From assembly GCA_937966115.1 (NCBI GenBank), contig CALCKX010000083.1, positions 28,342-92,341 of the forward strand: DNA of 64,000 nucleotides. Direction: 5' to 3'. Position numbers and translations under genes: made by a program. Shown one piece after another: positions 1-64,000 of the stretch. Each line of letters opens with the position of its first letter. Positions within the stretch are counted from its first letter, which is position 1. This DNA is from an uncultured Chloracidobacterium sp. Lineage in GTDB: Bacteria; Acidobacteriota; Blastocatellia; Chloracidobacteriales; Chloracidobacteriaceae. Below the pieces are notes generated by a model. That model had not been told where the DNA came from, did not search any database, and saw only the letters and a program-made list of their open reading frames with translations.

Positions 1-964
1 TTTGGATGAAGGATAAGAGCTGTTTGAAGGGGCTGCCCTGTTCCACCATTCGGTCAATCGCTTGAAGGAGAAACTCCCTGGCGGCCGGATTTTCGCTCAC
101 GGTGACGAGCAGCTTGTTGAGCGCCTCGATCAGCGCCGTAATCTGTCCGATGTCTTCGACCTTGGGAATGCGATCCACGAGCTTTGCGAGCGTTTCATCC
201 AACCCGATGGTTTTGCCCAGGTCGGTCGGAAGCGTGCCAACCGCGTCCTTGGCCGCCTGCGCGACTCGATAGACGGCGTAGCTGGCATTGGAAACCGGAC
301 GGCCCGTTCCGAATGGCGAATCGAGTCCGGGCGGCGAATCCGGCGCGGCGTCTCTGGTCGGCGCGCCGGGGCGCGGGGCGCCCGGGCGCCCCGCTGGCGC
401 GGCGGCCGGCGCTTTGAACGACGTTCCGCGCTTGGCGTGGGCTTCTTGCACAATCGCGCGAATGCGCTCGATGTAGGCCGCCGCGTCGGGCGAGTCCGTC
501 GCCGGCGCGGTCGGTCCGGCGGGCGGCTCGCTTTGGCGAGTCGCCAGGGCCTTGGCGAGATTGAACAGCTCCTCCAGCGCCGGCAAGTCCATAATCGGCA
601 AGAGGTCCACCCGCGCCGTGAGCGGCTTGGGCACTGCCGGCGGCGTGAACTCCAGCGCCAGCTCGCCGTGCAGGGTATCGGCCGGCTTCGCGCTCAGGCG
701 CACGCCGCGGTAATCCAGGCGGTCAAGCACGTCCGATTGCAGGCCGCGCGCCCAGAGAATGAAGCGCTGGTCGGTCAGGATAACGTAGTCGTGCAGGGTC
801 AACCCGCCAACTCGCTTGCCGTCGCCATCGAAAACAATGCCGTCAAAGAGCGCGATGACCACCTCGTCCGGCTCGCGGTGATATCGGAAGAATTCCTCGA
901 CGTGTTTTCGCTCGACATTTTTACCGATATAAGGAACGGGCAACTCCAGCGCGACGTTGGCCAT
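1..964 (-). CDS. Uncharacterised protein, 3' truncated by window edge; N-terminal PH-like region, Pro/Ala-rich linker, helical C-terminal part
   Basis: Absent from the ORF track (no stop inside window). Reverse complement from ATG at 964 reads MANVALELPVPYIGKNVERKHVEEFFRYHREPDEVVIALFDGIVFDGDGKRVGGLTLHDYVILTDQRFILWARGLQSDVLDRLDYRGVRLSAKP... open to base 1; RBS-like GAGGAGAAACGACG directly upstream of ATG. Confidence 0.8.
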   Translation of the reverse strand, partial: MANVALELPVPYIGKNVERKHVEEFFRYHREPDEVVIALFDGIVFDGDGKRVGGLTLHDYVILTDQRFILWARGLQSDVLDRLDYRGVRLSAKPADTLHGELALEFTPPAVPKPLTARVDLLPIMDLPALEELFNLAKALATRQSEPPAGPTAPATDSPDAAAYIERIRAIVQEAHAKRGTSFKAPAAAPAGRPGAPRPGAPTRDAAPDSPPGLDSPFGTGRPVSNASYAVYRVAQAAKDAVGTLPTDLGKTIGLDETLAKLVDRIPKVEDIGQITALIEALNKLLVTVSENPAAREFLLQAIDRMVEQGSPFKQLLSFIQ

Positions 965-1085
965 CGTCGTTTCTCCTCAAACCGCCTGAGCTGGGCGTAT
1001 GTGTAATGTCGTTGGGAAAACGGAGAGCCGGGCGGCGCGCCGCTATCGCTGTGCGCCAGACGCCAAGCTCCCCGCGAGCGCGCTC

Positions 1086-1316
1086 CTAGCCCTCGGCCGT
1101 GAAGCGAGACGCTGTGGTTTTTCCTGCCGGAGCGGTCGCGCCCATGCTGCGCCGAGCGCCGCCGCCGTCGTACAGGTTGTCGAACATGCGTCCTTGAATG
1201 CGGTCGAAGTTGTAAGCGATGGCCCGGTAAATGTCGCCAACGAGGTTGATGTGGCCTTCAAGGTTGATCTCGCCAATTTCGACGATGGAGTCAACGACTT
1301 TTTTGAACTGACCCAT
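1086..1316 (-). CDS. csmA: CsmA-like chlorosome baseplate protein (76 aa precursor)
   Basis: MGQFKKVVDSIVEIGEINLEGHINLVGDIYRAIAYNFDRIQGRMFDNLYDGG...; pattern IG-(D/E)I-x-x-(E/Q)GH-x-x-x-V...(D/N)-x-I-x-R resembles Chloroflexus/Chlorobi CsmA including the conserved His; strong RBS GGAGGA upstream; next to chlorophyll synthase. Confidence 0.7.
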   Translation of the reverse strand: MGQFKKVVDSIVEIGEINLEGHINLVGDIYRAIAYNFDRIQGRMFDNLYDGGGARRSMGATAPAGKTTASRFTAEG

Positions 1317-1487
1317 AGTGACAAGTCCTCCGAAGTTCGGATGGAAAGGAAGTGAGCTGAACTTTGGGGACGTAAACCAGGCGCGTCGTCAGCCGTGCTG
1401 CCCGCAGCTCGTTCAAAGCCGCCTGCGCGGCGGAAGCGCGACTTGGCTCCGCTCGCGGGCATCGGCGCGACAGCCCTTGACGGCGCT

Positions 1488-2675
1488 TCAGCCAACGCCG
1501 ACCGGGGCTTCAAAGCAAATACTCAGCCACTCGTTCTGATACTCGGCATGACTCGGCTCGAGACCGATCATCGAAGTGGGCAGGCCCACCATGCGCCGCT
1601 GGTTGCCGATTTGGATGACCAGCTCATCGCCGGCAATCCACGTTTCGAGCCGATCCGGCTCCAGAAACGGCAGGCGAATGCGAATCCGGCAGTCCTGCTC
1701 CGATTTGCACATTTCAAAAGGACGCTCGTCGTAAAGCCGCGCGGACGGATCGCTGTCCCCGAACAGGTCGCGCCCCAGCGTTCGCAGACGGTCAATGCCG
1801 ACGACTTCCGAACCGTACATCGGCGCGCGCAGGATTGGCAATGGCTGAAACGAGTCCTCGATTTCCGCCAAATAGCGCTGCTGCACGCCTTTCCAGCCTT
1901 CCAGGAAGCCGCTGTCCTCATGCGCCGGCAGAAGCCGGTTGACCACGATGCTGTCCGAAAGCAGCCCGTATAGGTTCAGGTACGTCAGCGCCCGCTTGGA
2001 TTCCTTGATGGCCATTTTCTCAGCGTTCATCACCAAGCGCACTGTCGTGGTCGTCCCGTCACAGAGGATGTCATGCATGACCTCCAGATTGCGGAACATG
2101 CGGTCAACTTCCGAAAAGACTTTTTCCGAAGCCATGTACTTCCGCAGCCCCGGCGTGGCATTGGCCAGCGGGCGCACAATCGGGCGCACAATCGAGCTTT
2201 CCAGCCCGCGGACCAGCCGCATGACCCAGCTCAGCGTTTGCGGCATCGAGAGCAGGCGCAGCGTCTCGCCAGTCGGCGCGGCATCCACCACGAGCAAGTC
2301 ATAGTCGCCGCTTTCGCGGTATTTGCGAATGCGCGTCAAGCTGAACAGCTCTTCCATGCCGGGCAGAATGGCGGATTCGTCCGCGAGGACGCCGTCCACC
2401 CCCTGGCCGGCTAGGATTTCGGCGAAGTGCGCCCGCACGATGCCCCAGTTTTCTTCCAAGTCCTGGTAGACGTTGGTTTCGAGCGCATCGAGCTGGTCGG
2501 CGACGCGCAGCGGCTCAGGTCCAAGCGGAATGTCGAGCGAATCGGAGAGGCTGTGGGCTGGGTCGGTGCTCATGACAAGCGTGCGCAAGCCGCGCTCGGC
2601 GGCCAGCAGCGCGGTCGCCGCGGCCACGCTCGTTTTTCCTACCCCGCCTTTGCCAGTGTAGATAATGATTCTCAT
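1488..2675 (-). CDS. ArsA/Get3-family ATPase with C-terminal HSP20-like domain
   Basis: MRIIIYTGKGGVGKTSVAAATALLAAERGLRTLVMSTDPAHSLSDSL (deviant Walker A GKGGVGKT); C-terminus IRIRLPFLEPDRLETWIAGDELVIQIGNQRRMVGLP resembles the ArsA HSP20-like domain. Confidence 0.9.
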   Translation of the reverse strand: MRIIIYTGKGGVGKTSVAAATALLAAERGLRTLVMSTDPAHSLSDSLDIPLGPEPLRVADQLDALETNVYQDLEENWGIVRAHFAEILAGQGVDGVLADESAILPGMEELFSLTRIRKYRESGDYDLLVVDAAPTGETLRLLSMPQTLSWVMRLVRGLESSIVRPIVRPLANATPGLRKYMASEKVFSEVDRMFRNLEVMHDILCDGTTTTVRLVMNAEKMAIKESKRALTYLNLYGLLSDSIVVNRLLPAHEDSGFLEGWKGVQQRYLAEIEDSFQPLPILRAPMYGSEVVGIDRLRTLGRDLFGDSDPSARLYDERPFEMCKSEQDCRIRIRLPFLEPDRLETWIAGDELVIQIGNQRRMVGLPTSMIGLEPSHAEYQNEWLSICFEAPVGVG

Positions 2676-2747
2676 GCGTTCCGTCTTTTCGTCTTGCGCA
2701 AGACTGCGCCTGGGCGCGCGCCGCGCAGGTCGTCCGTGATGAGCGAG

Positions 2748-3725
2748 TCAGCGAATGGCAATCGCATACGCCATCATGCCCAGCACGTAGAGGGTTGTGC
2801 CCGTCGCGTTGTACCACGGCGCGCGGGCTTCGGGGTCGCGAATGAGCTTGACCTGGAGCGGAAGCTGCGCCGCGAGCAGCCCCATCAGGACAGCTGCCCA
2901 AACCCATTCTCCATACCACCCGAGCAAGCCCACGCAGAGCAGTTGAGGAATGTTCATCACGTAGCAGGCGACGCGCGCCGCGCGCGGAATGCCAAGCTGC
3001 ACCGGCACGGAGCGAATCCCCAGGGCGGTGTCGCCAGACACGCTTTTGAAATCGTTGAGCGTCATAATGCCGTGGGCCCCGACGCTGTAGAGCACCGCGC
3101 CGGCAATGCTGGCCGGAGGAAACGCCCCGGAAACCGCCAGGCAGCCGGTCGCCCAGGCGACGCCTTCATAGGCGAAGCTCACCAGCCCGTTGCCAAGCCA
3201 GCCGTTGCGCTTGCCCCGCGCCGGCGGGGCGCTGTAAAGCAGCGACATCACAAAGGCGGCCACGGTAATCGCCAGCACTTTCCACCCGCCCACCGCCCAC
3301 GCCATGGCGAAGGACGCCGCCGTCAGGAGCGCGCACAGCAGCAGCCCCTGCGCTTCGGTGATGCGCCCGGATGGAAACGGGCGCTGCGGCTCGTTCAAGC
3401 GATCCACTTCCCGGTCGCAGTAATCGTTCATCACCTGCGACATCGAGCACATGAGCGGCCCGGCCAGGATTGCGCCTAGAAACAAGCTCCAGAGGAACTC
3501 GCCGGTTGGGGCCGCGCCGCTGCTGACCGCTCCGCACAGAAACGCCCACATCGGCGCAAACCAGGTGAGCGGCTTCATCAATTCAAGCGCGGCGCGCCAG
3601 AAATCAGCTTGCGAAGGCGCGAGCGGCACGGAATAAGCTTGCGGCGCGTATTGGTTGGACATGGGCGTTGGCGACCGGCTCGGCGACTGACGCGATGTCA
3701 GCCTGAAAGGCATTGGCTTGAGCAT
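2748..3725 (-). CDS. bchG: (Bacterio)chlorophyll synthase, UbiA prenyltransferase superfamily (BchG/ChlG/BchK group)
   Basis: MKPLTWFAPMWAFLCGAVSSG, MSQVMNDYCDREVDRLNEPQRPFPSGRI, GAHGIMTLNDFKSVSGDTALGIRSVPVQLG motifs of chlorophyll synthases; start may be the internal Met at 3662. Confidence 0.88.
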   Translation of the reverse strand: MLKPMPFRLTSRQSPSRSPTPMSNQYAPQAYSVPLAPSQADFWRAALELMKPLTWFAPMWAFLCGAVSSGAAPTGEFLWSLFLGAILAGPLMCSMSQVMNDYCDREVDRLNEPQRPFPSGRITEAQGLLLCALLTAASFAMAWAVGGWKVLAITVAAFVMSLLYSAPPARGKRNGWLGNGLVSFAYEGVAWATGCLAVSGAFPPASIAGAVLYSVGAHGIMTLNDFKSVSGDTALGIRSVPVQLGIPRAARVACYVMNIPQLLCVGLLGWYGEWVWAAVLMGLLAAQLPLQVKLIRDPEARAPWYNATGTTLYVLGMMAYAIAIR

Positions 3726-3920
3726 CGGGACGTTTCCCTTCCAACTTCGCTCATGGCGTAGCTGACTGCAACGGAAACTTTGTCGGTCGAAAGGTTTTCG
3801 CCAAACGTGCTAACGTTGCCCAGCGCGTTGGCGCCGCGCTAGAAAGCCCCGCGCCGGAACGAAGCCCGCGCCGGGCGAGGGGCGCGCGATCCAGTATCGA
3901 AACCACTGTGAAGAAAAGAG

Positions 3921-5513
3921 ATGCCTAATCAACCGTGGCGGATGCGAAGCGTTCTGGGGGCGGCGCTCATCGGCGGCTGGCTGTCCCTGTCGCCGCCGGC
4001 GGACGCGCAGCGCGCCGGCGCGCCGCCAAAGGTCGCCGCGCCCGCCCGGGCGGACGCGCCGCTCCAGGCGCTAGCGGAAAGCCTTGCCGGCCGGCCGGCC
4101 CTGCAGGGCGCGCGCCTCGGCATTCGCGTCGAGGACGCCGAAACCGGCGCCGTGCTGGCGGATGTCGGTGGCGACAAGCGCTTTCTGCCGGCTTCAAACA
4201 TGAAGCTGCTGACCACCGCCGCCGCGCTCGACGCGCTGGGCCCTGATTTTCGCGTCCGCACGTCGGTTTACGCCGCCGCGCCGGACGCCAACGGCGTCGT
4301 GGCGGGCGACCTGACGCTGGTCGGGCGCGGCGACCCGACCATTTCGAGTCGCTTCAACGCGGATAAGAAGGACGCCCGCCTGACGCCGCTCGAAAATCTC
4401 GCCGACCAGGTGGCGGCGGCGGGCGTCAAGGAGGTCGCCGGCGATATCGTCGGGGATGAAAGCTACTTTCGCGCGCTGCCGCTCGGCGACGGGTGGGGCT
4501 GGGACGACCTGCAGTGGTACTACGGCGCGGAAGTCAGCGCGCTTTCCGTCGCCGACAATCATGTGACGCTGACCGTGACGCCGACGCGCCCAGGCGAGCC
4601 GCCCCAGGCGACGCTCGCGCCGGCGACAAGCTATGTGACCGTGCGCAATGGCGCGACGACCGCGGCCGGCAAGGACGCGGATACCTTTGGGCTGCGCCGG
4701 GGCTTGGCCGACAATGACATCGAGCTTTACGGCCTGCTGCCGGCCAACGGCGGACGGGAGCTGGGCGTCGCCGTCCACGATCCGGCGCGGTTTGCGGCGC
4801 ATCTGTTTCGGGACATGCTTTTGCGGCGCGGCATCGTCGTCCGGGGCGGCGCCCGGCGCGCCGACGCCAACCTGCGCCAGCGGCAGCCGCTCGACACGGA
4901 AAAGCTCGCGGAAATCGCCTTCATCGAGTCGCCGCCGCTTTCGGTCTGGGCGCGGACGACAAACAAGGTCAGCTCCAACCTTTTCGCCGAGCTGCTCTTG
5001 CGCCACTTGGGCAAGCTGCGCGGCCCAGCCGACAAGGACGCTGACGCCGCCGGATGCGAGGTCGTCGCCGATTTCATGCAGCGGGTCGGCGCGCCGGTCG
5101 CCGAGTTGAAAATCCGCGACGGCTCGGGCCTGTCGCGCCTCGACAACGTCACGCCGGCGGCGCTGACAGCGTTGCTGCGTTATATGCGCAAGCATCCGGC
5201 CTGGGACGTCTTCTATGACTCGCTGCCGATTGCCGGCAAGGACGGCACGCTGCGCAGCCGCATGAAGGACACGCGGGCCGCCGACAACCTGCGCGCCAAG
5301 ACCGGCACGCTGGATGACGTGAGCGCGCTGGCAGGCTACGTCGTCGCCGCCAACGGGCGCGTTCTCGTCTTCAGCTTCGTGGCCAATCACCTCAACACGG
5401 CGCGGACGGCCGGCGTCGCCGCCGGCGACGACCTCGGCAAGGCGCTGGCGGAATACGCCGGCGCCGCGGTCGGCGACGAGCCGCCGCCAGAAAGGAAGCC
5501 GGAAAGGAAATGA
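3921..5513 (+). CDS. dacB: D-alanyl-D-alanine carboxypeptidase/endopeptidase (PBP4, DacB family)
   Basis: Signal peptide; FLPASNMKLLTTAAALDALG (SxxK), VARTTNKVSSNLFAELLLRHLG-like region, RAKTGTLDDVSALAGYV (KTG). Confidence 0.92.
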   Translation: MPNQPWRMRSVLGAALIGGWLSLSPPADAQRAGAPPKVAAPARADAPLQALAESLAGRPALQGARLGIRVEDAETGAVLADVGGDKRFLPASNMKLLTTAAALDALGPDFRVRTSVYAAAPDANGVVAGDLTLVGRGDPTISSRFNADKKDARLTPLENLADQVAAAGVKEVAGDIVGDESYFRALPLGDGWGWDDLQWYYGAEVSALSVADNHVTLTVTPTRPGEPPQATLAPATSYVTVRNGATTAAGKDADTFGLRRGLADNDIELYGLLPANGGRELGVAVHDPARFAAHLFRDMLLRRGIVVRGGARRADANLRQRQPLDTEKLAEIAFIESPPLSVWARTTNKVSSNLFAELLLRHLGKLRGPADKDADAAGCEVVADFMQRVGAPVAELKIRDGSGLSRLDNVTPAALTALLRYMRKHPAWDVFYDSLPIAGKDGTLRSRMKDTRAADNLRAKTGTLDDVSALAGYVVAANGRVLVFSFVANHLNTARTAGVAAGDDLGKALAEYAGAAVGDEPPPERKPERK

Positions 5514-5517
5514 CGGC

Positions 5518-5871
5518 ATGCTGACGCGCAAGATGACGGCGCTCTGGCTGGTCGCCGGCTGTAGCCTCGGCGCGACCGCCTTCGCCCTGGGCGTGGTCGC
5601 CGGGCAGGCGCTCTCGGCGCGCGCCGCGCAAGGGGCGATTCAGCAGGCGCTTGGCGGTCGTTACGACCGCAGCCGAATTCGCATCCGGCGCGTTTTGCCG
5701 GGCTTTTCGCCAAACGACGCCATTGTCGAGGCGCAGATTGACGCGACGTTCAAGTTCACTCGCGCGGCCCAGGGCTGGCAGGCGACCGAGGTTCGGCTGA
5801 CTGACCGCGACTGGCGACGGCTCGACGCCCTGACCCGCGAGCTGGCGCAAGCCCCCGCCGCGCAACCCTAA
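5518..5871 (+). CDS. Hypothetical membrane-anchored protein
   Basis: 117-aa ORF with N-terminal hydrophobic segment, tightly packed between dacB and mpl. Confidence 0.6.
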   Translation: MLTRKMTALWLVAGCSLGATAFALGVVAGQALSARAAQGAIQQALGGRYDRSRIRIRRVLPGFSPNDAIVEAQIDATFKFTRAAQGWQATEVRLTDRDWRRLDALTRELAQAPAAQP

Positions 5872-5875
5872 CGCC

Positions 5876-7309
<1,434 letters not shown>

Positions 7310-7320
7310 GCCGGCGCGCG

Positions 7321-8856
7321 TCAGGGATGGCCCGGCGCTGACCGCTTGCGCGTCGCGAGATAGATATCCCCGTCGGAAAAGCTCGCGACGAGCTTCATCT
7401 CCGCGACCGTCCGGAGCTTTTCAACCAGTTCCCGACAGTCGCCGCGATAGGCGCGGTCGAAGCGCAGAACATAGGCCGTCCCTTCCTCGGGCCACGAGGC
7501 TCGAACGCGAAAGGGCAAGTGCGCAGCCGGCAGGTCGGCAAGGAAGTGCAGCGCCTCCGGATCGTTAGCATAGAGCGGATGCCCGGCGAAGTCGTCGCGA
7601 TGTCGAGCGATATGGCGAATTAACGCCCCCTGTTGCCAGTGCCGACCGTGGTAGCCCTGTCCATCGGCGCGCGTTTCCAGGACCAGCGTAGCCGCCGCCA
7701 GGGCGGGCTGCGTGAGCCAGGCGAGGATGCCCGCCCCGAGCGCTACCCGCTGAAGGCGTTTTGGAACGTGACGCTCAAACCCCGGAGAGAGCGCTCGGGC
7801 GACGAAAAACAGCAAGATAATCGCGAGCGGCGTGAAGGCAGGCGCTAAAAGGCGGCTGTCAATCGGATCATACGCGACAAAGGTCGAGGACAATAAAATG
7901 AACGCAAAGTAAGCGAGGCAGAAAAGGCACAGCGATAGAAGCGGGAAGCGCTTATCCGAGAAGCAAGCGTAGGTTGCGTAAAGCAGAAAAATGAAAAGAC
8001 CCGGAGCCAGTGGCCAGAGGAATGGGAAGTGGTCTTGGCATAGGAAAAGCGGAAGCATGAACCAAGCGGCGATGGTATTGGAAAAAAGAGCGACGCTTTC
8101 TTGAAAATCGAGCGACGGCGAGACTCTTGGCCCGAATGGCGAGCCGGATATCGCGTAGTTTCTGAGAGCCCAAAATAAAACTGGCGACAATGAAATAGAG
8201 GCCGCCAATGAGACGCTTTTGAGCAACGCCGGTCGCTGCCTGTGGTGGATGAGCGCCAAAATCGCCAAGTTCGACGCTGCCAAGGTCAGGCCCGCATAGC
8301 GCGTAAGGCTGGCCAAGCCGGCAAGCGTCGAGAATGAAGCGAGAGCGCAAAGGGAAGGTTGCCTGGCGTAGACGCAAGTCAGCCATAAGCTTGATACAAG
8401 CAGAGAGATGAATAAAAGCTCGCTCCAGGCGAATAGGGCGACCCACAGGAGCGGAACGCTCAAAAGCGTTGAAAGCGAGGCGGCGAAGGCGAGCGCGGCC
8501 GACCGCGTCGTCTCAAAGGCCAGCTTTCCCGAGAGATATGTCAAAAAGCCGAAAAGCGCGACATTGATCAGGGCGGGCGCCGCGACCGGAGCGATTTGGA
8601 AAAGAAAGGCGACGAAAGCGATGGCGAGCGGGTAAAGCGGCGGCTGCGAGACCAGCGGCTCGGCGCGGTGCGTGGTCAGGCCAAGCCCAGCGAGCGCGTT
8701 CTTGGCGACCGCCAGATAGCCAACCGAGTCAGGGGAAAGCCCGATGCCGCGCGGCGCGAGCGCCAGCCAAAGCAGCCCCGCCCCGCCCAAGCCGAGCGCG
8801 GCCAGCCCTAGCTCCTGGCGCCGCGACAACGTTGAGGGCGAAGCGATGGCGGACAT
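7321..8856 (-). CDS. Polytopic membrane protein, glycosyltransferase (PMT/GT87)-like
   Basis: Start at MSAIASPSTLSRRQELGLAALG (8856) rather than ORF-track 9330; many hydrophobic helices, GLSPDSVGYLAVAKNALAGLGLT typical of GT-C-type proteins. Confidence 0.7.
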   Translation of the reverse strand: MSAIASPSTLSRRQELGLAALGLGGAGLLWLALAPRGIGLSPDSVGYLAVAKNALAGLGLTTHRAEPLVSQPPLYPLAIAFVAFLFQIAPVAAPALINVALFGFLTYLSGKLAFETTRSAALAFAASLSTLLSVPLLWVALFAWSELLFISLLVSSLWLTCVYARQPSLCALASFSTLAGLASLTRYAGLTLAASNLAILALIHHRQRPALLKSVSLAASISLSPVLFWALRNYAISGSPFGPRVSPSLDFQESVALFSNTIAAWFMLPLFLCQDHFPFLWPLAPGLFIFLLYATYACFSDKRFPLLSLCLFCLAYFAFILLSSTFVAYDPIDSRLLAPAFTPLAIILLFFVARALSPGFERHVPKRLQRVALGAGILAWLTQPALAAATLVLETRADGQGYHGRHWQQGALIRHIARHRDDFAGHPLYANDPEALHFLADLPAAHLPFRVRASWPEEGTAYVLRFDRAYRGDCRELVEKLRTVAEMKLVASFSDGDIYLATRKRSAPGHP

Positions 8857-8905
8857 GGCGGCGGGAAGCGGCAAGGCTCGGGTTGGCCCGCTCTCGTGGC
8901 CGGCG

Positions 8906-9565
8906 CTAGGGCGCGAGATGCTCCAGGGCTTCCGCGAGCGATGAGAAAATCCGCGCGGCGCGCCGCCGGGCGTCCGGCGACGGCGCTTTGAAGTCGGGCA
9001 CCATGATGACGGCGACGCCGGCCGCATGCGCCGCGCAAACGCCCGGGTCCGAATCCTCAAAGGCCAGCGCTCGCTCCGGCGCGACGCCGAGCTTGGCGCA
9101 GGCGGCGAGGTAGATGTCGGGCGACGGCTTGGGCCGCGCCGCTTCATCGCCGGTGACGGCGAGGGGAAAGCGCCGGTCCAGCCCTGCGCGAGCGAGTCGC
9201 TCCAGCGCCGCCGGACGGTGGGTCGAGGTCGCCAAGGCTTTGGGCAGGCGCAGCGCGTCCGCTTTATCCAGCATCGCCCAGACGCCCGGCTTGACCGGGA
9301 TGGGCGCCTCGGCGAAGCAAACGCGCTCATAGTGAAGGACGCGCTCGTGAAAGGCCGGCATCGGCGCGACGTCGCCGAAATGGTCGAGAACGATCTGAAG
9401 CGCGTCGGCGCGCGAGCGCCCCACGAGTTGACCGTAAAACGTCGGCGTGATGCTGAAGCCGCAGTCGGCGGCGGCGCGCTGCCAGGAGCGACAGTAGATG
9501 GCTTCCGTGTCGAGCAGCAAGCCGTCCATGTCGAAAATGACGGCGGCGAAGTCGCTAAGCTTCAT
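8906..9565 (-). CDS. HAD-superfamily hydrolase (beta-phosphoglucomutase/phosphatase-like)
   Basis: MKLSDFAAVIFDMDGLLLDTEAIYCRSW; LATSTHR; PKPSPDIYLAACAKLGVAPERALAFEDSDPG. Confidence 0.88.
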   Translation of the reverse strand: MKLSDFAAVIFDMDGLLLDTEAIYCRSWQRAAADCGFSITPTFYGQLVGRSRADALQIVLDHFGDVAPMPAFHERVLHYERVCFAEAPIPVKPGVWAMLDKADALRLPKALATSTHRPAALERLARAGLDRRFPLAVTGDEAARPKPSPDIYLAACAKLGVAPERALAFEDSDPGVCAAHAAGVAVIMVPDFKAPSPDARRRAARIFSSLAEALEHLAP

Positions 9566-9646
9566 GGTGTAAGCATAACCATAAATCGTTACAATGCGGC
9601 AAGTCAGGACTGACGCAACGCCAAGAGCCAAGGAGCGCCTGCGCTT

Positions 9647-10675
9647 ATGACGCCTGCGCGCCGCATCGCCGTCATCGGCGCGGGGAGCTGGGGCACCGCG
9701 CTAGCGCTGGTCGCCGCCGCTCGCCCGGCTTCCGATCAGTCGCCGCGCGCGGTCACGCTCTGGGGCCATCGCCCGGAGCACATCGCCCAGCTCGCCGAGC
9801 GGCGCGAAAATCAGCTCTATTTGCCCGGCTTCCGGCTGCCCGACAACCTCCTGCCGACGGCCGAGCTGTCCGTCGCGCTGGAAGGCGCGCAGATTGCGCT
9901 GCTCGTCGCGCCGTCGCACGTGACGCGCGGGCTGCTCGTGGCGATGCGCCCCTACATTACGCCCACCATGGTGTTTGTGAGCGCGACCAAGGGGATCGAG
10001 ACGGATACCCTGATGCGCATGTCGGAAGTCGCGTTCGACGTTTGGCACGACCGCTTCGAGCCGCGTTATGTCGCGCTGTCCGGCCCCAACTTCGCCTACG
10101 AAGTCGCCAAGGGCGATCCGGCGGCGACCGTGGTGGCGGCCTTCGCGCCCCGCTGGGGCGAATACGTGCAGAGCGAGCTGAGCCTGCCGAGCTTTCGGCT
10201 TTACTACAACCAGGACATCGCCGGCGTTGAAATCGCCGGCGCGGCGAAAAACGTCATCGCCATCGCCGCCGGCGTGATGACCGGGCTGGGCTTTGGCCAC
10301 AATACGGTCGTGACCCTGATCACGCGCGGGCTGGCGGAAATAACGCGCCTGGCGACGGCGCTCGGCGCGCGGGCGGAAACCATGTCCGGGCTGGCCGGCG
10401 TAGGCGATCTCTTCCTGACCGCGACCGGGGCGCTCTCGCGCAACCGCTACGTCGGGGTCGAGCTGGGCAAGGGGCGCCAGCTCGATGAGATTCTCGCCGG
10501 GATGACCAACGTCGCCGAAGGCGTCAAGGCCACAAAGGCCATTTATGCCCTGGCGCAAAGGCACGGCGTGGACATGCCCATGACGCGCGGCATGCATCAG
10601 GTGCTGTACGAGGGGCGCAGCGTTCAGGACGCCATGGCGGAAGTCCTGGGCCGCCCGCTGCGCCGCGAATACTAA
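9647..10675 (+). CDS. gpsA: Glycerol-3-phosphate dehydrogenase [NAD(P)+]
   Basis: RIAVIGAGSWGTALALVAA; ALSGPNFAYEVAKGDPAATVVA; AGAAKNVIAIAAGVMTGLGFGHNT; GLAGVGDLFLT. Confidence 0.95.
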   Translation: MTPARRIAVIGAGSWGTALALVAAARPASDQSPRAVTLWGHRPEHIAQLAERRENQLYLPGFRLPDNLLPTAELSVALEGAQIALLVAPSHVTRGLLVAMRPYITPTMVFVSATKGIETDTLMRMSEVAFDVWHDRFEPRYVALSGPNFAYEVAKGDPAATVVAAFAPRWGEYVQSELSLPSFRLYYNQDIAGVEIAGAAKNVIAIAAGVMTGLGFGHNTVVTLITRGLAEITRLATALGARAETMSGLAGVGDLFLTATGALSRNRYVGVELGKGRQLDEILAGMTNVAEGVKATKAIYALAQRHGVDMPMTRGMHQVLYEGRSVQDAMAEVLGRPLRREY

Positions 10676-10753
10676 CGCCAATGCCAACTGTCAACGCGAC
10701 TGCCGGCGCGCGCCCTGGGCGCCCTCCGAGGTCGCGCTTGGCGCGGCCGCGGG

Positions 10754-12445
10754 CTAGCGCGGCGACGCCAGCAGCAAGCGTTGCGCGGCTTGCGCGTCGG
10801 GGTCGTCGGGGCTTTGGTCGAGCGCCTGCCGAATGTGCAGGGCGGCGCGCGCGCGGTCGCCCTGCGACAAGAGCACCCGGCCCAGCAGGACATGCGCCGC
10901 GGTCAGCTTCGGATTCCAGAACACCGCCGCCTTGAGCGCGTTGATGGCGGCTGGCAAATCCCCGCGCCGTTCATGGACGCGCCCCAGCAGCAGGTGCGCT
11001 TCGCTGTAATCGGGGGCGATCTGAATCGCTTGCGCCAGCTTTTCGCTCGCTACGTCCGACTGGTTGTTGAGGAAAGCCGCCTGCGCCTCCTGCATGAGCG
11101 CCGCGACCCGCTGCAGCGCCGACACGCCGAGCAAAGCCTGCTGGCGGCTTTGCTCCTCGCCGCGCGCGTAGCGGTGGAACGCCTCGCGGTTGAAGCGCGC
11201 CTTGAGGTAGGGCAGCCAGGGCGGCTTGCCGGCGGTTTCCCACTTGGCGAAGTCGGGGCTGTGCCGCTTGGCGGCGTCCAGCGCGGCGGCGGCTTCGCTC
11301 GCCCGGCCCAGCTTGGCGTAGCTTTTGGCCAAGACGTACCAGGCGCGCCCCTGCTCCGGCGCGCGCTTGGCGAGCGTTTCCAGCGGAACCAGCGCCGCCT
11401 CCGCCCGCCCATCGCGCCAGAGGGCGTAGCCGTAGTTGAAAAGCGCCTCGTCATCCTGCGGCACGGTGTCCGACGCGAGCTTGGTCAGCCGGGCCGCCTC
11501 GGCGAAATCGCCCTTCTGCATGTGCGCGACGCCGGCGTTGACATAGGTCTCGAAAAGCGGCATCGGCCCAAGCAGCGCCGTATGGGTCTTGATGGCGGCT
11601 TCGGCTTTGTTGCTTAGGATTTGGCACACGCCAAGGTAAAAGCTCGATTCCAGCCCGCGCGGGTCGGTCGGGCGCACCCGCTCGAGCCACTCCAGCGCGT
11701 CGCCGTAGCGTCCGGCGCGATAGTAGCTGAGCCCCAACTCGAAATACGCCTGGGGAAAGGCGAGCTGCGCGTTGCGCGTCGCTTCCTCAATCGCCCGAAT
11801 GAGCAGCCGCTGCCGGTCCGCGCCTTCCTCGGTGACAAGCGCCTTGATGTAAATCTCATAGGCGCTCGGCGCGGTCCGCGTCGCCCGCGCGATGATGCGG
11901 TCGCGCGAGAAGGGCAGCGCCGGATTGCGCTGGTAAAGCAGCTCCCACGCCAGCTTGCCCTGAACCACCTGCAGGTTCGCCAGGGGCGCGCTGATCGTGT
12001 GCTCGCTGCCCAGCAGCTTGCCCTCGCGCAGGGAAATCATCTGCGCCCGCGCGGTGAGGACGCTGTCCTTGCCCTCGCCGGTCACCATGTACGTGCCGCG
12101 CACGAGCAAGTCCGCGCCAACGGCTTCGCCAAGCTTGATCTCCGTGGCGCGGGTGAGCAGGGCCGTCCGTGGCAGGCCGAGCTTTTCGTACGCTAGGTGG
12201 CACTCATCGAGCGGAACCGCGATCAAGCCCGGCGAATCAAGCAGCTCCGCCATCGCCACCGTGAAGCTTTCGCGAATCCAATTATGCTCCGGGCGCGCCG
12301 TTGTATGCTCGAAGGGAAGGGTGAGGACGACATCCGTCGCCGTCGCCGCGCCGCCGAGCAGCCCTAGGCTGAGCCATAGCCAGGCCACGGCCGCCGCGAG
12401 CCGTCGCCCGCTCAGACCCTTCCGCTTATGGATGCGCTTGGTCAT
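10754..12445 (-). CDS. Secreted/periplasmic TPR-repeat protein
   Basis: N-terminal signal-like segment; multiple TPR-like repeats (YFELGLSYYRAGRYGDALEWLERV, LFNYGYALWRDGRAEAALVPLETL, LLLGRVHERRGDLPAAINALKAAV). Confidence 0.85.
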   Translation of the reverse strand: MTKRIHKRKGLSGRRLAAAVAWLWLSLGLLGGAATATDVVLTLPFEHTTARPEHNWIRESFTVAMAELLDSPGLIAVPLDECHLAYEKLGLPRTALLTRATEIKLGEAVGADLLVRGTYMVTGEGKDSVLTARAQMISLREGKLLGSEHTISAPLANLQVVQGKLAWELLYQRNPALPFSRDRIIARATRTAPSAYEIYIKALVTEEGADRQRLLIRAIEEATRNAQLAFPQAYFELGLSYYRAGRYGDALEWLERVRPTDPRGLESSFYLGVCQILSNKAEAAIKTHTALLGPMPLFETYVNAGVAHMQKGDFAEAARLTKLASDTVPQDDEALFNYGYALWRDGRAEAALVPLETLAKRAPEQGRAWYVLAKSYAKLGRASEAAAALDAAKRHSPDFAKWETAGKPPWLPYLKARFNREAFHRYARGEEQSRQQALLGVSALQRVAALMQEAQAAFLNNQSDVASEKLAQAIQIAPDYSEAHLLLGRVHERRGDLPAAINALKAAVFWNPKLTAAHVLLGRVLLSQGDRARAALHIRQALDQSPDDPDAQAAQRLLLASPR

Positions 12446-12601
12446 GCGCTGTCGTCTCCTCCGCGCCGCGCCGCCGCCGGCAATTCCGGGCGACCCTGCC
12501 GCGGCGCGGGTCGCAGGCGCGCCGCTAGCCCAGTCGGAAAGCTTATCACGGATGCGCGTCGCCTTGGATGACCCGTCTTCGGCACTTCGAAAAAAAAATA
12601 C

Positions 12602-12662
12602 TTGACAGTAGCCGACTAAGATTTTTATATTGCTAACCGGCTAAGAAAAGTAGCCAGTTCGC
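12602..12662 (+). promoter_or_regulatory. clpB promoter with direct-repeat putative operator
   Basis: TTGACA (12602-12607), 18-bp spacer, TATATT (12626-12631); repeats TAGCCGACTAAG (12609-12620), TAACCGGCTAAG (12634-12645) and a degenerate TAGCCAGTTCGC (12651-12662); locally AT-rich. Confidence 0.65.
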
Positions 12663-12679
12663 TTATAATGAGGTGCGCT

Positions 12680-15313
12680 ATGCGACACGACCAGTTTACC
12701 CTCCGCGCCCAGGAAGCCATTGCCGCCGCCGTCACGCTAGCCCAGGAGCGGCAGCACCCGCAGGTGGAGCCGGAACACTTGCTAGCCGCCCTGTTGGGGC
12801 AGGCGGACGGCATCGCGAAGCCAATCCTTGAGAAGATCGGCGTCGCCGCGTCGCCCTTGCTCAGGGAAGTCGAGGCGGCGTTAGGGAAGCTGCCGCAGAC
12901 GAGCGGCGGCGAGCGGTATTTCTCGGGTCGCGTCTCGACGCTATTCGTCAATGCGCGCAAGGAAGCGGACAAGTTGCAGGACGCTTACGTCAGCACCGAG
13001 CACTTGTTGCTGGCGATGGTCGAGGACAAGGAAAGCGTCGCGGGGCGTCTGCTGCGTCAGGCTGGCGTGACGCGCGACGCGATGCTCAAGGTCATGACCG
13101 AGCTGCGGGGCAACGAGCGCATCATGGATCAGGACCCGGAGTCGAAGTATCAGTCGCTTCAGAAGTATGGGCGCGATCTGACCGAGTTGGCGCGGGCCGG
13201 CAAGCTTGACCCGGTCATCGGGCGCGACGATGAAATCCGCCGCGTCGTTCAGGTCCTGTCGCGGCGAACGAAAAACAACCCGGTCCTCATTGGCGAGCCG
13301 GGCGTCGGCAAGACGGCGATTGTCGAGGGGCTGGCCATGCGGATTGTTTCCGGCGACGTGCCGGAATCGCTCAAGAACAAGCGGCTCTTGACGCTTGACC
13401 TCGGCGCGATGCTCGCTGGGGCCAAGTATCGCGGCGAGTTTGAGGATCGCCTCAAGGCCGTGCTGAAGGAAGTCGTGCGCTCCAATGGCGAGATCATTCT
13501 CTTCATTGACGAGTTGCACACGCTGGTCGGCGCGGGCGCGAGCGAGGGCGCGCTGGACGCTTCCAATATGCTCAAGCCGGCGCTGGCGCGCGGCGAGCTG
13601 CACTGCGTCGGCGCGACGACGCTCAACGAGTACAAGAAGCACATCGAGAAGGACGCCGCGCTGGAGCGCCGCTTCCAGCCGGTGTACGTGCCGGAGCCGA
13701 CGGTCGAGGACACCATTGCCATCTTGCGCGGCTTGAAGGAGCGCTATGAAGTCCACCACGGCGTGCGCATCAAGGACGCCGCCATCGTGGCCGCGGCGAC
13801 CCTGTCGAACCGCTACATCGCGGATCGCTTCCTGCCGGACAAGGCGATTGACTTGATTGACGAGGCGGCGTCGCGCCTGCGCATCGAAATCGACAGCTTG
13901 CCGACTGAGATTGACGAGATCGAGCGCGACATCATGCAGCGCGAAATCGAGCGGCAGGCGCTCCAGCGGGAAGACGACCCGGCATCGCAGGAGCGGCGGT
14001 CCAAGATCGAGCAGGAAATATCCGAGTTGCGGGAGCGGAGCGCGGCGCTCAAGGCGCGCTGGACGAATGAAAAGACCGTCATCGAGTCCATCCGCGCCGA
14101 CAAGGAGAAGCTCGAGGAGCTCAAGCTTGAAGCCGAGCGGCACGAGCGGGCGGGCGACTACGCCCGGGTGGCGGAAATCCGCTATGGCTCGATGAATGAG
14201 ATTCGGCAACGGATCGAAGCCAATCGGGCCAAGCTGGTCGAGCTGCAATCGTCCGGGGCGATGCTCAAGGAAGAGGTGGATGAGTCCGACATCGCCCTGG
14301 TCATTGCCAAGTGGACAGGCATCCCGGTCGCCAAGATGCTTGAAAGCGAGGTTCAGAAGCTCGTTCAGATGGAAGCCCGCCTGGGGCAGCGGGTGATTGG
14401 GCAGCCGAACGCCCTGCAGGCCGTCGCCAACGCCGTGCGGCGGGCGCGGGCCGGGCTTCAGGATCCGAACCGCCCGATTGGCTCGTTCATCTTCCTTGGG
14501 CCGACCGGGGTGGGGAAGACGGAAACCGCCCGGGCGCTGGCGGAGTTTCTATTCGATGACGAGCAGGCGATGGTGCGGCTGGACATGTCGGAATACATGG
14601 AAAAGCACGCGGTCGCCCGGCTCATCGGCGCGCCCCCGGGCTATGTCGGCTACGACGAGGGCGGGCAGTTGACCGAGGCCATCCGGCGGCGGCCCTATTC
14701 CGTCATCCTGCTCGACGAAATCGAAAAAGCCCATCCCGATGTCTTCAACGTCCTGCTCCAAGTGCTGGATGACGGGCGACTGACGGACGGCAAGGGCCGG
14801 ACGGTGGATTTCAAGAACACGGTCATCGTCATGACTTCCAACATCGGGAGCGGCGAGATTCTGGACTGGGGCGGCGACCCGGAACAAGACGCCGAGACGC
14901 GCCAGCGCGTGCTGACCCTGCTGCGCGGCGTGTTCAAGCCGGAGTTTCTCAACCGCGTGGATGAAATCGTGATCTTCCACCCGCTCGGGCGGCGGCATCT
15001 GCACCAGATCATCGAGGCGCAGCTGGGGCGCCTGCGAGCGATGCTGGCCGACCGGCATATCACCCTCGAGCTGACCGATATGGCGAAGGATTTGCTTGCC
15101 AGCGAGGGCTTTGATCCGACGTATGGCGCGCGCCCGCTCAAGCGGGCGATCCAAAGCCTGCTGCAAAACCCGCTGGCGCTGAAGTTACTCGACGGGACTG
15201 TTCTGGAGGGGCAGACCCTGCGAGTGGATGTCAACGAAACCAGCGATGCCTTCACGTTCATCCCTCAGACGCCGACCGCCGCGCCGGTCGGCGCCGGAGC
15301 GGCGAGCGTCTGA
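12680..15313 (+). CDS. clpB: ATP-dependent chaperone ClpB
   Basis: [57 protein letters not shown]; coiled-coil middle domain; [19 protein letters not shown]; start chosen at ATG 12680 (ORF open from 12668). Confidence 0.95.
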
Positions 15314-15391
15314 GCGGCGCGCTGAAACCGAAGCCAAGGACTAAAACCAAGCCACAACTGGAAACCATGTCCGCTCTGGAGGTAACAAGCC

Positions 15392-15841
15392 ATGACGCTT
15401 CAACGCTTTGATCCCTTTCGTGAACTCATTACGCTGCAAAATCGGATGAACAGTCTGTTTAGCGAAGCTGGTCTCCTGCCGCGCCCTGGCGCCGAGGATC
15501 AGGCGACGGCAATGTGGTCGCCGGCCGTGGACATCTATGAAACCGAAAAGGAAATTGTCCTCAAGGCCGAGTTGCCGGATATCAAGCAGGAAGACATTCG
15601 CGTAAGCGTGGACAACAACCGGCTCTCCGTGACGGGCGAGCGGAAGTTTGAATCGGAGGTGAAGCGTGAGAACTATCACCGCATCGAGCGCGCTTATGGT
15701 AGCTTTGCGCGCACTTTTTCGCTGCCGCCCACGGTTGACCAAGAAAACATCCGGGCTGAGTATAAGCAGGGCGTCCTGACCATCTCGCTGCCGAAGCGCG
15801 AGCTGGCGCAGGGCAAGAACATCAGCGTTCAAGTCGGCTGA
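15392..15841 (+). CDS. Small heat shock protein, Hsp20/alpha-crystallin family
   Basis: MTLQRFDPFRELITLQNRMNSLF; ADLPDIKQEDIRVSV-like region; AYGSFARTFSLPPTVDQENIRAEYKQGVLTISLPK. Confidence 0.95.
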   Translation: MTLQRFDPFRELITLQNRMNSLFSEAGLLPRPGAEDQATAMWSPAVDIYETEKEIVLKAELPDIKQEDIRVSVDNNRLSVTGERKFESEVKRENYHRIERAYGSFARTFSLPPTVDQENIRAEYKQGVLTISLPKRELAQGKNISVQVG

Positions 15842-15895
15842 CGGCGCCGCTGGCTAGCCCGAGCTTGAGCGCTGACATCTCAGGGATGCCGTTCC

Positions 15896-15947
15896 GGCGA
15901 GCGATGCGCTTGCGCCTGCGACGTCTGGCGCGAGCGCATCGCTCGCC
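15896..15947. repeat. 21-bp inverted repeat (stem-loop) between hsp20 and grpE
   Basis: GGCGAGCGATGCGCTTGCGCC (15896-15916), 10-nt loop, GGCGCGAGCGCATCGCTCGCC (15927-15947); 20 Watson-Crick pairs plus one G-U. Confidence 0.85.
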
Positions 15948-15986
15948 CATTGAGCAAAATCTTCTCTCCCAAGGAGCAAGCTGGAG

Positions 15987-16709
15987 ATGAGCGACGAATC
16001 ACGTGAAACGACCGCCGCCGTGCCGGTCGTGCAGGTTACCGACAAGCGCCGGCTCCACATGGAAGCCGACGAGCGCGCCGCCGACTCGTCGGGGGAGGTC
16101 CTGACGGATCCGCCGGCTGACGCCCAGACTGACGCCCAGGCTGATGCCCAAGCTGATGCCCAAGCTGATGCCCGGCGCGCGGAGCGCCTCGGCTTTCAGC
16201 AGCTTCAAATGAAGCTCGCCGAGCGCGAGGCCCAGCTTGCGCGGCTGCGGGCGCAGGTGGTCGAGTTCGAGGCCAAAACGCAGGACGAATTGCGCGAGAC
16301 GCGACGACGGCTGGAGCGCGTTTTCGAGCAGCGCGTGACCAGCGCTCGGCAGTCGCTCATCGAGGAATTGCTGGCCGTTTTCGATAATCTCGACTTGATG
16401 CTGGCCGGCGCCGAGAAAGCGACTCGCGACGACCTGCTGACGGGCATTGACGCGATGCGGCGCTTGCTGATCCAGACGCTGCAACGCCAAGACATCGAGC
16501 GCATCGAAGCCCTTGGGCAGCCGTTCGACCCGGAGCTTCACGAAGCCGTCGAGACCGCGGCGGTCGGGCCAGAGCAGGATGGGCAAGTCGTCGCGCAAAC
16601 GCGTCCCGGCTATCGCATGGACGGGCGGCTCATTCGCCCCGCCCTGGTTTCGGTCGGACGCGCCGAGCCATCGTCGGTTGTGCTTTCGGAGACGGAAGTT
16701 CCAGCCTGA
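15987..16709 (+). CDS. grpE: Nucleotide exchange factor GrpE
   Basis: Coiled coil followed by LIEELLAVFDNLDLMLAGAE... RQDIERIEALGQPFDPELHEAVETAAV ... GYRMDGRLIRPALVSVG. Confidence 0.88.
   Translation: MSDESRETTAAVPVVQVTDKRRLHMEADERAADSSGEVLTDPPADAQTDAQADAQADAQADARRAERLGFQQLQMKLAEREAQLARLRAQVVEFEAKTQDELRETRRRLERVFEQRVTSARQSLIEELLAVFDNLDLMLAGAEKATRDDLLTGIDAMRRLLIQTLQRQDIERIEALGQPFDPELHEAVETAAVGPEQDGQVVAQTRPGYRMDGRLIRPALVSVGRAEPSSVVLSETEVPA
16119..16174 (+). repeat. 12-bp tandem repeat encoding (DAQA/T)n in GrpE N-terminus
   Basis: gacgcccagact/gacgcccaggct/gatgcccaagct/gatgcccaagct/gatgcccgg. Confidence 0.85.
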
Positions 16710-16869
16710 CATCAGGTAAAGAACCGTTCGCCGCGCCCCGCGCATATGGTATTCTCGACCTCGCAGCTCACCACTCCCCTTACTGCGTCTGCGCTGCGTT
16801 TCCATCTGGCCAAGGTCCGCTGGACGCGCACCACATCAATGATTGACATCATCCTCACAGAGGCACGCT

Positions 16870-19167
16870 ATGATTGACTTTGGCGATTTCGCAGACCGAT
16901 TTTCAGAGAGCGGACAGCGCGTTATGCGCCGCGCCTATGAGGAATCGAAGACCCGCGAGCACAACTTTCTTGCGCCAGAACATATTTTCCTCGCCCTGAC
17001 GGAAGTCGAGCGTCCGCTCGTCAATGAGATCATGCAGAGTCTCAATCTCGACCCGCAGGCCATTCGTAACGCGCTCGATGGACGGCTCTCCGTTCAGCGG
17101 CAGTTCGTCGGCAAGCGAATGAAGCTCCATGACGCTACGCGCGACATCCTCAACAAGGCCATGCGGCGCGCCCGCCAGAGCGGGCGGCAGGCGATTGACT
17201 CGACCGACCTGCTGATCTCGCTGTTTCAGGACGAGGATGGCGTGACGGCGTCGGTTCTGAGGCAGTTTGGGGCTGACCCGCAGGATGTCGTCGAGCGCGT
17301 TGGCTCGCGCCTCAAATCCCGCGAGGAGCGCGAGGCGCGCATCAGTCGCAAGTTTGAGCTGCCGCCCTATATCAAGCACTTCGGGACGAGCCTCAACAAG
17401 CTGGCGCGGGAAGGCAAGCTGCCGCCGGTGATTGGCCGCGAGCGCGAAATCCAGCAGATGATCGAAATTCTCTGCCACCGCGAGCGCGCTAACTCGCCCA
17501 TCCTCATCGGCGAGCCGGGCGTTGGGAAAACGGCGGTGGTCGAGGGCCTCGCCCAGTTGATCGAGCTGGAGCCGGATCGCGCGCCGCGTCGCCTGCGCAA
17601 TGCGCACATCGTCTCGATGCAGATTTCCAACGTCGTCGCTGGCACGATGCTGCGCGGCATGTTCGAGGAGCGCATTCAGGGCGTCATCAATGAAGTCAAG
17701 GAGCGCGAGAACCTCATTCTCTTCATTGACGAGGTGCACACCATCATCGGGGCCGGCTCGGCGATGGGCGCGGCGGCCGACGCCGCCAATATGTTCAAGT
17801 CGGCGCTGGGCCGCGGAGAGCTGCGTATCATCGGGGCGACCACCACGACCGAATACAAGGAATACATTGCCGAAGACGAGGCTTTGGCGCGGCGCTTCCG
17901 AACCGTGGTCATTGCCGAGCCAAGCGTGGAGGACACCCGCAAGATTCTCCACGGCGTGCGACCCCGCCTGGAGCAGAACTACTCCGTGCAGATTTCCGAC
18001 GAAGCCCTTGAGACGGCGCTGGAGATGGCCCCGCGCTACATTCGCAGCCTGCACATGCCGGACAAGGTCATTGGCTGGCTCGACACGGCGTCGGTCAAGG
18101 TTGAAATCAACCAGCCGGAAGACCCAGTCGTGCTCAAGCATCATGTCATTGACGTGATTGCGCAGGATTCGCGCATTCCGCATGACATGATTTTCCGCGA
18201 GACGACCGAGCGGTTTGCCAATATGGAGGAGGCCCTGGCCAAGCGGGTCATCGGTCAGCGCGAGGCGGTGGAGAGCGTGGCGCGGCGCTTGCGCCTCAAC
18301 AAGGGCCCGCTCAAGGAAAACTTCTACAAGCCGGATGGCGTGCTGCTATTCCTGGGGCCGACCGGCGTCGGCAAGACGGAGCTGGCGAAGTCGGTCGCCG
18401 AGTTCATGTTCGGCGATGAGCAGAAGATGATTCGGATTGATATGTCCGAATACCAGGACGGCGTCGTGGCGGTGGAGAAGCTCATCGGCATGCCGCGCGG
18501 CATCGTCGGGTCGGAGCGTGGCGGCGTCCTGACCGAGCGCCTGCGCGACAACCCGTACACGGTGCTCCTGCTTGACGAAATCGAGAAGGCGTCGCCCTAC
18601 CTGTTGAACCTGTTCTTGCAGGCTTTTGACGAGGGCTGGCTGACGGACGGGCGCGGCAAGAAAGTCTATTTGTCCGACGCGATCATCATCATGACCTCGA
18701 ACCTGGGCAGCGAGAACTTCAAGAAATACATGAAGCCGCTTGGCTTTGGCGCGAAATCGCTGGGCGACATGAAGGAGATCAAGGGCGAGGTGATGAAGGC
18801 GGCCGAGGCGCGCTTCTCGCCCGAGTTCCGTAACCGCATTGATGAGATCGTCGTCTTCTCGCCGCTGACGCAGGATGAGGTGCGACAGATAGCGGTTCTC
18901 TATCTGAAGAAGATCGAGCGACAGATGACCAAGTTCGGCAAGTCGCTTCAGGTGACGGAAGCCGCCGTTGACCAGCTTGTACAGCAGGGCTTCAGCCCAG
19001 CCTATGGCGCCCGCTTCCTCAAGCGAACCATTGATGAAAAGGTCAAGCTGCCGATTACGCTGCAGTGGAATGCGTCCAATCGCTTCACGGTGGACGCCCG
19101 CGACGGGCAGGTGGTCGTGACGGAAGAGCGTCCCGAAACGACGCCGGCGACCTTCTCGGTCAACTGA
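16870..19167 (+). CDS. ClpA/ClpC-like AAA+ ATPase (two AAA modules, no long middle domain)
   Basis: [100 protein letters not shown] (LGF-type ClpP-loop candidate). Confidence 0.9.
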   Translation: MIDFGDFADRFSESGQRVMRRAYEESKTREHNFLAPEHIFLALTEVERPLVNEIMQSLNLDPQAIRNALDGRLSVQRQFVGKRMKLHDATRDILNKAMRRARQSGRQAIDSTDLLISLFQDEDGVTASVLRQFGADPQDVVERVGSRLKSREEREARISRKFELPPYIKHFGTSLNKLAREGKLPPVIGREREIQQMIEILCHRERANSPILIGEPGVGKTAVVEGLAQLIELEPDRAPRRLRNAHIVSMQISNVVAGTMLRGMFEERIQGVINEVKERENLILFIDEVHTIIGAGSAMGAAADAANMFKSALGRGELRIIGATTTTEYKEYIAEDEALARRFRTVVIAEPSVEDTRKILHGVRPRLEQNYSVQISDEALETALEMAPRYIRSLHMPDKVIGWLDTASVKVEINQPEDPVVLKHHVIDVIAQDSRIPHDMIFRETTERFANMEEALAKRVIGQREAVESVARRLRLNKGPLKENFYKPDGVLLFLGPTGVGKTELAKSVAEFMFGDEQKMIRIDMSEYQDGVVAVEKLIGMPRGIVGSERGGVLTERLRDNPYTVLLLDEIEKASPYLLNLFLQAFDEGWLTDGRGKKVYLSDAIIIMTSNLGSENFKKYMKPLGFGAKSLGDMKEIKGEVMKAAEARFSPEFRNRIDEIVVFSPLTQDEVRQIAVLYLKKIERQMTKFGKSLQVTEAAVDQLVQQGFSPAYGARFLKRTIDEKVKLPITLQWNASNRFTVDARDGQVVVTEERPETTPATFSVN

Positions 19168-19247
19168 CCGCTTTCCGCCCGGGCGAAACCACGGCGAAAA
19201 GCGGGCCGCGGCTGGCGACCGTCTGGCGCGGGGCGCGTAAAGCCAAG

Positions 19248-19282
19248 CGACGCGAAGCTCATCCTTCGCGTCGTCATTTTTT
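19248..19282 (+). terminator. Rho-independent terminator after clpA/C-like gene
   Basis: CGACGCGAAG-ctcatc-CTTCGCGTCG followed by tcaTTTTTT. Confidence 0.8.
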
Positions 19283-19312
19283 GCGCGATTTTTTCCTTCG
19301 CTTTTTCTTCGC

Positions 19313-20569
19313 CTATGGGTTGAGAGCCTCGCTCAGCGCGGCGACCGCGAAAGCGATGTCGTCTTCGGCGAGAATGAGCGGCGGCAATAGGCGGATGACA
19401 TTGACCCCGGCGTTGAGAACCAGCAACCCGCGCGCCTGGGCCGCCGCAATGTAGGGCGCCGCCGGCTCGGTCAGCTCGATGCCAATCATGAAGCCGCGCC
19501 CGCGCGCCTCTCGAATTCGCGGGCTGGGCAAGGCTCGCAGTCGCTCGAAAAACAGCGCGCTGTGGCGCGCGACCTGCGCGGGAATTCGCTCTTGCTTGAG
19601 GACGCGCAAGGTCGCGCGAGCGGCTGCGCAAGCCAGCGGCGCGCCGCCGAAGGTAGTGCCATGCTGCCCCGGCGAAAGCTGGATGACGCGCTCCCCAAGC
19701 GCGACCGCGCCCATTGGGAAGCCGCTGGCAATCCCCTTGGCCATGGTGAGGATGTCCGGCTGGAGGCCGACGCCCTCGCAGGCGAAAAACGTTCCAGTCC
19801 GCCCAAAGCCCGATTGGACCTCATCCGCGATGAGCAGCGCGCCGCGCTCGCGGCACAGGCGTTGCGCCGTCTGGAGAAATTCGACTGCGCCGGGACGGAC
19901 GCCCCCCTCGCCCTGGATGACTTCCAAAATGACGGCTCCAACCTCGTCCGTCACGGCGGCCTCGAGCGCCGCCTCGTCATTGTAGGGAATATACTTGAAA
20001 CCGGGCAGCAGCGGCTCGAACGGCTCGCGGTACTTTGGCTCCCAAGTTGCCGCGAGCGCCCCGGCCGTGCGTCCGTGGAAGCCCCGCATGGCCGCGACGA
20101 CGCCGTGGCGGCCGGTGGTCAGGCGGGCGAACTTGAGCGCCGCCTCATTGGCTTCCGCGCCGGAATTACAGAAGAACAGGCGCGTTAGCCCGGGCGGCAG
20201 AATCTCCGCCATCTCAGCGTAGAGCTGGGCGCGCTGGTCGTTCCCGAATGAGCCGGAGCAGGCGATGAGCGTCGCGGCCTGCCGACGGATGGCCGCGACA
20301 ACGGCTGGGTGGCAGTGGCCTAGGCTAGCTACGCCATAGGCCGCCGTGCAATCAAGATAGCGTCGCCCTTCGGCGTCCCAGACGTAAGCCCCCTCGCCAC
20401 GGGTCAGGGTAATCCCGCGCGGGACATACAGCCCCGGGCCGCGCTCCGCCTCGATTCCGGCCCAGTCGGAGGGCGCCCCGCTTGTCGCCGTCGCTTGGCT
20501 CGCGCCGGCTTGCGCGACGCCTTGGTCCATCCCGCGCTCAAGCATTCGGATTTTGGTGGCTGTTGCCAT
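19313..20569 (-). CDS. argD: Class III aminotransferase, acetylornithine aminotransferase-like
   Basis: YLDCTAAYGVASLGHCHPAVVAAI; FFCNSGAEANEAALKFARL; LIADEVQSGFGRTGTFFA; LTMAKGIASGFPMGAV (PLP Lys). Confidence 0.88.
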   Translation of the reverse strand: MATATKIRMLERGMDQGVAQAGASQATATSGAPSDWAGIEAERGPGLYVPRGITLTRGEGAYVWDAEGRRYLDCTAAYGVASLGHCHPAVVAAIRRQAATLIACSGSFGNDQRAQLYAEMAEILPPGLTRLFFCNSGAEANEAALKFARLTTGRHGVVAAMRGFHGRTAGALAATWEPKYREPFEPLLPGFKYIPYNDEAALEAAVTDEVGAVILEVIQGEGGVRPGAVEFLQTAQRLCRERGALLIADEVQSGFGRTGTFFACEGVGLQPDILTMAKGIASGFPMGAVALGERVIQLSPGQHGTTFGGAPLACAAARATLRVLKQERIPAQVARHSALFFERLRALPSPRIREARGRGFMIGIELTEPAAPYIAAAQARGLLVLNAGVNVIRLLPPLILAEDDIAFAVAALSEALNP

Positions 20570-22763
20570 TGGCCAGGCTCTTTTTGATGAGCAGCTCAGC
20601 CAGGTCAGGCACGACTTCCCATGCGATTTCGCGCACGACGCGGTCGGACATTTCGGCTACGACACGCCGCACGATATCGTCCACCAGGGCCGGCGGCAAG
20701 GTGAAGCTTGACCAGTCCATGAGCGTGGGGGAGGCATCCTCCGCGATCTGAGGGGCTGGCGCCGTTACCGGCGCGCCCGCCGTCGGCATCGGTCGGGTCA
20801 CGTCCGCGGGCTCGGCTGTTTCCAGCGCCGTCGCCGCGGTTCCCTCTGCAGCGAGCGGCTCGGCGGCGTCAGCCGCCGTTGGCAGCGCTTCCGCTTCCTT
20901 GCCAACCGGCGTTTCCACAAACAGCGCGGGCGGCGGGAGCGTCGCCGCCTCCAGGGACAGGGGCGCGAAAGTCGGCGGCGGAATGACTTCCGCCGCGCCG
21001 TCCATTCGCTCCGCCGGGGCGGCGTCCGGTAATGCGGCGCGACCCTGCGCCGAAGCATCCGCAGCCTCTGGGGCAGGCTGGAACTTTGTGATAGGCGCGT
21101 CCTCTGGAACAGGGGCGGCGGCCGTCTCGATTGGGGCGGATAGGTCCGCGATGGTCGCCACGACTGAAAACGGCGCCGGAGCAAAGTCTGCGGCCGCCGG
21201 CTCTTCTTCCGGCGGCGCCAGCGCGAATGCCGGCGGCGCGGCTTCCGCTTCCCCGCGATGAGCGGCTTTCTCTAGCGCGACCGCCATTTCTGGCGCGACT
21301 GCCATTTCTGGCGCGACCGCCGTGACTTCCGACGGCTGGGGGAAAGCTTCCGCCCTGACTTCGTCCTGCGCCCGTTGGCGCTCGCGGATGGCGCGCAGCT
21401 CATCCGGGAGCAGGTCGGTGATCCGCGCCGGCGGCTCATCTTCCATGACGACTTCGAAGGTCGGCGGCGGCGCTTGCGCTGGCGGCGTCGAAACCATCCC
21501 AACCAGGAAGTCAGGCGGCGAAATTGGCTCGTCTATCAAGCTCGCGGCTTCGCGTGACGAGGTTGTCGGACGAAGCGCCGCGGCTTCAGCCTGCGCCTCG
21601 GGCAGGGCCGTCATTGGCGGCGGCGCTTGCGCCGGCGGCATGACCAGCGGCGCGATGCGCGGCTTCGCAGGCAGGATTGGCTCTGACTGTGCCGCCGGAG
21701 CCTCGGCAGCTTCGGCCGTTATAGGTTCGGCCGTTACAGGCGGGGCTTCAGCCGCTACGGCTTCGACAGCTACGGCTTCGACAGCTACGGCCGGGGCGAC
21801 TGGCGGCGCTTCCACGGTCTCGGGCGCGGCGACGGGTTGCGGCTTGAGCGGCGTCACCGGCGCCGGCAAGTCCGTGTCCTCCAACTCGAGCGGCGAATCC
21901 ATATCGACCGCGATGGGCGCCGCCGCGAGCAACTCTGGCAGCTCGGACGGATCGAGCTTGGCCGTGGCGGTTCCAAAGTCCGGCGGCGCCATCGGCGAAA
22001 ACGTCGGGCGAGAAATCGGCGCGGAGAGCGTCTTGGGCGGCTCCGGATAGCTCAGCGCCGGCGGCGCTTGATCGGCCGGCGGAAGGTCGAGAATAAAATC
22101 CGGCGCATCCGCCGCCGCCGCCGGCAGCGGCGCGTCGAGCGGCAGCAGCGGGTCGAGGTCGGGAAGCCGTCCGTCGTCCAGCTTGGACGGGCTGAGCATG
22201 GGAGGTGAAATCTTGATGGTCGGGGGCGGCGCTTCCGAGAGCGGGTCGGGCAGGAAGCTGTCCAAGTTGAACTTGGGCAAGCTGCTGCCCAGCGCCGAAG
22301 GCTCTTTTGGAAGCTCTTTGGGCGCGGCGGGCGGCGGAATTGACCCCAGCGCCAGCGTCGGCGCTACCGGCGTCGGCGCTACCGGCTTCGGCGCGACGCG
22401 CTCCAGCGTGGCGCGCACGAGCGAAACGAACTCCTGCTCCGCAATCGGCTTGACGATATGCCCATCCGCCTTGACGCGCTTCGCTTCCTGCGCGTCGTAA
22501 GGCTCAAACTTGCCGGTCAGAAGCAAAACCGGGATATGCTTGAAATCTGGATGCTGCTTGACGTATTCGCACACTTCGTAGCCGGTGCGCCCCGGCATGA
22601 AAACATCGGCCAGGATCAGGTCGGGCTGGATGGCGGAAAGACGCGAAACCGCCATTTCGCCATTACTCATCGTGACAACGTCGATTTCGCACTTCTCAAG
22701 GTACAGCCCAAGCATCTTTTGAATGCTCAAGCTGTCATCTGCCAGCAGGACTTTACGACGCAT
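20538..22763 (-). CDS. Response regulator with long Pro/Ala-rich linker and conserved-looking C-terminal helix
   Basis: MRRKVLLADDSLSIQKMLGLYLEK...PDLILADVFMPGRTGYEVCEYVK...LLLTGKF (receiver); about 500 aa of P/A/E-rich low-complexity sequence; C-term LPPALVDDIVRRVVAEMSDRVVREIAWEVVPDLAELLIKKSL. Confidence 0.88.
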   Translation of the reverse strand: MRRKVLLADDSLSIQKMLGLYLEKCEIDVVTMSNGEMAVSRLSAIQPDLILADVFMPGRTGYEVCEYVKQHPDFKHIPVLLLTGKFEPYDAQEAKRVKADGHIVKPIAEQEFVSLVRATLERVAPKPVAPTPVAPTLALGSIPPPAAPKELPKEPSALGSSLPKFNLDSFLPDPLSEAPPPTIKISPPMLSPSKLDDGRLPDLDPLLPLDAPLPAAAADAPDFILDLPPADQAPPALSYPEPPKTLSAPISRPTFSPMAPPDFGTATAKLDPSELPELLAAAPIAVDMDSPLELEDTDLPAPVTPLKPQPVAAPETVEAPPVAPAVAVEAVAVEAVAAEAPPVTAEPITAEAAEAPAAQSEPILPAKPRIAPLVMPPAQAPPPMTALPEAQAEAAALRPTTSSREAASLIDEPISPPDFLVGMVSTPPAQAPPPTFEVVMEDEPPARITDLLPDELRAIRERQRAQDEVRAEAFPQPSEVTAVAPEMAVAPEMAVALEKAAHRGEAEAAPPAFALAPPEEEPAAADFAPAPFSVVATIADLSAPIETAAAPVPEDAPITKFQPAPEAADASAQGRAALPDAAPAERMDGAAEVIPPPTFAPLSLEAATLPPPALFVETPVGKEAEALPTAADAAEPLAAEGTAATALETAEPADVTRPMPTAGAPVTAPAPQIAEDASPTLMDWSSFTLPPALVDDIVRRVVAEMSDRVVREIAWEVVPDLAELLIKKSLANGNSHQNPNA

Positions 22764-22809
22764 TGGCCGCTTTCTCCCCTTTCGCGGTGAGGACTGGTGT
22801 CAATGTCGA

Positions 22810-24312
22810 ATGCACGAATACAAGCTAATCAGCGGGCGAAAATTAACATCCTTGCCGAAGCCTGTCAAAAACTTCACTGATAGACCGAGACCACGGGCGC
22901 GGCCATCCGCGCGGGCGGCGGTCGGTCCGCCGCGGCCGGGCAAAACCATCCGTGACGCCATTCATGGCGACATGCCGTTTTCAGCCGATGAGATGCGCCT
23001 GCTCGACACCGCCGCCGTGCAGCGCTTGCGCGGGGTCAAGCAGCTTGGGCTCAGTCATTTGGTTTATCCGTCGGCGGTTCACACGCGCTTCGAGCATGCC
23101 TTGGGCGCGTGTCATTTGGCTGGAAAAATCATCGAAAGTCTCGATAAAAAAGGCGTCTATCGCTTTACCGAAGATGATCGGCGACTCATTCGCGCCGTGA
23201 CATTGCTACACGACGTTACCCACGTGCCCTTTGGTCACACCTTCGAGGACGAGCGGCGGATCGCCCCGCGTCATGATGCTGACTTGGCTCGGCTTGACGC
23301 CCTCCTGGCGGGCGACCTCGGCGACGAGCTGGTCCGGCAGGGCTTGCTCGAGCCGGTTCGAGCGCAGCTTGCCAGCGAGATTTCAATGGCTGTGAAACCC
23401 GCCGCCGAGACCCAGTTCATCCGCGATATTTTTGCCGGAACGATTTGCGCCGATCTGCTGGATTATCTTCGGCGCGATGCCCGCTTCTGCGGGCTGACAA
23501 TTGATTACGATGATCGCATTTTTTCGCTCTTCACGCGCCTGGGCGGACGGCTCGCGCTGGACCTCCAGCGTCACGGGCTGTTTCGTCACGACGCCCTTTC
23601 GGAAGTCGTTCAGGCGCTGCGCATGCGCTATTTGCTGACCGAGCGGGTGTATTTTCACCACGCGAAGATCGCGGCCGGGGCCATGCTTTCCAAGGCGCTC
23701 GAGCTGGCCCTGGCCGCCGGGCGCTTCCGCTATGACGAGCTGATTTGGCTGCGGGACGACGCTTTTTTACACGTGCTCCGCGAGCGGACGGCGCCGCTGC
23801 CGAGCGCGCAGCGGCTGCTCGCCGCGCTTGAGGCGCGCCAGCTCTATAAGCCGGTTTTTCTCGCCACGCGCGATGGGTTGGATGACGCTGGCTTGCTCGC
23901 GCTCAAGCGGCGGTTTTACGACAACCGGGAGGGCGCGCGCGAGCGGCTGGAGTCCGAGCTGTGCGCCGCCGCGGGCGCGCCGGAGGGGAGCGTGATCGTG
24001 TATTGCCCTGCGCCGGATATGTCGCTCAAAGAGGCGGGCGTGACCGTGCAAGTGTCGGAAAACCGCTCCGAGCCGCTTTCAAGCTTGCGACATGCCGAGA
24101 TCGAGACCTTGCTGGCGCGCCACCGCCAGCTCTGGCGGTTGGTGGTGTTGGCCGCGCCAAGCTTTGGGCGACGCGATGGCAAAATCCGGCGCGCCCTGAC
24201 GCGTCTCTGCGAAGAGCGCCTCGGCTTGCCTGATGCGCGCGCGACGCCCGGCATCGGGCAGCGGCCGCTCGCCTTTGCTCCCGCCCCAAGGGAGCATCAG
24301 TCGGAGAAGTAG
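22810..24312 (+). CDS. HD-domain phosphohydrolase (dGTPase-like superfamily)
   Basis: RDAIHGDMPFSADEMRLLDTAAVQRLRGVKQLGLSHLVYPSAVHTRFEHALGACHLA; LLHDVTHVPFGHTFED; start ambiguous (ORF open from 22723). Confidence 0.88.
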   Translation: MHEYKLISGRKLTSLPKPVKNFTDRPRPRARPSARAAVGPPRPGKTIRDAIHGDMPFSADEMRLLDTAAVQRLRGVKQLGLSHLVYPSAVHTRFEHALGACHLAGKIIESLDKKGVYRFTEDDRRLIRAVTLLHDVTHVPFGHTFEDERRIAPRHDADLARLDALLAGDLGDELVRQGLLEPVRAQLASEISMAVKPAAETQFIRDIFAGTICADLLDYLRRDARFCGLTIDYDDRIFSLFTRLGGRLALDLQRHGLFRHDALSEVVQALRMRYLLTERVYFHHAKIAAGAMLSKALELALAAGRFRYDELIWLRDDAFLHVLRERTAPLPSAQRLLAALEARQLYKPVFLATRDGLDDAGLLALKRRFYDNREGARERLESELCAAAGAPEGSVIVYCPAPDMSLKEAGVTVQVSENRSEPLSSLRHAEIETLLARHRQLWRLVVLAAPSFGRRDGKIRRALTRLCEERLGLPDARATPGIGQRPLAFAPAPREHQSEK

Positions 24313-24466
24313 CGATTTCAGAGCTGGCGGCAAGCGCCAGTCTGGGCGACTGGCTGGCGCGCTTGGGCGGGGCGTCAGCCCCGGCCAACCCGAGCTGCCG
24401 CCCGAGGGCGGGCTGAAACGGACGAGCGCCGCCGCGATAGGCGGCTGGAGCCAAGCGCCCGTCACA

Positions 24467-24494
24467 TTGACAAGCTGTTCGCCAGCCCTATAAT
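24467..24494 (+). promoter_or_regulatory. Sigma70-like promoter for rpmF
   Basis: TTGACA - 16 bp - TATAAT, both hexamers perfect consensus, about 54 bp before rpmF ATG. Confidence 0.8.
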
Positions 24495-24547
24495 CGCATG
24501 CTTTTGCATTTCCGTCGAAAGCTCCCGAAAGGCGGTCCAGAAACCTC

Positions 24548-24742
24548 ATGCCGAATCCAAAACGACGGCACTCTTCATCGCGGCGCGGCAAGCGTCGCGC
24601 TCATGACGCCCTGGCCAACCCGACCATCGTTCGTTGCCAGAACTGTGGCGCGCCCCGGTTGCCGCACCGCGTGTGCGGCGAGTGCGGCTACTATCGCGGT
24701 CGCCAAGTGATGACGATTCGCCGCAAAAACGCCGAGGAGTAG
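24548..24742 (+). CDS. rpmF: 50S ribosomal protein L32
   Basis: MPNPKRRHSSSRRGKRRAHDALANPTIVRCQNCGAPRLPHRVCGECGYYRGRQV (two CxxC). Confidence 0.97.
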   Translation: MPNPKRRHSSSRRGKRRAHDALANPTIVRCQNCGAPRLPHRVCGECGYYRGRQVMTIRRKNAEE

Positions 24743-24812
24743 AGGCGCTGGCCGCGCCGGCGCGGAACCCCCAGGGCTTTGACGCCGCAAGCCAGCTAGG
24801 CCGCGAAAAGCC

Positions 24813-24842
24813 GCAAGCGGCGCGCCGGCGGGCGCCGCTTGC
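24813..24842. repeat. Stem-loop in rpmF-plsX intergenic region
   Basis: GCAAGCGGCGC (24813-24823), 8-nt loop, GCGCCGCTTGC (24832-24842), perfect 11-bp stem. Confidence 0.8.
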
Positions 24843-24863
24843 CCGTTGATTGGCAAGACCGCA

Positions 24864-25898
24864 ATGCTCAAAATTGTTCTTGACGCGATGGGCGGAGACC
24901 GCGCCCCGGCGCCCGAAATCGAGGGCGCGCTGCTGGCCGCCCGCGATCTCGATGTAAAGGTCTTGCTGGCCGGCCCGCCCGAGCGGCTCAAGCCGGCGCT
25001 GCGGGCGGCGGGATGGACGACCGAGCCAATCGAGATCCTGCCGGCAAGCGAAGTCATCACCATGGAGGATGTGGCGACGCGCGCCGTGCGCGCCAAGCGC
25101 GACTCGTCCCTGCGCGTCGGCATCGAGGCGCTCAAGCAGGGCGCGGCGGCTGGCTTTGTCAGCGCTGGCAACACCGGCGCGGTTGTCGCGGCCGCGACGC
25201 TGTGGCTGGGAACGGTGCCCGGCATTGCGCGCCCGGCGCTGGCCACGCTGCTGCCTGCCCTGAGCGGGCGCGGCGCGCTCCTGCTCGACATTGGCGCCAA
25301 CGCGGATTGCAAGCCTGCCATGCTCGACCAGTTTGCCGTCATGGGCGCCGCCTACGTCGAGCGCATCCTGGGCGTGAGTCACCCGCGCGTCGGCCTGCTC
25401 TCGATTGGCGAGGAAGATGCCAAGGGAAACGAGCTGACCCGCGAAGCCCACGCCCTGCTGCGGCGACAGGACGCGCAGCGGTCTTTTGCCTTCATTGGCA
25501 ACGTCGAGGGGAAGGACATCTACGCCGGCTTGGCGGATGTCATTGTATGCGACGGCTTTACCGGCAATGTCGCGCTCAAGGTCAGCGAGGGGCTGGCGAC
25601 AACCCTGCTCGCGCGCTTTCAGCGCGAGCTGAGCGCTTTGCCGACATCCGCCCGCGACGCGCTGGCCGGGCTGGAGCGCGTGAGCCGCCAGTTCGACTAT
25701 GCCGAGTATGGCGGCGCGCCGCTCCTGGGCGCGCGGCAGCCGGTGGTCATCGGCCACGGTCGCTCGACCGGGCGCGCCATCTACAATGCGATTCGGGTGG
25801 CGCGGGATGCGCACTTGCGCAATCTGAACAATCAAATCGCGGCCGATCCGGCCGTGGCCGCGATGCTTCGCTTCCCGCATCGCAACGGGGTTTCCTAG
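24864..25898 (+). CDS. plsX: Phosphate acyltransferase PlsX
   Basis: MLKIVLDAMGGDRAPAPEIEGALLAARD; SAGNTGAVVAAATLWLGTVPGIARPAL; GFTGNVALKVSEG; follows rpmF. Confidence 0.96.
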   Translation: MLKIVLDAMGGDRAPAPEIEGALLAARDLDVKVLLAGPPERLKPALRAAGWTTEPIEILPASEVITMEDVATRAVRAKRDSSLRVGIEALKQGAAAGFVSAGNTGAVVAAATLWLGTVPGIARPALATLLPALSGRGALLLDIGANADCKPAMLDQFAVMGAAYVERILGVSHPRVGLLSIGEEDAKGNELTREAHALLRRQDAQRSFAFIGNVEGKDIYAGLADVIVCDGFTGNVALKVSEGLATTLLARFQRELSALPTSARDALAGLERVSRQFDYAEYGGAPLLGARQPVVIGHGRSTGRAIYNAIRVARDAHLRNLNNQIAADPAVAAMLRFPHRNGVS

Positions 25899-25910
25899 GT
25901 CGCTTCCGCT

Positions 25911-26396
25911 ATGACTTCCAACGCTTCGCTCTCGATTGGCGACCAAGCGCCAGCTTTCGCCCTCAGGGACGCCAGTGGCCAGATCGTCAAGCTCGCCGAT
26001 TTCGCCGGGCGGCGGGTCGTGCTGTATTTCTACCCCCGCGACAACACGCCAGGGTGCGCCAAGGAAGCCTGCGCCTTCAACGCGGCGCTCGGCAAGCTCG
26101 CCGCGCTTGGCGCGCAGGTGATTGGCATCAGCCCGGATGACGTGGCTTCCCACGGGAAGTTCGCCGCAAAGCTTGGGCTGGCGTTCCCGCTTTTGTCCGA
26201 CCCCGATCATGCCGTCGCCGAGCGGTACGGGGTGTGGCAGGAAAAGAAAAACTACGGAAAGACCTACTTTGGCATCGTCCGCTCGACGTTCATCATCGAC
26301 GAGCAGGGGCGGATTGCGCGCATCTTTCCCAAGGTCAAGGTGGATGGCCACGAGGCGCAGGTTCTTCAGGCGCTGGCGGAAATGAATCGCGCGTAA
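25911..26396 (+). CDS. bcp: Peroxiredoxin, BCP/AhpC family
   Basis: GDQAPAFALRDASGQIVKLADFAGRRVVLYFYPRDNTPGCAKEACAF. Confidence 0.95.
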   Translation: MTSNASLSIGDQAPAFALRDASGQIVKLADFAGRRVVLYFYPRDNTPGCAKEACAFNAALGKLAALGAQVIGISPDDVASHGKFAAKLGLAFPLLSDPDHAVAERYGVWQEKKNYGKTYFGIVRSTFIIDEQGRIARIFPKVKVDGHEAQVLQALAEMNRA

Positions 26397-26442
26397 GGGT
26401 TGTCTCGCGTCAACCGACTCGGATTCCGGAAAGGCGCCGACC

Positions 26443-27015
26443 ATGGCTCGACGAATCGCAATCGGACCCTGGCTGCTCGCGCTGGCAGGTCTCGCCGCGG
26501 CCGCTTGGGCGCAGAGCGTTCCGTCGCCGTCGCCGGCTGGCGAGCGAGCCGCTGAATCGCGCAAGTTCGCTGACCCGGAAGCCGGCTTTGAAATCGAGCT
26601 GCTCCCCGGCTGGCGACCGGAAAGCGCCATCGAGAACGATGGGCGGCGCGCGCTGGAGATCATTTACCGCGACCGCAGTCAAGCGCTGCTCAAAGCGCGG
26701 CGGGAAGGCATTCCGGCGGATTGCGACGACGACCCGCCCCGCTGCCTGGCCGACCGGGAAGCGGAAACCTCGCTTCAGTTTCGCCCTGACTTCCAGTTGA
26801 AGAAGCGCGAGCGCTTCTCCACCGCTATCGCCCGCGGCGCGCTGTTGACTTTCACGTTCCGCCGGGTAGGAAAGCCCATGACCGGGCGCTATTACTATTT
26901 GCAGACCGACGACCAAACGGTTTGGACGCTTCGCTTCGAGGGCGAAACCCGATTTCACGACACGCTGCGCTACCAGACGGATCGCCTGGCCTATTCGTTC
27001 CGCCCGCTCCCTTGA
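26443..27015 (+). CDS. Hypothetical secreted protein
   Basis: N-terminal signal peptide MARRIAIGPWLLALAGLAAAAWAQ; no recognised domain. Confidence 0.65.
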   Translation: MARRIAIGPWLLALAGLAAAAWAQSVPSPSPAGERAAESRKFADPEAGFEIELLPGWRPESAIENDGRRALEIIYRDRSQALLKARREGIPADCDDDPPRCLADREAETSLQFRPDFQLKKRERFSTAIARGALLTFTFRRVGKPMTGRYYYLQTDDQTVWTLRFEGETRFHDTLRYQTDRLAYSFRPLP

Positions 27016-27206
27016 AGGAGCCTTGAAGGTCGCCTGTCTCGCAAGCGCGGTGCCGGCGCCCGCGTTGCGGCGCTGACCGCTCTCCCGCCCGGCGCGGCAA
27101 GTCGTTTGACATGCCGCGCCGGCTACGCTCACAGTACGCTCCCGGGCGCCCCCTCGGGACAGGGTTAGGAAAACCGCCTCTCGCGCGAGGTCGCGCGCTT
27201 GCCGCC

Positions 27207-28505
27207 ATGCTCGGACTCGACTTCATTCGCCAAAACCTGGAGCTCGTGCGCCAGTCGCTGGTCAACCGCCGCTCTGATTTGACGCTGGACGCTTTTGCCG
27301 AGCTTGACGCCGCGCGCCGGCGGCTGATTGGGGAAGTCGAGCAGCGCAAGGCGCTGCTCAACCGCATCAGCCCGCAGATCGGCGCGCTGCTCAAGTCTGG
27401 TCAACAATCCGCCGCCGACGCCAAGCGGGCGGAAATGCGGCAGCTCAAAGCCGACATCGAAGCCCTCGAAGCCGAGCGCGAGGGCGTCGAGCGGCGGTTA
27501 CAGGAGCTCGTCCGCGTCATTCCAAATGTTCCGCACGCGTCGGTTCCGCCGGGCGACGAATCGGCCAACCAGGAAGTCGCCCGCTGGGGGGCGCCGCGCG
27601 CCTTCGACTTCGAGCCGAAAGACCACGTCGAGCTGGGGGTTGCCCTGGACATGCTCGATCTCGATCGCGCCGCAAAAATCTCCGGCGCGCGCTTTGCCGC
27701 GCTCAAAGGGCTGGGGGCGAAGCTGGAGCGGGCGCTCATCAACTTCATGCTCGACCTGCATCTGGGCGAGCACGGCTATGTCGAAGTGCTTCCGCCCTTC
27801 ATCGTCAATGCCGATTCGCTGTTTGGCACCGGGCAGCTCCCCAAGTTCGAGCAGGATTTGTTCAAGCTGACCGATGAGCGCGGTCTGTATCTCATTCCCA
27901 CCGCCGAAGTGCCAGTCACTAACCTGCATCGCGGCGAGTTGCTCGACGGCGCGCGCCTGCCCATTCGCTACGTTGCCTACACGCCTTGCTTTCGGAGCGA
28001 AGCCGGCAGCTACGGGCGCGACACGCGCGGTTTGATTCGCCAACATCAGTTTGACAAGGTCGAGCTGGTGGCATTTGCGAAGCCGGAGGAAAGCTATGCT
28101 GAGCTGGAGCGCCTGACATCCCATGCGGAGGCGGTTTTGCAACGGCTGGAGCTGCCGTACCGCAAGGTGACGCTGGCGACCGGCGACCTAGGGTTCGCTT
28201 CAGCCAAGACCTACGATCTGGAAGTTTGGCTGCCAAGCCAGGGGACGTACCGGGAAATATCCTCCTGTAGCAACTTTGAAGCCTTCCAGGCGCGGCGCGC
28301 CGATATTCGCTTCCGGCGCGAGCCAGGGGCGAAGCCGGAGTTTGTCCATACGCTCAATGGGTCGGGGCTGGCGGTTGGGCGGACGTGGCTGGCGCTGCTT
28401 GAGAATCATCAGCAAGCGGACGGCTCGGTGACTATCCCGCCGTCCCTGCGGCCCTACTTGGGCGGGCTGGCGCAGTTGGGCGGCGGCCCTCGGAGTTCGG
28501 CATGA
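27207..28505 (+). CDS. serS: Seryl-tRNA synthetase
   Basis: [76 protein letters not shown]; class II motifs. Confidence 0.96.
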
Positions 28506-30679
28506 GCGAGAAGCCGGTCTCAGCGCAGGCAGCCGATGAGCCGATGTTTCACGGCCGCCTGCACTACAAGATTCTGCTTGCGACGCTCCTGTGCGCCGCG
28601 CCGTTCATTTTCGGCGTGGACTACTTGTTCTATCGCAACCTGCGCCGCGACAAGATTGCCGAGCAAGGTCGCCAGTTACAGCACATTGCCGCCACCACCG
28701 CCACGTTGCTCGACGCGGGCGAGCTAGCGCCGGACGCGGAAGGGTTGCTACTGGACAGGCGCGCGCTAGTCGCCTTGACGGCGCGCCTGTCCGCAGTGCA
28801 GCGCGTCAACGAGCTTGACCAGCCCATCGGGCTGTTTTATTGGCGGGAGGGGAAGTTTTCGCCAATCGAAGGCCCGGCCGACGCGCCGCCGGCGCGCGAT
28901 TTGCGTCCGGAGGCGCGGCAGGCGGTCGAGCGTCAGGAAGCGCTGTCCACGGATATCTACGCCGACCAAGACGGCGCCTGGATTTCAGCCTACGCCCCGT
29001 TTCGCCGCGCGCCGGGCGCGCCTGTGGCGGGCGTCGTGGCAGTCAGCGCCCGCGCCGATCGCATGAACCTGCTCATCATTGATCACTTCAAGCTGTTGTT
29101 TCTCGAAGTGACGCTGACCGGGCTGTTCATCATCATCTTTTTTTCGCTGATCCTGCGTTACTTTGTCACGCAGCCGCTGATGAAGCTGCTGGAGGGCGTG
29201 CGCGCCATGACCCAGCGCGATTACGCCTATCCGATTCCGACTGCGGCCAATGACGAGCTGGGGGCGCTGGCGCGCGCTTTCGTGCAGATGCGCGAGACGC
29301 TTCAGCATTATGTCGCCGAGCTGGAATCATTCGCTCAAACGCTTGAGGAAAAAGTCGAGGAGCGCTCGATAGATTTGATGAGCGCCAACCAGGAGTTGCT
29401 GCTGGCCAACTCCGAGCTATACGAGAACCAGCGCCAGTTGCGCAAAATCAACGAAGACCTGCGCCGCGCCAACCTGGCCGTCATGGAGACCAACCGGCTC
29501 AAGTCGGAGTTCGTCGCCAATATGTCGCACGAATTGCGGACGCCGCTCAACGCCATCATTGGCTACGCCTCGCTGCTCCAGCGCGGGCGCTACGGCCCGC
29601 TGGCCGAAGCGCAACTGCGGGCGCTGACGCGCATTGCCGAAAACTCGGCCAACTTGCTCGAGCTGATCAACACGTTTCTCGATTTCTCCAAGATCGCGGC
29701 CGGCAAGATGGAAGTCAACGCGAGTGAAATTGACCTGGCGCGGTTTCTGTCCGAGACCATTGCGCCGCTCGACGCCCTTGCCCGCGCCAAAGGCTTGACG
29801 CTCAGTCTGGAAACGCCGCCGCGGATGCCTCCCGTGACGACCGACCCATCCCGCCTGCGACAAGCCGTGACGAACTTGGTGTCGAACGCGCTCAAGTTTA
29901 CCGAGCAGGGCCGCGTGACGGTCGCGCTCCGGCTGGAGGCCGACGCGGAAATGTTCGTCATCGAAGTGCGCGACACCGGCATTGGCATCGCTGAAAAGGA
30001 CCTCCCGCACATCTTCGAGGAGTTTCGGCAGGTAGATGGCTCGGCGACGCGCAAGTACGGCGGCACTGGGCTGGGACTGGCCATCGCCAAGCGAAACATC
30101 CTGCTGCTGGATGGCGTGATTGAGGCCGAGAGCGAAGTCGGCAAGGGGTCGGTGTTTCGCGCGCGGCTGCCGCTGCGCCTGCGCGAGCCTGAGATGATGG
30201 AGGCGAGCGAGAAGCCGGTCGTCCTTCCGCGCCCATCGCCGGACAACCGCATCGTCCTATGCATTGACGATGAGCCAGACCTCGCCCAGCAGCTCAAAGC
30301 CCTGCTGGATTTAACCAACTACACGGTCATCAGCGCCCGCAACGTCACCGAGGGGCTGGAACTCACGACGGTGCTGCGCCCGCGCGTCGTCGTTCTCGAT
30401 CTCATTCTGCCCGGCGTCAGCGGGCTGGCGTATCTCGAGCGATTGGCCGAGGACCCCCAGCTCAAAAGCATTCCGGTGATTGTGGTGAGCCAAGCCGACC
30501 GGCGCATGGCCCAGGCGGCCTTCGAGTTCTCGATGGTGATTGGCTACCACCCCAAGCCGCTTGACCGAGCTTGGCTGCTCGGCAACCTTCAGAAAATCGA
30601 GCAAGACTCGCTGAGCCGCCAACGAGGCGGCGCCGACCGTCAATCAGCCGCTCCCCAGCCGGAAACCTTGTTGTCATGA
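28502..30679 (+). CDS. Hybrid sensor histidine kinase (HAMP-HisKA-HATPase-receiver)
   Basis: [66 protein letters not shown]-terminal receiver [13 protein letters not shown]...[10 protein letters not shown]. Confidence 0.95.
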
Positions 30680-31068
30680 CCAAGGTGCTGATTGCCGAAG
30701 ACAATGCCGACAGCCGCGAGATTCTGTCGCTTGAGCTGGAAGCCGAAGGCTACGCGGTACGCGCCGTCAGCGATGGCCTGAGCGCCGTCGAGGCGGCGGC
30801 CGACTTCCGCCCCGATGTCATTGTCATGGACATCTCGCTGCCGACCCTTGACGGGCTCGAAGCCACGCGGCGCATCAAGGCGCAGCCGGGCTTTGCCAAC
30901 ACGCCGGTGATCGCGCTCACCGCGCATGCCATGACCGAAGACGAGGCTCGTTTCCGGGCGGCCGGATGCGACTACTATCTGGCCAAGCCGGCCAGCCCGG
31001 AGGCGGTTTTGAAGGTCATCAGCCGCTTCCTGCCGCCGTCCGCCCCTGACTTGCCGCCCGGCGCGTGA
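30676..31068 (+). CDS. Single-domain response regulator
   Basis: [26 protein letters not shown]...DVIVMDISLPTLDGLEATRRI; ATGA overlap with upstream kinase. Confidence 0.92.
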   Translation: MTKVLIAEDNADSREILSLELEAEGYAVRAVSDGLSAVEAAADFRPDVIVMDISLPTLDGLEATRRIKAQPGFANTPVIALTAHAMTEDEARFRAAGCDYYLAKPASPEAVLKVISRFLPPSAPDLPPGA

Positions 31069-31175
31069 CGCGCCCGCGTCCGAGCGGTGGACAATGCGCT
31101 TCAAATGGTGGAAAGTGTAGGGCGGCCAGTCGCTAGGCGCGACTGGCGCACCTTGCCAGTCCCCGCTTGCCTCTC

Positions 31176-31622
31176 ATGGGACGCTCTCCCTCCGCCAAGC
31201 CGCGCATTCTGGTCATAGACGACAACCAGGACGTACTCGATCTCCTCCGCGATGAACTCTCCGCTGAAGGCTACGATGTGGAGACCGCCGCGGACGGGCT
31301 GGCCGGGCTGCGCTCGCTCAAGCGAGCGAAGCCTGACTTGGTCATCATTGACATCATGATGCCCCACATCAGCGGGCCGGCGGTGATGACCCTGATCGGC
31401 GAGAAGGAACACTACCGGGAGCTGCGCGATGTTCCGATGCTGATCATCTCGGCCCAGTCAAACATCGAGTATGTCCGCGAGGAAGGTCTGGCCTTGACCG
31501 AGTGGGACTACCTGGCCAAGCCCATTGATTTTGACCGCCTGCATTACTTGATTCAGCGCAAGTTGGCGCGCGCCGCCCCGGCGCCGCCCCAAGCCGATGT
31601 CTCCCCTTTGAAGCCGGCCTAG
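31176..31622 (+). CDS. Single-domain response regulator
   Basis: RILVIDDNQDVLDLLRDELSAEGYDVETA...LVIIDIMMPHISGPAVM; ATG at 31176 preferred over TTG at 31167. Confidence 0.9.
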   Translation: MGRSPSAKPRILVIDDNQDVLDLLRDELSAEGYDVETAADGLAGLRSLKRAKPDLVIIDIMMPHISGPAVMTLIGEKEHYRELRDVPMLIISAQSNIEYVREEGLALTEWDYLAKPIDFDRLHYLIQRKLARAAPAPPQADVSPLKPA

Positions 31623-31774
31623 GCTGCGCCCGCAGGCGGGTTCACAGGCTGGCGTAATTTAGGCCGCGGCCCTGGGCCGGAGACGCGCGCGGTTAGCCAA
31701 GCCGCCGTGGCGCGCAGCCGGCGAAAAGGCGGCAAAGCGCTCGGCAGAAATGTGCGTTCGCGCACCAAAGGCCA

Positions 31775-31802
31775 TTGCAATCGCTGGGGCGCGGCCTATA
31801 AT
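31775..31802 (+). promoter_or_regulatory. Sigma70-like promoter upstream of sdh cluster
   Basis: TTGCAA - 16 bp - TATAAT, about 180 bp before sdhC. Confidence 0.55.
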
Positions 31803-31979
31803 CACGTCGGTTTTCCTCCGCCGGCGGACAGCATTTTGGCTAGGAAAGCGCCTGCTCTCGACGATGCGCCGCCGAGACTCGTCACCGTCTGAACCCTCCC
31901 AGGCCATCCTCCTTGCTCCTTGTGCGTTTGTGACGCGGGGTCCGCTTGGGAAGCGCGCTACCCGGTTTGCTGAGGTTTC

Positions 31980-32627
31980 ATGAGCATCGCCCTGAGTAAC
32001 CATTTCCTTGCCCGTCGGCTGCACTCGCTGAGCGGCGTCGTCCCGATCGGGGCTTTTCTGCTGGAGCATCTTTACACCAACTTCCACGCCGTGAACGGCC
32101 CGTCCGCCTTCAACGAGGCGGTCAAGGGCATTCAGGAGCTGCTGCCCGGCGCGCTGCTGCCGCTGGCTGAGTTGTTGCTGATCGGGCTGCCGATTGCCTT
32201 TCACGCCATTTACGGTCTCTATATCGCGTACACGTCAAAGAACAACGCCCTGAGCTACAGCTATGCGCGCAACTGGAACTATCTTCTCCAGCGCGTCACC
32301 GGCGTCATCCTGCTGCTTTTCATCACGGCGCACGTCCTGACGCTGCGCTTTGGCGTCGGCGGGATGGGGCTTGCCGTCGCTCACCACCCCGACCAAGCGT
32401 TTACCATCGTGCAGTATTGGCTGGCGCAGCCGATCTTCCTGGCGTTTTACGTGCTGGGCATTTTCTCGGCGGCCTTCCACCTCGCCAACGGGTTGTGGAC
32501 GTTCGCCATCGTCTGGGGCATTACGGTCAGCGCTCGGTCGCAGCAGGCGTTTTCCTACGCCTGCGCCGTCTTTGGCGCGGGGGTGTTCGCCGTTGGCGTG
32601 AGAGCCGCCTTCGCTTTCGTTCCATAG
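31980..32627 (+). CDS. sdhC: Succinate dehydrogenase cytochrome b subunit (b558 family)
   Basis: FLARRLHSLSGVVPIGAFLLEHLYTNFHAVNG; five hydrophobic helices; upstream of sdhA. Confidence 0.92.
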   Translation: MSIALSNHFLARRLHSLSGVVPIGAFLLEHLYTNFHAVNGPSAFNEAVKGIQELLPGALLPLAELLLIGLPIAFHAIYGLYIAYTSKNNALSYSYARNWNYLLQRVTGVILLLFITAHVLTLRFGVGGMGLAVAHHPDQAFTIVQYWLAQPIFLAFYVLGIFSAAFHLANGLWTFAIVWGITVSARSQQAFSYACAVFGAGVFAVGVRAAFAFVP

Positions 32628-32661
32628 GATTTTCCGCTTCCGCGAGTCAGAAGTATCATTC

Positions 32662-34440
32662 ATGAGCAACAAACCAAGCATCATTGTCGTTGGCGGCGGG
32701 CTGGCTGGATTGATGACCACCATCAAGGCCTGCGAGCTTGGCCATGTCGTCGATCTGTTTTCACTCGTTCCCGTCAAGCGGTCGCATTCGGTCTGCGCGC
32801 AGGGCGGCATCAATGGCGCCGTCAACACCAAAGGCGAAGGCGACTCGACCTATGAGCATTTCGATGACACGGTCTATGGCGGCGACTTCCTCGCCGAGCA
32901 GCCGCCGGTCAAGGCCATGTGCGATATGGCCCCGGACATCATCTACATGTTCGACCGCATGGGCGTTCCCTTTTCACGCACGGCCGAAGGTCTGATTGAC
33001 TTCCGCCGATTCGGCGGCACGAAGCACCACCGCACGGCCTTTGCCGGCGCGACCACAGGCCAGCAGCTCCTCTACGCGCTTGACGAGCAAGTTCGTCGCT
33101 ACGAGGCCGAGGGGAAGGTGCGCAAGTATGAAGGCTGGGAGTTCCTGTCCGGCGTGATGGACAATGGCCGCTGCTACGGCATTACGGCGATGAACCTGCA
33201 ATCGCTGGAGGTCAGGGCCTTCGCCGGCGCGGCCGTGGTCATGGCCACTGGCGGCATCGGGGCGATTTTCGGCAAGTCCACCAACTCGGTCATTTGCACC
33301 GGCAGCTCGCAGGGGGCGCTCTATCGCCAGGGCGTCAAGTATGCCAACGGGGAGTTCATTCAAGTGCATCCCACGGCCATCCCGGGCGAGGACAAGCTTC
33401 GGCTGATGTCGGAAAGCGCGCGCGGCGAAGGCGGTCGCGTCTGGGTGCCACGCTCGCCCAAGGATCAGCGCGCGCCGAAGGATATTCCGCCCTCGGAGCG
33501 GTGGTACTTCCTTGAGGAAAAGTATCCCGAATACGGCAATCTCGTCCCGCGCGACATCGCTACCCGCGAAATCTTCCAGGTCTGCCTCGATGGCTATGGC
33601 GTTGGCGGCAAGTTCCAAGTCTATCTGGATTTAACGCACATCCCCCGCGAGCAGCTCGACCGCAAGCTGGGCGGCATTCTTGAAATTTACGAGATGTTCG
33701 TGGGCGACGACCCGCGCGAGACGCCCATGCGCGTCTTCCCCGGCATGCACTACACCATGGGCGGGCTGTGGGTGGACTACGAGCAGCAAACCAATATCAC
33801 CGGCCTCTATGCCGTCGGCGAGTGCGATTACTCGATTCACGGGGCGAACCGACTGGGCGCGAACAGTCTGCTGTCGTGCGTCTATGCGGGCATCGTCGCC
33901 GGGCCGGCCGCGGTCAACTTCGCCAAGAACAACTCGGTCAAGGACCTCCATGACCCCATCTTCGAGCGCGAGCGGGCGCGCCAGGCCGCGCTCAACGAAG
34001 CGCTTAAAAACAAGCGCGGCGCGGAAAGCCCGCGCATTTTGCACGAGGAGCTGGGGCGCGTCATGACGGAGAACGTGACGGTCATTCGGTACAATGACCG
34101 TCTCCGCCAGACCGACGAGAAAATCCAGGAGCTGCTTGAGCGTTACGAGCGCATCAACCTGAACGAGCAAAACTACTGGGCGACGCAAGCCATCCCGCAT
34201 GCGCGCCAGTTGGAAAACATGCTTCATCTGGCGCGCGTCATCACGCTGGGCGCCCTCAATCGGGATGAATCGCGGGGCGCGCACTATAAGCCGGATTTCC
34301 CGGAGCGCGATGACGAGCGGTTTCTCAAAACTACAATGGCGACCTGGACGCCGGAAGGCCCGCAGTTGACCTACGAGGATGTCAACGTCAGCCTCATCAA
34401 GCCGCGCAAGCGGGATTACTCGAAGAAGAAAGCCGCCTAG
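32662..34440 (+). CDS. sdhA: Succinate dehydrogenase/fumarate reductase flavoprotein subunit
   Basis: IIVVGGGLAGLMTTIKACELG; HSVCAQGGINGAVNTKGEGDS; GANRLGANSLLSCVYAG. Confidence 0.96.
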   Translation: MSNKPSIIVVGGGLAGLMTTIKACELGHVVDLFSLVPVKRSHSVCAQGGINGAVNTKGEGDSTYEHFDDTVYGGDFLAEQPPVKAMCDMAPDIIYMFDRMGVPFSRTAEGLIDFRRFGGTKHHRTAFAGATTGQQLLYALDEQVRRYEAEGKVRKYEGWEFLSGVMDNGRCYGITAMNLQSLEVRAFAGAAVVMATGGIGAIFGKSTNSVICTGSSQGALYRQGVKYANGEFIQVHPTAIPGEDKLRLMSESARGEGGRVWVPRSPKDQRAPKDIPPSERWYFLEEKYPEYGNLVPRDIATREIFQVCLDGYGVGGKFQVYLDLTHIPREQLDRKLGGILEIYEMFVGDDPRETPMRVFPGMHYTMGGLWVDYEQQTNITGLYAVGECDYSIHGANRLGANSLLSCVYAGIVAGPAAVNFAKNNSVKDLHDPIFERERARQAALNEALKNKRGAESPRILHEELGRVMTENVTVIRYNDRLRQTDEKIQELLERYERINLNEQNYWATQAIPHARQLENMLHLARVITLGALNRDESRGAHYKPDFPERDDERFLKTTMATWTPEGPQLTYEDVNVSLIKPRKRDYSKKKAA

Positions 34441-34457
34441 GGTCGGCGCCGGACAAC

Positions 34458-35156
34458 ATGCTTTTGCCACGTATCGCCATAGGCTGCCTTCTCGTCGCGG
34501 GACTGGCCATCGCGGGGGGGCCGCCCCCAATGGTCAGGGCCGCCGCCGGCTTGCCTGGCAGGCAGGGGCGCGGGCAGCCAATCGCCGTCGCCTCTGTCGA
34601 GCGCATTCCGCCGGGGATGCAGAGCCTGCTCAAGGGCAAGCTCAAGCAGGGCTTCCGCTGGAGCGACCTCAATGGCGACAACTGGCTGATGCTGACGGAG
34701 ACCGGCGAATTCGCGCCGCCCGCTCGGAGACGAAAGTCGGAAGGGACGGACGATCTGCGTCAGGCGGAGCTTTACGCCTATCGCTTTGTCAGTGTCGGCG
34801 GCGCTTTTTCGCAGGCCTGGCGAGTGACCGACTTCGTGCGCGACTGCCCAGTGGACATCACGGCGGAGTTCATTCCCGCCGCCACCGAGGTGACTGATCT
34901 GGACGGCGATGGCTTTGCCGAGGCTTGGGTGATGTATCGGATCGCTTGTCGCGGCGATGTCAGTCCGGCGACCGTCAAAATCATCATGTACGAGAACAAT
35001 CAAAAGCACGCGCTGCGCGGCAACGCCCGCGTCGCGCTGCCGGACTTCGCCGAAGGCGGCGACTATCAGCCGGATGCCGCGCTGCGCGCCAACCGAGCGT
35101 TTCTTCAGCATGCCGAGCGCAAGTGGAGGCGGTTTTGCCAGGAAACGTTCCAGTGA
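34458..35156 (+). CDS. Hypothetical secreted protein located between sdhA and sdhB
   Basis: Signal-like N-terminus MLLPRIAIGCLLVAGLAIAGG; FRWSDLNGDNWLMLTETGEF ... TEVTDLDGDGFAEAWVMYRIACRGDVSPATVKIIMYEN reminiscent of M949_RS01915-type proteins. Confidence 0.7.
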   Translation: MLLPRIAIGCLLVAGLAIAGGPPPMVRAAAGLPGRQGRGQPIAVASVERIPPGMQSLLKGKLKQGFRWSDLNGDNWLMLTETGEFAPPARRRKSEGTDDLRQAELYAYRFVSVGGAFSQAWRVTDFVRDCPVDITAEFIPAATEVTDLDGDGFAEAWVMYRIACRGDVSPATVKIIMYENNQKHALRGNARVALPDFAEGGDYQPDAALRANRAFLQHAERKWRRFCQETFQ

Positions 35157-35233
35157 GCTGAGCTTGCGCGCCCGGCCATCGCTCAAGCGTCAAGATATAG
35201 CCCGATGTCGCCCCCCCGAATGGAGATAGCTCA

Positions 35234-35986
35234 ATGACCCGTGAAAAAATCGTCCTCAAAATCAAGCGCAAAGACGCGCCGGACCAGCCAGCGCGGTGGG
35301 AGGAGTTCGCGATTCCGTACCGCCCGAACATGAACATCATCAGTTGTCTGATGGAAGTGCAAAAAGCGCCCGTCACCGCATCCGGGCAGGCGACGACGCC
35401 GGTGGTGTGGGAGTGCTGCTGTCTGGAGCATGTCTGCGGCGCTTGCTCGATGCTCATCAATGGCAAGGCCCGTCAGTCGTGCAGCACGCTCGTGGACAAG
35501 CTCGAGGATGGCCCCATCGTGCTTGAGCCGCTGACCAAGTTTCCAGTCATCCGCGACCTGCAGGTTGACCGCTCGCGCTTGTTCAATGACCTCAAAAAGG
35601 TCAAGGCCTGGATCCCAGTGGATGGCACCTATGCCATGGGGCCGGGGCCGCGGCTTGACCAGAAAACCACGGAGATCCGCTATAAGCTTTCCACGTGCAT
35701 GTCGTGCGCGGTCTGCATGGAGGTGTGTCCGCAGTACAATGAGCGCTCGGCGTTCATCGGCCCCTCGGTGCTCAACCAAGTCCGCCTGATGAATTTGCAC
35801 CCGACTGGGAAGCTCAACCGCGACGAGCGCTTGGAAGCCATCATGGGCGATGGGGGGATCACCGATTGCGGCAATGCCCAGAACTGTGTCAAGGCCTGCC
35901 CGAAGAACATTCCGCTGACTGAATCCATTGCCGATCTGGGACGGCAAGCGACCATTCACGGCTTGTTCGGCTGGCTGATGCCCTAG
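35234..35986 (+). CDS. sdhB: Succinate dehydrogenase iron-sulfur subunit
   Basis: WECCCLEHVCGACSMLINGKARQSC; CMSCAVCMEVCPQYN; CVKACPKNIPLTESI. Confidence 0.95.
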   Translation: MTREKIVLKIKRKDAPDQPARWEEFAIPYRPNMNIISCLMEVQKAPVTASGQATTPVVWECCCLEHVCGACSMLINGKARQSCSTLVDKLEDGPIVLEPLTKFPVIRDLQVDRSRLFNDLKKVKAWIPVDGTYAMGPGPRLDQKTTEIRYKLSTCMSCAVCMEVCPQYNERSAFIGPSVLNQVRLMNLHPTGKLNRDERLEAIMGDGGITDCGNAQNCVKACPKNIPLTESIADLGRQATIHGLFGWLMP

Positions 35987-36006
35987 GGGAGGCGCGTTGG
36001 AGCTGT

Positions 36007-36333
36007 ATGCTGGAAATTCAGCAAATCACGGCGACTGAGTTAGCCGAGCGGCTCGCGGCGGGCGCTCCTGTCAACCTGCTCGACGTGCGCGAGTCTTGGG
36101 AACACGACTTCAACCGCATTCCCGGCGGGCAGCTCCGCCCGATGAGCGAAATGCCGGATTGGGCGATGAAGCTCGATCCGACTCAAGAGTACGTCATCTA
36201 TTGTCACCACGGGGTGCGGAGCCTGCATGCCTGCGCCTATCTGCGCGGCAAGGGCTTCGCCCGGCTGGTCAACCTCGCGGGCGGCATTGACGCCTGGTCG
36301 CGCGAGGTTGACCCGACTGTTCCGCTCTACTGA
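36007..36333 (+). CDS. Rhodanese-like domain protein
   Basis: ERLAAGAPVNLLDVRESWEHDFNRIPGGQLRPM; YCHHGVRSLHACAYLRGKGFARLVNLAGGIDAWS. Confidence 0.93.
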   Translation: MLEIQQITATELAERLAAGAPVNLLDVRESWEHDFNRIPGGQLRPMSEMPDWAMKLDPTQEYVIYCHHGVRSLHACAYLRGKGFARLVNLAGGIDAWSREVDPTVPLY

Positions 36334-36395
36334 GCCGTCCGCTCGGCTGACGGCTTCGCTGACGGAAGCCCCAAGCTGCGCGGCTCTCCAAGAGG

Positions 36396-37265
36396 CTAAT
36401 CAGAAGCGCCGGCGGCAGCGCTCGCTTGCCCCAGCGCCATCTGGATGCCCTGCGTGAGCGATTCGCGCAGACGCTGATATTCCGTCCAGGAGCGCCCCGC
36501 GATGAGGCCGCCGTCCACGACGAGCGCATGGCCGGTGACGAATCTGGCGTCATCGCTCGCCAGCCAAAGCGCAGCCTGGGCGATGTCCGCGGGTTGTCCG
36601 GCCTGGCGCAGCGGCTGGGCGTTGACTTGCAGGGGCGCCATCAGCGGCGCGAGCGCGCGGGCGGCTTCCGGCGGCAGCCCGAAAGCGTTGCCGAAAATGC
36701 CGGTGGCGATGAAGCCCGGGCAGACGCAGTTGACGCGAATGCCTTCTTCCGCCAGCTCCATGGCGACCGAATGGGTCAGGTGAATGACCGCCGCCTTGCA
36801 GGCGCTGTAGATGTGCGGCGCATGCCCGGCGCGCAGCCCGGCGACGCTGGCGGTGCTGACGATGCTGCCGGCGCGCCGCGGGAGCATGACGCGGGCCGCG
36901 TGCTTCAGGCCTAGAAAGACGCTGCGCAGGAGCAAGTCCACCGTGCGGTCAAATCCTTCGGTCGGGGTTTCGGCGATGGGCGCGGAGACGCCCTGCGCGC
37001 CGGCGTTGTTGAACATGACATCGAGCGCGCCAAAGCGAGCGACGGCGAAATCGGCGAGCGCCGCGATGTCGCTCTCCCGCGTGACATCGGCCCGCTGATA
37101 GGCGGCGCGCTCGCCAAGCTCCGCGGCAATGCTCGCGCCGCGCTCATCCTGGATGTCGCTGAGCAGGACTGCCGCGCCTTCGGCATGGAAAAGCCGCGCC
37201 GTCGCCTCGCCAATTCCGCTGGCCGCCCCGGTGACGACAGCTACCTTGCCATCGAGTTTCCCCAT
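36396..37265 (-). CDS. Short-chain dehydrogenase/reductase (SDR)
   Basis: KVAVVTGAASGIGEATARLF; NNAGAQG; YSACKAAVIHLT; DVMF. Confidence 0.94.
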   Translation of the reverse strand: MGKLDGKVAVVTGAASGIGEATARLFHAEGAAVLLSDIQDERGASIAAELGERAAYQRADVTRESDIAALADFAVARFGALDVMFNNAGAQGVSAPIAETPTEGFDRTVDLLLRSVFLGLKHAARVMLPRRAGSIVSTASVAGLRAGHAPHIYSACKAAVIHLTHSVAMELAEEGIRVNCVCPGFIATGIFGNAFGLPPEAARALAPLMAPLQVNAQPLRQAGQPADIAQAALWLASDDARFVTGHALVVDGGLIAGRSWTEYQRLRESLTQGIQMALGQASAAAGASD

Positions 37266-37298
37266 GATGCTGCTCCGTGATGCTTGGAATAGCGGCGA

Positions 37299-37595
37299 CT
37301 ACCCGCCGAAAAATCGCTTGACGCGCTCCCACAAGGAGGGCTTGGGAATGTCGAAGGGTTGATTGAATTCGGGGATCGCCGCCGGCTCTTGGCGACTCTC
37401 CGGCGAACGAGATTCGCGCAGGTTGCGGAGGCGTTCGGCCATTGGCGTCGTCAGATCGGGCGGCGCGGCGGACTCGTCCGGCGGGGGCGGCGGTGGAGCC
37501 GCGCCAGGGCGGTTTGAGCGCTTCGTCTCGCCCGAGGCCGGCCGCCGCGCATTGCCGCTGCGCAAGCGCGATGGGCTTGTATCTTCCAGGTCCAT
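37299..37595 (-). CDS. Small hypothetical protein, Pro/Arg-rich
   Basis: Start at MDLEDTSPSRLRSGNARRPASG; no recognised domain. Confidence 0.5.
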   Translation of the reverse strand: MDLEDTSPSRLRSGNARRPASGETKRSNRPGAAPPPPPPDESAAPPDLTTPMAERLRNLRESRSPESRQEPAAIPEFNQPFDIPKPSLWERVKRFFGG

Positions 37596-37630
37596 AGCGT
37601 GAGCCTCCTCCACAGGGCGAAGCGAAGTGA

Positions 37631-38599
37631 TCACTGATCCAGCGCGATTCGCGGATCGAGCAGCCGATAGAGCAAGTCCGTCAGCGTATTGACAGTGACA
37701 TAGGTCAGCGCAATCGCCAACAGATTCGCCTGAACCTGGTTGTACTCCCGCTCGTTGATGGCGCGCACGGTGAGGTCGCCCACGCCCGGCATCGAGAAAA
37801 TGGTTTCGGTCACGATGGCGCCGGTGAGAATGATCCCAAACTGTAGGCCGATGATGGTCACGACGGGAATCAGGCTGTTTTTGAGAACGTGCTTGAATAG
37901 GACGACGCGCTCAGGCAGCCCCTTGGCGCGCGCTGCGCGGACGTAGTCTTCGCCCAGCTCCTCGATGACGCTGGAGCGCACCAGGCGCGTCAAAATGGCG
38001 GCCATGGCAAGCCCGAGCGTCGCGGCCGGCAGAATGAAATGCTCGAAGCCATCGCTGCCCGAAACCGGCAGCCAGTCGAGATGCACGGCGAAGACTAGGA
38101 TGGCCAGCGGCCCGACCACAAAGTTGGGGAGCGCTATCCCGCCCAGCGAAATCACCGAAATGGCGGTATCCAGCCAGCTCCCGCGCGACACGGCGGCGGC
38201 AATGCCCAGCGGCAGCGCCACCGCGACCGCCACGAGGATGGACGCGCCGGCGAGCTTGAGCGTCGTGGGATAGCGTTTCATCAACTCTTTCATGACGTTT
38301 TTGCCGCCGAAGGTCTCGCCCAGGTCGCCGCGCAGGAGGCCGCGATGCTTGTCGGCCCCATCCGGCGCAGCGGCGCCGAGCCACAGGCGGACATACTGTC
38401 GCCAGAGCGGCAAGTCGAGACCGTGCTTGTGGCGCAGGGCTTGAATATCCTCCGGGCGGGCGCTGTCGCCAAGATACATCGTTACCGGGTCGCCCGGCAC
38501 GAGGTGAATCAGCAGAAACACCAGCGTCACCACGGCCCACATCACCGGGATGACCATCGCCATCCGCTTGAGAAAGGAAAAAAGAAGCGCGGCGACCAT
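37631..38599 (-). CDS. ABC transporter permease, DppB/OppB family
   Basis: VMWAVVTLVFLLIHLVPGDPV; VLFKHVLKNSLIPVVTIIGLQFGIILTGAIVTETIFSMPGVGDLTVRAINEREY. Confidence 0.94.
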   Translation of the reverse strand: MVAALLFSFLKRMAMVIPVMWAVVTLVFLLIHLVPGDPVTMYLGDSARPEDIQALRHKHGLDLPLWRQYVRLWLGAAAPDGADKHRGLLRGDLGETFGGKNVMKELMKRYPTTLKLAGASILVAVAVALPLGIAAAVSRGSWLDTAISVISLGGIALPNFVVGPLAILVFAVHLDWLPVSGSDGFEHFILPAATLGLAMAAILTRLVRSSVIEELGEDYVRAARAKGLPERVVLFKHVLKNSLIPVVTIIGLQFGIILTGAIVTETIFSMPGVGDLTVRAINEREYNQVQANLLAIALTYVTVNTLTDLLYRLLDPRIALDQ

Positions 38600-38662
38600 G
38601 ACGTTACGCTGCGATGGCGAGGCGGCCAGCGCGGCTAGGCGGAAAAGCTGGCGGAGCCTGCC

Positions 38663-39193
38663 TCAGTTGAGGCGGCACTGAAGCTGACGAATGGCCTTTT
38701 TAGCGGCGGCGTAGTTGGGGTTGTATTCCAGCGCCGTCGTGTATTCCCGCATCGCGTCCAGCCAGCGCCCCTGAAACTCGAGCACGCGCCCGTAGTTGAA
38801 ATGCGGGTAAAAATAGCACTCGTAGCGCTTGGCTTTCATGGCGCGCTTGAGCCACAGCGCCGACGAGAGCGGATCGTCGCGCTCGATGAAGTACGCCCCA
38901 ATGTCGTTGTAGGGGTTGCCAAAATCCGGGTCGATCTCGATTGCCCGCAGGCATTCGGCGATCGCTCGATCCAGGTCGCCGAGAAAGCTATAGGTCCAGC
39001 CGAGAAAGGTATGCGCCTCGGCGGTCGGGTGAAGCGCAATCGAGCGCTGGTAGAGAAGAATGGCTTCGTCAAGCTTGCCTTCCATCTGTCGCTGATAAGC
39101 CGTCTGAAAGTAGCTCGCGGCTTCACGCTCGGCCAGGTTATCCGTGGCGTCGAGATGCTCAAAGTTATCGCGCGCGTCGTTCATAGCGTTCAT
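38663..39193 (-). CDS. TPR-repeat protein
   Basis: YFQTAYQRQMEGKLDEAILLYQRSIALHPTAEAHTFLGWTYSFLGDLDRAIAECLRAIEIDPDFGNPYNDIGAYF. Confidence 0.9.
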   Translation of the reverse strand: MNAMNDARDNFEHLDATDNLAEREAASYFQTAYQRQMEGKLDEAILLYQRSIALHPTAEAHTFLGWTYSFLGDLDRAIAECLRAIEIDPDFGNPYNDIGAYFIERDDPLSSALWLKRAMKAKRYECYFYPHFNYGRVLEFQGRWLDAMREYTTALEYNPNYAAAKKAIRQLQCRLN

Positions 39194-40046
39194 CCTCGCG
39201 GGAGAGCTGAAGTCGTTGCCGATTCCTGCGTTGTCGTTTTGTCATAAGGGCGGCCGCCGCTTCAACGGCCAAGATGTCCTCCTCGCTCAGCCGCTCCAAC
39301 AATCGCAGGAAAACCTGGGCTGTCGCAAGCGCGTCTCCCGACGCTCGGTGGCGGGCCGGGTTGGCGATGCGGAAATAGGCCGCGACGCTATCTAGTCGGT
39401 AGCTGTCCAGGCCGGGGACAAGGCGGCGCGAGAGCTGAACCGTGCACAGCGTCGGAGCGGTCCATACGAAGCTTTCATCGGCGCGCGTCAGCTCGGCGGT
39501 CAGGAATCGGCGGTCGAAGCTCGCGTTGTGGGCGACCACGACGGCGTTGCCGAGCCAGCGGCGAAGCTCCGGCGCGATGGCGCGAAAGGGCGGGGCGTCG
39601 GCGACCAGGGCGTCGCTGATGCCGGTCAGGGCCGTGATGAGCGGCGGGATCGGCTCGCCGGGGTTCACCAGACTCGTGAAAGTCTCGGTGATCCGCGACC
39701 GCTCGATGATGACGCAGGCGACTTCGGCGATGCGTCCCTGCCGCGCGTTGCGCCCGGTGGTTTCCACGTCCACGACGGCAAACCGAGCCTCGGCCAGCGG
39801 CTGGGATGGCGCAGACGCCGCCGGCGAGGGCGCCTGCCAGCGGAGGCAGTTGTCATCGCCAAGCGCGGCTTCCGGTATGTGCGCGAGAAGCGGCAGCAGG
39901 ATCCGCCGGGCAAGTTCCGGCGAGGTCTGGGGAGCTTTGAGCAAATCGCGCGCAAGGGCGGCGAGCGGGACGGGCCCGCGCGCCGCCGCGAGCCGCGCGC
40001 GCAGCTTTTTCAACAAGGCGGGCGCGCCGGGCGTGTCTTCGCGCAT
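39165..40046 (-). CDS. DEDD-family 3'-5' exonuclease (DNA Pol III epsilon-like)
   Basis: FAVVDVETTGRNARQGRIAEVACVIIE; PFRAIAPELRRWLGNAVVVAHNASFDRRFL; HRASGDALAT. Confidence 0.92.
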   Translation of the reverse strand: MREDTPGAPALLKKLRARLAAARGPVPLAALARDLLKAPQTSPELARRILLPLLAHIPEAALGDDNCLRWQAPSPAASAPSQPLAEARFAVVDVETTGRNARQGRIAEVACVIIERSRITETFTSLVNPGEPIPPLITALTGISDALVADAPPFRAIAPELRRWLGNAVVVAHNASFDRRFLTAELTRADESFVWTAPTLCTVQLSRRLVPGLDSYRLDSVAAYFRIANPARHRASGDALATAQVFLRLLERLSEEDILAVEAAAALMTKRQRRNRQRLQLSREDERYERRAR

Positions 40047-40131
40047 AGGAGCGTGCAGTGTCCGCCGGCGCGTCTTGCCGGAGGCGGGCTAAAAAATCCT
40101 CGCGCCGGAAATGAAGCCGAGAAGGCGCGAT

Positions 40132-41721
40132 CTAGAACACGACGGTTTCCTGATATTCGCCGAAGACGCGCCGCAGCCGGTCGGAAATCTCGCCGACCGT
40201 GGCGTAGCTCTCGACGGCGGCGAGGATGCGCGGCATCAGGTTATCCGCGCCGCGCGCTGCCTCCTCAAGCGCGTCGAGCGCCGCCGCGCAGGCGGCCGCG
40301 TCGCGGCGCCCGCGCAGGGCGCGCAGTCGCTCGACCTGCGCCCGCTCGATTTCCGGGTCAATGCGCTGAATGGGGATCGGATGCTCTTCGGCAACCTGGA
40401 AGCGGTTGACGCCGACGACCACCGCCTCGTTGCGCTCGACGGCGCGCTGGTAATCAAACGCGGCCTGTTGAATCTCGCGCTGCGGAAAGCCCTGCTCGAT
40501 GGCCGTCAGCATGCCGCCCAGCGCGTCAATCTTTTCAATATAAACGCCGGCGCGTCGCTCAAGCTCATCCGTCAAGGCTTCAATGAGGTGCGCGCCGCCC
40601 AGCGGGTCGGCGACATCGGCGACGCCCGACTCATAAGCGATGACTTGCTGCGTCCGCAGCGCGATGCGGGCCGATTCCTCGGTTGGCAGCCCCAGCGCTT
40701 CGTCCTTACCATTGGTATGGAGCGATTGCGTGCCGCCCATCACGGCGGCCAGCGCCTGGATGGCGGTGCGAACGACGTTCACCTCCGGCTGCTGCGCCGT
40801 CAGCGTGCTGCCGGCCGTTTGCGTGTGGAAGCGCAGCTGCCACGCCTTGGGGCTTGTCGCCCCGAACCGCTCGCGCATCAGCTTGGCCCACATGCGCCGG
40901 GCGGCGCGAAACTTGGCGACTTCCTCGAATAGGTTGTTATGCGCGTTGAAGAAAAACGACAGGCGCGGCCCGAACGCGTTGACATCGAGGCCCGCGCCAA
41001 TGGCGGCTTCGACGTAGGCTATCCCATCGGCGAGCGTAAAGGCGATTTCCTGCGCGGCCGTCGCCCCGGCTTCGCGGATGTGGTAGCCCGAAATCGAAAT
41101 CGTGTTCCAGTTGGGGACTGCGCGGGCGCAGTAGGCGAATAAGTCGGTGATGAGCCGCAGCGAGGGGCGGGGCGGATAAATGTATGTCCCGCGCGCGATA
41201 TATTCCTTGAGGATGTCGTTTTGCACCGTGCCGTTGAGCTTGTCCGGCGGGACGCCTTGCCGCCGGCCGACCGCGATGTAAAGCGCCAGCAGGATCGGGG
41301 CGGTGGCGTTGATCGTCATCGAGGTCGAGACCTGGTCGAGCGGGATGCCGTCAAACAGCGTCGCCATGTCGTCGAGCGAGTCAATCGCCACGCCGACTTT
41401 GCCGACTTCGCCCATCGCCAGGGGCGAGTCGGAATCCAGGCCAATCTGCGTCGGAAGATCGAAGGCGACGCTCAGGCCCGTCGTCCCCTGCGAGAGCAAG
41501 TACCGATAGCGCGCATTGGATTCGGCCGCCGTGGCGAAGCCGGCGTACTGGCGCATGGTCCAGAGCTTGGCGCGGTACATCGTGGCATGAATGCCGCGCG
41601 TGAAGGGGTATTCCCCCGGTCGCTCGTCCGCGACAGCGGGCGCGTCGCTCGCCGTGTAACTTGGCTTCAGCTCGATGCCGGAAGAGGTGAGCCGCTTGGT
41701 TTCCGCTTTTTTGGATGACAT
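40132..41721 (-). CDS. Methylmalonyl-CoA mutase large (catalytic) subunit, without B12-binding domain
   Basis: [62 protein letters not shown]; starts at MSSKKAETK; no DxHxxG region at C-terminus. Confidence 0.93.
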
Positions 41722-41891
41722 GGCTTTGAATGACCTGGCGCCGCGATGAAGATGCGCGAGATGGAAGCCGGTGAAATGCGCGCGCCGACGATGGCGCGTG
41801 GCAAGATGATAGTTTGTTGGGGGCGCGTTTGCTACATTGTCGTCCTGAGCCGCCATCGTCTTCGCCGCCTTGCTCGCTCTGAGGTTTCGGT

Positions 41892-43802
41892 ATGCCATTG
41901 CGCCTGAGCCGAACGCCACTTGGGTCACTCTACGCATTACTGCTGTGGGGATTGGGCATTCTGTTATGGCTACTCACGCTGGTCGTCGAGCTGAAGTCGC
42001 CCGGCACGCTGCGGATTGACCTGCTGACCTTTTTCCGCCAACGGGATAGCCTGGCGGCGGCGATGTTCCTGCTCCTGCTGGTGATCTGCGCCTTTCTTCG
42101 GCGGCAGTCGCGGGACTATGCGCCGATGCTCGCCGAGGACGGCATCATGGTGCTGGTGGTCTTGGCGTTTCCCCTCGAAGTGACGGTGACGCTGCTGGGC
42201 ATCGCCGGGATTCTGGAATCCGTGAGCCAGCAGACCGAGCGGTATCAGCGCGGGCTGCCGCTGGGCGGGTGGCCGTTCGTGGTCGGCGAGTTGCTCTTTC
42301 AGGGCGGGGCCGCCGCCTTCATCGGCTTGACGGGCAGCACGGTCGAGCAAGCCGCGCACCACGCGGAGTGGCATGCCTCGCCCCGGTTCGGAGCGCGCGA
42401 GCTGGCGACGATCCCGCTCATCTACCTTTCCATTTTCGCCATGCGCCTGAGCGTGTCGTTTCTCTACCTGTGGGCGCGCGGCGTCTCGCTGGTGGCGTTC
42501 GCGCAGGAAGCGCGCGCCCGGCAGTCGGTGGTCACGTTTCTGGCCGAGTTCGCCACCGTGGTGCTGGCGGTCATGATCGCCGTGGCGTATGCCCGGCTCG
42601 ACTTTTTGCCGGTCATCGCGCTGTGCGCCGTGCTAGTGGCGCTGGTGGCGCTGCTGAGCAAGCAGGGCGAGGCCGCCGAGCGACAGCAGCGGACGATTGC
42701 CGAGATGAAAATTCTCGTCGGGGTCGGGCGCGCCCTGAGTAACCCGGACCAGACGCGGCGCGAGTTGCTCAAGACGCTTTACCAGGAAGGGCGCGAGTTG
42801 TTCCGGGCCGACTCGCTGGCGGTGTATTTGTTCCCTGAAGACGGCGCGCAGCCGCGTGCGCTGGAGTGGCAATCAATTGGCGCGAATCCTCCCCCAGCCG
42901 AGCGGCGCGGCGCGGCGCGCAATCCAGATTGCAGCCTGGAGCAAAGCGGGCAATGGCAACGCAGCTCCACCAGCGAGCACGAGGCGGTTCGTTCCGAAGG
43001 GGACGCGCTGGGGCTGGCCGAATGGTGCGCCCAGCACAAGCGGGCGCTGCGCCTCGGCGATGTCGAGCGCGAGGCCCCGGCGTATGGCTACCGCTGGCTG
43101 ACGGAGCGGTTGCCATATCGCTCGTGGATGGGCGTGCCGCTGGAAGCTGAAAAAAAGACGCTCGGCGTCATCAGCGTGGCAAGCTACCAGACGCGAGCGT
43201 TCTCGGAGCAAGACGAGGAAATGTTGCGCGCGCTCGGGCAGCAGCTTGTCGGGGCGCTGGAAAAGGCGCGCCTCCACGAGCTGGCCACGGTGGATGGGCT
43301 GACGGGCCTGCTCAATGCCCGCGCGGCGCGCGCCCGGCTAGCGGAAGTCTTCGCCAAGGCGCTGGCCTCCAATATGGCGATGTCGGTGATTATGTTCGAC
43401 ATTGACCATTTCAAGAAAGTCAATGACACCTACGGCCACGAGGTTGGCAACGAGGTTCTGAGATATCTAGCCACGACCGCCCGCAAAAAGCTGCGGGATA
43501 CCGACATTGCCGGACGGTACGGCGGCGAGGAGTTCATCGTTGTCTTGCCCAATACGCCGGCCAGCGGCGCGTTCGATGTCGCCCAGCGCCTCCGGCGGTC
43601 TGTCGAAGCCCATCCCGTGCCCACCGCGGCCGGGGAGTTGCGCGTCACCGCGAGCTTTGGCGTGGCCGCCCTGCCCGCGTCGGAAATCGCTACGCCGGAG
43701 GCGCTGGTGGAGGCGGCTGACAAAGCGCTTTACGCCTCGAAGCGCGGCGGGCGAAACCGCGTCACCCTGGCGTCGCGGTCAGGGCAGTCGGCGCTCGCCT
43801 GA
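41892..43802 (+). CDS. Membrane diguanylate cyclase (TM-GAF-GGDEF)
   Basis: N-terminal helices; GAF-like [58 protein letters not shown]. Confidence 0.93.
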
Positions 43803-43848
43803 CGGCGGCGCCGTATCTTGACAGAACTGTCGCCAGAGAGGGTGGATC

Positions 43849-44418
43849 ATGTCCGAGTTTTGCCAACCGCAATTGACGACGCTGCTTGAAGCTGAGCGCA
43901 TCCAGGCGCGCATCCGGGAGCTGGGCGCGGCCATTACGCGCGACTATGCCGGCCGGTCGCCGCTGCTGGTCGTGGTCCTGAAGGGCGCGGTGCCCTTCGG
44001 CGCCGACTTGATCCGGGCGATTGACCTGCCCGTGACGCTCGACTTCATCGCGGTATCCAGCTATGGCGCGTCAACCAAGTCGTCGGGCGAAGTGCGCCTG
44101 CTCAAGGACCTCGACGCGAGCCTCAGGGGCAAGGAGGTCATCATCGTCGAGGATATCGTGGATACGGGCCTGACGCTGTCCTACCTGCTCGATATGTTTT
44201 GCCGGCGCGCTGCGGCGTCAGTCCGCGTCGCGGCGCTGCTCGATAAGCCGGAACGGCGGCAGCGCGAAGTCGAGGTCGCCTACGCGGGCTTTACGATTCC
44301 AAATGAATTCGTCGTCGGCTTCGGGCTTGATTACGCCGAGCGGTACCGCAACCTGCCCTATGTGGCGATTCTCAATCCGGCGCTGTCGGAGCCGCCAGCC
44401 GAATATCCGTCGCGATGA
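43849..44418 (+). CDS. hpt: Hypoxanthine phosphoribosyltransferase
   Basis: LLVVVLKGAVPFGADLIRAI; VIIVEDIVDTGLTLSYLLDMF; NEFVVGFGLDYAERYRNLPYVAIL. Confidence 0.96.
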   Translation: MSEFCQPQLTTLLEAERIQARIRELGAAITRDYAGRSPLLVVVLKGAVPFGADLIRAIDLPVTLDFIAVSSYGASTKSSGEVRLLKDLDASLRGKEVIIVEDIVDTGLTLSYLLDMFCRRAAASVRVAALLDKPERRQREVEVAYAGFTIPNEFVVGFGLDYAERYRNLPYVAILNPALSEPPAEYPSR

Positions 44419-46141
44419 ACTGGGTCGAGCGGACGCCATTCCAAGCGTTGATGTCGGGCCGCCCTAAAACTTCCACACGGGCGTTTTTGGGCAGCTGGTC
44501 GGCGTAGCCTCTCTGCTGCCACCAGATGACTTCGACGCGGCTCGCGCCATCGCCGAGGACGAGCTTGAGGTGCGCGTCTTTCAGCACGCGCTGCTCCAGA
44601 ATGCGCCCGCGCAGGACGAACCGCGGGGCGGGATTGCCGATGCCATGCGGCTCGAGCTGCGCCAGGCTTTCCACAAAGGGAATGGTGAGCGCGGACAGGG
44701 GAAGCTCGCCGTCGTAGCTGTAGGCGCGCAGCAGGTCATCCGGGGCGAGCGCCTGCCGGGCGTAGGCGTTGAGTCGCTCCCGCAGCTCGGGCAGTCGCTC
44801 GGCGGGAAGGGAGAAGCCGGCCGCGGCCGGATGGCCGCCGTACCGCAGAAAGAGACCGTCCTGCCCGACGGCGTGCAGCGCCTCGATAAGGTTGAACGGC
44901 GGAATGCTGCGCCCGGAGCCGTGGGCGATGCCGTCCCGCAGGCTACAGACGAGCGCCGGGCGGTGGCGCGTTTCAACCACCTTAGACGCGGCGATGCCGA
45001 CCACGCCCTGGTGCCATCCTTCGGCCTGGTCGCCGGCGAGCACATAAACCCAGTCATCGCTGGCCTGGCTGGCGATCTGCGCCTCGAGCTGACTCACGAG
45101 CCGGCGCTGCACTTCCTGGCGCTCCGTATTCCAATCGTCAATCTGCTGCGCGCGCGCGCGGGCTTCCTCTGGGTCGCGGCTATCAAAAAGCTCGATGACG
45201 CCCAGGGTCGTGCCTTCAATGCGCCCTGCGGCGTTGATGCGCGGGCCGAGCCGGAAGCCCAGATCGCCGGCGCTGATGCTGCGCTGGGTCAGCCCGGCGA
45301 CTTCGAGCAAAGCCGCGAGCCCGTGATTTTTAGAGCCGCTGTTGAGGCCGCGCAGCCCCTCCGCCACGATGGCGCGGTTCGCCAAGCTTGAAAGCGGCAC
45401 AAGGTCGGCGTAGGTGCCAATGGCGACGAGCTTGGTCAGCGAGCGCAGAATCGGCTCGCCGTTGGAGCGGTCGGCGAGGAGCGCGCGAGCCATCTGCCAG
45501 GCCAGCCCGCAGGCGGCGAGGTCTTTTTCAGGGTAGGGATCGCCCGCTTGCTTCGGACACACCACAATGGCGTCGGCTGGAACCTGGCTGCCCAACGCCG
45601 TGTGGTGGTCAATGCAAATGCCGGCGATGCCGCGCGCCCGCGCCAGGCGCCACTCCTGATGCGCCGTGATCCCGATGTCCACGGAGACCAGAACCTGAAC
45701 GCCCTCCGCGGCCGCCTGCTCGATGATGCCTGGGTTGAGTCCGTAGCCTTCCCGCTCGCGGTCGGGAACGTAGTACGACACGACATCATCGGTTTCCGGC
45801 CCCAGCAGCCGCAGCGCGTTGCGCAGGGTGATGAGGCCGGTCGTGCCGTCACAGTCGTAGTCGCCCACGATGCGAATGCGCTCGCGGCGGGCCAGGGCGC
45901 CGCCGATGACGCGGATGGCCTCGCCCAGGTTCCACATCGGCCCGGGGTCTGGAATCTGCGCCAGGCTCGGCGACAAGAAAGCCGCCGCTCGCTCGGGCGT
46001 CGCGACGCCCCGATTGACCAGGCAGGCGGCGACCAGCGGGTGGATGCCCAGCGCGGCGGTCAGCTTTTGAACGTCCGCCGCCGATGGCCGGGCCAGCTTC
46101 CAGACCGCGCCACTGAGGGAGCGGCGCGTGTCGTTTGACAT
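44372..46141 (-). CDS. recJ: Single-stranded-DNA-specific exonuclease RecJ
   Basis: RIRIVGDYDCDGTTGLITL; GICIDHHTALG; SGRSIPPFNLIEALHAVGQDGLFLRYGGHPAAAGFSLP. Confidence 0.95.
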   Translation of the reverse strand: MSNDTRRSLSGAVWKLARPSAADVQKLTAALGIHPLVAACLVNRGVATPERAAAFLSPSLAQIPDPGPMWNLGEAIRVIGGALARRERIRIVGDYDCDGTTGLITLRNALRLLGPETDDVVSYYVPDREREGYGLNPGIIEQAAAEGVQVLVSVDIGITAHQEWRLARARGIAGICIDHHTALGSQVPADAIVVCPKQAGDPYPEKDLAACGLAWQMARALLADRSNGEPILRSLTKLVAIGTYADLVPLSSLANRAIVAEGLRGLNSGSKNHGLAALLEVAGLTQRSISAGDLGFRLGPRINAAGRIEGTTLGVIELFDSRDPEEARARAQQIDDWNTERQEVQRRLVSQLEAQIASQASDDWVYVLAGDQAEGWHQGVVGIAASKVVETRHRPALVCSLRDGIAHGSGRSIPPFNLIEALHAVGQDGLFLRYGGHPAAAGFSLPAERLPELRERLNAYARQALAPDDLLRAYSYDGELPLSALTIPFVESLAQLEPHGIGNPAPRFVLRGRILEQRVLKDAHLKLVLGDGASRVEVIWWQQRGYADQLPKNARVEVLGRPDINAWNGVRSTQFIATDIRLAAPTAPD

Positions 46142-46498
46142 ACAGGGGCGCCTCAAACGGGTTCGGGGTTCGAATCACTTGCTCGCCCAGCATAAACCAG
46201 CCGGCGAGCGCGTGGACAGGCGCGCGCGCCGCCGCGGTCAAGCGCTATAACGCAAGCGCTGTGAAAACGGCCGTGATTTCAAGCCGCCCGTCAGCGTAAG
46301 GCGGAGATAACTGGGCGCCAGCGCGCTATCCGGTTGGCATTTTCCGGCTCGCATGTTAGCGTGGCTGACTTTGAATTTAGCTCAGCCCAATTCTCGCCAT
46401 GGTTTTTGGTTGCAGTCATTCGCGCAAGTCAGTTGACAGCCTTGGGCCAGACTGCGCTGCGCGCATCCAAAACCCCCGCGCTCCGTGGAGGATACGTT

Positions 46499-48984
<2,486 letters not shown>

Positions 48985-49050
48985 GATGCGCTCTCCGGCG
49001 GGCTTCCCCCGGCGGGCGCCGCGCGCCTTTTCACGCCGCCGCCGTTTTCG

Positions 49051-50133
49051 CTATGAGACGGCGGCGGTTCCGCTTGGCGAGGATATCGCTGGCGGCACCG
49101 GGCGCGGCGACTCGCTTGCGTCGCCGCGCCGAGGAGCGCTTGCCGCGCTCGCGAGCCGCGCGCTGAGCAACTCGACATCGTAGCCCTCGCGCCGAACCCG
49201 CATGTCGAAGTAAAGCAGGCAATAGGCAATCGTGGACATGGGAAGCGTCACGAGCTTGCCGAGCTGGTCGGCGACGCTGAAGGCCAAAATGAACCACATC
49301 GGCGCGCGCGTCAGCTCATCGAAGTCGCCGTTGAGAAGCGCGTAGATGACGAGCGGCATGCCAATCGCCGAAATGACGGACGATGCAATCGCCAGGTCGA
49401 ACAGGGTAATCTGCGCGACCCGCCAAATGGCCCCCCGCGCCAGTTGCAGCGCCCGAACGACGCTGTCCCATATCTGGCGCCCCTCAATCATGACGACGCT
49501 GGGGATGAGCGCGATCTGGGCCGCGGCGGCGCAGTAGCCGACAAAGCCCAGCGCCGCGAGGATGGCCAGCAGCAACGTCAAGAGTCCGCTCGCGAGAACC
49601 GACGGCAGATAGCTGAACGAAAAAAGGGCCGCGAGGAAGACGACCCAAAAAATAATCAGCCAGACAAGGGCCAGACCGGACAGCGCCAGCCAAAAGAGCA
49701 GGTAGCCAGTCACTTGCGCTCCCAGCAGCGACCAGATGCGCCCGCTCGCCATCTGCCACACGCGCCGAAGGCGGATGGGCGCGTCAAGCATGGTAAAGTC
49801 GGCGACGGCGCGGGTCAGCCCGCCCGTAATGAGCATCAGCAGAAGCGGGCTGATAAGGTACGTCAGAAAATAGCCTGCGGACATGCCGATGATAATCGCC
49901 GGCAGGGTGGCGTCCGACTCGCGCAATCCGGTGGCGGCGTAGGCCACCAGCAGCGTCCCGACGCAACTGACGACGACCGGCAGGGCCGCGAGCGCCAGTA
50001 GCGGAATGAAGTTCCGCCGGTAGATGTGAACGGCGCGGTCAATGAGGTCCCCCGTCGAAAGCGGCTCGAGGTCCGCCAGTTGGCGCAGGTCGGGCAGCTC
50101 TTCAGGCCGGAAGCTAGGCGGCGCGCCGGTCAT
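49051..50133 (-). CDS. Polytopic membrane protein of unknown function
   Basis: Multiple hydrophobic helices (RRNFIPLLALAALPVVVSCVGTLLVAYAA, YFLTYLISPLLLMLITGG); 4-bp overlap with next gene. Confidence 0.8.
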   Translation of the reverse strand: MTGAPPSFRPEELPDLRQLADLEPLSTGDLIDRAVHIYRRNFIPLLALAALPVVVSCVGTLLVAYAATGLRESDATLPAIIIGMSAGYFLTYLISPLLLMLITGGLTRAVADFTMLDAPIRLRRVWQMASGRIWSLLGAQVTGYLLFWLALSGLALVWLIIFWVVFLAALFSFSYLPSVLASGLLTLLLAILAALGFVGYCAAAAQIALIPSVVMIEGRQIWDSVVRALQLARGAIWRVAQITLFDLAIASSVISAIGMPLVIYALLNGDFDELTRAPMWFILAFSVADQLGKLVTLPMSTIAYCLLYFDMRVRREGYDVELLSARLASAASAPRRGDASESPRPVPPAISSPSGTAAVS

Positions 50134-50576
50134 CGCTCGGCCTTTTTCTTCATGCGGATTTGGTTGCCGCGCGAGTTGTATTCAACTTCGTCCATCACGT
50201 GGTAGATGAGCATGACGCCGCGCCCGCAGGTGCGTAGGAGGCAGCTTGGATCAGTCGGGTCGGGCAGCGCGTCGAGGTCGAAGCCGTCGCCTTCGTCGGT
50301 GATGGTAAAGGCGACCTCGTCGCCCTGAAACTCGACCAGGACGTGCACGTTTTTAGCCGGATCCTCGTGATTGCCATGCTTGATGGCATTGGCAATCGCT
50401 TCGTCGAGCGCGAGCAGGATGTTGGAGTTCGGGCCGGCGATGCCGCGCGCTTCGAGCAAGGTCATCAGCTCGTGCAGCAGGTCGTGCATGCGAGCGATGA
50501 CGCTGGGGATGACAAACTCCAAACGGTCGGGCGAGGCGTTCGAGGCGGTTGCCCGGTCGGCGGAATGTCCTGCCAT
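50130..50576 (-). CDS. HATPase-family anti-sigma regulatory factor (RsbW-like)
   Basis: ALDEAIANAIKHGNHEDPAKNVHVLVEFQGDEVAFTITDEGDGFDLDALPDPT...CGRGVMLIYHVMDEVEYN. Confidence 0.92.
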   Translation of the reverse strand: MAGHSADRATASNASPDRLEFVIPSVIARMHDLLHELMTLLEARGIAGPNSNILLALDEAIANAIKHGNHEDPAKNVHVLVEFQGDEVAFTITDEGDGFDLDALPDPTDPSCLLRTCGRGVMLIYHVMDEVEYNSRGNQIRMKKKAER

Positions 50577-50666
50577 GTGGCCGCGTGAGTCCTTGCGCTT
50601 GGAATCCTGGCTGCTCGCCCGCTGAGGCTAGCACAGCTTTCGTTCGCTCGGAAATGCGGCGGCTTG

Positions 50667-51446
50667 TCAGAGGGCGGGAGGCGGGGCGGTCGCTGGCTGG
50701 AGTCGCTGCCTGTTGCGGGTGTCGGTGGCGATCTGGCCGTCGCGAATCGTCAGCACGCGATGAGCGTAAGCCGCGATGTCAGGCTCGTGCGTGACCACGA
50801 TGATGGTGTTGCCGCGCTCATGAAGCGTGTCGAGCAAACCCATGATTTCCCGACTCGTGGCGGAGTCGAGGTTGCCGGTCGGCTCGTCGGCCAGAATGAT
50901 GGAAGGATTGTTGACGAGCGCCCGCGCGATGGCGACCCGTTGGCGCTGTCCGCCGGAAAGCTCATTGGGGCGGTGATGCATGCGATGCGCCAGGTCCACC
51001 TGTTCCAGGGCGCGCTTGGCCCGCTCCAGCCGCTCCGCCGAAGGCGCGCCGCTGTAAATGAGCGGAAGCTCGACATTGTGCAGCGCCGTCGCCCGCGGCA
51101 GCAGGTTGAACGTTTGGAAGACAAAGCCAATCTCTTGATTGCGGATGCGCGCCAGCTCGTCGTCGTCCATGGCGGAAACCAGCTTGCCGTTGAGCCAGTA
51201 CTCGCCCTTGGTCGGCGTGTCGAGACAGCCGATGAGGTTCATCAGGGTGGACTTTCCCGACCCGGACGGCCCGACAATGGCGATATATTCATTGCGCTGA
51301 ATGGTAAAGCTCACCCCGTGCAGCGCATGGATAATCTCATCGCCCATGCGATAGGTTTTCCACACATCCTTGGTTTCAATGATTGGCGGCGCCTCGACTG
51401 CCGGCGCAAGGCCATTGGGGGTCATCGGCGCGGTTTGTAAGGACAT
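50667..51446 (-). CDS. ABC transporter ATP-binding protein, MacB/LolD type
   Basis: [63 protein letters not shown]. Confidence 0.95.
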
Positions 51447-51473
51447 GGCGTGCGCTGCGCGCTCCTTTGGGCG

Positions 51474-52925
51474 TTACCCCTTGCTCTTGTCGGACGTATC
51501 GGTCTTGAGGTCGCGGGTGATGGCCGCTCCCGGCTTCATCGCTCGCAGCAGCCGGTAGGGGCCAGTCACGATGCTTTGTCCTTCCGAAAGCCCCTCGACT
51601 ACCTCGATGTCGGTTTCGCCAAGAATGCCAGTCGTGACTGGAACGAACCTGGCCTTGCCGCCTTCATCGACAAAGACGCCGGAGACCTCGGCGCGCTTCG
51701 CCGGCTTCTCCGCGCCCTCGCCGCTGGCCGCCGGCGCGCCGGCGGTCTCCGCCGGGTCGCGGCTGACCAGGGCTTGAAGCGGAATCACCAGGACATTGCG
51801 CCGGGTATCGGTCGTGATGACGGCCGTGGCCGACATGCCGGGACGCAGCCGCGTGCGGTCCTTTTCGGATGGATCGAGGCGAATCTTGACCTTGAAGTTC
51901 TTCGCTTCCTGGGACATGGCGTTGGCGGCGATGGTTTGCCCGGAGCGGGTGACGGCGCTTTGCCCGACTTCCGCGACCTGTCCGGCAATTTCCACGTCGC
52001 CAAGCGAATCCACCTTGACCTTCGCCGGCTGCCCGATGCGAACGTTGGCGATGTCGGTTTCATCCACTTGAACCTCGACATTGATCTCCGACATGTCGGC
52101 GATGGTCATCAGCGGCGTGGTGTTGAAGTTGGCGACGGCGAACTCGCCGACGCGCACGGGCAGGCTCGACACCACACCGTCAATGGGCGATTTGCGAACC
52201 GTTTGGTCGAGGAAGTATTGCGAGTTGATGAGCTGCGCCTGCGCCGCCTTGACGCGCTGCCAGGCGGATTTGCTGGATTCCTCGGCTCGCTGGACGGCAA
52301 TTTCAGAGTCCTTGACGATTTGCTTGAGCCGGTCAATCTGCACCGCCTGCGCGTCATAGGCCGCCTTGGCGACATCATAGTTGGCGCGCGCCGCATCGAA
52401 ATCAGCCCGCGAGACCACCCCGGCTTCGAGCAACTCCGTCGTCCGCTGTAACTGAACCTGCTGCAAGTCGAGCTGCGCCTTGAGACGGTTGAGGTCAGCC
52501 TCCGCCGCGATAAGCTGGGTCTTATTCTGCAGGACGAGGTTGCGCGCGCTGAGCACCTGCGTTTCCGTGGCGCGCGCATCCTGCTCAGAGGCCCGGTAGT
52601 TGGCCTCGGCGCTCTGTTGCGATGTCATTTGCTGCGTCGGATCGACTTTGACCAGCGGCTGCCCCTTGCGCACGATATCGCCCTCTTTGACGAAAATGTC
52701 AGTGACGCGCCCCGCGACTTCCGCCGTAAGGTTGTAAAGCGCCGCCGGGCGCACCTCGCCGGAAGCCGATACCTTGGCTTCGAGCAGGTCGCGGCGCTTG
52801 ACTTGCTCGATTTGGACGCTGAGGGCATCGGTGCGGCGGGTCAGCAGGCTGGCGGCGATGATGCCGGCCGCCAGCAGGGTCGCCCCGCCAATGATAAGCA
52901 GCTTTTTGGTTCGACTAAGCGCCAT
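51474..52925 (-). CDS. HlyD/MacA-type periplasmic membrane-fusion protein
   Basis: VSASGEVRPAALYNLTAEVAGRVTDIFVKEGDIVRKGQPLVKVD; long coiled-coil; start at MALSRTKKLLIIGG. Confidence 0.93.
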   Translation of the reverse strand: MALSRTKKLLIIGGATLLAAGIIAASLLTRRTDALSVQIEQVKRRDLLEAKVSASGEVRPAALYNLTAEVAGRVTDIFVKEGDIVRKGQPLVKVDPTQQMTSQQSAEANYRASEQDARATETQVLSARNLVLQNKTQLIAAEADLNRLKAQLDLQQVQLQRTTELLEAGVVSRADFDAARANYDVAKAAYDAQAVQIDRLKQIVKDSEIAVQRAEESSKSAWQRVKAAQAQLINSQYFLDQTVRKSPIDGVVSSLPVRVGEFAVANFNTTPLMTIADMSEINVEVQVDETDIANVRIGQPAKVKVDSLGDVEIAGQVAEVGQSAVTRSGQTIAANAMSQEAKNFKVKIRLDPSEKDRTRLRPGMSATAVITTDTRRNVLVIPLQALVSRDPAETAGAPAASGEGAEKPAKRAEVSGVFVDEGGKARFVPVTTGILGETDIEVVEGLSEGQSIVTGPYRLLRAMKPGAAITRDLKTDTSDKSKG

Positions 52926-53293
52926 GGGTGTGTAAAGACCTTGAATGCGTGGGGCTGGGCGCGGCCAACGCGAGCGAGCCAGGCTCGCGGGCGGCGCGCC
53001 TGGCGCCGGATAGGTTGGCATCGCGCAGTGGCGGAGCGTGATGCAGTCGCTTACGCTTGGAATCGCAAGCGGGTTTCAGGAAAATCGCTTAGGTGAATGT
53101 AAGCCGAAAAATACAAGCCGGCGAAGCGCGGGGCGATCTGGCATGAGCATGGGCTACTGTCTAGGCTATAGCGCCAAAAGCTAATCTAGCGGGGATGCCA
53201 CCTTGGACCAATGCCAATGATAGCCCGCCCGGATGGCGCGCTGTGTGTGGCGACGTACCTTGACGACGACGACGAGGCAGGCGGCGCGCTGAA

Positions 53294-54661
53294 ATGACAA
53301 TCCTTTACACGGCGCAGTGGGTGCTTCCGGTTTCCGCGCCGCCAATTCAAGACGGGGCGGTCGCCGTCCGCGACGGGCGCATCCTGGCGGTCGGGCCGGA
53401 AGCCGAGGCGCGGGCGCGCCTCGCCCGCTTCGGCGCGTTGGAAACGGTCGCGCTGGGACGCGCCGCGATTTGTCCGGGGCTGGTCAACGCGCACACGCAC
53501 TTGGAGCTGACGGCTTTTCGCGGCCGGCTCGAAGGGCATTCCTTTTTCGATTGGATTCGAACGCTCACGCGCCTGCGCGAGGAGCGAATGGATGCGGATG
53601 ACCTGGACGTGTCGGCGCAGTGGGGCGCGGTTGAAGCGGCGCGCGCTGGCATCACGACGCTGGCTGATACTGAAGTTTCCGGAGCCGGCTTCCGGGCGCT
53701 ATGCCAGAGCGGGTTGCGCGGCATCGCCCACCAGGAGGTGTTTGGCCCCGACCCGATGCAGGCCAAGAAAAGCCTGTTTGGTCTCAAGCGCCGCGTCGAG
53801 ACGCTGCGCCGCTCGGAAACCGAGCTGGTTCGCCTTGGCGTCTCGCCCCATGCCGTTTATTCAGTCTCCGCGCTTCTGTTTCGGCTGGTCATCGAGTATG
53901 CCGAGCGCTACGACCTGCCGGTGGCCATTCACTGCGCCGAATCGCAGGCCGAGGACGATTTTCTGCGCAGCGGGCAGGGGCCGTTCGCCGAGCTTTTGCG
54001 CCAGCGGGGCATCGCCTGGTCGCCGCCGCGGGTGTCGGCCATCCGGTATCTCAGCGATTTGAACGCGTTGCGGGTCAAGCCGCTGCTGATTCACGCTGTG
54101 CGCGCCACGGAGGAAGACATCGGGCTGCTGACGTTCCACGGCGCGCGCGTCGCCCATTGCCCGAAGTCGAACGCCAAGTTTGGCCATGGCATCGCGCCAG
54201 TGAGCCAGATGCGCCAGCGCGGCGCGCGGGTCGGTCTCGGCACGGACAGCGTGGCGTCCAACAACGTCTGCGATCTGTTGGATGAGGGGCGCTTCGCGCA
54301 GCTGGTCAGCCGGGCCGCGCGGGGCGACGACCGCCTGGCGCCCGCCGCCGCGCTTTTGCAGTGGATGACGCTGGATGGCGCTTCCGCGCTCGGCCTCGAC
54401 GACCGCATCGGAACGCTGGAAGTCGGCAAGGAGGCCGACCTGATCGGCATCTCGCTGGCGGGTCCGCATCTCGAGCCGGTGTATGACCCGGTGGCGACGG
54501 TCGTGACGGCCGCTACCGGGCGCGACGTGATCTTGACCGTCGTCAAGGGGCGAGTCATTTACGATGGCGCGCGCGTGCTCACGCTGGATGAGGAGCGCCT
54601 TCGGGAGCGGCTGCGCTCGCTTGCCGGGCGGCTGTCGTTCCCCGTGGCGGAAGGCGCCTGA
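53294..54661 (+). CDS. Amidohydrolase (adenosine/aminofutalosine/cytosine deaminase-like)
   Basis: ICPGLVNAHTHLELTAF; VAIHCAESQAEDDFL; VAHCPKSNAKFGHGIAP; GLGTDSVASNN. Confidence 0.9.
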   Translation: MTILYTAQWVLPVSAPPIQDGAVAVRDGRILAVGPEAEARARLARFGALETVALGRAAICPGLVNAHTHLELTAFRGRLEGHSFFDWIRTLTRLREERMDADDLDVSAQWGAVEAARAGITTLADTEVSGAGFRALCQSGLRGIAHQEVFGPDPMQAKKSLFGLKRRVETLRRSETELVRLGVSPHAVYSVSALLFRLVIEYAERYDLPVAIHCAESQAEDDFLRSGQGPFAELLRQRGIAWSPPRVSAIRYLSDLNALRVKPLLIHAVRATEEDIGLLTFHGARVAHCPKSNAKFGHGIAPVSQMRQRGARVGLGTDSVASNNVCDLLDEGRFAQLVSRAARGDDRLAPAAALLQWMTLDGASALGLDDRIGTLEVGKEADLIGISLAGPHLEPVYDPVATVVTAATGRDVILTVVKGRVIYDGARVLTLDEERLRERLRSLAGRLSFPVAEGA

Positions 54662-54774
54662 AATAGGCGGCGCACGCGTCGGATCTCTGAGCCGCGGCGG
54701 AGTTTTGATCGGATTTTTGATATGATGCCCGGCTGGCTAGCCACAGGCCGGACTTGTGAAAGGATGCCTCGCCG

Positions 54775-55656
54775 ATGAAAAGCATGACGGGCTTTGGCCG
54801 CGCCGCCGTCGCCACCGACGAGTTCTCTCTGACGGTCGAGTTGCGAGCCGTCAACAACCGTTTTCTGGATGTCCAGGCGCGCCTGCCGCCCGAGCTGGCG
54901 TCCCTGGACATCGCTTTTCGGAAACTGGTGCAGGCGCGCTTGCAGCGCGGGCGCGTTGACGCGACCGTGAGCTTGACTCAGCATCGCCCAGTGACGTTCC
55001 TGGTCAACCTCCCGCTGGTGCAGGGGTATGTCGCGGCGCTGCGCCAGGCGCAGGCGGCCACCGGCGTCGCCGGCGACTTCGACTTGAGCCTCATCGCCCG
55101 GCTGCCCGGCGCGATTCAGCCCGCCGCGCAGACCGATGAGGCTTTTTCAGCGCGGCTGGCGGAGGGCTTTCTAGCCGCCGCCGGGCAAGCGCTCGACGCC
55201 CTTGACGCCATGCGCCAGACCGAGGGGCGGGCGCTGGCGCTGGCCATCGCGCCCCGCCTGGACGCGATTGCCGAGCGCATCCCGGCAATCGAGGCGGCGG
55301 CGGCGACGGTTTTCGATGCCCAGCGGGCGCGGCTGGAGCGGCGCCTGCAGGCGCTGCTCCGCGACCTTGGCAGCGTGGACGAAGCCCGCCTGGCCCAGGA
55401 AGCCGCCTATGCAGCCGAGCGCTGCGACATTGCCGAGGAAATTGCCCGCCTGCGCAGCCATGTGGCGCAAATGCGCGATTTGCTGACGAGCGAGACGCCC
55501 GGCGTCGGCAAGGCAATGGATTTTCTCTTACAGGAAATGAACCGCGAAGCGAATACGATGCTGTCAAAAGCTGGCGAGGCTGAAATTCACGACGCGGCGC
55601 TGGCGATCAAGACCGAGATCGAGAAAATCAAGGAGCAAGTCCAGAATGTCGAGTGA
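54775..55656 (+). CDS. yicC: YicC-family endoribonuclease
   Basis: MKSMTGFGRAAVATDEFSLTVELRAVNNRFLDVQARLP; DIAEEIARLRSHVAQMRDLL...GKAMDFLLQEMNREANTMLSKA. Confidence 0.96.
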   Translation: MKSMTGFGRAAVATDEFSLTVELRAVNNRFLDVQARLPPELASLDIAFRKLVQARLQRGRVDATVSLTQHRPVTFLVNLPLVQGYVAALRQAQAATGVAGDFDLSLIARLPGAIQPAAQTDEAFSARLAEGFLAAAGQALDALDAMRQTEGRALALAIAPRLDAIAERIPAIEAAAATVFDAQRARLERRLQALLRDLGSVDEARLAQEAAYAAERCDIAEEIARLRSHVAQMRDLLTSETPGVGKAMDFLLQEMNREANTMLSKAGEAEIHDAALAIKTEIEKIKEQVQNVE

Positions 55657-56284
55657 CCGTCTGCACTCTCCGCGCCGCGGCATGCTGGTGGCGGTCTCCG
55701 CCCCGTCGGGAGGGGGAAAGTCCACGCTGCTCGGCCGACTTCTGGAAGAGGTGGAGAATCTGCGCTACTCGATCTCTTACACCACGCGCCCGCCGCGTCC
55801 CGGCGAGCGCCACGGCGAGCACTACTACTTCGTGTCGCCAGATGATTTCGAGCGGATGCGCGAACACGGAGAGTTTCTGGAATCGGCGGTGGTGCACGGC
55901 TATTTCTACGGCACGCATCGCAAGTTCGTCGAATCCATCCTTGACCGCGGCCAAGACCTCATCCTCGATATTGATGTGCAGGGCGCGGAGAGCCTGGCGA
56001 CGATCATGCCCGAAGCCACCCGGATTTTCATCATGCCGCCGAGCTACGAGGTTTTGTGTCAGCGCCTCCGCGCGCGCGGCAGCGATGATCCCTCCGTGGT
56101 CACGCATCGCTTGCGGAACGCGGGCCGGGAGGTCCGCCGGTTTCGAGAATTTCACTATGTCATCATCAACAACGATTTTGATCGCGCCCTCCAGGCGCTG
56201 ATCTGCATCGTCAAGGCCGAGCGCGAGCGGTGGCGCCTGTCAGAAAAGGCGCTCGACGCGATTGTCGCCACGTTCCAGGCGTGA
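55646..56284 (+). CDS. gmk: Guanylate kinase
   Basis: GMLVAVSAPSGGGKSTLLGRLLEEVENLRYSISYTTRPPRPGERHGEHYYFVSPDDF; 11-bp overlap with yicC. Confidence 0.97.
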   Translation: MSSDRLHSPRRGMLVAVSAPSGGGKSTLLGRLLEEVENLRYSISYTTRPPRPGERHGEHYYFVSPDDFERMREHGEFLESAVVHGYFYGTHRKFVESILDRGQDLILDIDVQGAESLATIMPEATRIFIMPPSYEVLCQRLRARGSDDPSVVTHRLRNAGREVRRFREFHYVIINNDFDRALQALICIVKAERERWRLSEKALDAIVATFQA

Positions 56285-56345
56285 GCCAGCCTGTTTCGCT
56301 ATCGGCCCGCATTTTTTCGCCATCGGAAGGAGATTTGCCAAAGCT

Positions 56346-56603
56346 ATGACGACTCCAGAAGCGACGCCCAACCATGAGCCTGAAGTGCGTAACATTCCAG
56401 ACAGCAAGTATCGGTTGATCCTGGTCGCCGCGGCCCGCAGCAAGCAGCTCCAGAAAGGGCGCGAGCCGCGCATTCGCTCCGCCAGTCACAAGCCCACGCG
56501 CATCGCGCTGGAGGAGGTCAGCCAGGGACTGGTCCCCTTTGAGGTTCTGCCGCCGCGCGAGTCGGCGATCCCGCATCACGAGGACGGCATTATCAGCATT
56601 TAG
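56346..56603 (+). CDS. rpoZ: DNA-directed RNA polymerase omega subunit
   Basis: NIPDSKYRLILVAAARSKQLQKGREPRIRSASHKPTRIALEEVSQGLVPFE; position after gmk. Confidence 0.9.
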   Translation: MTTPEATPNHEPEVRNIPDSKYRLILVAAARSKQLQKGREPRIRSASHKPTRIALEEVSQGLVPFEVLPPRESAIPHHEDGIISI

Positions 56604-56625
56604 CTCCCAGGGCGGCTCCTGGGAG
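56604..56625 (+). repeat. Stem-loop immediately 3' of rpoZ (possible terminator/processing site)
   Basis: CTCCCAGG-gcggct-CCTGGGAG, perfect 8-bp stem, no T-tract. Confidence 0.65.
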
Positions 56626-56797
56626 ACTGGAGCTCCTGGGTCTTTGGCTCAGGCGGTGCGCGCCGCGAATCCGCCGCGGCCCTGGCTTGCGGCGCGCCGG
56701 GTCGGCGGTCATTTGGAGAGAGCCGCGCAGCGAAGCGTCCCCACTTCGCGGATTTATCGATGGCGCGCCCGCCGCGCCGGCTTGTCACATCAAAACT

Positions 56798-57955
56798 ATG
56801 CGAATGATAGCCAGTCGCGCCGAAGATGCATGGCATGCGTTACGCCAGCCGGGCGCTTATGAATGGTGGTACTTTGACGCGCTCTCCGATGACCAGGAAT
56901 ACGGGCTGGTCGCCATTTGGTTTTGCGGCATGCCGTTTTCGGCGGACTACAATGCGCACTTCGAGGCGTATGAGCGCGGGCGCGCCGCGCCGCCGGACCC
57001 TGCCGATTACGCCGCCTTCTCGTTTGCGCTGTATCATCGCGGCCGCCCGATTGCCTACGCGCTGGTCGAGTACGACGAGTTCGCGGCCTCGACCACCCAT
57101 CCGGTGGTTTGCGCCGGACGCAACGCCTTCGCCTACGATCCGACGACAGCGACCTACCACCTTGCCGTGGACGTGGATTTGACCGAGGTGACGACGGCCA
57201 TCCCGGTGGCGGCGGGGCGCCGCCTGACCGGCGCGTTCGCGTTTCGCAACCTCAACGAGAGCTGGTTCTCTCCGGCGCTGGCGGCTTCCAGCTTGGGGCT
57301 GCTGAGCGCGGCGCATGGGACGCATACCTGGAACTTGGTCGCGCCGGTCTGCGCGACGAGCGGCGAGCTGGAGCTGGTCGCCGCCGATGGGCGCTGCGAG
57401 CGGCGCGTGCGCTTCGCGGGGCGCGGCTACCATGACCACAACTACGATCCCGTTCCCATGACGCGCGCCATCAACCGCTGGCACTGGGGTCGGTGTTGGC
57501 GGGGCGACCGCATGCTAATTTACTACCGCAACGAGCCGTTTCCCGGTCAGCCGGGCGCGTTCTCGTTTGGGGCCGTGTTTGACGGCGCGCAGCCGCAAGT
57601 CGTGACGGACGCTATCGAGGTCGCTTTCGAGGCCCAGCGCCGTAACTGGCTGGGGTTGAAGTACCCGCACCGGCTGCGCGTGACCCTGCCCGCAACCGGC
57701 GAGTCGTGGACGATTCGGCAGCAGCATATGGTTGACTCTGGACCCTTCTACGTTCGCTTCCTGAGCAGCCCTGAGCCGGGCGCCGAAGGCGACGCGCATG
57801 GCGTGTCGGAGACGCTCGATGGCGCCCGCTTGCGGTGGCGCATGTTTCGACCGATGATCAAGACGCGCATTCAGCGTCCGCAAAGTCGGGGGGCGCTCTT
57901 GCCGGCTCCAGTCGCCCGGCTGGGACGCACCGCGCTCATCTGGCTCGTGACGTAG
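56798..57955 (+). CDS. Carotenoid 1,2-hydratase (CrtC)-like/AttH-superfamily protein
   Basis: GAYEWWYFDALSDDQEYGLVAIWFCGMPFS; LNESWFSP; GRGYHDHNYDPVPMTRAINRWHWGR typical of the CrtC fold. Confidence 0.78.
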   Translation: MRMIASRAEDAWHALRQPGAYEWWYFDALSDDQEYGLVAIWFCGMPFSADYNAHFEAYERGRAAPPDPADYAAFSFALYHRGRPIAYALVEYDEFAASTTHPVVCAGRNAFAYDPTTATYHLAVDVDLTEVTTAIPVAAGRRLTGAFAFRNLNESWFSPALAASSLGLLSAAHGTHTWNLVAPVCATSGELELVAADGRCERRVRFAGRGYHDHNYDPVPMTRAINRWHWGRCWRGDRMLIYYRNEPFPGQPGAFSFGAVFDGAQPQVVTDAIEVAFEAQRRNWLGLKYPHRLRVTLPATGESWTIRQQHMVDSGPFYVRFLSSPEPGAEGDAHGVSETLDGARLRWRMFRPMIKTRIQRPQSRGALLPAPVARLGRTALIWLVT

Positions 57956-57986
57956 GGCCTTGTAACCTAGGGGCCTGTAACCTAGG
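57955..57986. repeat. 15-bp tandem duplication (TGTAACCTAGGGGCC-like)
   Basis: gggccttgtaacctag|gggcctgtaacctagg immediately after the CrtC-like CDS. Confidence 0.8.
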
Positions 57987-58044
57987 ACGCGCGGCGCGCC
58001 CGCCGCGGGCCGGCGCGCCTTGCCCCGGAGCGTCCCTGGGGGCG

Positions 58045-59781
58045 CTATCTCGCCTCGCCGGGCGCGTCGCCAAGCCCTTCGGCGACGAAAGCCAGCTCGC
58101 CGCCCACGACCGTCATCAGGCAGCGCGCCTTGAGGATGTCGGCTTCCGGGATGGCGAGCAGATCGGCCGAGAACACTGTGAAGTCAGCGCGCTTGCCGAC
58201 GGCGATGACGCCCGCCTCGCCTTCCTCGAAGGCGGCGTAGGTCGGCCACAGCGTGAGCATCTTGAGCGCGTCGAGCCGACTGACCGCCTGTTCGGGATGC
58301 CAGCCTTCGCCGGAAAACCCGGCGAGGTCCTTGCGGGCGACGGCGGCGTAAAACTCGATGAGCGGCTCGCCGCGCTCGACCGGCGCGTCCGACCCGCCGG
58401 CAATCAGCGCGCCTGAATCGAGCAGCGACCGCCAGGCGTAGGCCCCCGCCAGCCGGTCAATCCCCAGTCGGCGCGGCGCGAAGTGCAGGTCGCTGATGGC
58501 GTGCGACGGCTGCATGGAGGCGATGACGCCAAGCTTGGCAAAGCGCGGAATATCCTCGGCGCTGAGGATTTGCGCATGCTCGACGCGCCAGCGGGGCGCG
58601 CGGACGCGCCGCTGCGCGGCCGGGATTTCTCTGAACGTTTGCTCGTAGATGTCCAGCGCCTGCCGATTGGCGCGGTCGCCAATCGCGTGCGTCTCAATCT
58701 GAATGCCGGCCCGCAGCGCCCGCCGACACAGGGCGCGCAGCTCGTCCGGCGGCGTGAGAAACAGCCCGGATGTCTCGGCGTCGCTGTAGGGCGCCAGCAA
58801 GGCCGCGCCGCGCGAGCCCAGCGCCCCGTCCAGGTAGGTTTTGATGGCGCGCATGGTGAAGCGCCCGTTGGACTCGCCCACAATGGGGCCGCTGCGGAGC
58901 AGCGTGGCGACTTCCAGCGGGCGGTTGGCGGCGGCGTTATAGACGCGCAGCTTGATTTTCCCCTCCCGACACAGCCGGCGCAGGATGCTGGTTTCGAGCA
59001 GCGAGCTGCCCGCATTGTGAATGGCGCACCACCCCAGCGACAACTCGCGCTGCGCGCCCGCCAGGGCCGCCCGCTCGTAGTCTTCCGGCGAAAGCTTGGG
59101 CAGCAGCCGTCCGACCAGCCCCTGGGCGCTGTCGATGAGCATGCCGGTCGGCCGTCCCGTCGGCTGGTCGCGGAGGATGTCGCCGCCCGGCGGATTGGCG
59201 GTTTTCTCGTCAATCCCGGCCAGCTCGAGCGCCCGCGAGTTCACCACGCTGGCGTGACCGTCAGCGCGCGTCAAATAGACCGGATGCTCCGGCGCGATGG
59301 CGTCCAGCTCGGCGGCAGTCGGGAAGACGGGCGGCATCCAAAAGGTTTCTATCCAGCCGCGCCCGACGACCCATTCGCCCCTCGGCGTCTGCGCGACGCG
59401 CGCCGCGACGGCGGCCAGAAAGGCTTCGCGGGTGGTGGTCGTCCCTTCGAGATTGAGCGACAGCTCCCGCTCGCCGATGCCAAACAGGTGACAGTGGGCG
59501 TCGGTGAAGCCGGGATACATCGCCGCGCCTTTCAAGTCCACGAGGCGGGTTCGCGGGCCGCGGCGCGCCAGGGCGTCAGCCGCGCCGCCGACGAAGACGA
59601 CGCGCCCGCGCCGGACGGCAACGGCCGCGGCCTGGGGCTGCCGCTCATCGAGCGTATGAATGACGCCGTTGATGAACAGCGTATCCGCCGGCGCCGCCCG
59701 TTCGGCGGCGAGCGTCAGGCAGCTCAGCATCCATCCCAGCATCCAGCCCAACAGCGTCAAGCGGGCGATCAGCGATGTCAT
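58045..59781 (-). CDS. Exported amidohydrolase, YtcJ-like
   Basis: Signal peptide; DLKGAAMYPGFTDAHCHLFGIGERELSLNLEGTTT; QIETHAIGDRANRQALDIYE; IAGGSDAPVERGEPL. Confidence 0.93.
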   Translation of the reverse strand: MTSLIARLTLLGWMLGWMLSCLTLAAERAAPADTLFINGVIHTLDERQPQAAAVAVRRGRVVFVGGAADALARRGPRTRLVDLKGAAMYPGFTDAHCHLFGIGERELSLNLEGTTTTREAFLAAVAARVAQTPRGEWVVGRGWIETFWMPPVFPTAAELDAIAPEHPVYLTRADGHASVVNSRALELAGIDEKTANPPGGDILRDQPTGRPTGMLIDSAQGLVGRLLPKLSPEDYERAALAGAQRELSLGWCAIHNAGSSLLETSILRRLCREGKIKLRVYNAAANRPLEVATLLRSGPIVGESNGRFTMRAIKTYLDGALGSRGAALLAPYSDAETSGLFLTPPDELRALCRRALRAGIQIETHAIGDRANRQALDIYEQTFREIPAAQRRVRAPRWRVEHAQILSAEDIPRFAKLGVIASMQPSHAISDLHFAPRRLGIDRLAGAYAWRSLLDSGALIAGGSDAPVERGEPLIEFYAAVARKDLAGFSGEGWHPEQAVSRLDALKMLTLWPTYAAFEEGEAGVIAVGKRADFTVFSADLLAIPEADILKARCLMTVVGGELAFVAEGLGDAPGEAR

Positions 59782-61076
59782 GCGGTGGTTCCTCCTCGCT
59801 CAGTCGTCTGGCGAAGGCGGCGCGGGAGCGGGGCGCGGCCGTCTGCCGCCGCCCAGAGGGCGACGACGAGCAGGGCCAGCCCGGCCAGGCCGAAAGTGGC
59901 GGGCGCGCTCCACCAGTGCGCCAGCGTCCCGGCGCACAGTCCGCCCACCGCCATGCCGCCCCGGAAGCAAACCATGTAGAAGCTCGCCGAGCGCCCGCGC
60001 AGGTCGTCTTCCACCGTTTGCTGAAAGCAGGTCGTGACCAGCGCATAAGCCGCCACCAGAAACGCCCCGCCCGCGAACAGCCAGAGGTAAGCCAGCCACA
60101 GCCGCCCGGTGGCGGCCAGCAGCGCCATGCACAGGCCCAGCGCCGCCTGCGCGCCAACCGCCAGCGGCAACTGCCGCGCCCGCTTGGCAGCCGCGGCGGC
60201 AGCGATGGCGCCGGCCACCGCGCCCAGCCCGGAGCAGGCCGCGAGCCGCGAAAACAAGACTTCATCGCCCTGCCAGACGACTTTGGCATACTGCGGGAGC
60301 AGCGTCGGCATGGCAATGCCGAGTCCGGTGGTGAGCGCCGCGAGCAGGCACAGTCGCCGCCGGAGCGGGTTGCCGAAAACGTACCGCGCGCCAGCCAGGA
60401 TATCCTGTTTCCACGATTGGCTGGCCGCCGCCGCTTGCTGCGGCGCGCGAATCGTGGCGAGCGCCGCCATGACGGCTAGGAACGACAGGGCGTTGAGGGC
60501 GAAGCAGGCGGTCGCGCCAAAGCGCGCCAGGACGAGTCCGGCCAGCATTGGCCCGACGACTCGCCCCAGGTTGAACTGTATGGCGTTGCCGGCGATGGCC
60601 TGTCCGACCAGGGGCTTGGGGACCAAATTCGGCAACAGCGCCAGGTAGGCCGGCCCGCTCATCGCCTGCGCCATGCCGGTCAGAAACGATAGGCCCAGCA
60701 TCGCGTAAACCAGCGGCCATCCCTCAAGCGCCTGCGCGCCGACGAGAATAGCCAGGGTTGACGCGCTCGAAAGCTGGATGGCCTGCGATGCCAGCAGCAG
60801 CTTTCGGCGGTCAACGCGGTCGGCGATCGCGCCGCCCGCCAGCGATAGCCCCAGCATGGGGGCCAGGCCGAGAAAGGCGTCCAGACCAAGGTAGAATGGG
60901 CTCGCCGTCAGCTCCAGGATGAGCCAGGCCTGCGCGACCTGCTGCATCCAGCTTCCAACGCTGGAGGCGAATGCGCCGGCCCACTGGCGACGATAGTCGC
61001 GAAAGGCGAAGGCGTGAAGCGCCTCGGGGAGCCAGGGCGGGATGTCCAATGGGTCGGACGTTTCGGGAGCGGGCAT
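59778..61076 (-). CDS. MFS transporter (DUF894/enterobactin-exporter-like)
   Basis: FRDYRRQWAGAFASSVGSWMQQVAQAWLILELTASPFYLGLDAFLGLAPMLGLSLAGGAIADRVDRRKLLL; ATGA overlap with next gene; start at MPAPETSDP. Confidence 0.93.
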   Translation of the reverse strand: MPAPETSDPLDIPPWLPEALHAFAFRDYRRQWAGAFASSVGSWMQQVAQAWLILELTASPFYLGLDAFLGLAPMLGLSLAGGAIADRVDRRKLLLASQAIQLSSASTLAILVGAQALEGWPLVYAMLGLSFLTGMAQAMSGPAYLALLPNLVPKPLVGQAIAGNAIQFNLGRVVGPMLAGLVLARFGATACFALNALSFLAVMAALATIRAPQQAAAASQSWKQDILAGARYVFGNPLRRRLCLLAALTTGLGIAMPTLLPQYAKVVWQGDEVLFSRLAACSGLGAVAGAIAAAAAAKRARQLPLAVGAQAALGLCMALLAATGRLWLAYLWLFAGGAFLVAAYALVTTCFQQTVEDDLRGRSASFYMVCFRGGMAVGGLCAGTLAHWWSAPATFGLAGLALLVVALWAAADGRAPLPRRLRQTTERGGTTA

Positions 61077-61305
61077 TTTGGCGTCGCCAGACGGAGCGGG
61101 ATGAGCGTACAAGCAAATGCGGGCGCCGAAAGCGGCCGCGCGCCAGTCAAGGCGGCTGCGCGCTAGTTTCCGCTTGGAGCGTCGGCGCCGCGCGGCGCGG
61201 CCGTCGGGCGGCGCTATCTTTACACCATCGCCTGGCCTATAGTCAGCCTAGCTTTCCAGAGCTAAACGAGCGCCGCCGCGCGCTTTTTCTTTGTGGGTGA
61301 AGGCC

Positions 61306-62949
61306 ATGGCGTGGCTCGTCGAGCTGCTCAAGGGCAATCCGCTCTTGCTCCTCTTCATCGTGATCGCCATCGGCTACCCGCTTGGCCGGATTCGCTTGTT
61401 CGGTCACCGGCTGGGCATCGCCGCCGTTTTGTTTGCCGGACTCGCGATTAGCGCGCTCGACCCGAGCCTCAAGCTGCCCGAAGTCATCTACACGCTGGGG
61501 CTGGCGCTGTTTGTCTATACGACTGGGCTGAGCAGCGGGCCGGGGTTCGTGGCCTCGTTTCAGCGCAAGGGCTAGCGGGATAACCTGCTGGTTATCGGCC
61601 TGCTCATCATCGCGGCCCTGTTGGTTGCCGGGGCGCAGCGCGTCTTTGCATTGCGCCCCATGCTGGCCGTCGGGCTCTTCGCCGGAAGCCTGACCAACAC
61701 GCCGGCGCTGGCGGCGGCGCTGGAGCAAGTCAAGGCGGCCGCGGACTCCGACGCTCGGCAACTGACCGATCCGGTGGTTGGCTATTCCATCGCTTACCCC
61801 ATGGGCGTCATTGGCATGATGGCCGCCATCGCGACGCTCTAGCGCGTCTGGCGGGTGAATTACGCCAACGAGGCGCAGCGCCTGCGCGATCTGGGCGCGG
61901 TAGGTCAAAAGCTTGTCAACCGCACGGTGCGCGTGACGCGCCCGGAAATTAGCATCTTGACGGTTGACGAGCTGCTGCGCGCCAAGCGGTGGCAGGTCAT
62001 CTTCAGCCGCGCCTTGCACGACGGGCAATTGACGCTCGTTGACGACGCCACCCATCTTCAGCAGGGCGATTTGGTGAGCCTGATCGGCACGGAGGAAGAG
62101 ATTGCCGAAGCGGCCGCCTTCCTTGGCGAGATGACCGCCGAACACCTGGAGCTTGACCGCAGCAAGCCCGATTTCCGGCGCGTTTTCGTATCCAACTCGC
62201 AGGTCGTCGGGCGACCGCTGCGCGAGTTGCAGTTGCCGCAACACTACGGGGCGCTGGTGACGCGGGTGCGGCGCGGAGACATCGAGCTGTTGCCCTATGG
62301 AGATATGCCGCTGGAGCTGGGCGACCGCGTGCGCGTTGTCGCGCTGCGGGAGCGGATGGAGGAGGTCAGCGAGTTTTTCGGCGATTCCTACCGCGCGCTG
62401 AGCGAAATAGACATTCTGACCTTCAGCCTCGGGCTGGTGCTGGGGCTGGCGCTCGGGCTGGTTCCGTTCCCGCTGCCCGGCGACGGAACGTTTCGCCTGG
62501 GCGTCGCCGGCGGACCGCTGGTCACGGCGCTCATTTTGGGCGCTCGGGAGCGCACGGGGCCGCTGGTGTGGAACATGCCCTACAGCGCCAACCTCACCCT
62601 GCGCCAGATTGGCTTGGCGCTGTTCCTGGCCGGCATCGGCACGCGCTCCGGCTATGCGTTTGTCAGCGCCCTGGCCCAGCGCGACGGCGTCATTTTGTTC
62701 GCCGTCGGCGCGCTGGTGACGTGCGGCGTCGCGTGGCTGACGCTCTGGATTGGCTATAAGCTGCTGCGCCTGCCGATGAGCTTGCTCATTGGCGTGCTGG
62801 CCGGCTTGCAGACTCAGCCGGCTGTGCTGGCCTTCGCGCTCGAACAGACGAAAAACGACGCGCCAAATGTCGGCTACGCGACCGTCTTTCCAATGGCGAT
62901 GATAGCTAAAATCCTGTTGGCGCAAGCGCTGGCGCTTTTTCTACGCTAA
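61306..62949 (+). pseudogene. YidE/AspT-family transporter (TM - RCK_C x2 - TM) interrupted by two in-frame TAG codons
   Basis: ORFs 61291-61575, 61621-61842 and 61855-62949 share one frame; joining gives ...LFVYTTGLSSGPGFVASFQRKG*RDNLLVIGLLIIAALLV...GLFAGSLTNTPALAAALEQVK...MMAAIATL*RVWRVNYANEAQRL...; TAG at 61573-61575 and 61840-61842. Confidence 0.85.
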
Positions 62950-63125
62950 ATTTCCGGGCGCCTTGCCCGCCCGCTTTGGCGAGCGGCCGCGCGTCGCCTG
63001 CGCGTCCGGCCCTCCCAGGGCGGCGCCAACGCTGCGCCGGATGGATTTGCTTCCACGGTCGGCAATGGGGCATGAACATCCCGCGCGTCAATCGTCGCGA
63101 CGGCAAAGCCGGGAGCAGAAAGTCT

Positions 63126-64000
63126 ATGGGGTATCCGCTCGAAGAACATCACGCCGCCATTGGCGCGACGCTGCGCGCCGAAGGCGAACAGCTTGTTCCA
63201 GCCCGCTACGGAGCGCTTGCCGCCGAATACGCGGCGCTGGTCAGTCAAGTCGGCATCGTTGACCTCAGCGCCCACGGGCGCTTCGCCGTCGAAGGCAAGG
63301 ATCGCGTCGCGTTTCTCAACGGCTGGGTGAGCCAGCACGTCAAGCCGCTTAGGCCGGGCCTCGGCGTGGCGGCGCTGTTCCTGACGGCGCAGGGCAAGGT
63401 CATTGCCGATGTGACGCTGGATTGCCTCGCGGATGCGTTTTGGCTCGCGACGGACGTGGCCGCCGCGCCGGCCGTCCAGAAAAAGCTTGCGCCGCTGGCG
63501 CGCGCCGGCGATTTCCGCCTCGCGGATTTACGGGCCGCCTATGCGGTCATTGGTCTCATCGGCCCGGATGCGCCGGGCGTCATCGAGCGCGCGACCGGGG
63601 CGAAGCCGGATGCCTGGCGAACAACGTTGACCGTCGAGAAGGTCGGTGGCGGGACAGAAGAGCTGCCGGTTTTCGCGCATGAGCGGCTTTGCGTAGGCGA
63701 TGCGCCCGCGCTGACGGTTCGACGCCCGCGCTACGGGCTTCCGGCCTTTGAGCTGTTTGTGCCGCGCGAGAGCGCCGTCACGGTCTGGAAGGCGCTGACG
63801 GGAGCCGGCGCGACGCCGGTCGGCTGGGATGCGCTGGAGGCTTGCCGAATTGAGCGCGGCGTCGGCCGTTTCGGCTATGATTTCGATGATACGACGCTGG
63901 CCCCGGAGGCCGGGCTGGGCCATGCCATCAGCTACACGAAGGGCTGCTACGTCGGGCAGGAAACGGTGGCGAAAATTCACTGGCGCGGTCACGATCAGAC
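63126..64000 (+). CDS. GcvT/YgfZ-family folate-binding protein (3' truncated by window edge)
   Basis: Not in ORF track. ATG 63126: MGYPLEEHHAAIGATLRAEGEQLVPARYGALAAEYAALVSQVGIVDLSAHGRFAVEGKDRVAFLNGWVSQHV...EAGLGHAISYTKGCYVGQETVAKIHWRGHDQ (KGCYxGQE motif). Confidence 0.9.
   Translation, partial: MGYPLEEHHAAIGATLRAEGEQLVPARYGALAAEYAALVSQVGIVDLSAHGRFAVEGKDRVAFLNGWVSQHVKPLRPGLGVAALFLTAQGKVIADVTLDCLADAFWLATDVAAAPAVQKKLAPLARAGDFRLADLRAAYAVIGLIGPDAPGVIERATGAKPDAWRTTLTVEKVGGGTEELPVFAHERLCVGDAPALTVRRPRYGLPAFELFVPRESAVTVWKALTGAGATPVGWDALEACRIERGVGRFGYDFDDTTLAPEAGLGHAISYTKGCYVGQETVAKIHWRGHDQ

Follow-up and report, generated by a model that had tools for sequence, protein, structure and literature searches.

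How a transporter gene comes to carry two in-frame TAG codons and no other lesion, and whether such codons are read as amino acids or mark a recent loss, is the question raised by one locus in the window, the stretch of 64,000 nucleotides from an uncultured Chloracidobacterium sp. that we analysed as a whole. The frame at 61306-62949 (+) comprises 547 codons, and its translation contains exactly two internal stops, both TAG and both in the context CTAGCG, at 61573-61575 (+, codon 90) and 61840-61842 (+, codon 179), with no frameshift over the whole frame. This agrees with the preliminary description, which had reported three open reading frames in one frame, parted only by these two codons and free of indels, and had weighed a very recent pseudogene, a sequencing or assembly error, readthrough or suppression, and split subunits. 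Our tests favour the first of these; a second assembly, the genomic correlates of recoding and the position of a potential restart codon (TTG 61621) spoke against the others. We conclude that the locus is very probably a young pseudogene: a transporter gene that was gained by horizontal transfer and later disabled by nonsense changes.

Open frames abut at stop codons by chance quite commonly in the GC-rich genome to which the window belongs (G000; 1380 TAGs with at least 30 open codons on each side in 645 kb). The TAG-interrupted gene is nevertheless real, because its whole product has homology. In domain scans of the product, read with X at each TAG, PF06826 matched in two stretches (E = 1.5e-71; 240 bits against a cut-off of 27), TIGR01625 also in two stretches (E = 7e-67; 224 bits against a curated cut-off of 71.95), and TrkA_C (PF02080) at residues 292-359, between the membrane domains (E = 2.5e-21; 75.8 bits against a cut-off of 27). 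The product thus has two Asp-Al_Ex domains over the curated cut-off with an RCK/TrkA_C region between them, and it belongs with its intact relatives to the AspT/YidE/YbjL superfamily (PF06826, TIGR01625), which has the same domain order of membrane domain, RCK region and membrane domain; it aligns over residues 7-540 with AspT of solved structure (solved relatives: AspT 8xw5, 8y1x, 9veb and 9oqy). The second TAG lies near the point where the first membrane domain gives way to the RCK region. The third segment (61843-62949, +), which is open, holds the TrkA_C (RCK_C) region and the second Asp-Al_Ex domain. Unlike the known members of the superfamily, the window gene has two TAGs and scores below the equivalog cut-offs of both the aspartate:alanine antiporter AspT (TIGR03802; 238 bits against 546.95) and the YidE-type putative transporter PRK03818 (NF003007; 409.7 bits, with X at both TAGs, where 449 is required); because these specific cut-offs were missed, we name the product to superfamily level only. 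Opposite the broken gene lies an antisense open frame of 560 amino acids (61243-62925, -), which probably just mirrors the GC-rich codons of the gene.

Intact relatives carry sense codons at both sites. At the first, relatives read GLRDN, and 34 of 39 have Leu, encoded by TTG in one of the two nearest intact genes (L069) and by CTG in the other (L070); the preliminary description had placed a Leu here by comparison with E. coli YidE (GLRxN), one substitution from TTG, and the Leu is right. At the second, 32 of the 39 have Gln, encoded by CAG in the nearest relatives and in all five close relatives checked. The TAGs are therefore lesions without counterpart in the orthologues, which have Leu and Gln codons in their place. 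That both stops are TAG is unsurprising, because TAG accounts for 62% of the opportunity for single-step nonsense changes here. The window gene also departs from a conserved column once (G49S), whereas four close relatives show no such departure. Two TAGs with no other lesion in a complete, family-like frame speak for a pseudogene, and so does G49S.

The nearest intact genes are those of Roseiflexus (L069 and L070), 81% identical in amino acids along the full length of the protein and 78.6% identical in DNA; relatives within the window's own family reach only 52-55%. A maximum-likelihood tree nests the window gene in the Chloroflexota, joining it with Roseiflexus (support 99/95) and then with a further Chloroflexota gene (100/100). 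DNA similarity to Roseiflexus ends with the gene on either side, being confined to 61280-62930 (+), which we take as the acquired segment, and a congener (G002) matches the window up to 61094 and again from 63030. The flanking genes are native: on the left an MFS-type transporter gene (59778-61112, -) and on the right a YgfZ/GcvT-like gene cut by the window end (63126-64000, +), both named from their sequences without a family scan. Congeners carry both genes without the transporter, and we found no convincing transporter remnant between them; around the acquired segment, a search for a target-site repeat gave short matches only, none convincing. The gene was found in only 2 of the 7 genomes of the genus, G000 (85% complete) and G003 (99% complete). 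Gene distribution, tree and homology boundaries together support acquisition by the window's lineage, most likely, as judged from these sequences, by horizontal transfer from Roseiflexus-type bacteria. The gene's codon usage agrees well with that of the host, so it may have been in this lineage for a while. The MFS-type gene of G002 has one in-frame TGA of its own (L171, G002:C222:19458-20729).

Both TAGs recur in G003 (CALGZC01), an uncultured Blastocatellia bin, on contig C21 (CALGZC010000021.1), which is 99.97% identical to window positions 60899-64000 over 3.1 kb, with one difference at 61745 (Asp/Ala). Because the two carriers differ at this one base only, a strain-level dN/dS is unusable. 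Elsewhere, where compared, G000 and G003 are about 76-83% identical and thus represent different species. Downstream of the YgfZ-like gene, C21 diverges from the continuation of G000 (C75), and the gene at its far end is 87% identical to G000 and 87-90% to other congeners, so no closer to G000. Either recombination has recently carried this block from one species to the other, or C21 is chimeric or was assigned to the wrong bin; under each of these, the TAGs have been seen in a second assembly. An error at both sites might be entertained for two draft metagenome assemblies, but the G000 and C21 contigs share both TAGs and yet are distinct, with one base changed within the shared block and different sequence past the left junction and further downstream, although their samples are possibly not independent. 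Sequencing or assembly error is therefore very unlikely, and close to negligible.

Two further features of C21 (L063) were seen. Past the nearly identical block, its identity to C75 (L184), taken per 100 bases, varies from about 62 to 98%, a pattern that points to interspecies recombination or to a chimeric contig. At the other end of the block, C21 leaves the window sequence abruptly at 60898, inside the MFS-type gene, and the sequence beyond this junction (the first 358 bases of the reverse complement) ends, by eye, like a transposase gene; an insertion element may break the MFS-type gene in this contig.

Selection was estimated with a codon model, run with our own scripts on a fixed six-taxon tree of the window gene and five intact relatives. 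Omega was 0.067 on the window branch and 0.058 in the background, omega = 1 was rejected by about 50 log-likelihood units, and the first, second and third segments gave 0.064, 0.082 and 0.060, respectively. Purifying selection thus acted on all three segments, including the third, for which the preliminary description had called for such an estimate. A terminal neutral phase on the window branch had its best likelihood at zero, and the likelihood fell by 1.92 near 0.07 substitutions per codon, or about 0.023 per site, a limit that is approximate since synonymous change is near saturation on the longer branches. Because any neutral period was at most about 0.023 changes per site, the stops are young if the gene is a pseudogene; the earlier remark that a lack of indels is unusual for an old pseudogene was fair and matches this age. 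Some observations pull the other way: there is no indel, and it is mildly unexpected that so short a neutral phase should have brought two nonsense changes. Even at the neutral limit (about 38 changes), fewer than one nonsense change is expected, because nonsense makes up about 2.2% of point changes in the gene. All three segments still look constrained, as would also be expected if the gene were still translated, and constraint by itself fits a young pseudogene and a translated gene alike.

No tRNA with a CUA anticodon was found among Rfam-model tRNAs decoded by ARAGORN in either genome (46 matches in G003, 39 in the 85%-complete G000). No match to PylS passed the cut-off (best matches 21 bits against 178), and those below it are probably other class II synthetases. 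RF1 is intact, with its PAT and GGQ motifs present, and TAG is an ordinary terminator, ending 107 of 345 long frames sampled in G000 (about 31%) and 80 of 236 in G003. In 645 kb of G000 we found no other comparable TAG-broken gene, judging by eye the stops flanked by coding-like sequence, most of which look like junctions of neighbouring genes; in this coding-potential scan, strict first thresholds missed even the known TAGs and were relaxed after the data had been seen. With no CUA tRNA found, an intact RF1, TAG not avoided and no comparable TAG in another gene of the 645 kb, we rejected TAG reassignment and dedicated suppression, and, with no PylS over the cut-off, pyrrolysine insertion. None of the genomic correlates tested thus backs the suppression proposed earlier, and we saw no sign in the genome that amino acids are inserted at the stops.

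A separate stop-codon observation concerns TGA. In a peroxiredoxin-like frame of G000 (L208:6354, -, contig C71), an in-frame TGA gives a UxxC motif (IUPFC), and the frame likely encodes a selenoprotein. ARAGORN identified a tRNA-Sec in G000; SelB was found over the cut-off in five congeners and not in G000, which is 85% complete.

Low-level readthrough is one rival reading: near-cognate tRNAs (for Gln, Tyr or Leu, for example) could yield a little full-length transporter, perhaps as down-tuned expression. The base after both stops is C, and C after a stop is a weak termination context. Constraint on all three segments, the lack of any other lesion and the native Gln at the second site are compatible with this, and bacterial in-frame stops with dN/dS below 1 are reported to be widespread (PMC7918605). 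However, the output would be very low because two stops multiply, the constraint is already accounted for if the stops arose recently, and the genomic survey above applies equally; we consider such readthrough very improbable. The residue in relatives is not the same at both sites, being Leu at the first and Gln at the second. That ordinary near-cognate tRNAs usefully translate both TAGs, giving a functional, selected transporter in a lineage without a suppressor tRNA, seems to us decidedly improbable.

Another possibility is that translation reinitiates after each TAG and the pieces assemble into a working transporter. The position of the second TAG near a domain boundary would suit this, as would GTG 61855, the restart codon named in the preliminary description, which is indeed present five codons past that TAG. 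The first TAG, however, cuts the first membrane domain, and TTG 61621, the first start beyond it and the only usable one nearby, falls within a hydrophobic part of that domain. By eye, neither TTG 61621 nor GTG 61855 is preceded by a clear Shine-Dalgarno sequence, and none of the intact relatives examined is split. Split subunits fit poorly and are highly improbable.

We therefore favour recent loss. A Roseiflexus-type AspT/YidE transporter gene most likely entered a hot-spring, Chloracidobacterium-like lineage between two native genes, and it evolved there under purifying selection. Two recent substitutions would then have turned a Leu codon (codon 90, probably TTG) and a Gln codon (codon 179, CAG) into TAG, the ancestral codons being those suggested by relatives. 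Translation would now end after 89 residues, leaving no working transporter. The broken allele also lies on a contig binned with a second species, where at least 3.1 kb around it are almost unchanged.

A recently disabled, acquired transporter gene of this sort is an already known kind of thing. Many orthologous in-frame stops in bacteria are reported to have dN/dS below 1 and to be mostly short-lived (Belinky et al., 2021; PMC7918605). The present case resembles these in that related genomes share each stop at an identical position, dN/dS is low and the stops are apparently short-lived, and its TAG at a CAG site matches the worked example in that study; it differs in having two stops and in being horizontally acquired. 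From its Roseiflexus orthologues, for all their whole-length similarity, it differs in lacking sense codons at both sites. The locus offers a worked case of how clean in-frame TAGs in a GC-rich metagenome genome can mimic recoding, where the tRNAs, RF1, the use of stop codons, comparison with relatives and a codon model together indicate that a borrowed gene was lost not long ago. Should readthrough be demonstrated instead, the locus would be a rare instance of a gene retained with two ambers in the absence of a dedicated suppressor.
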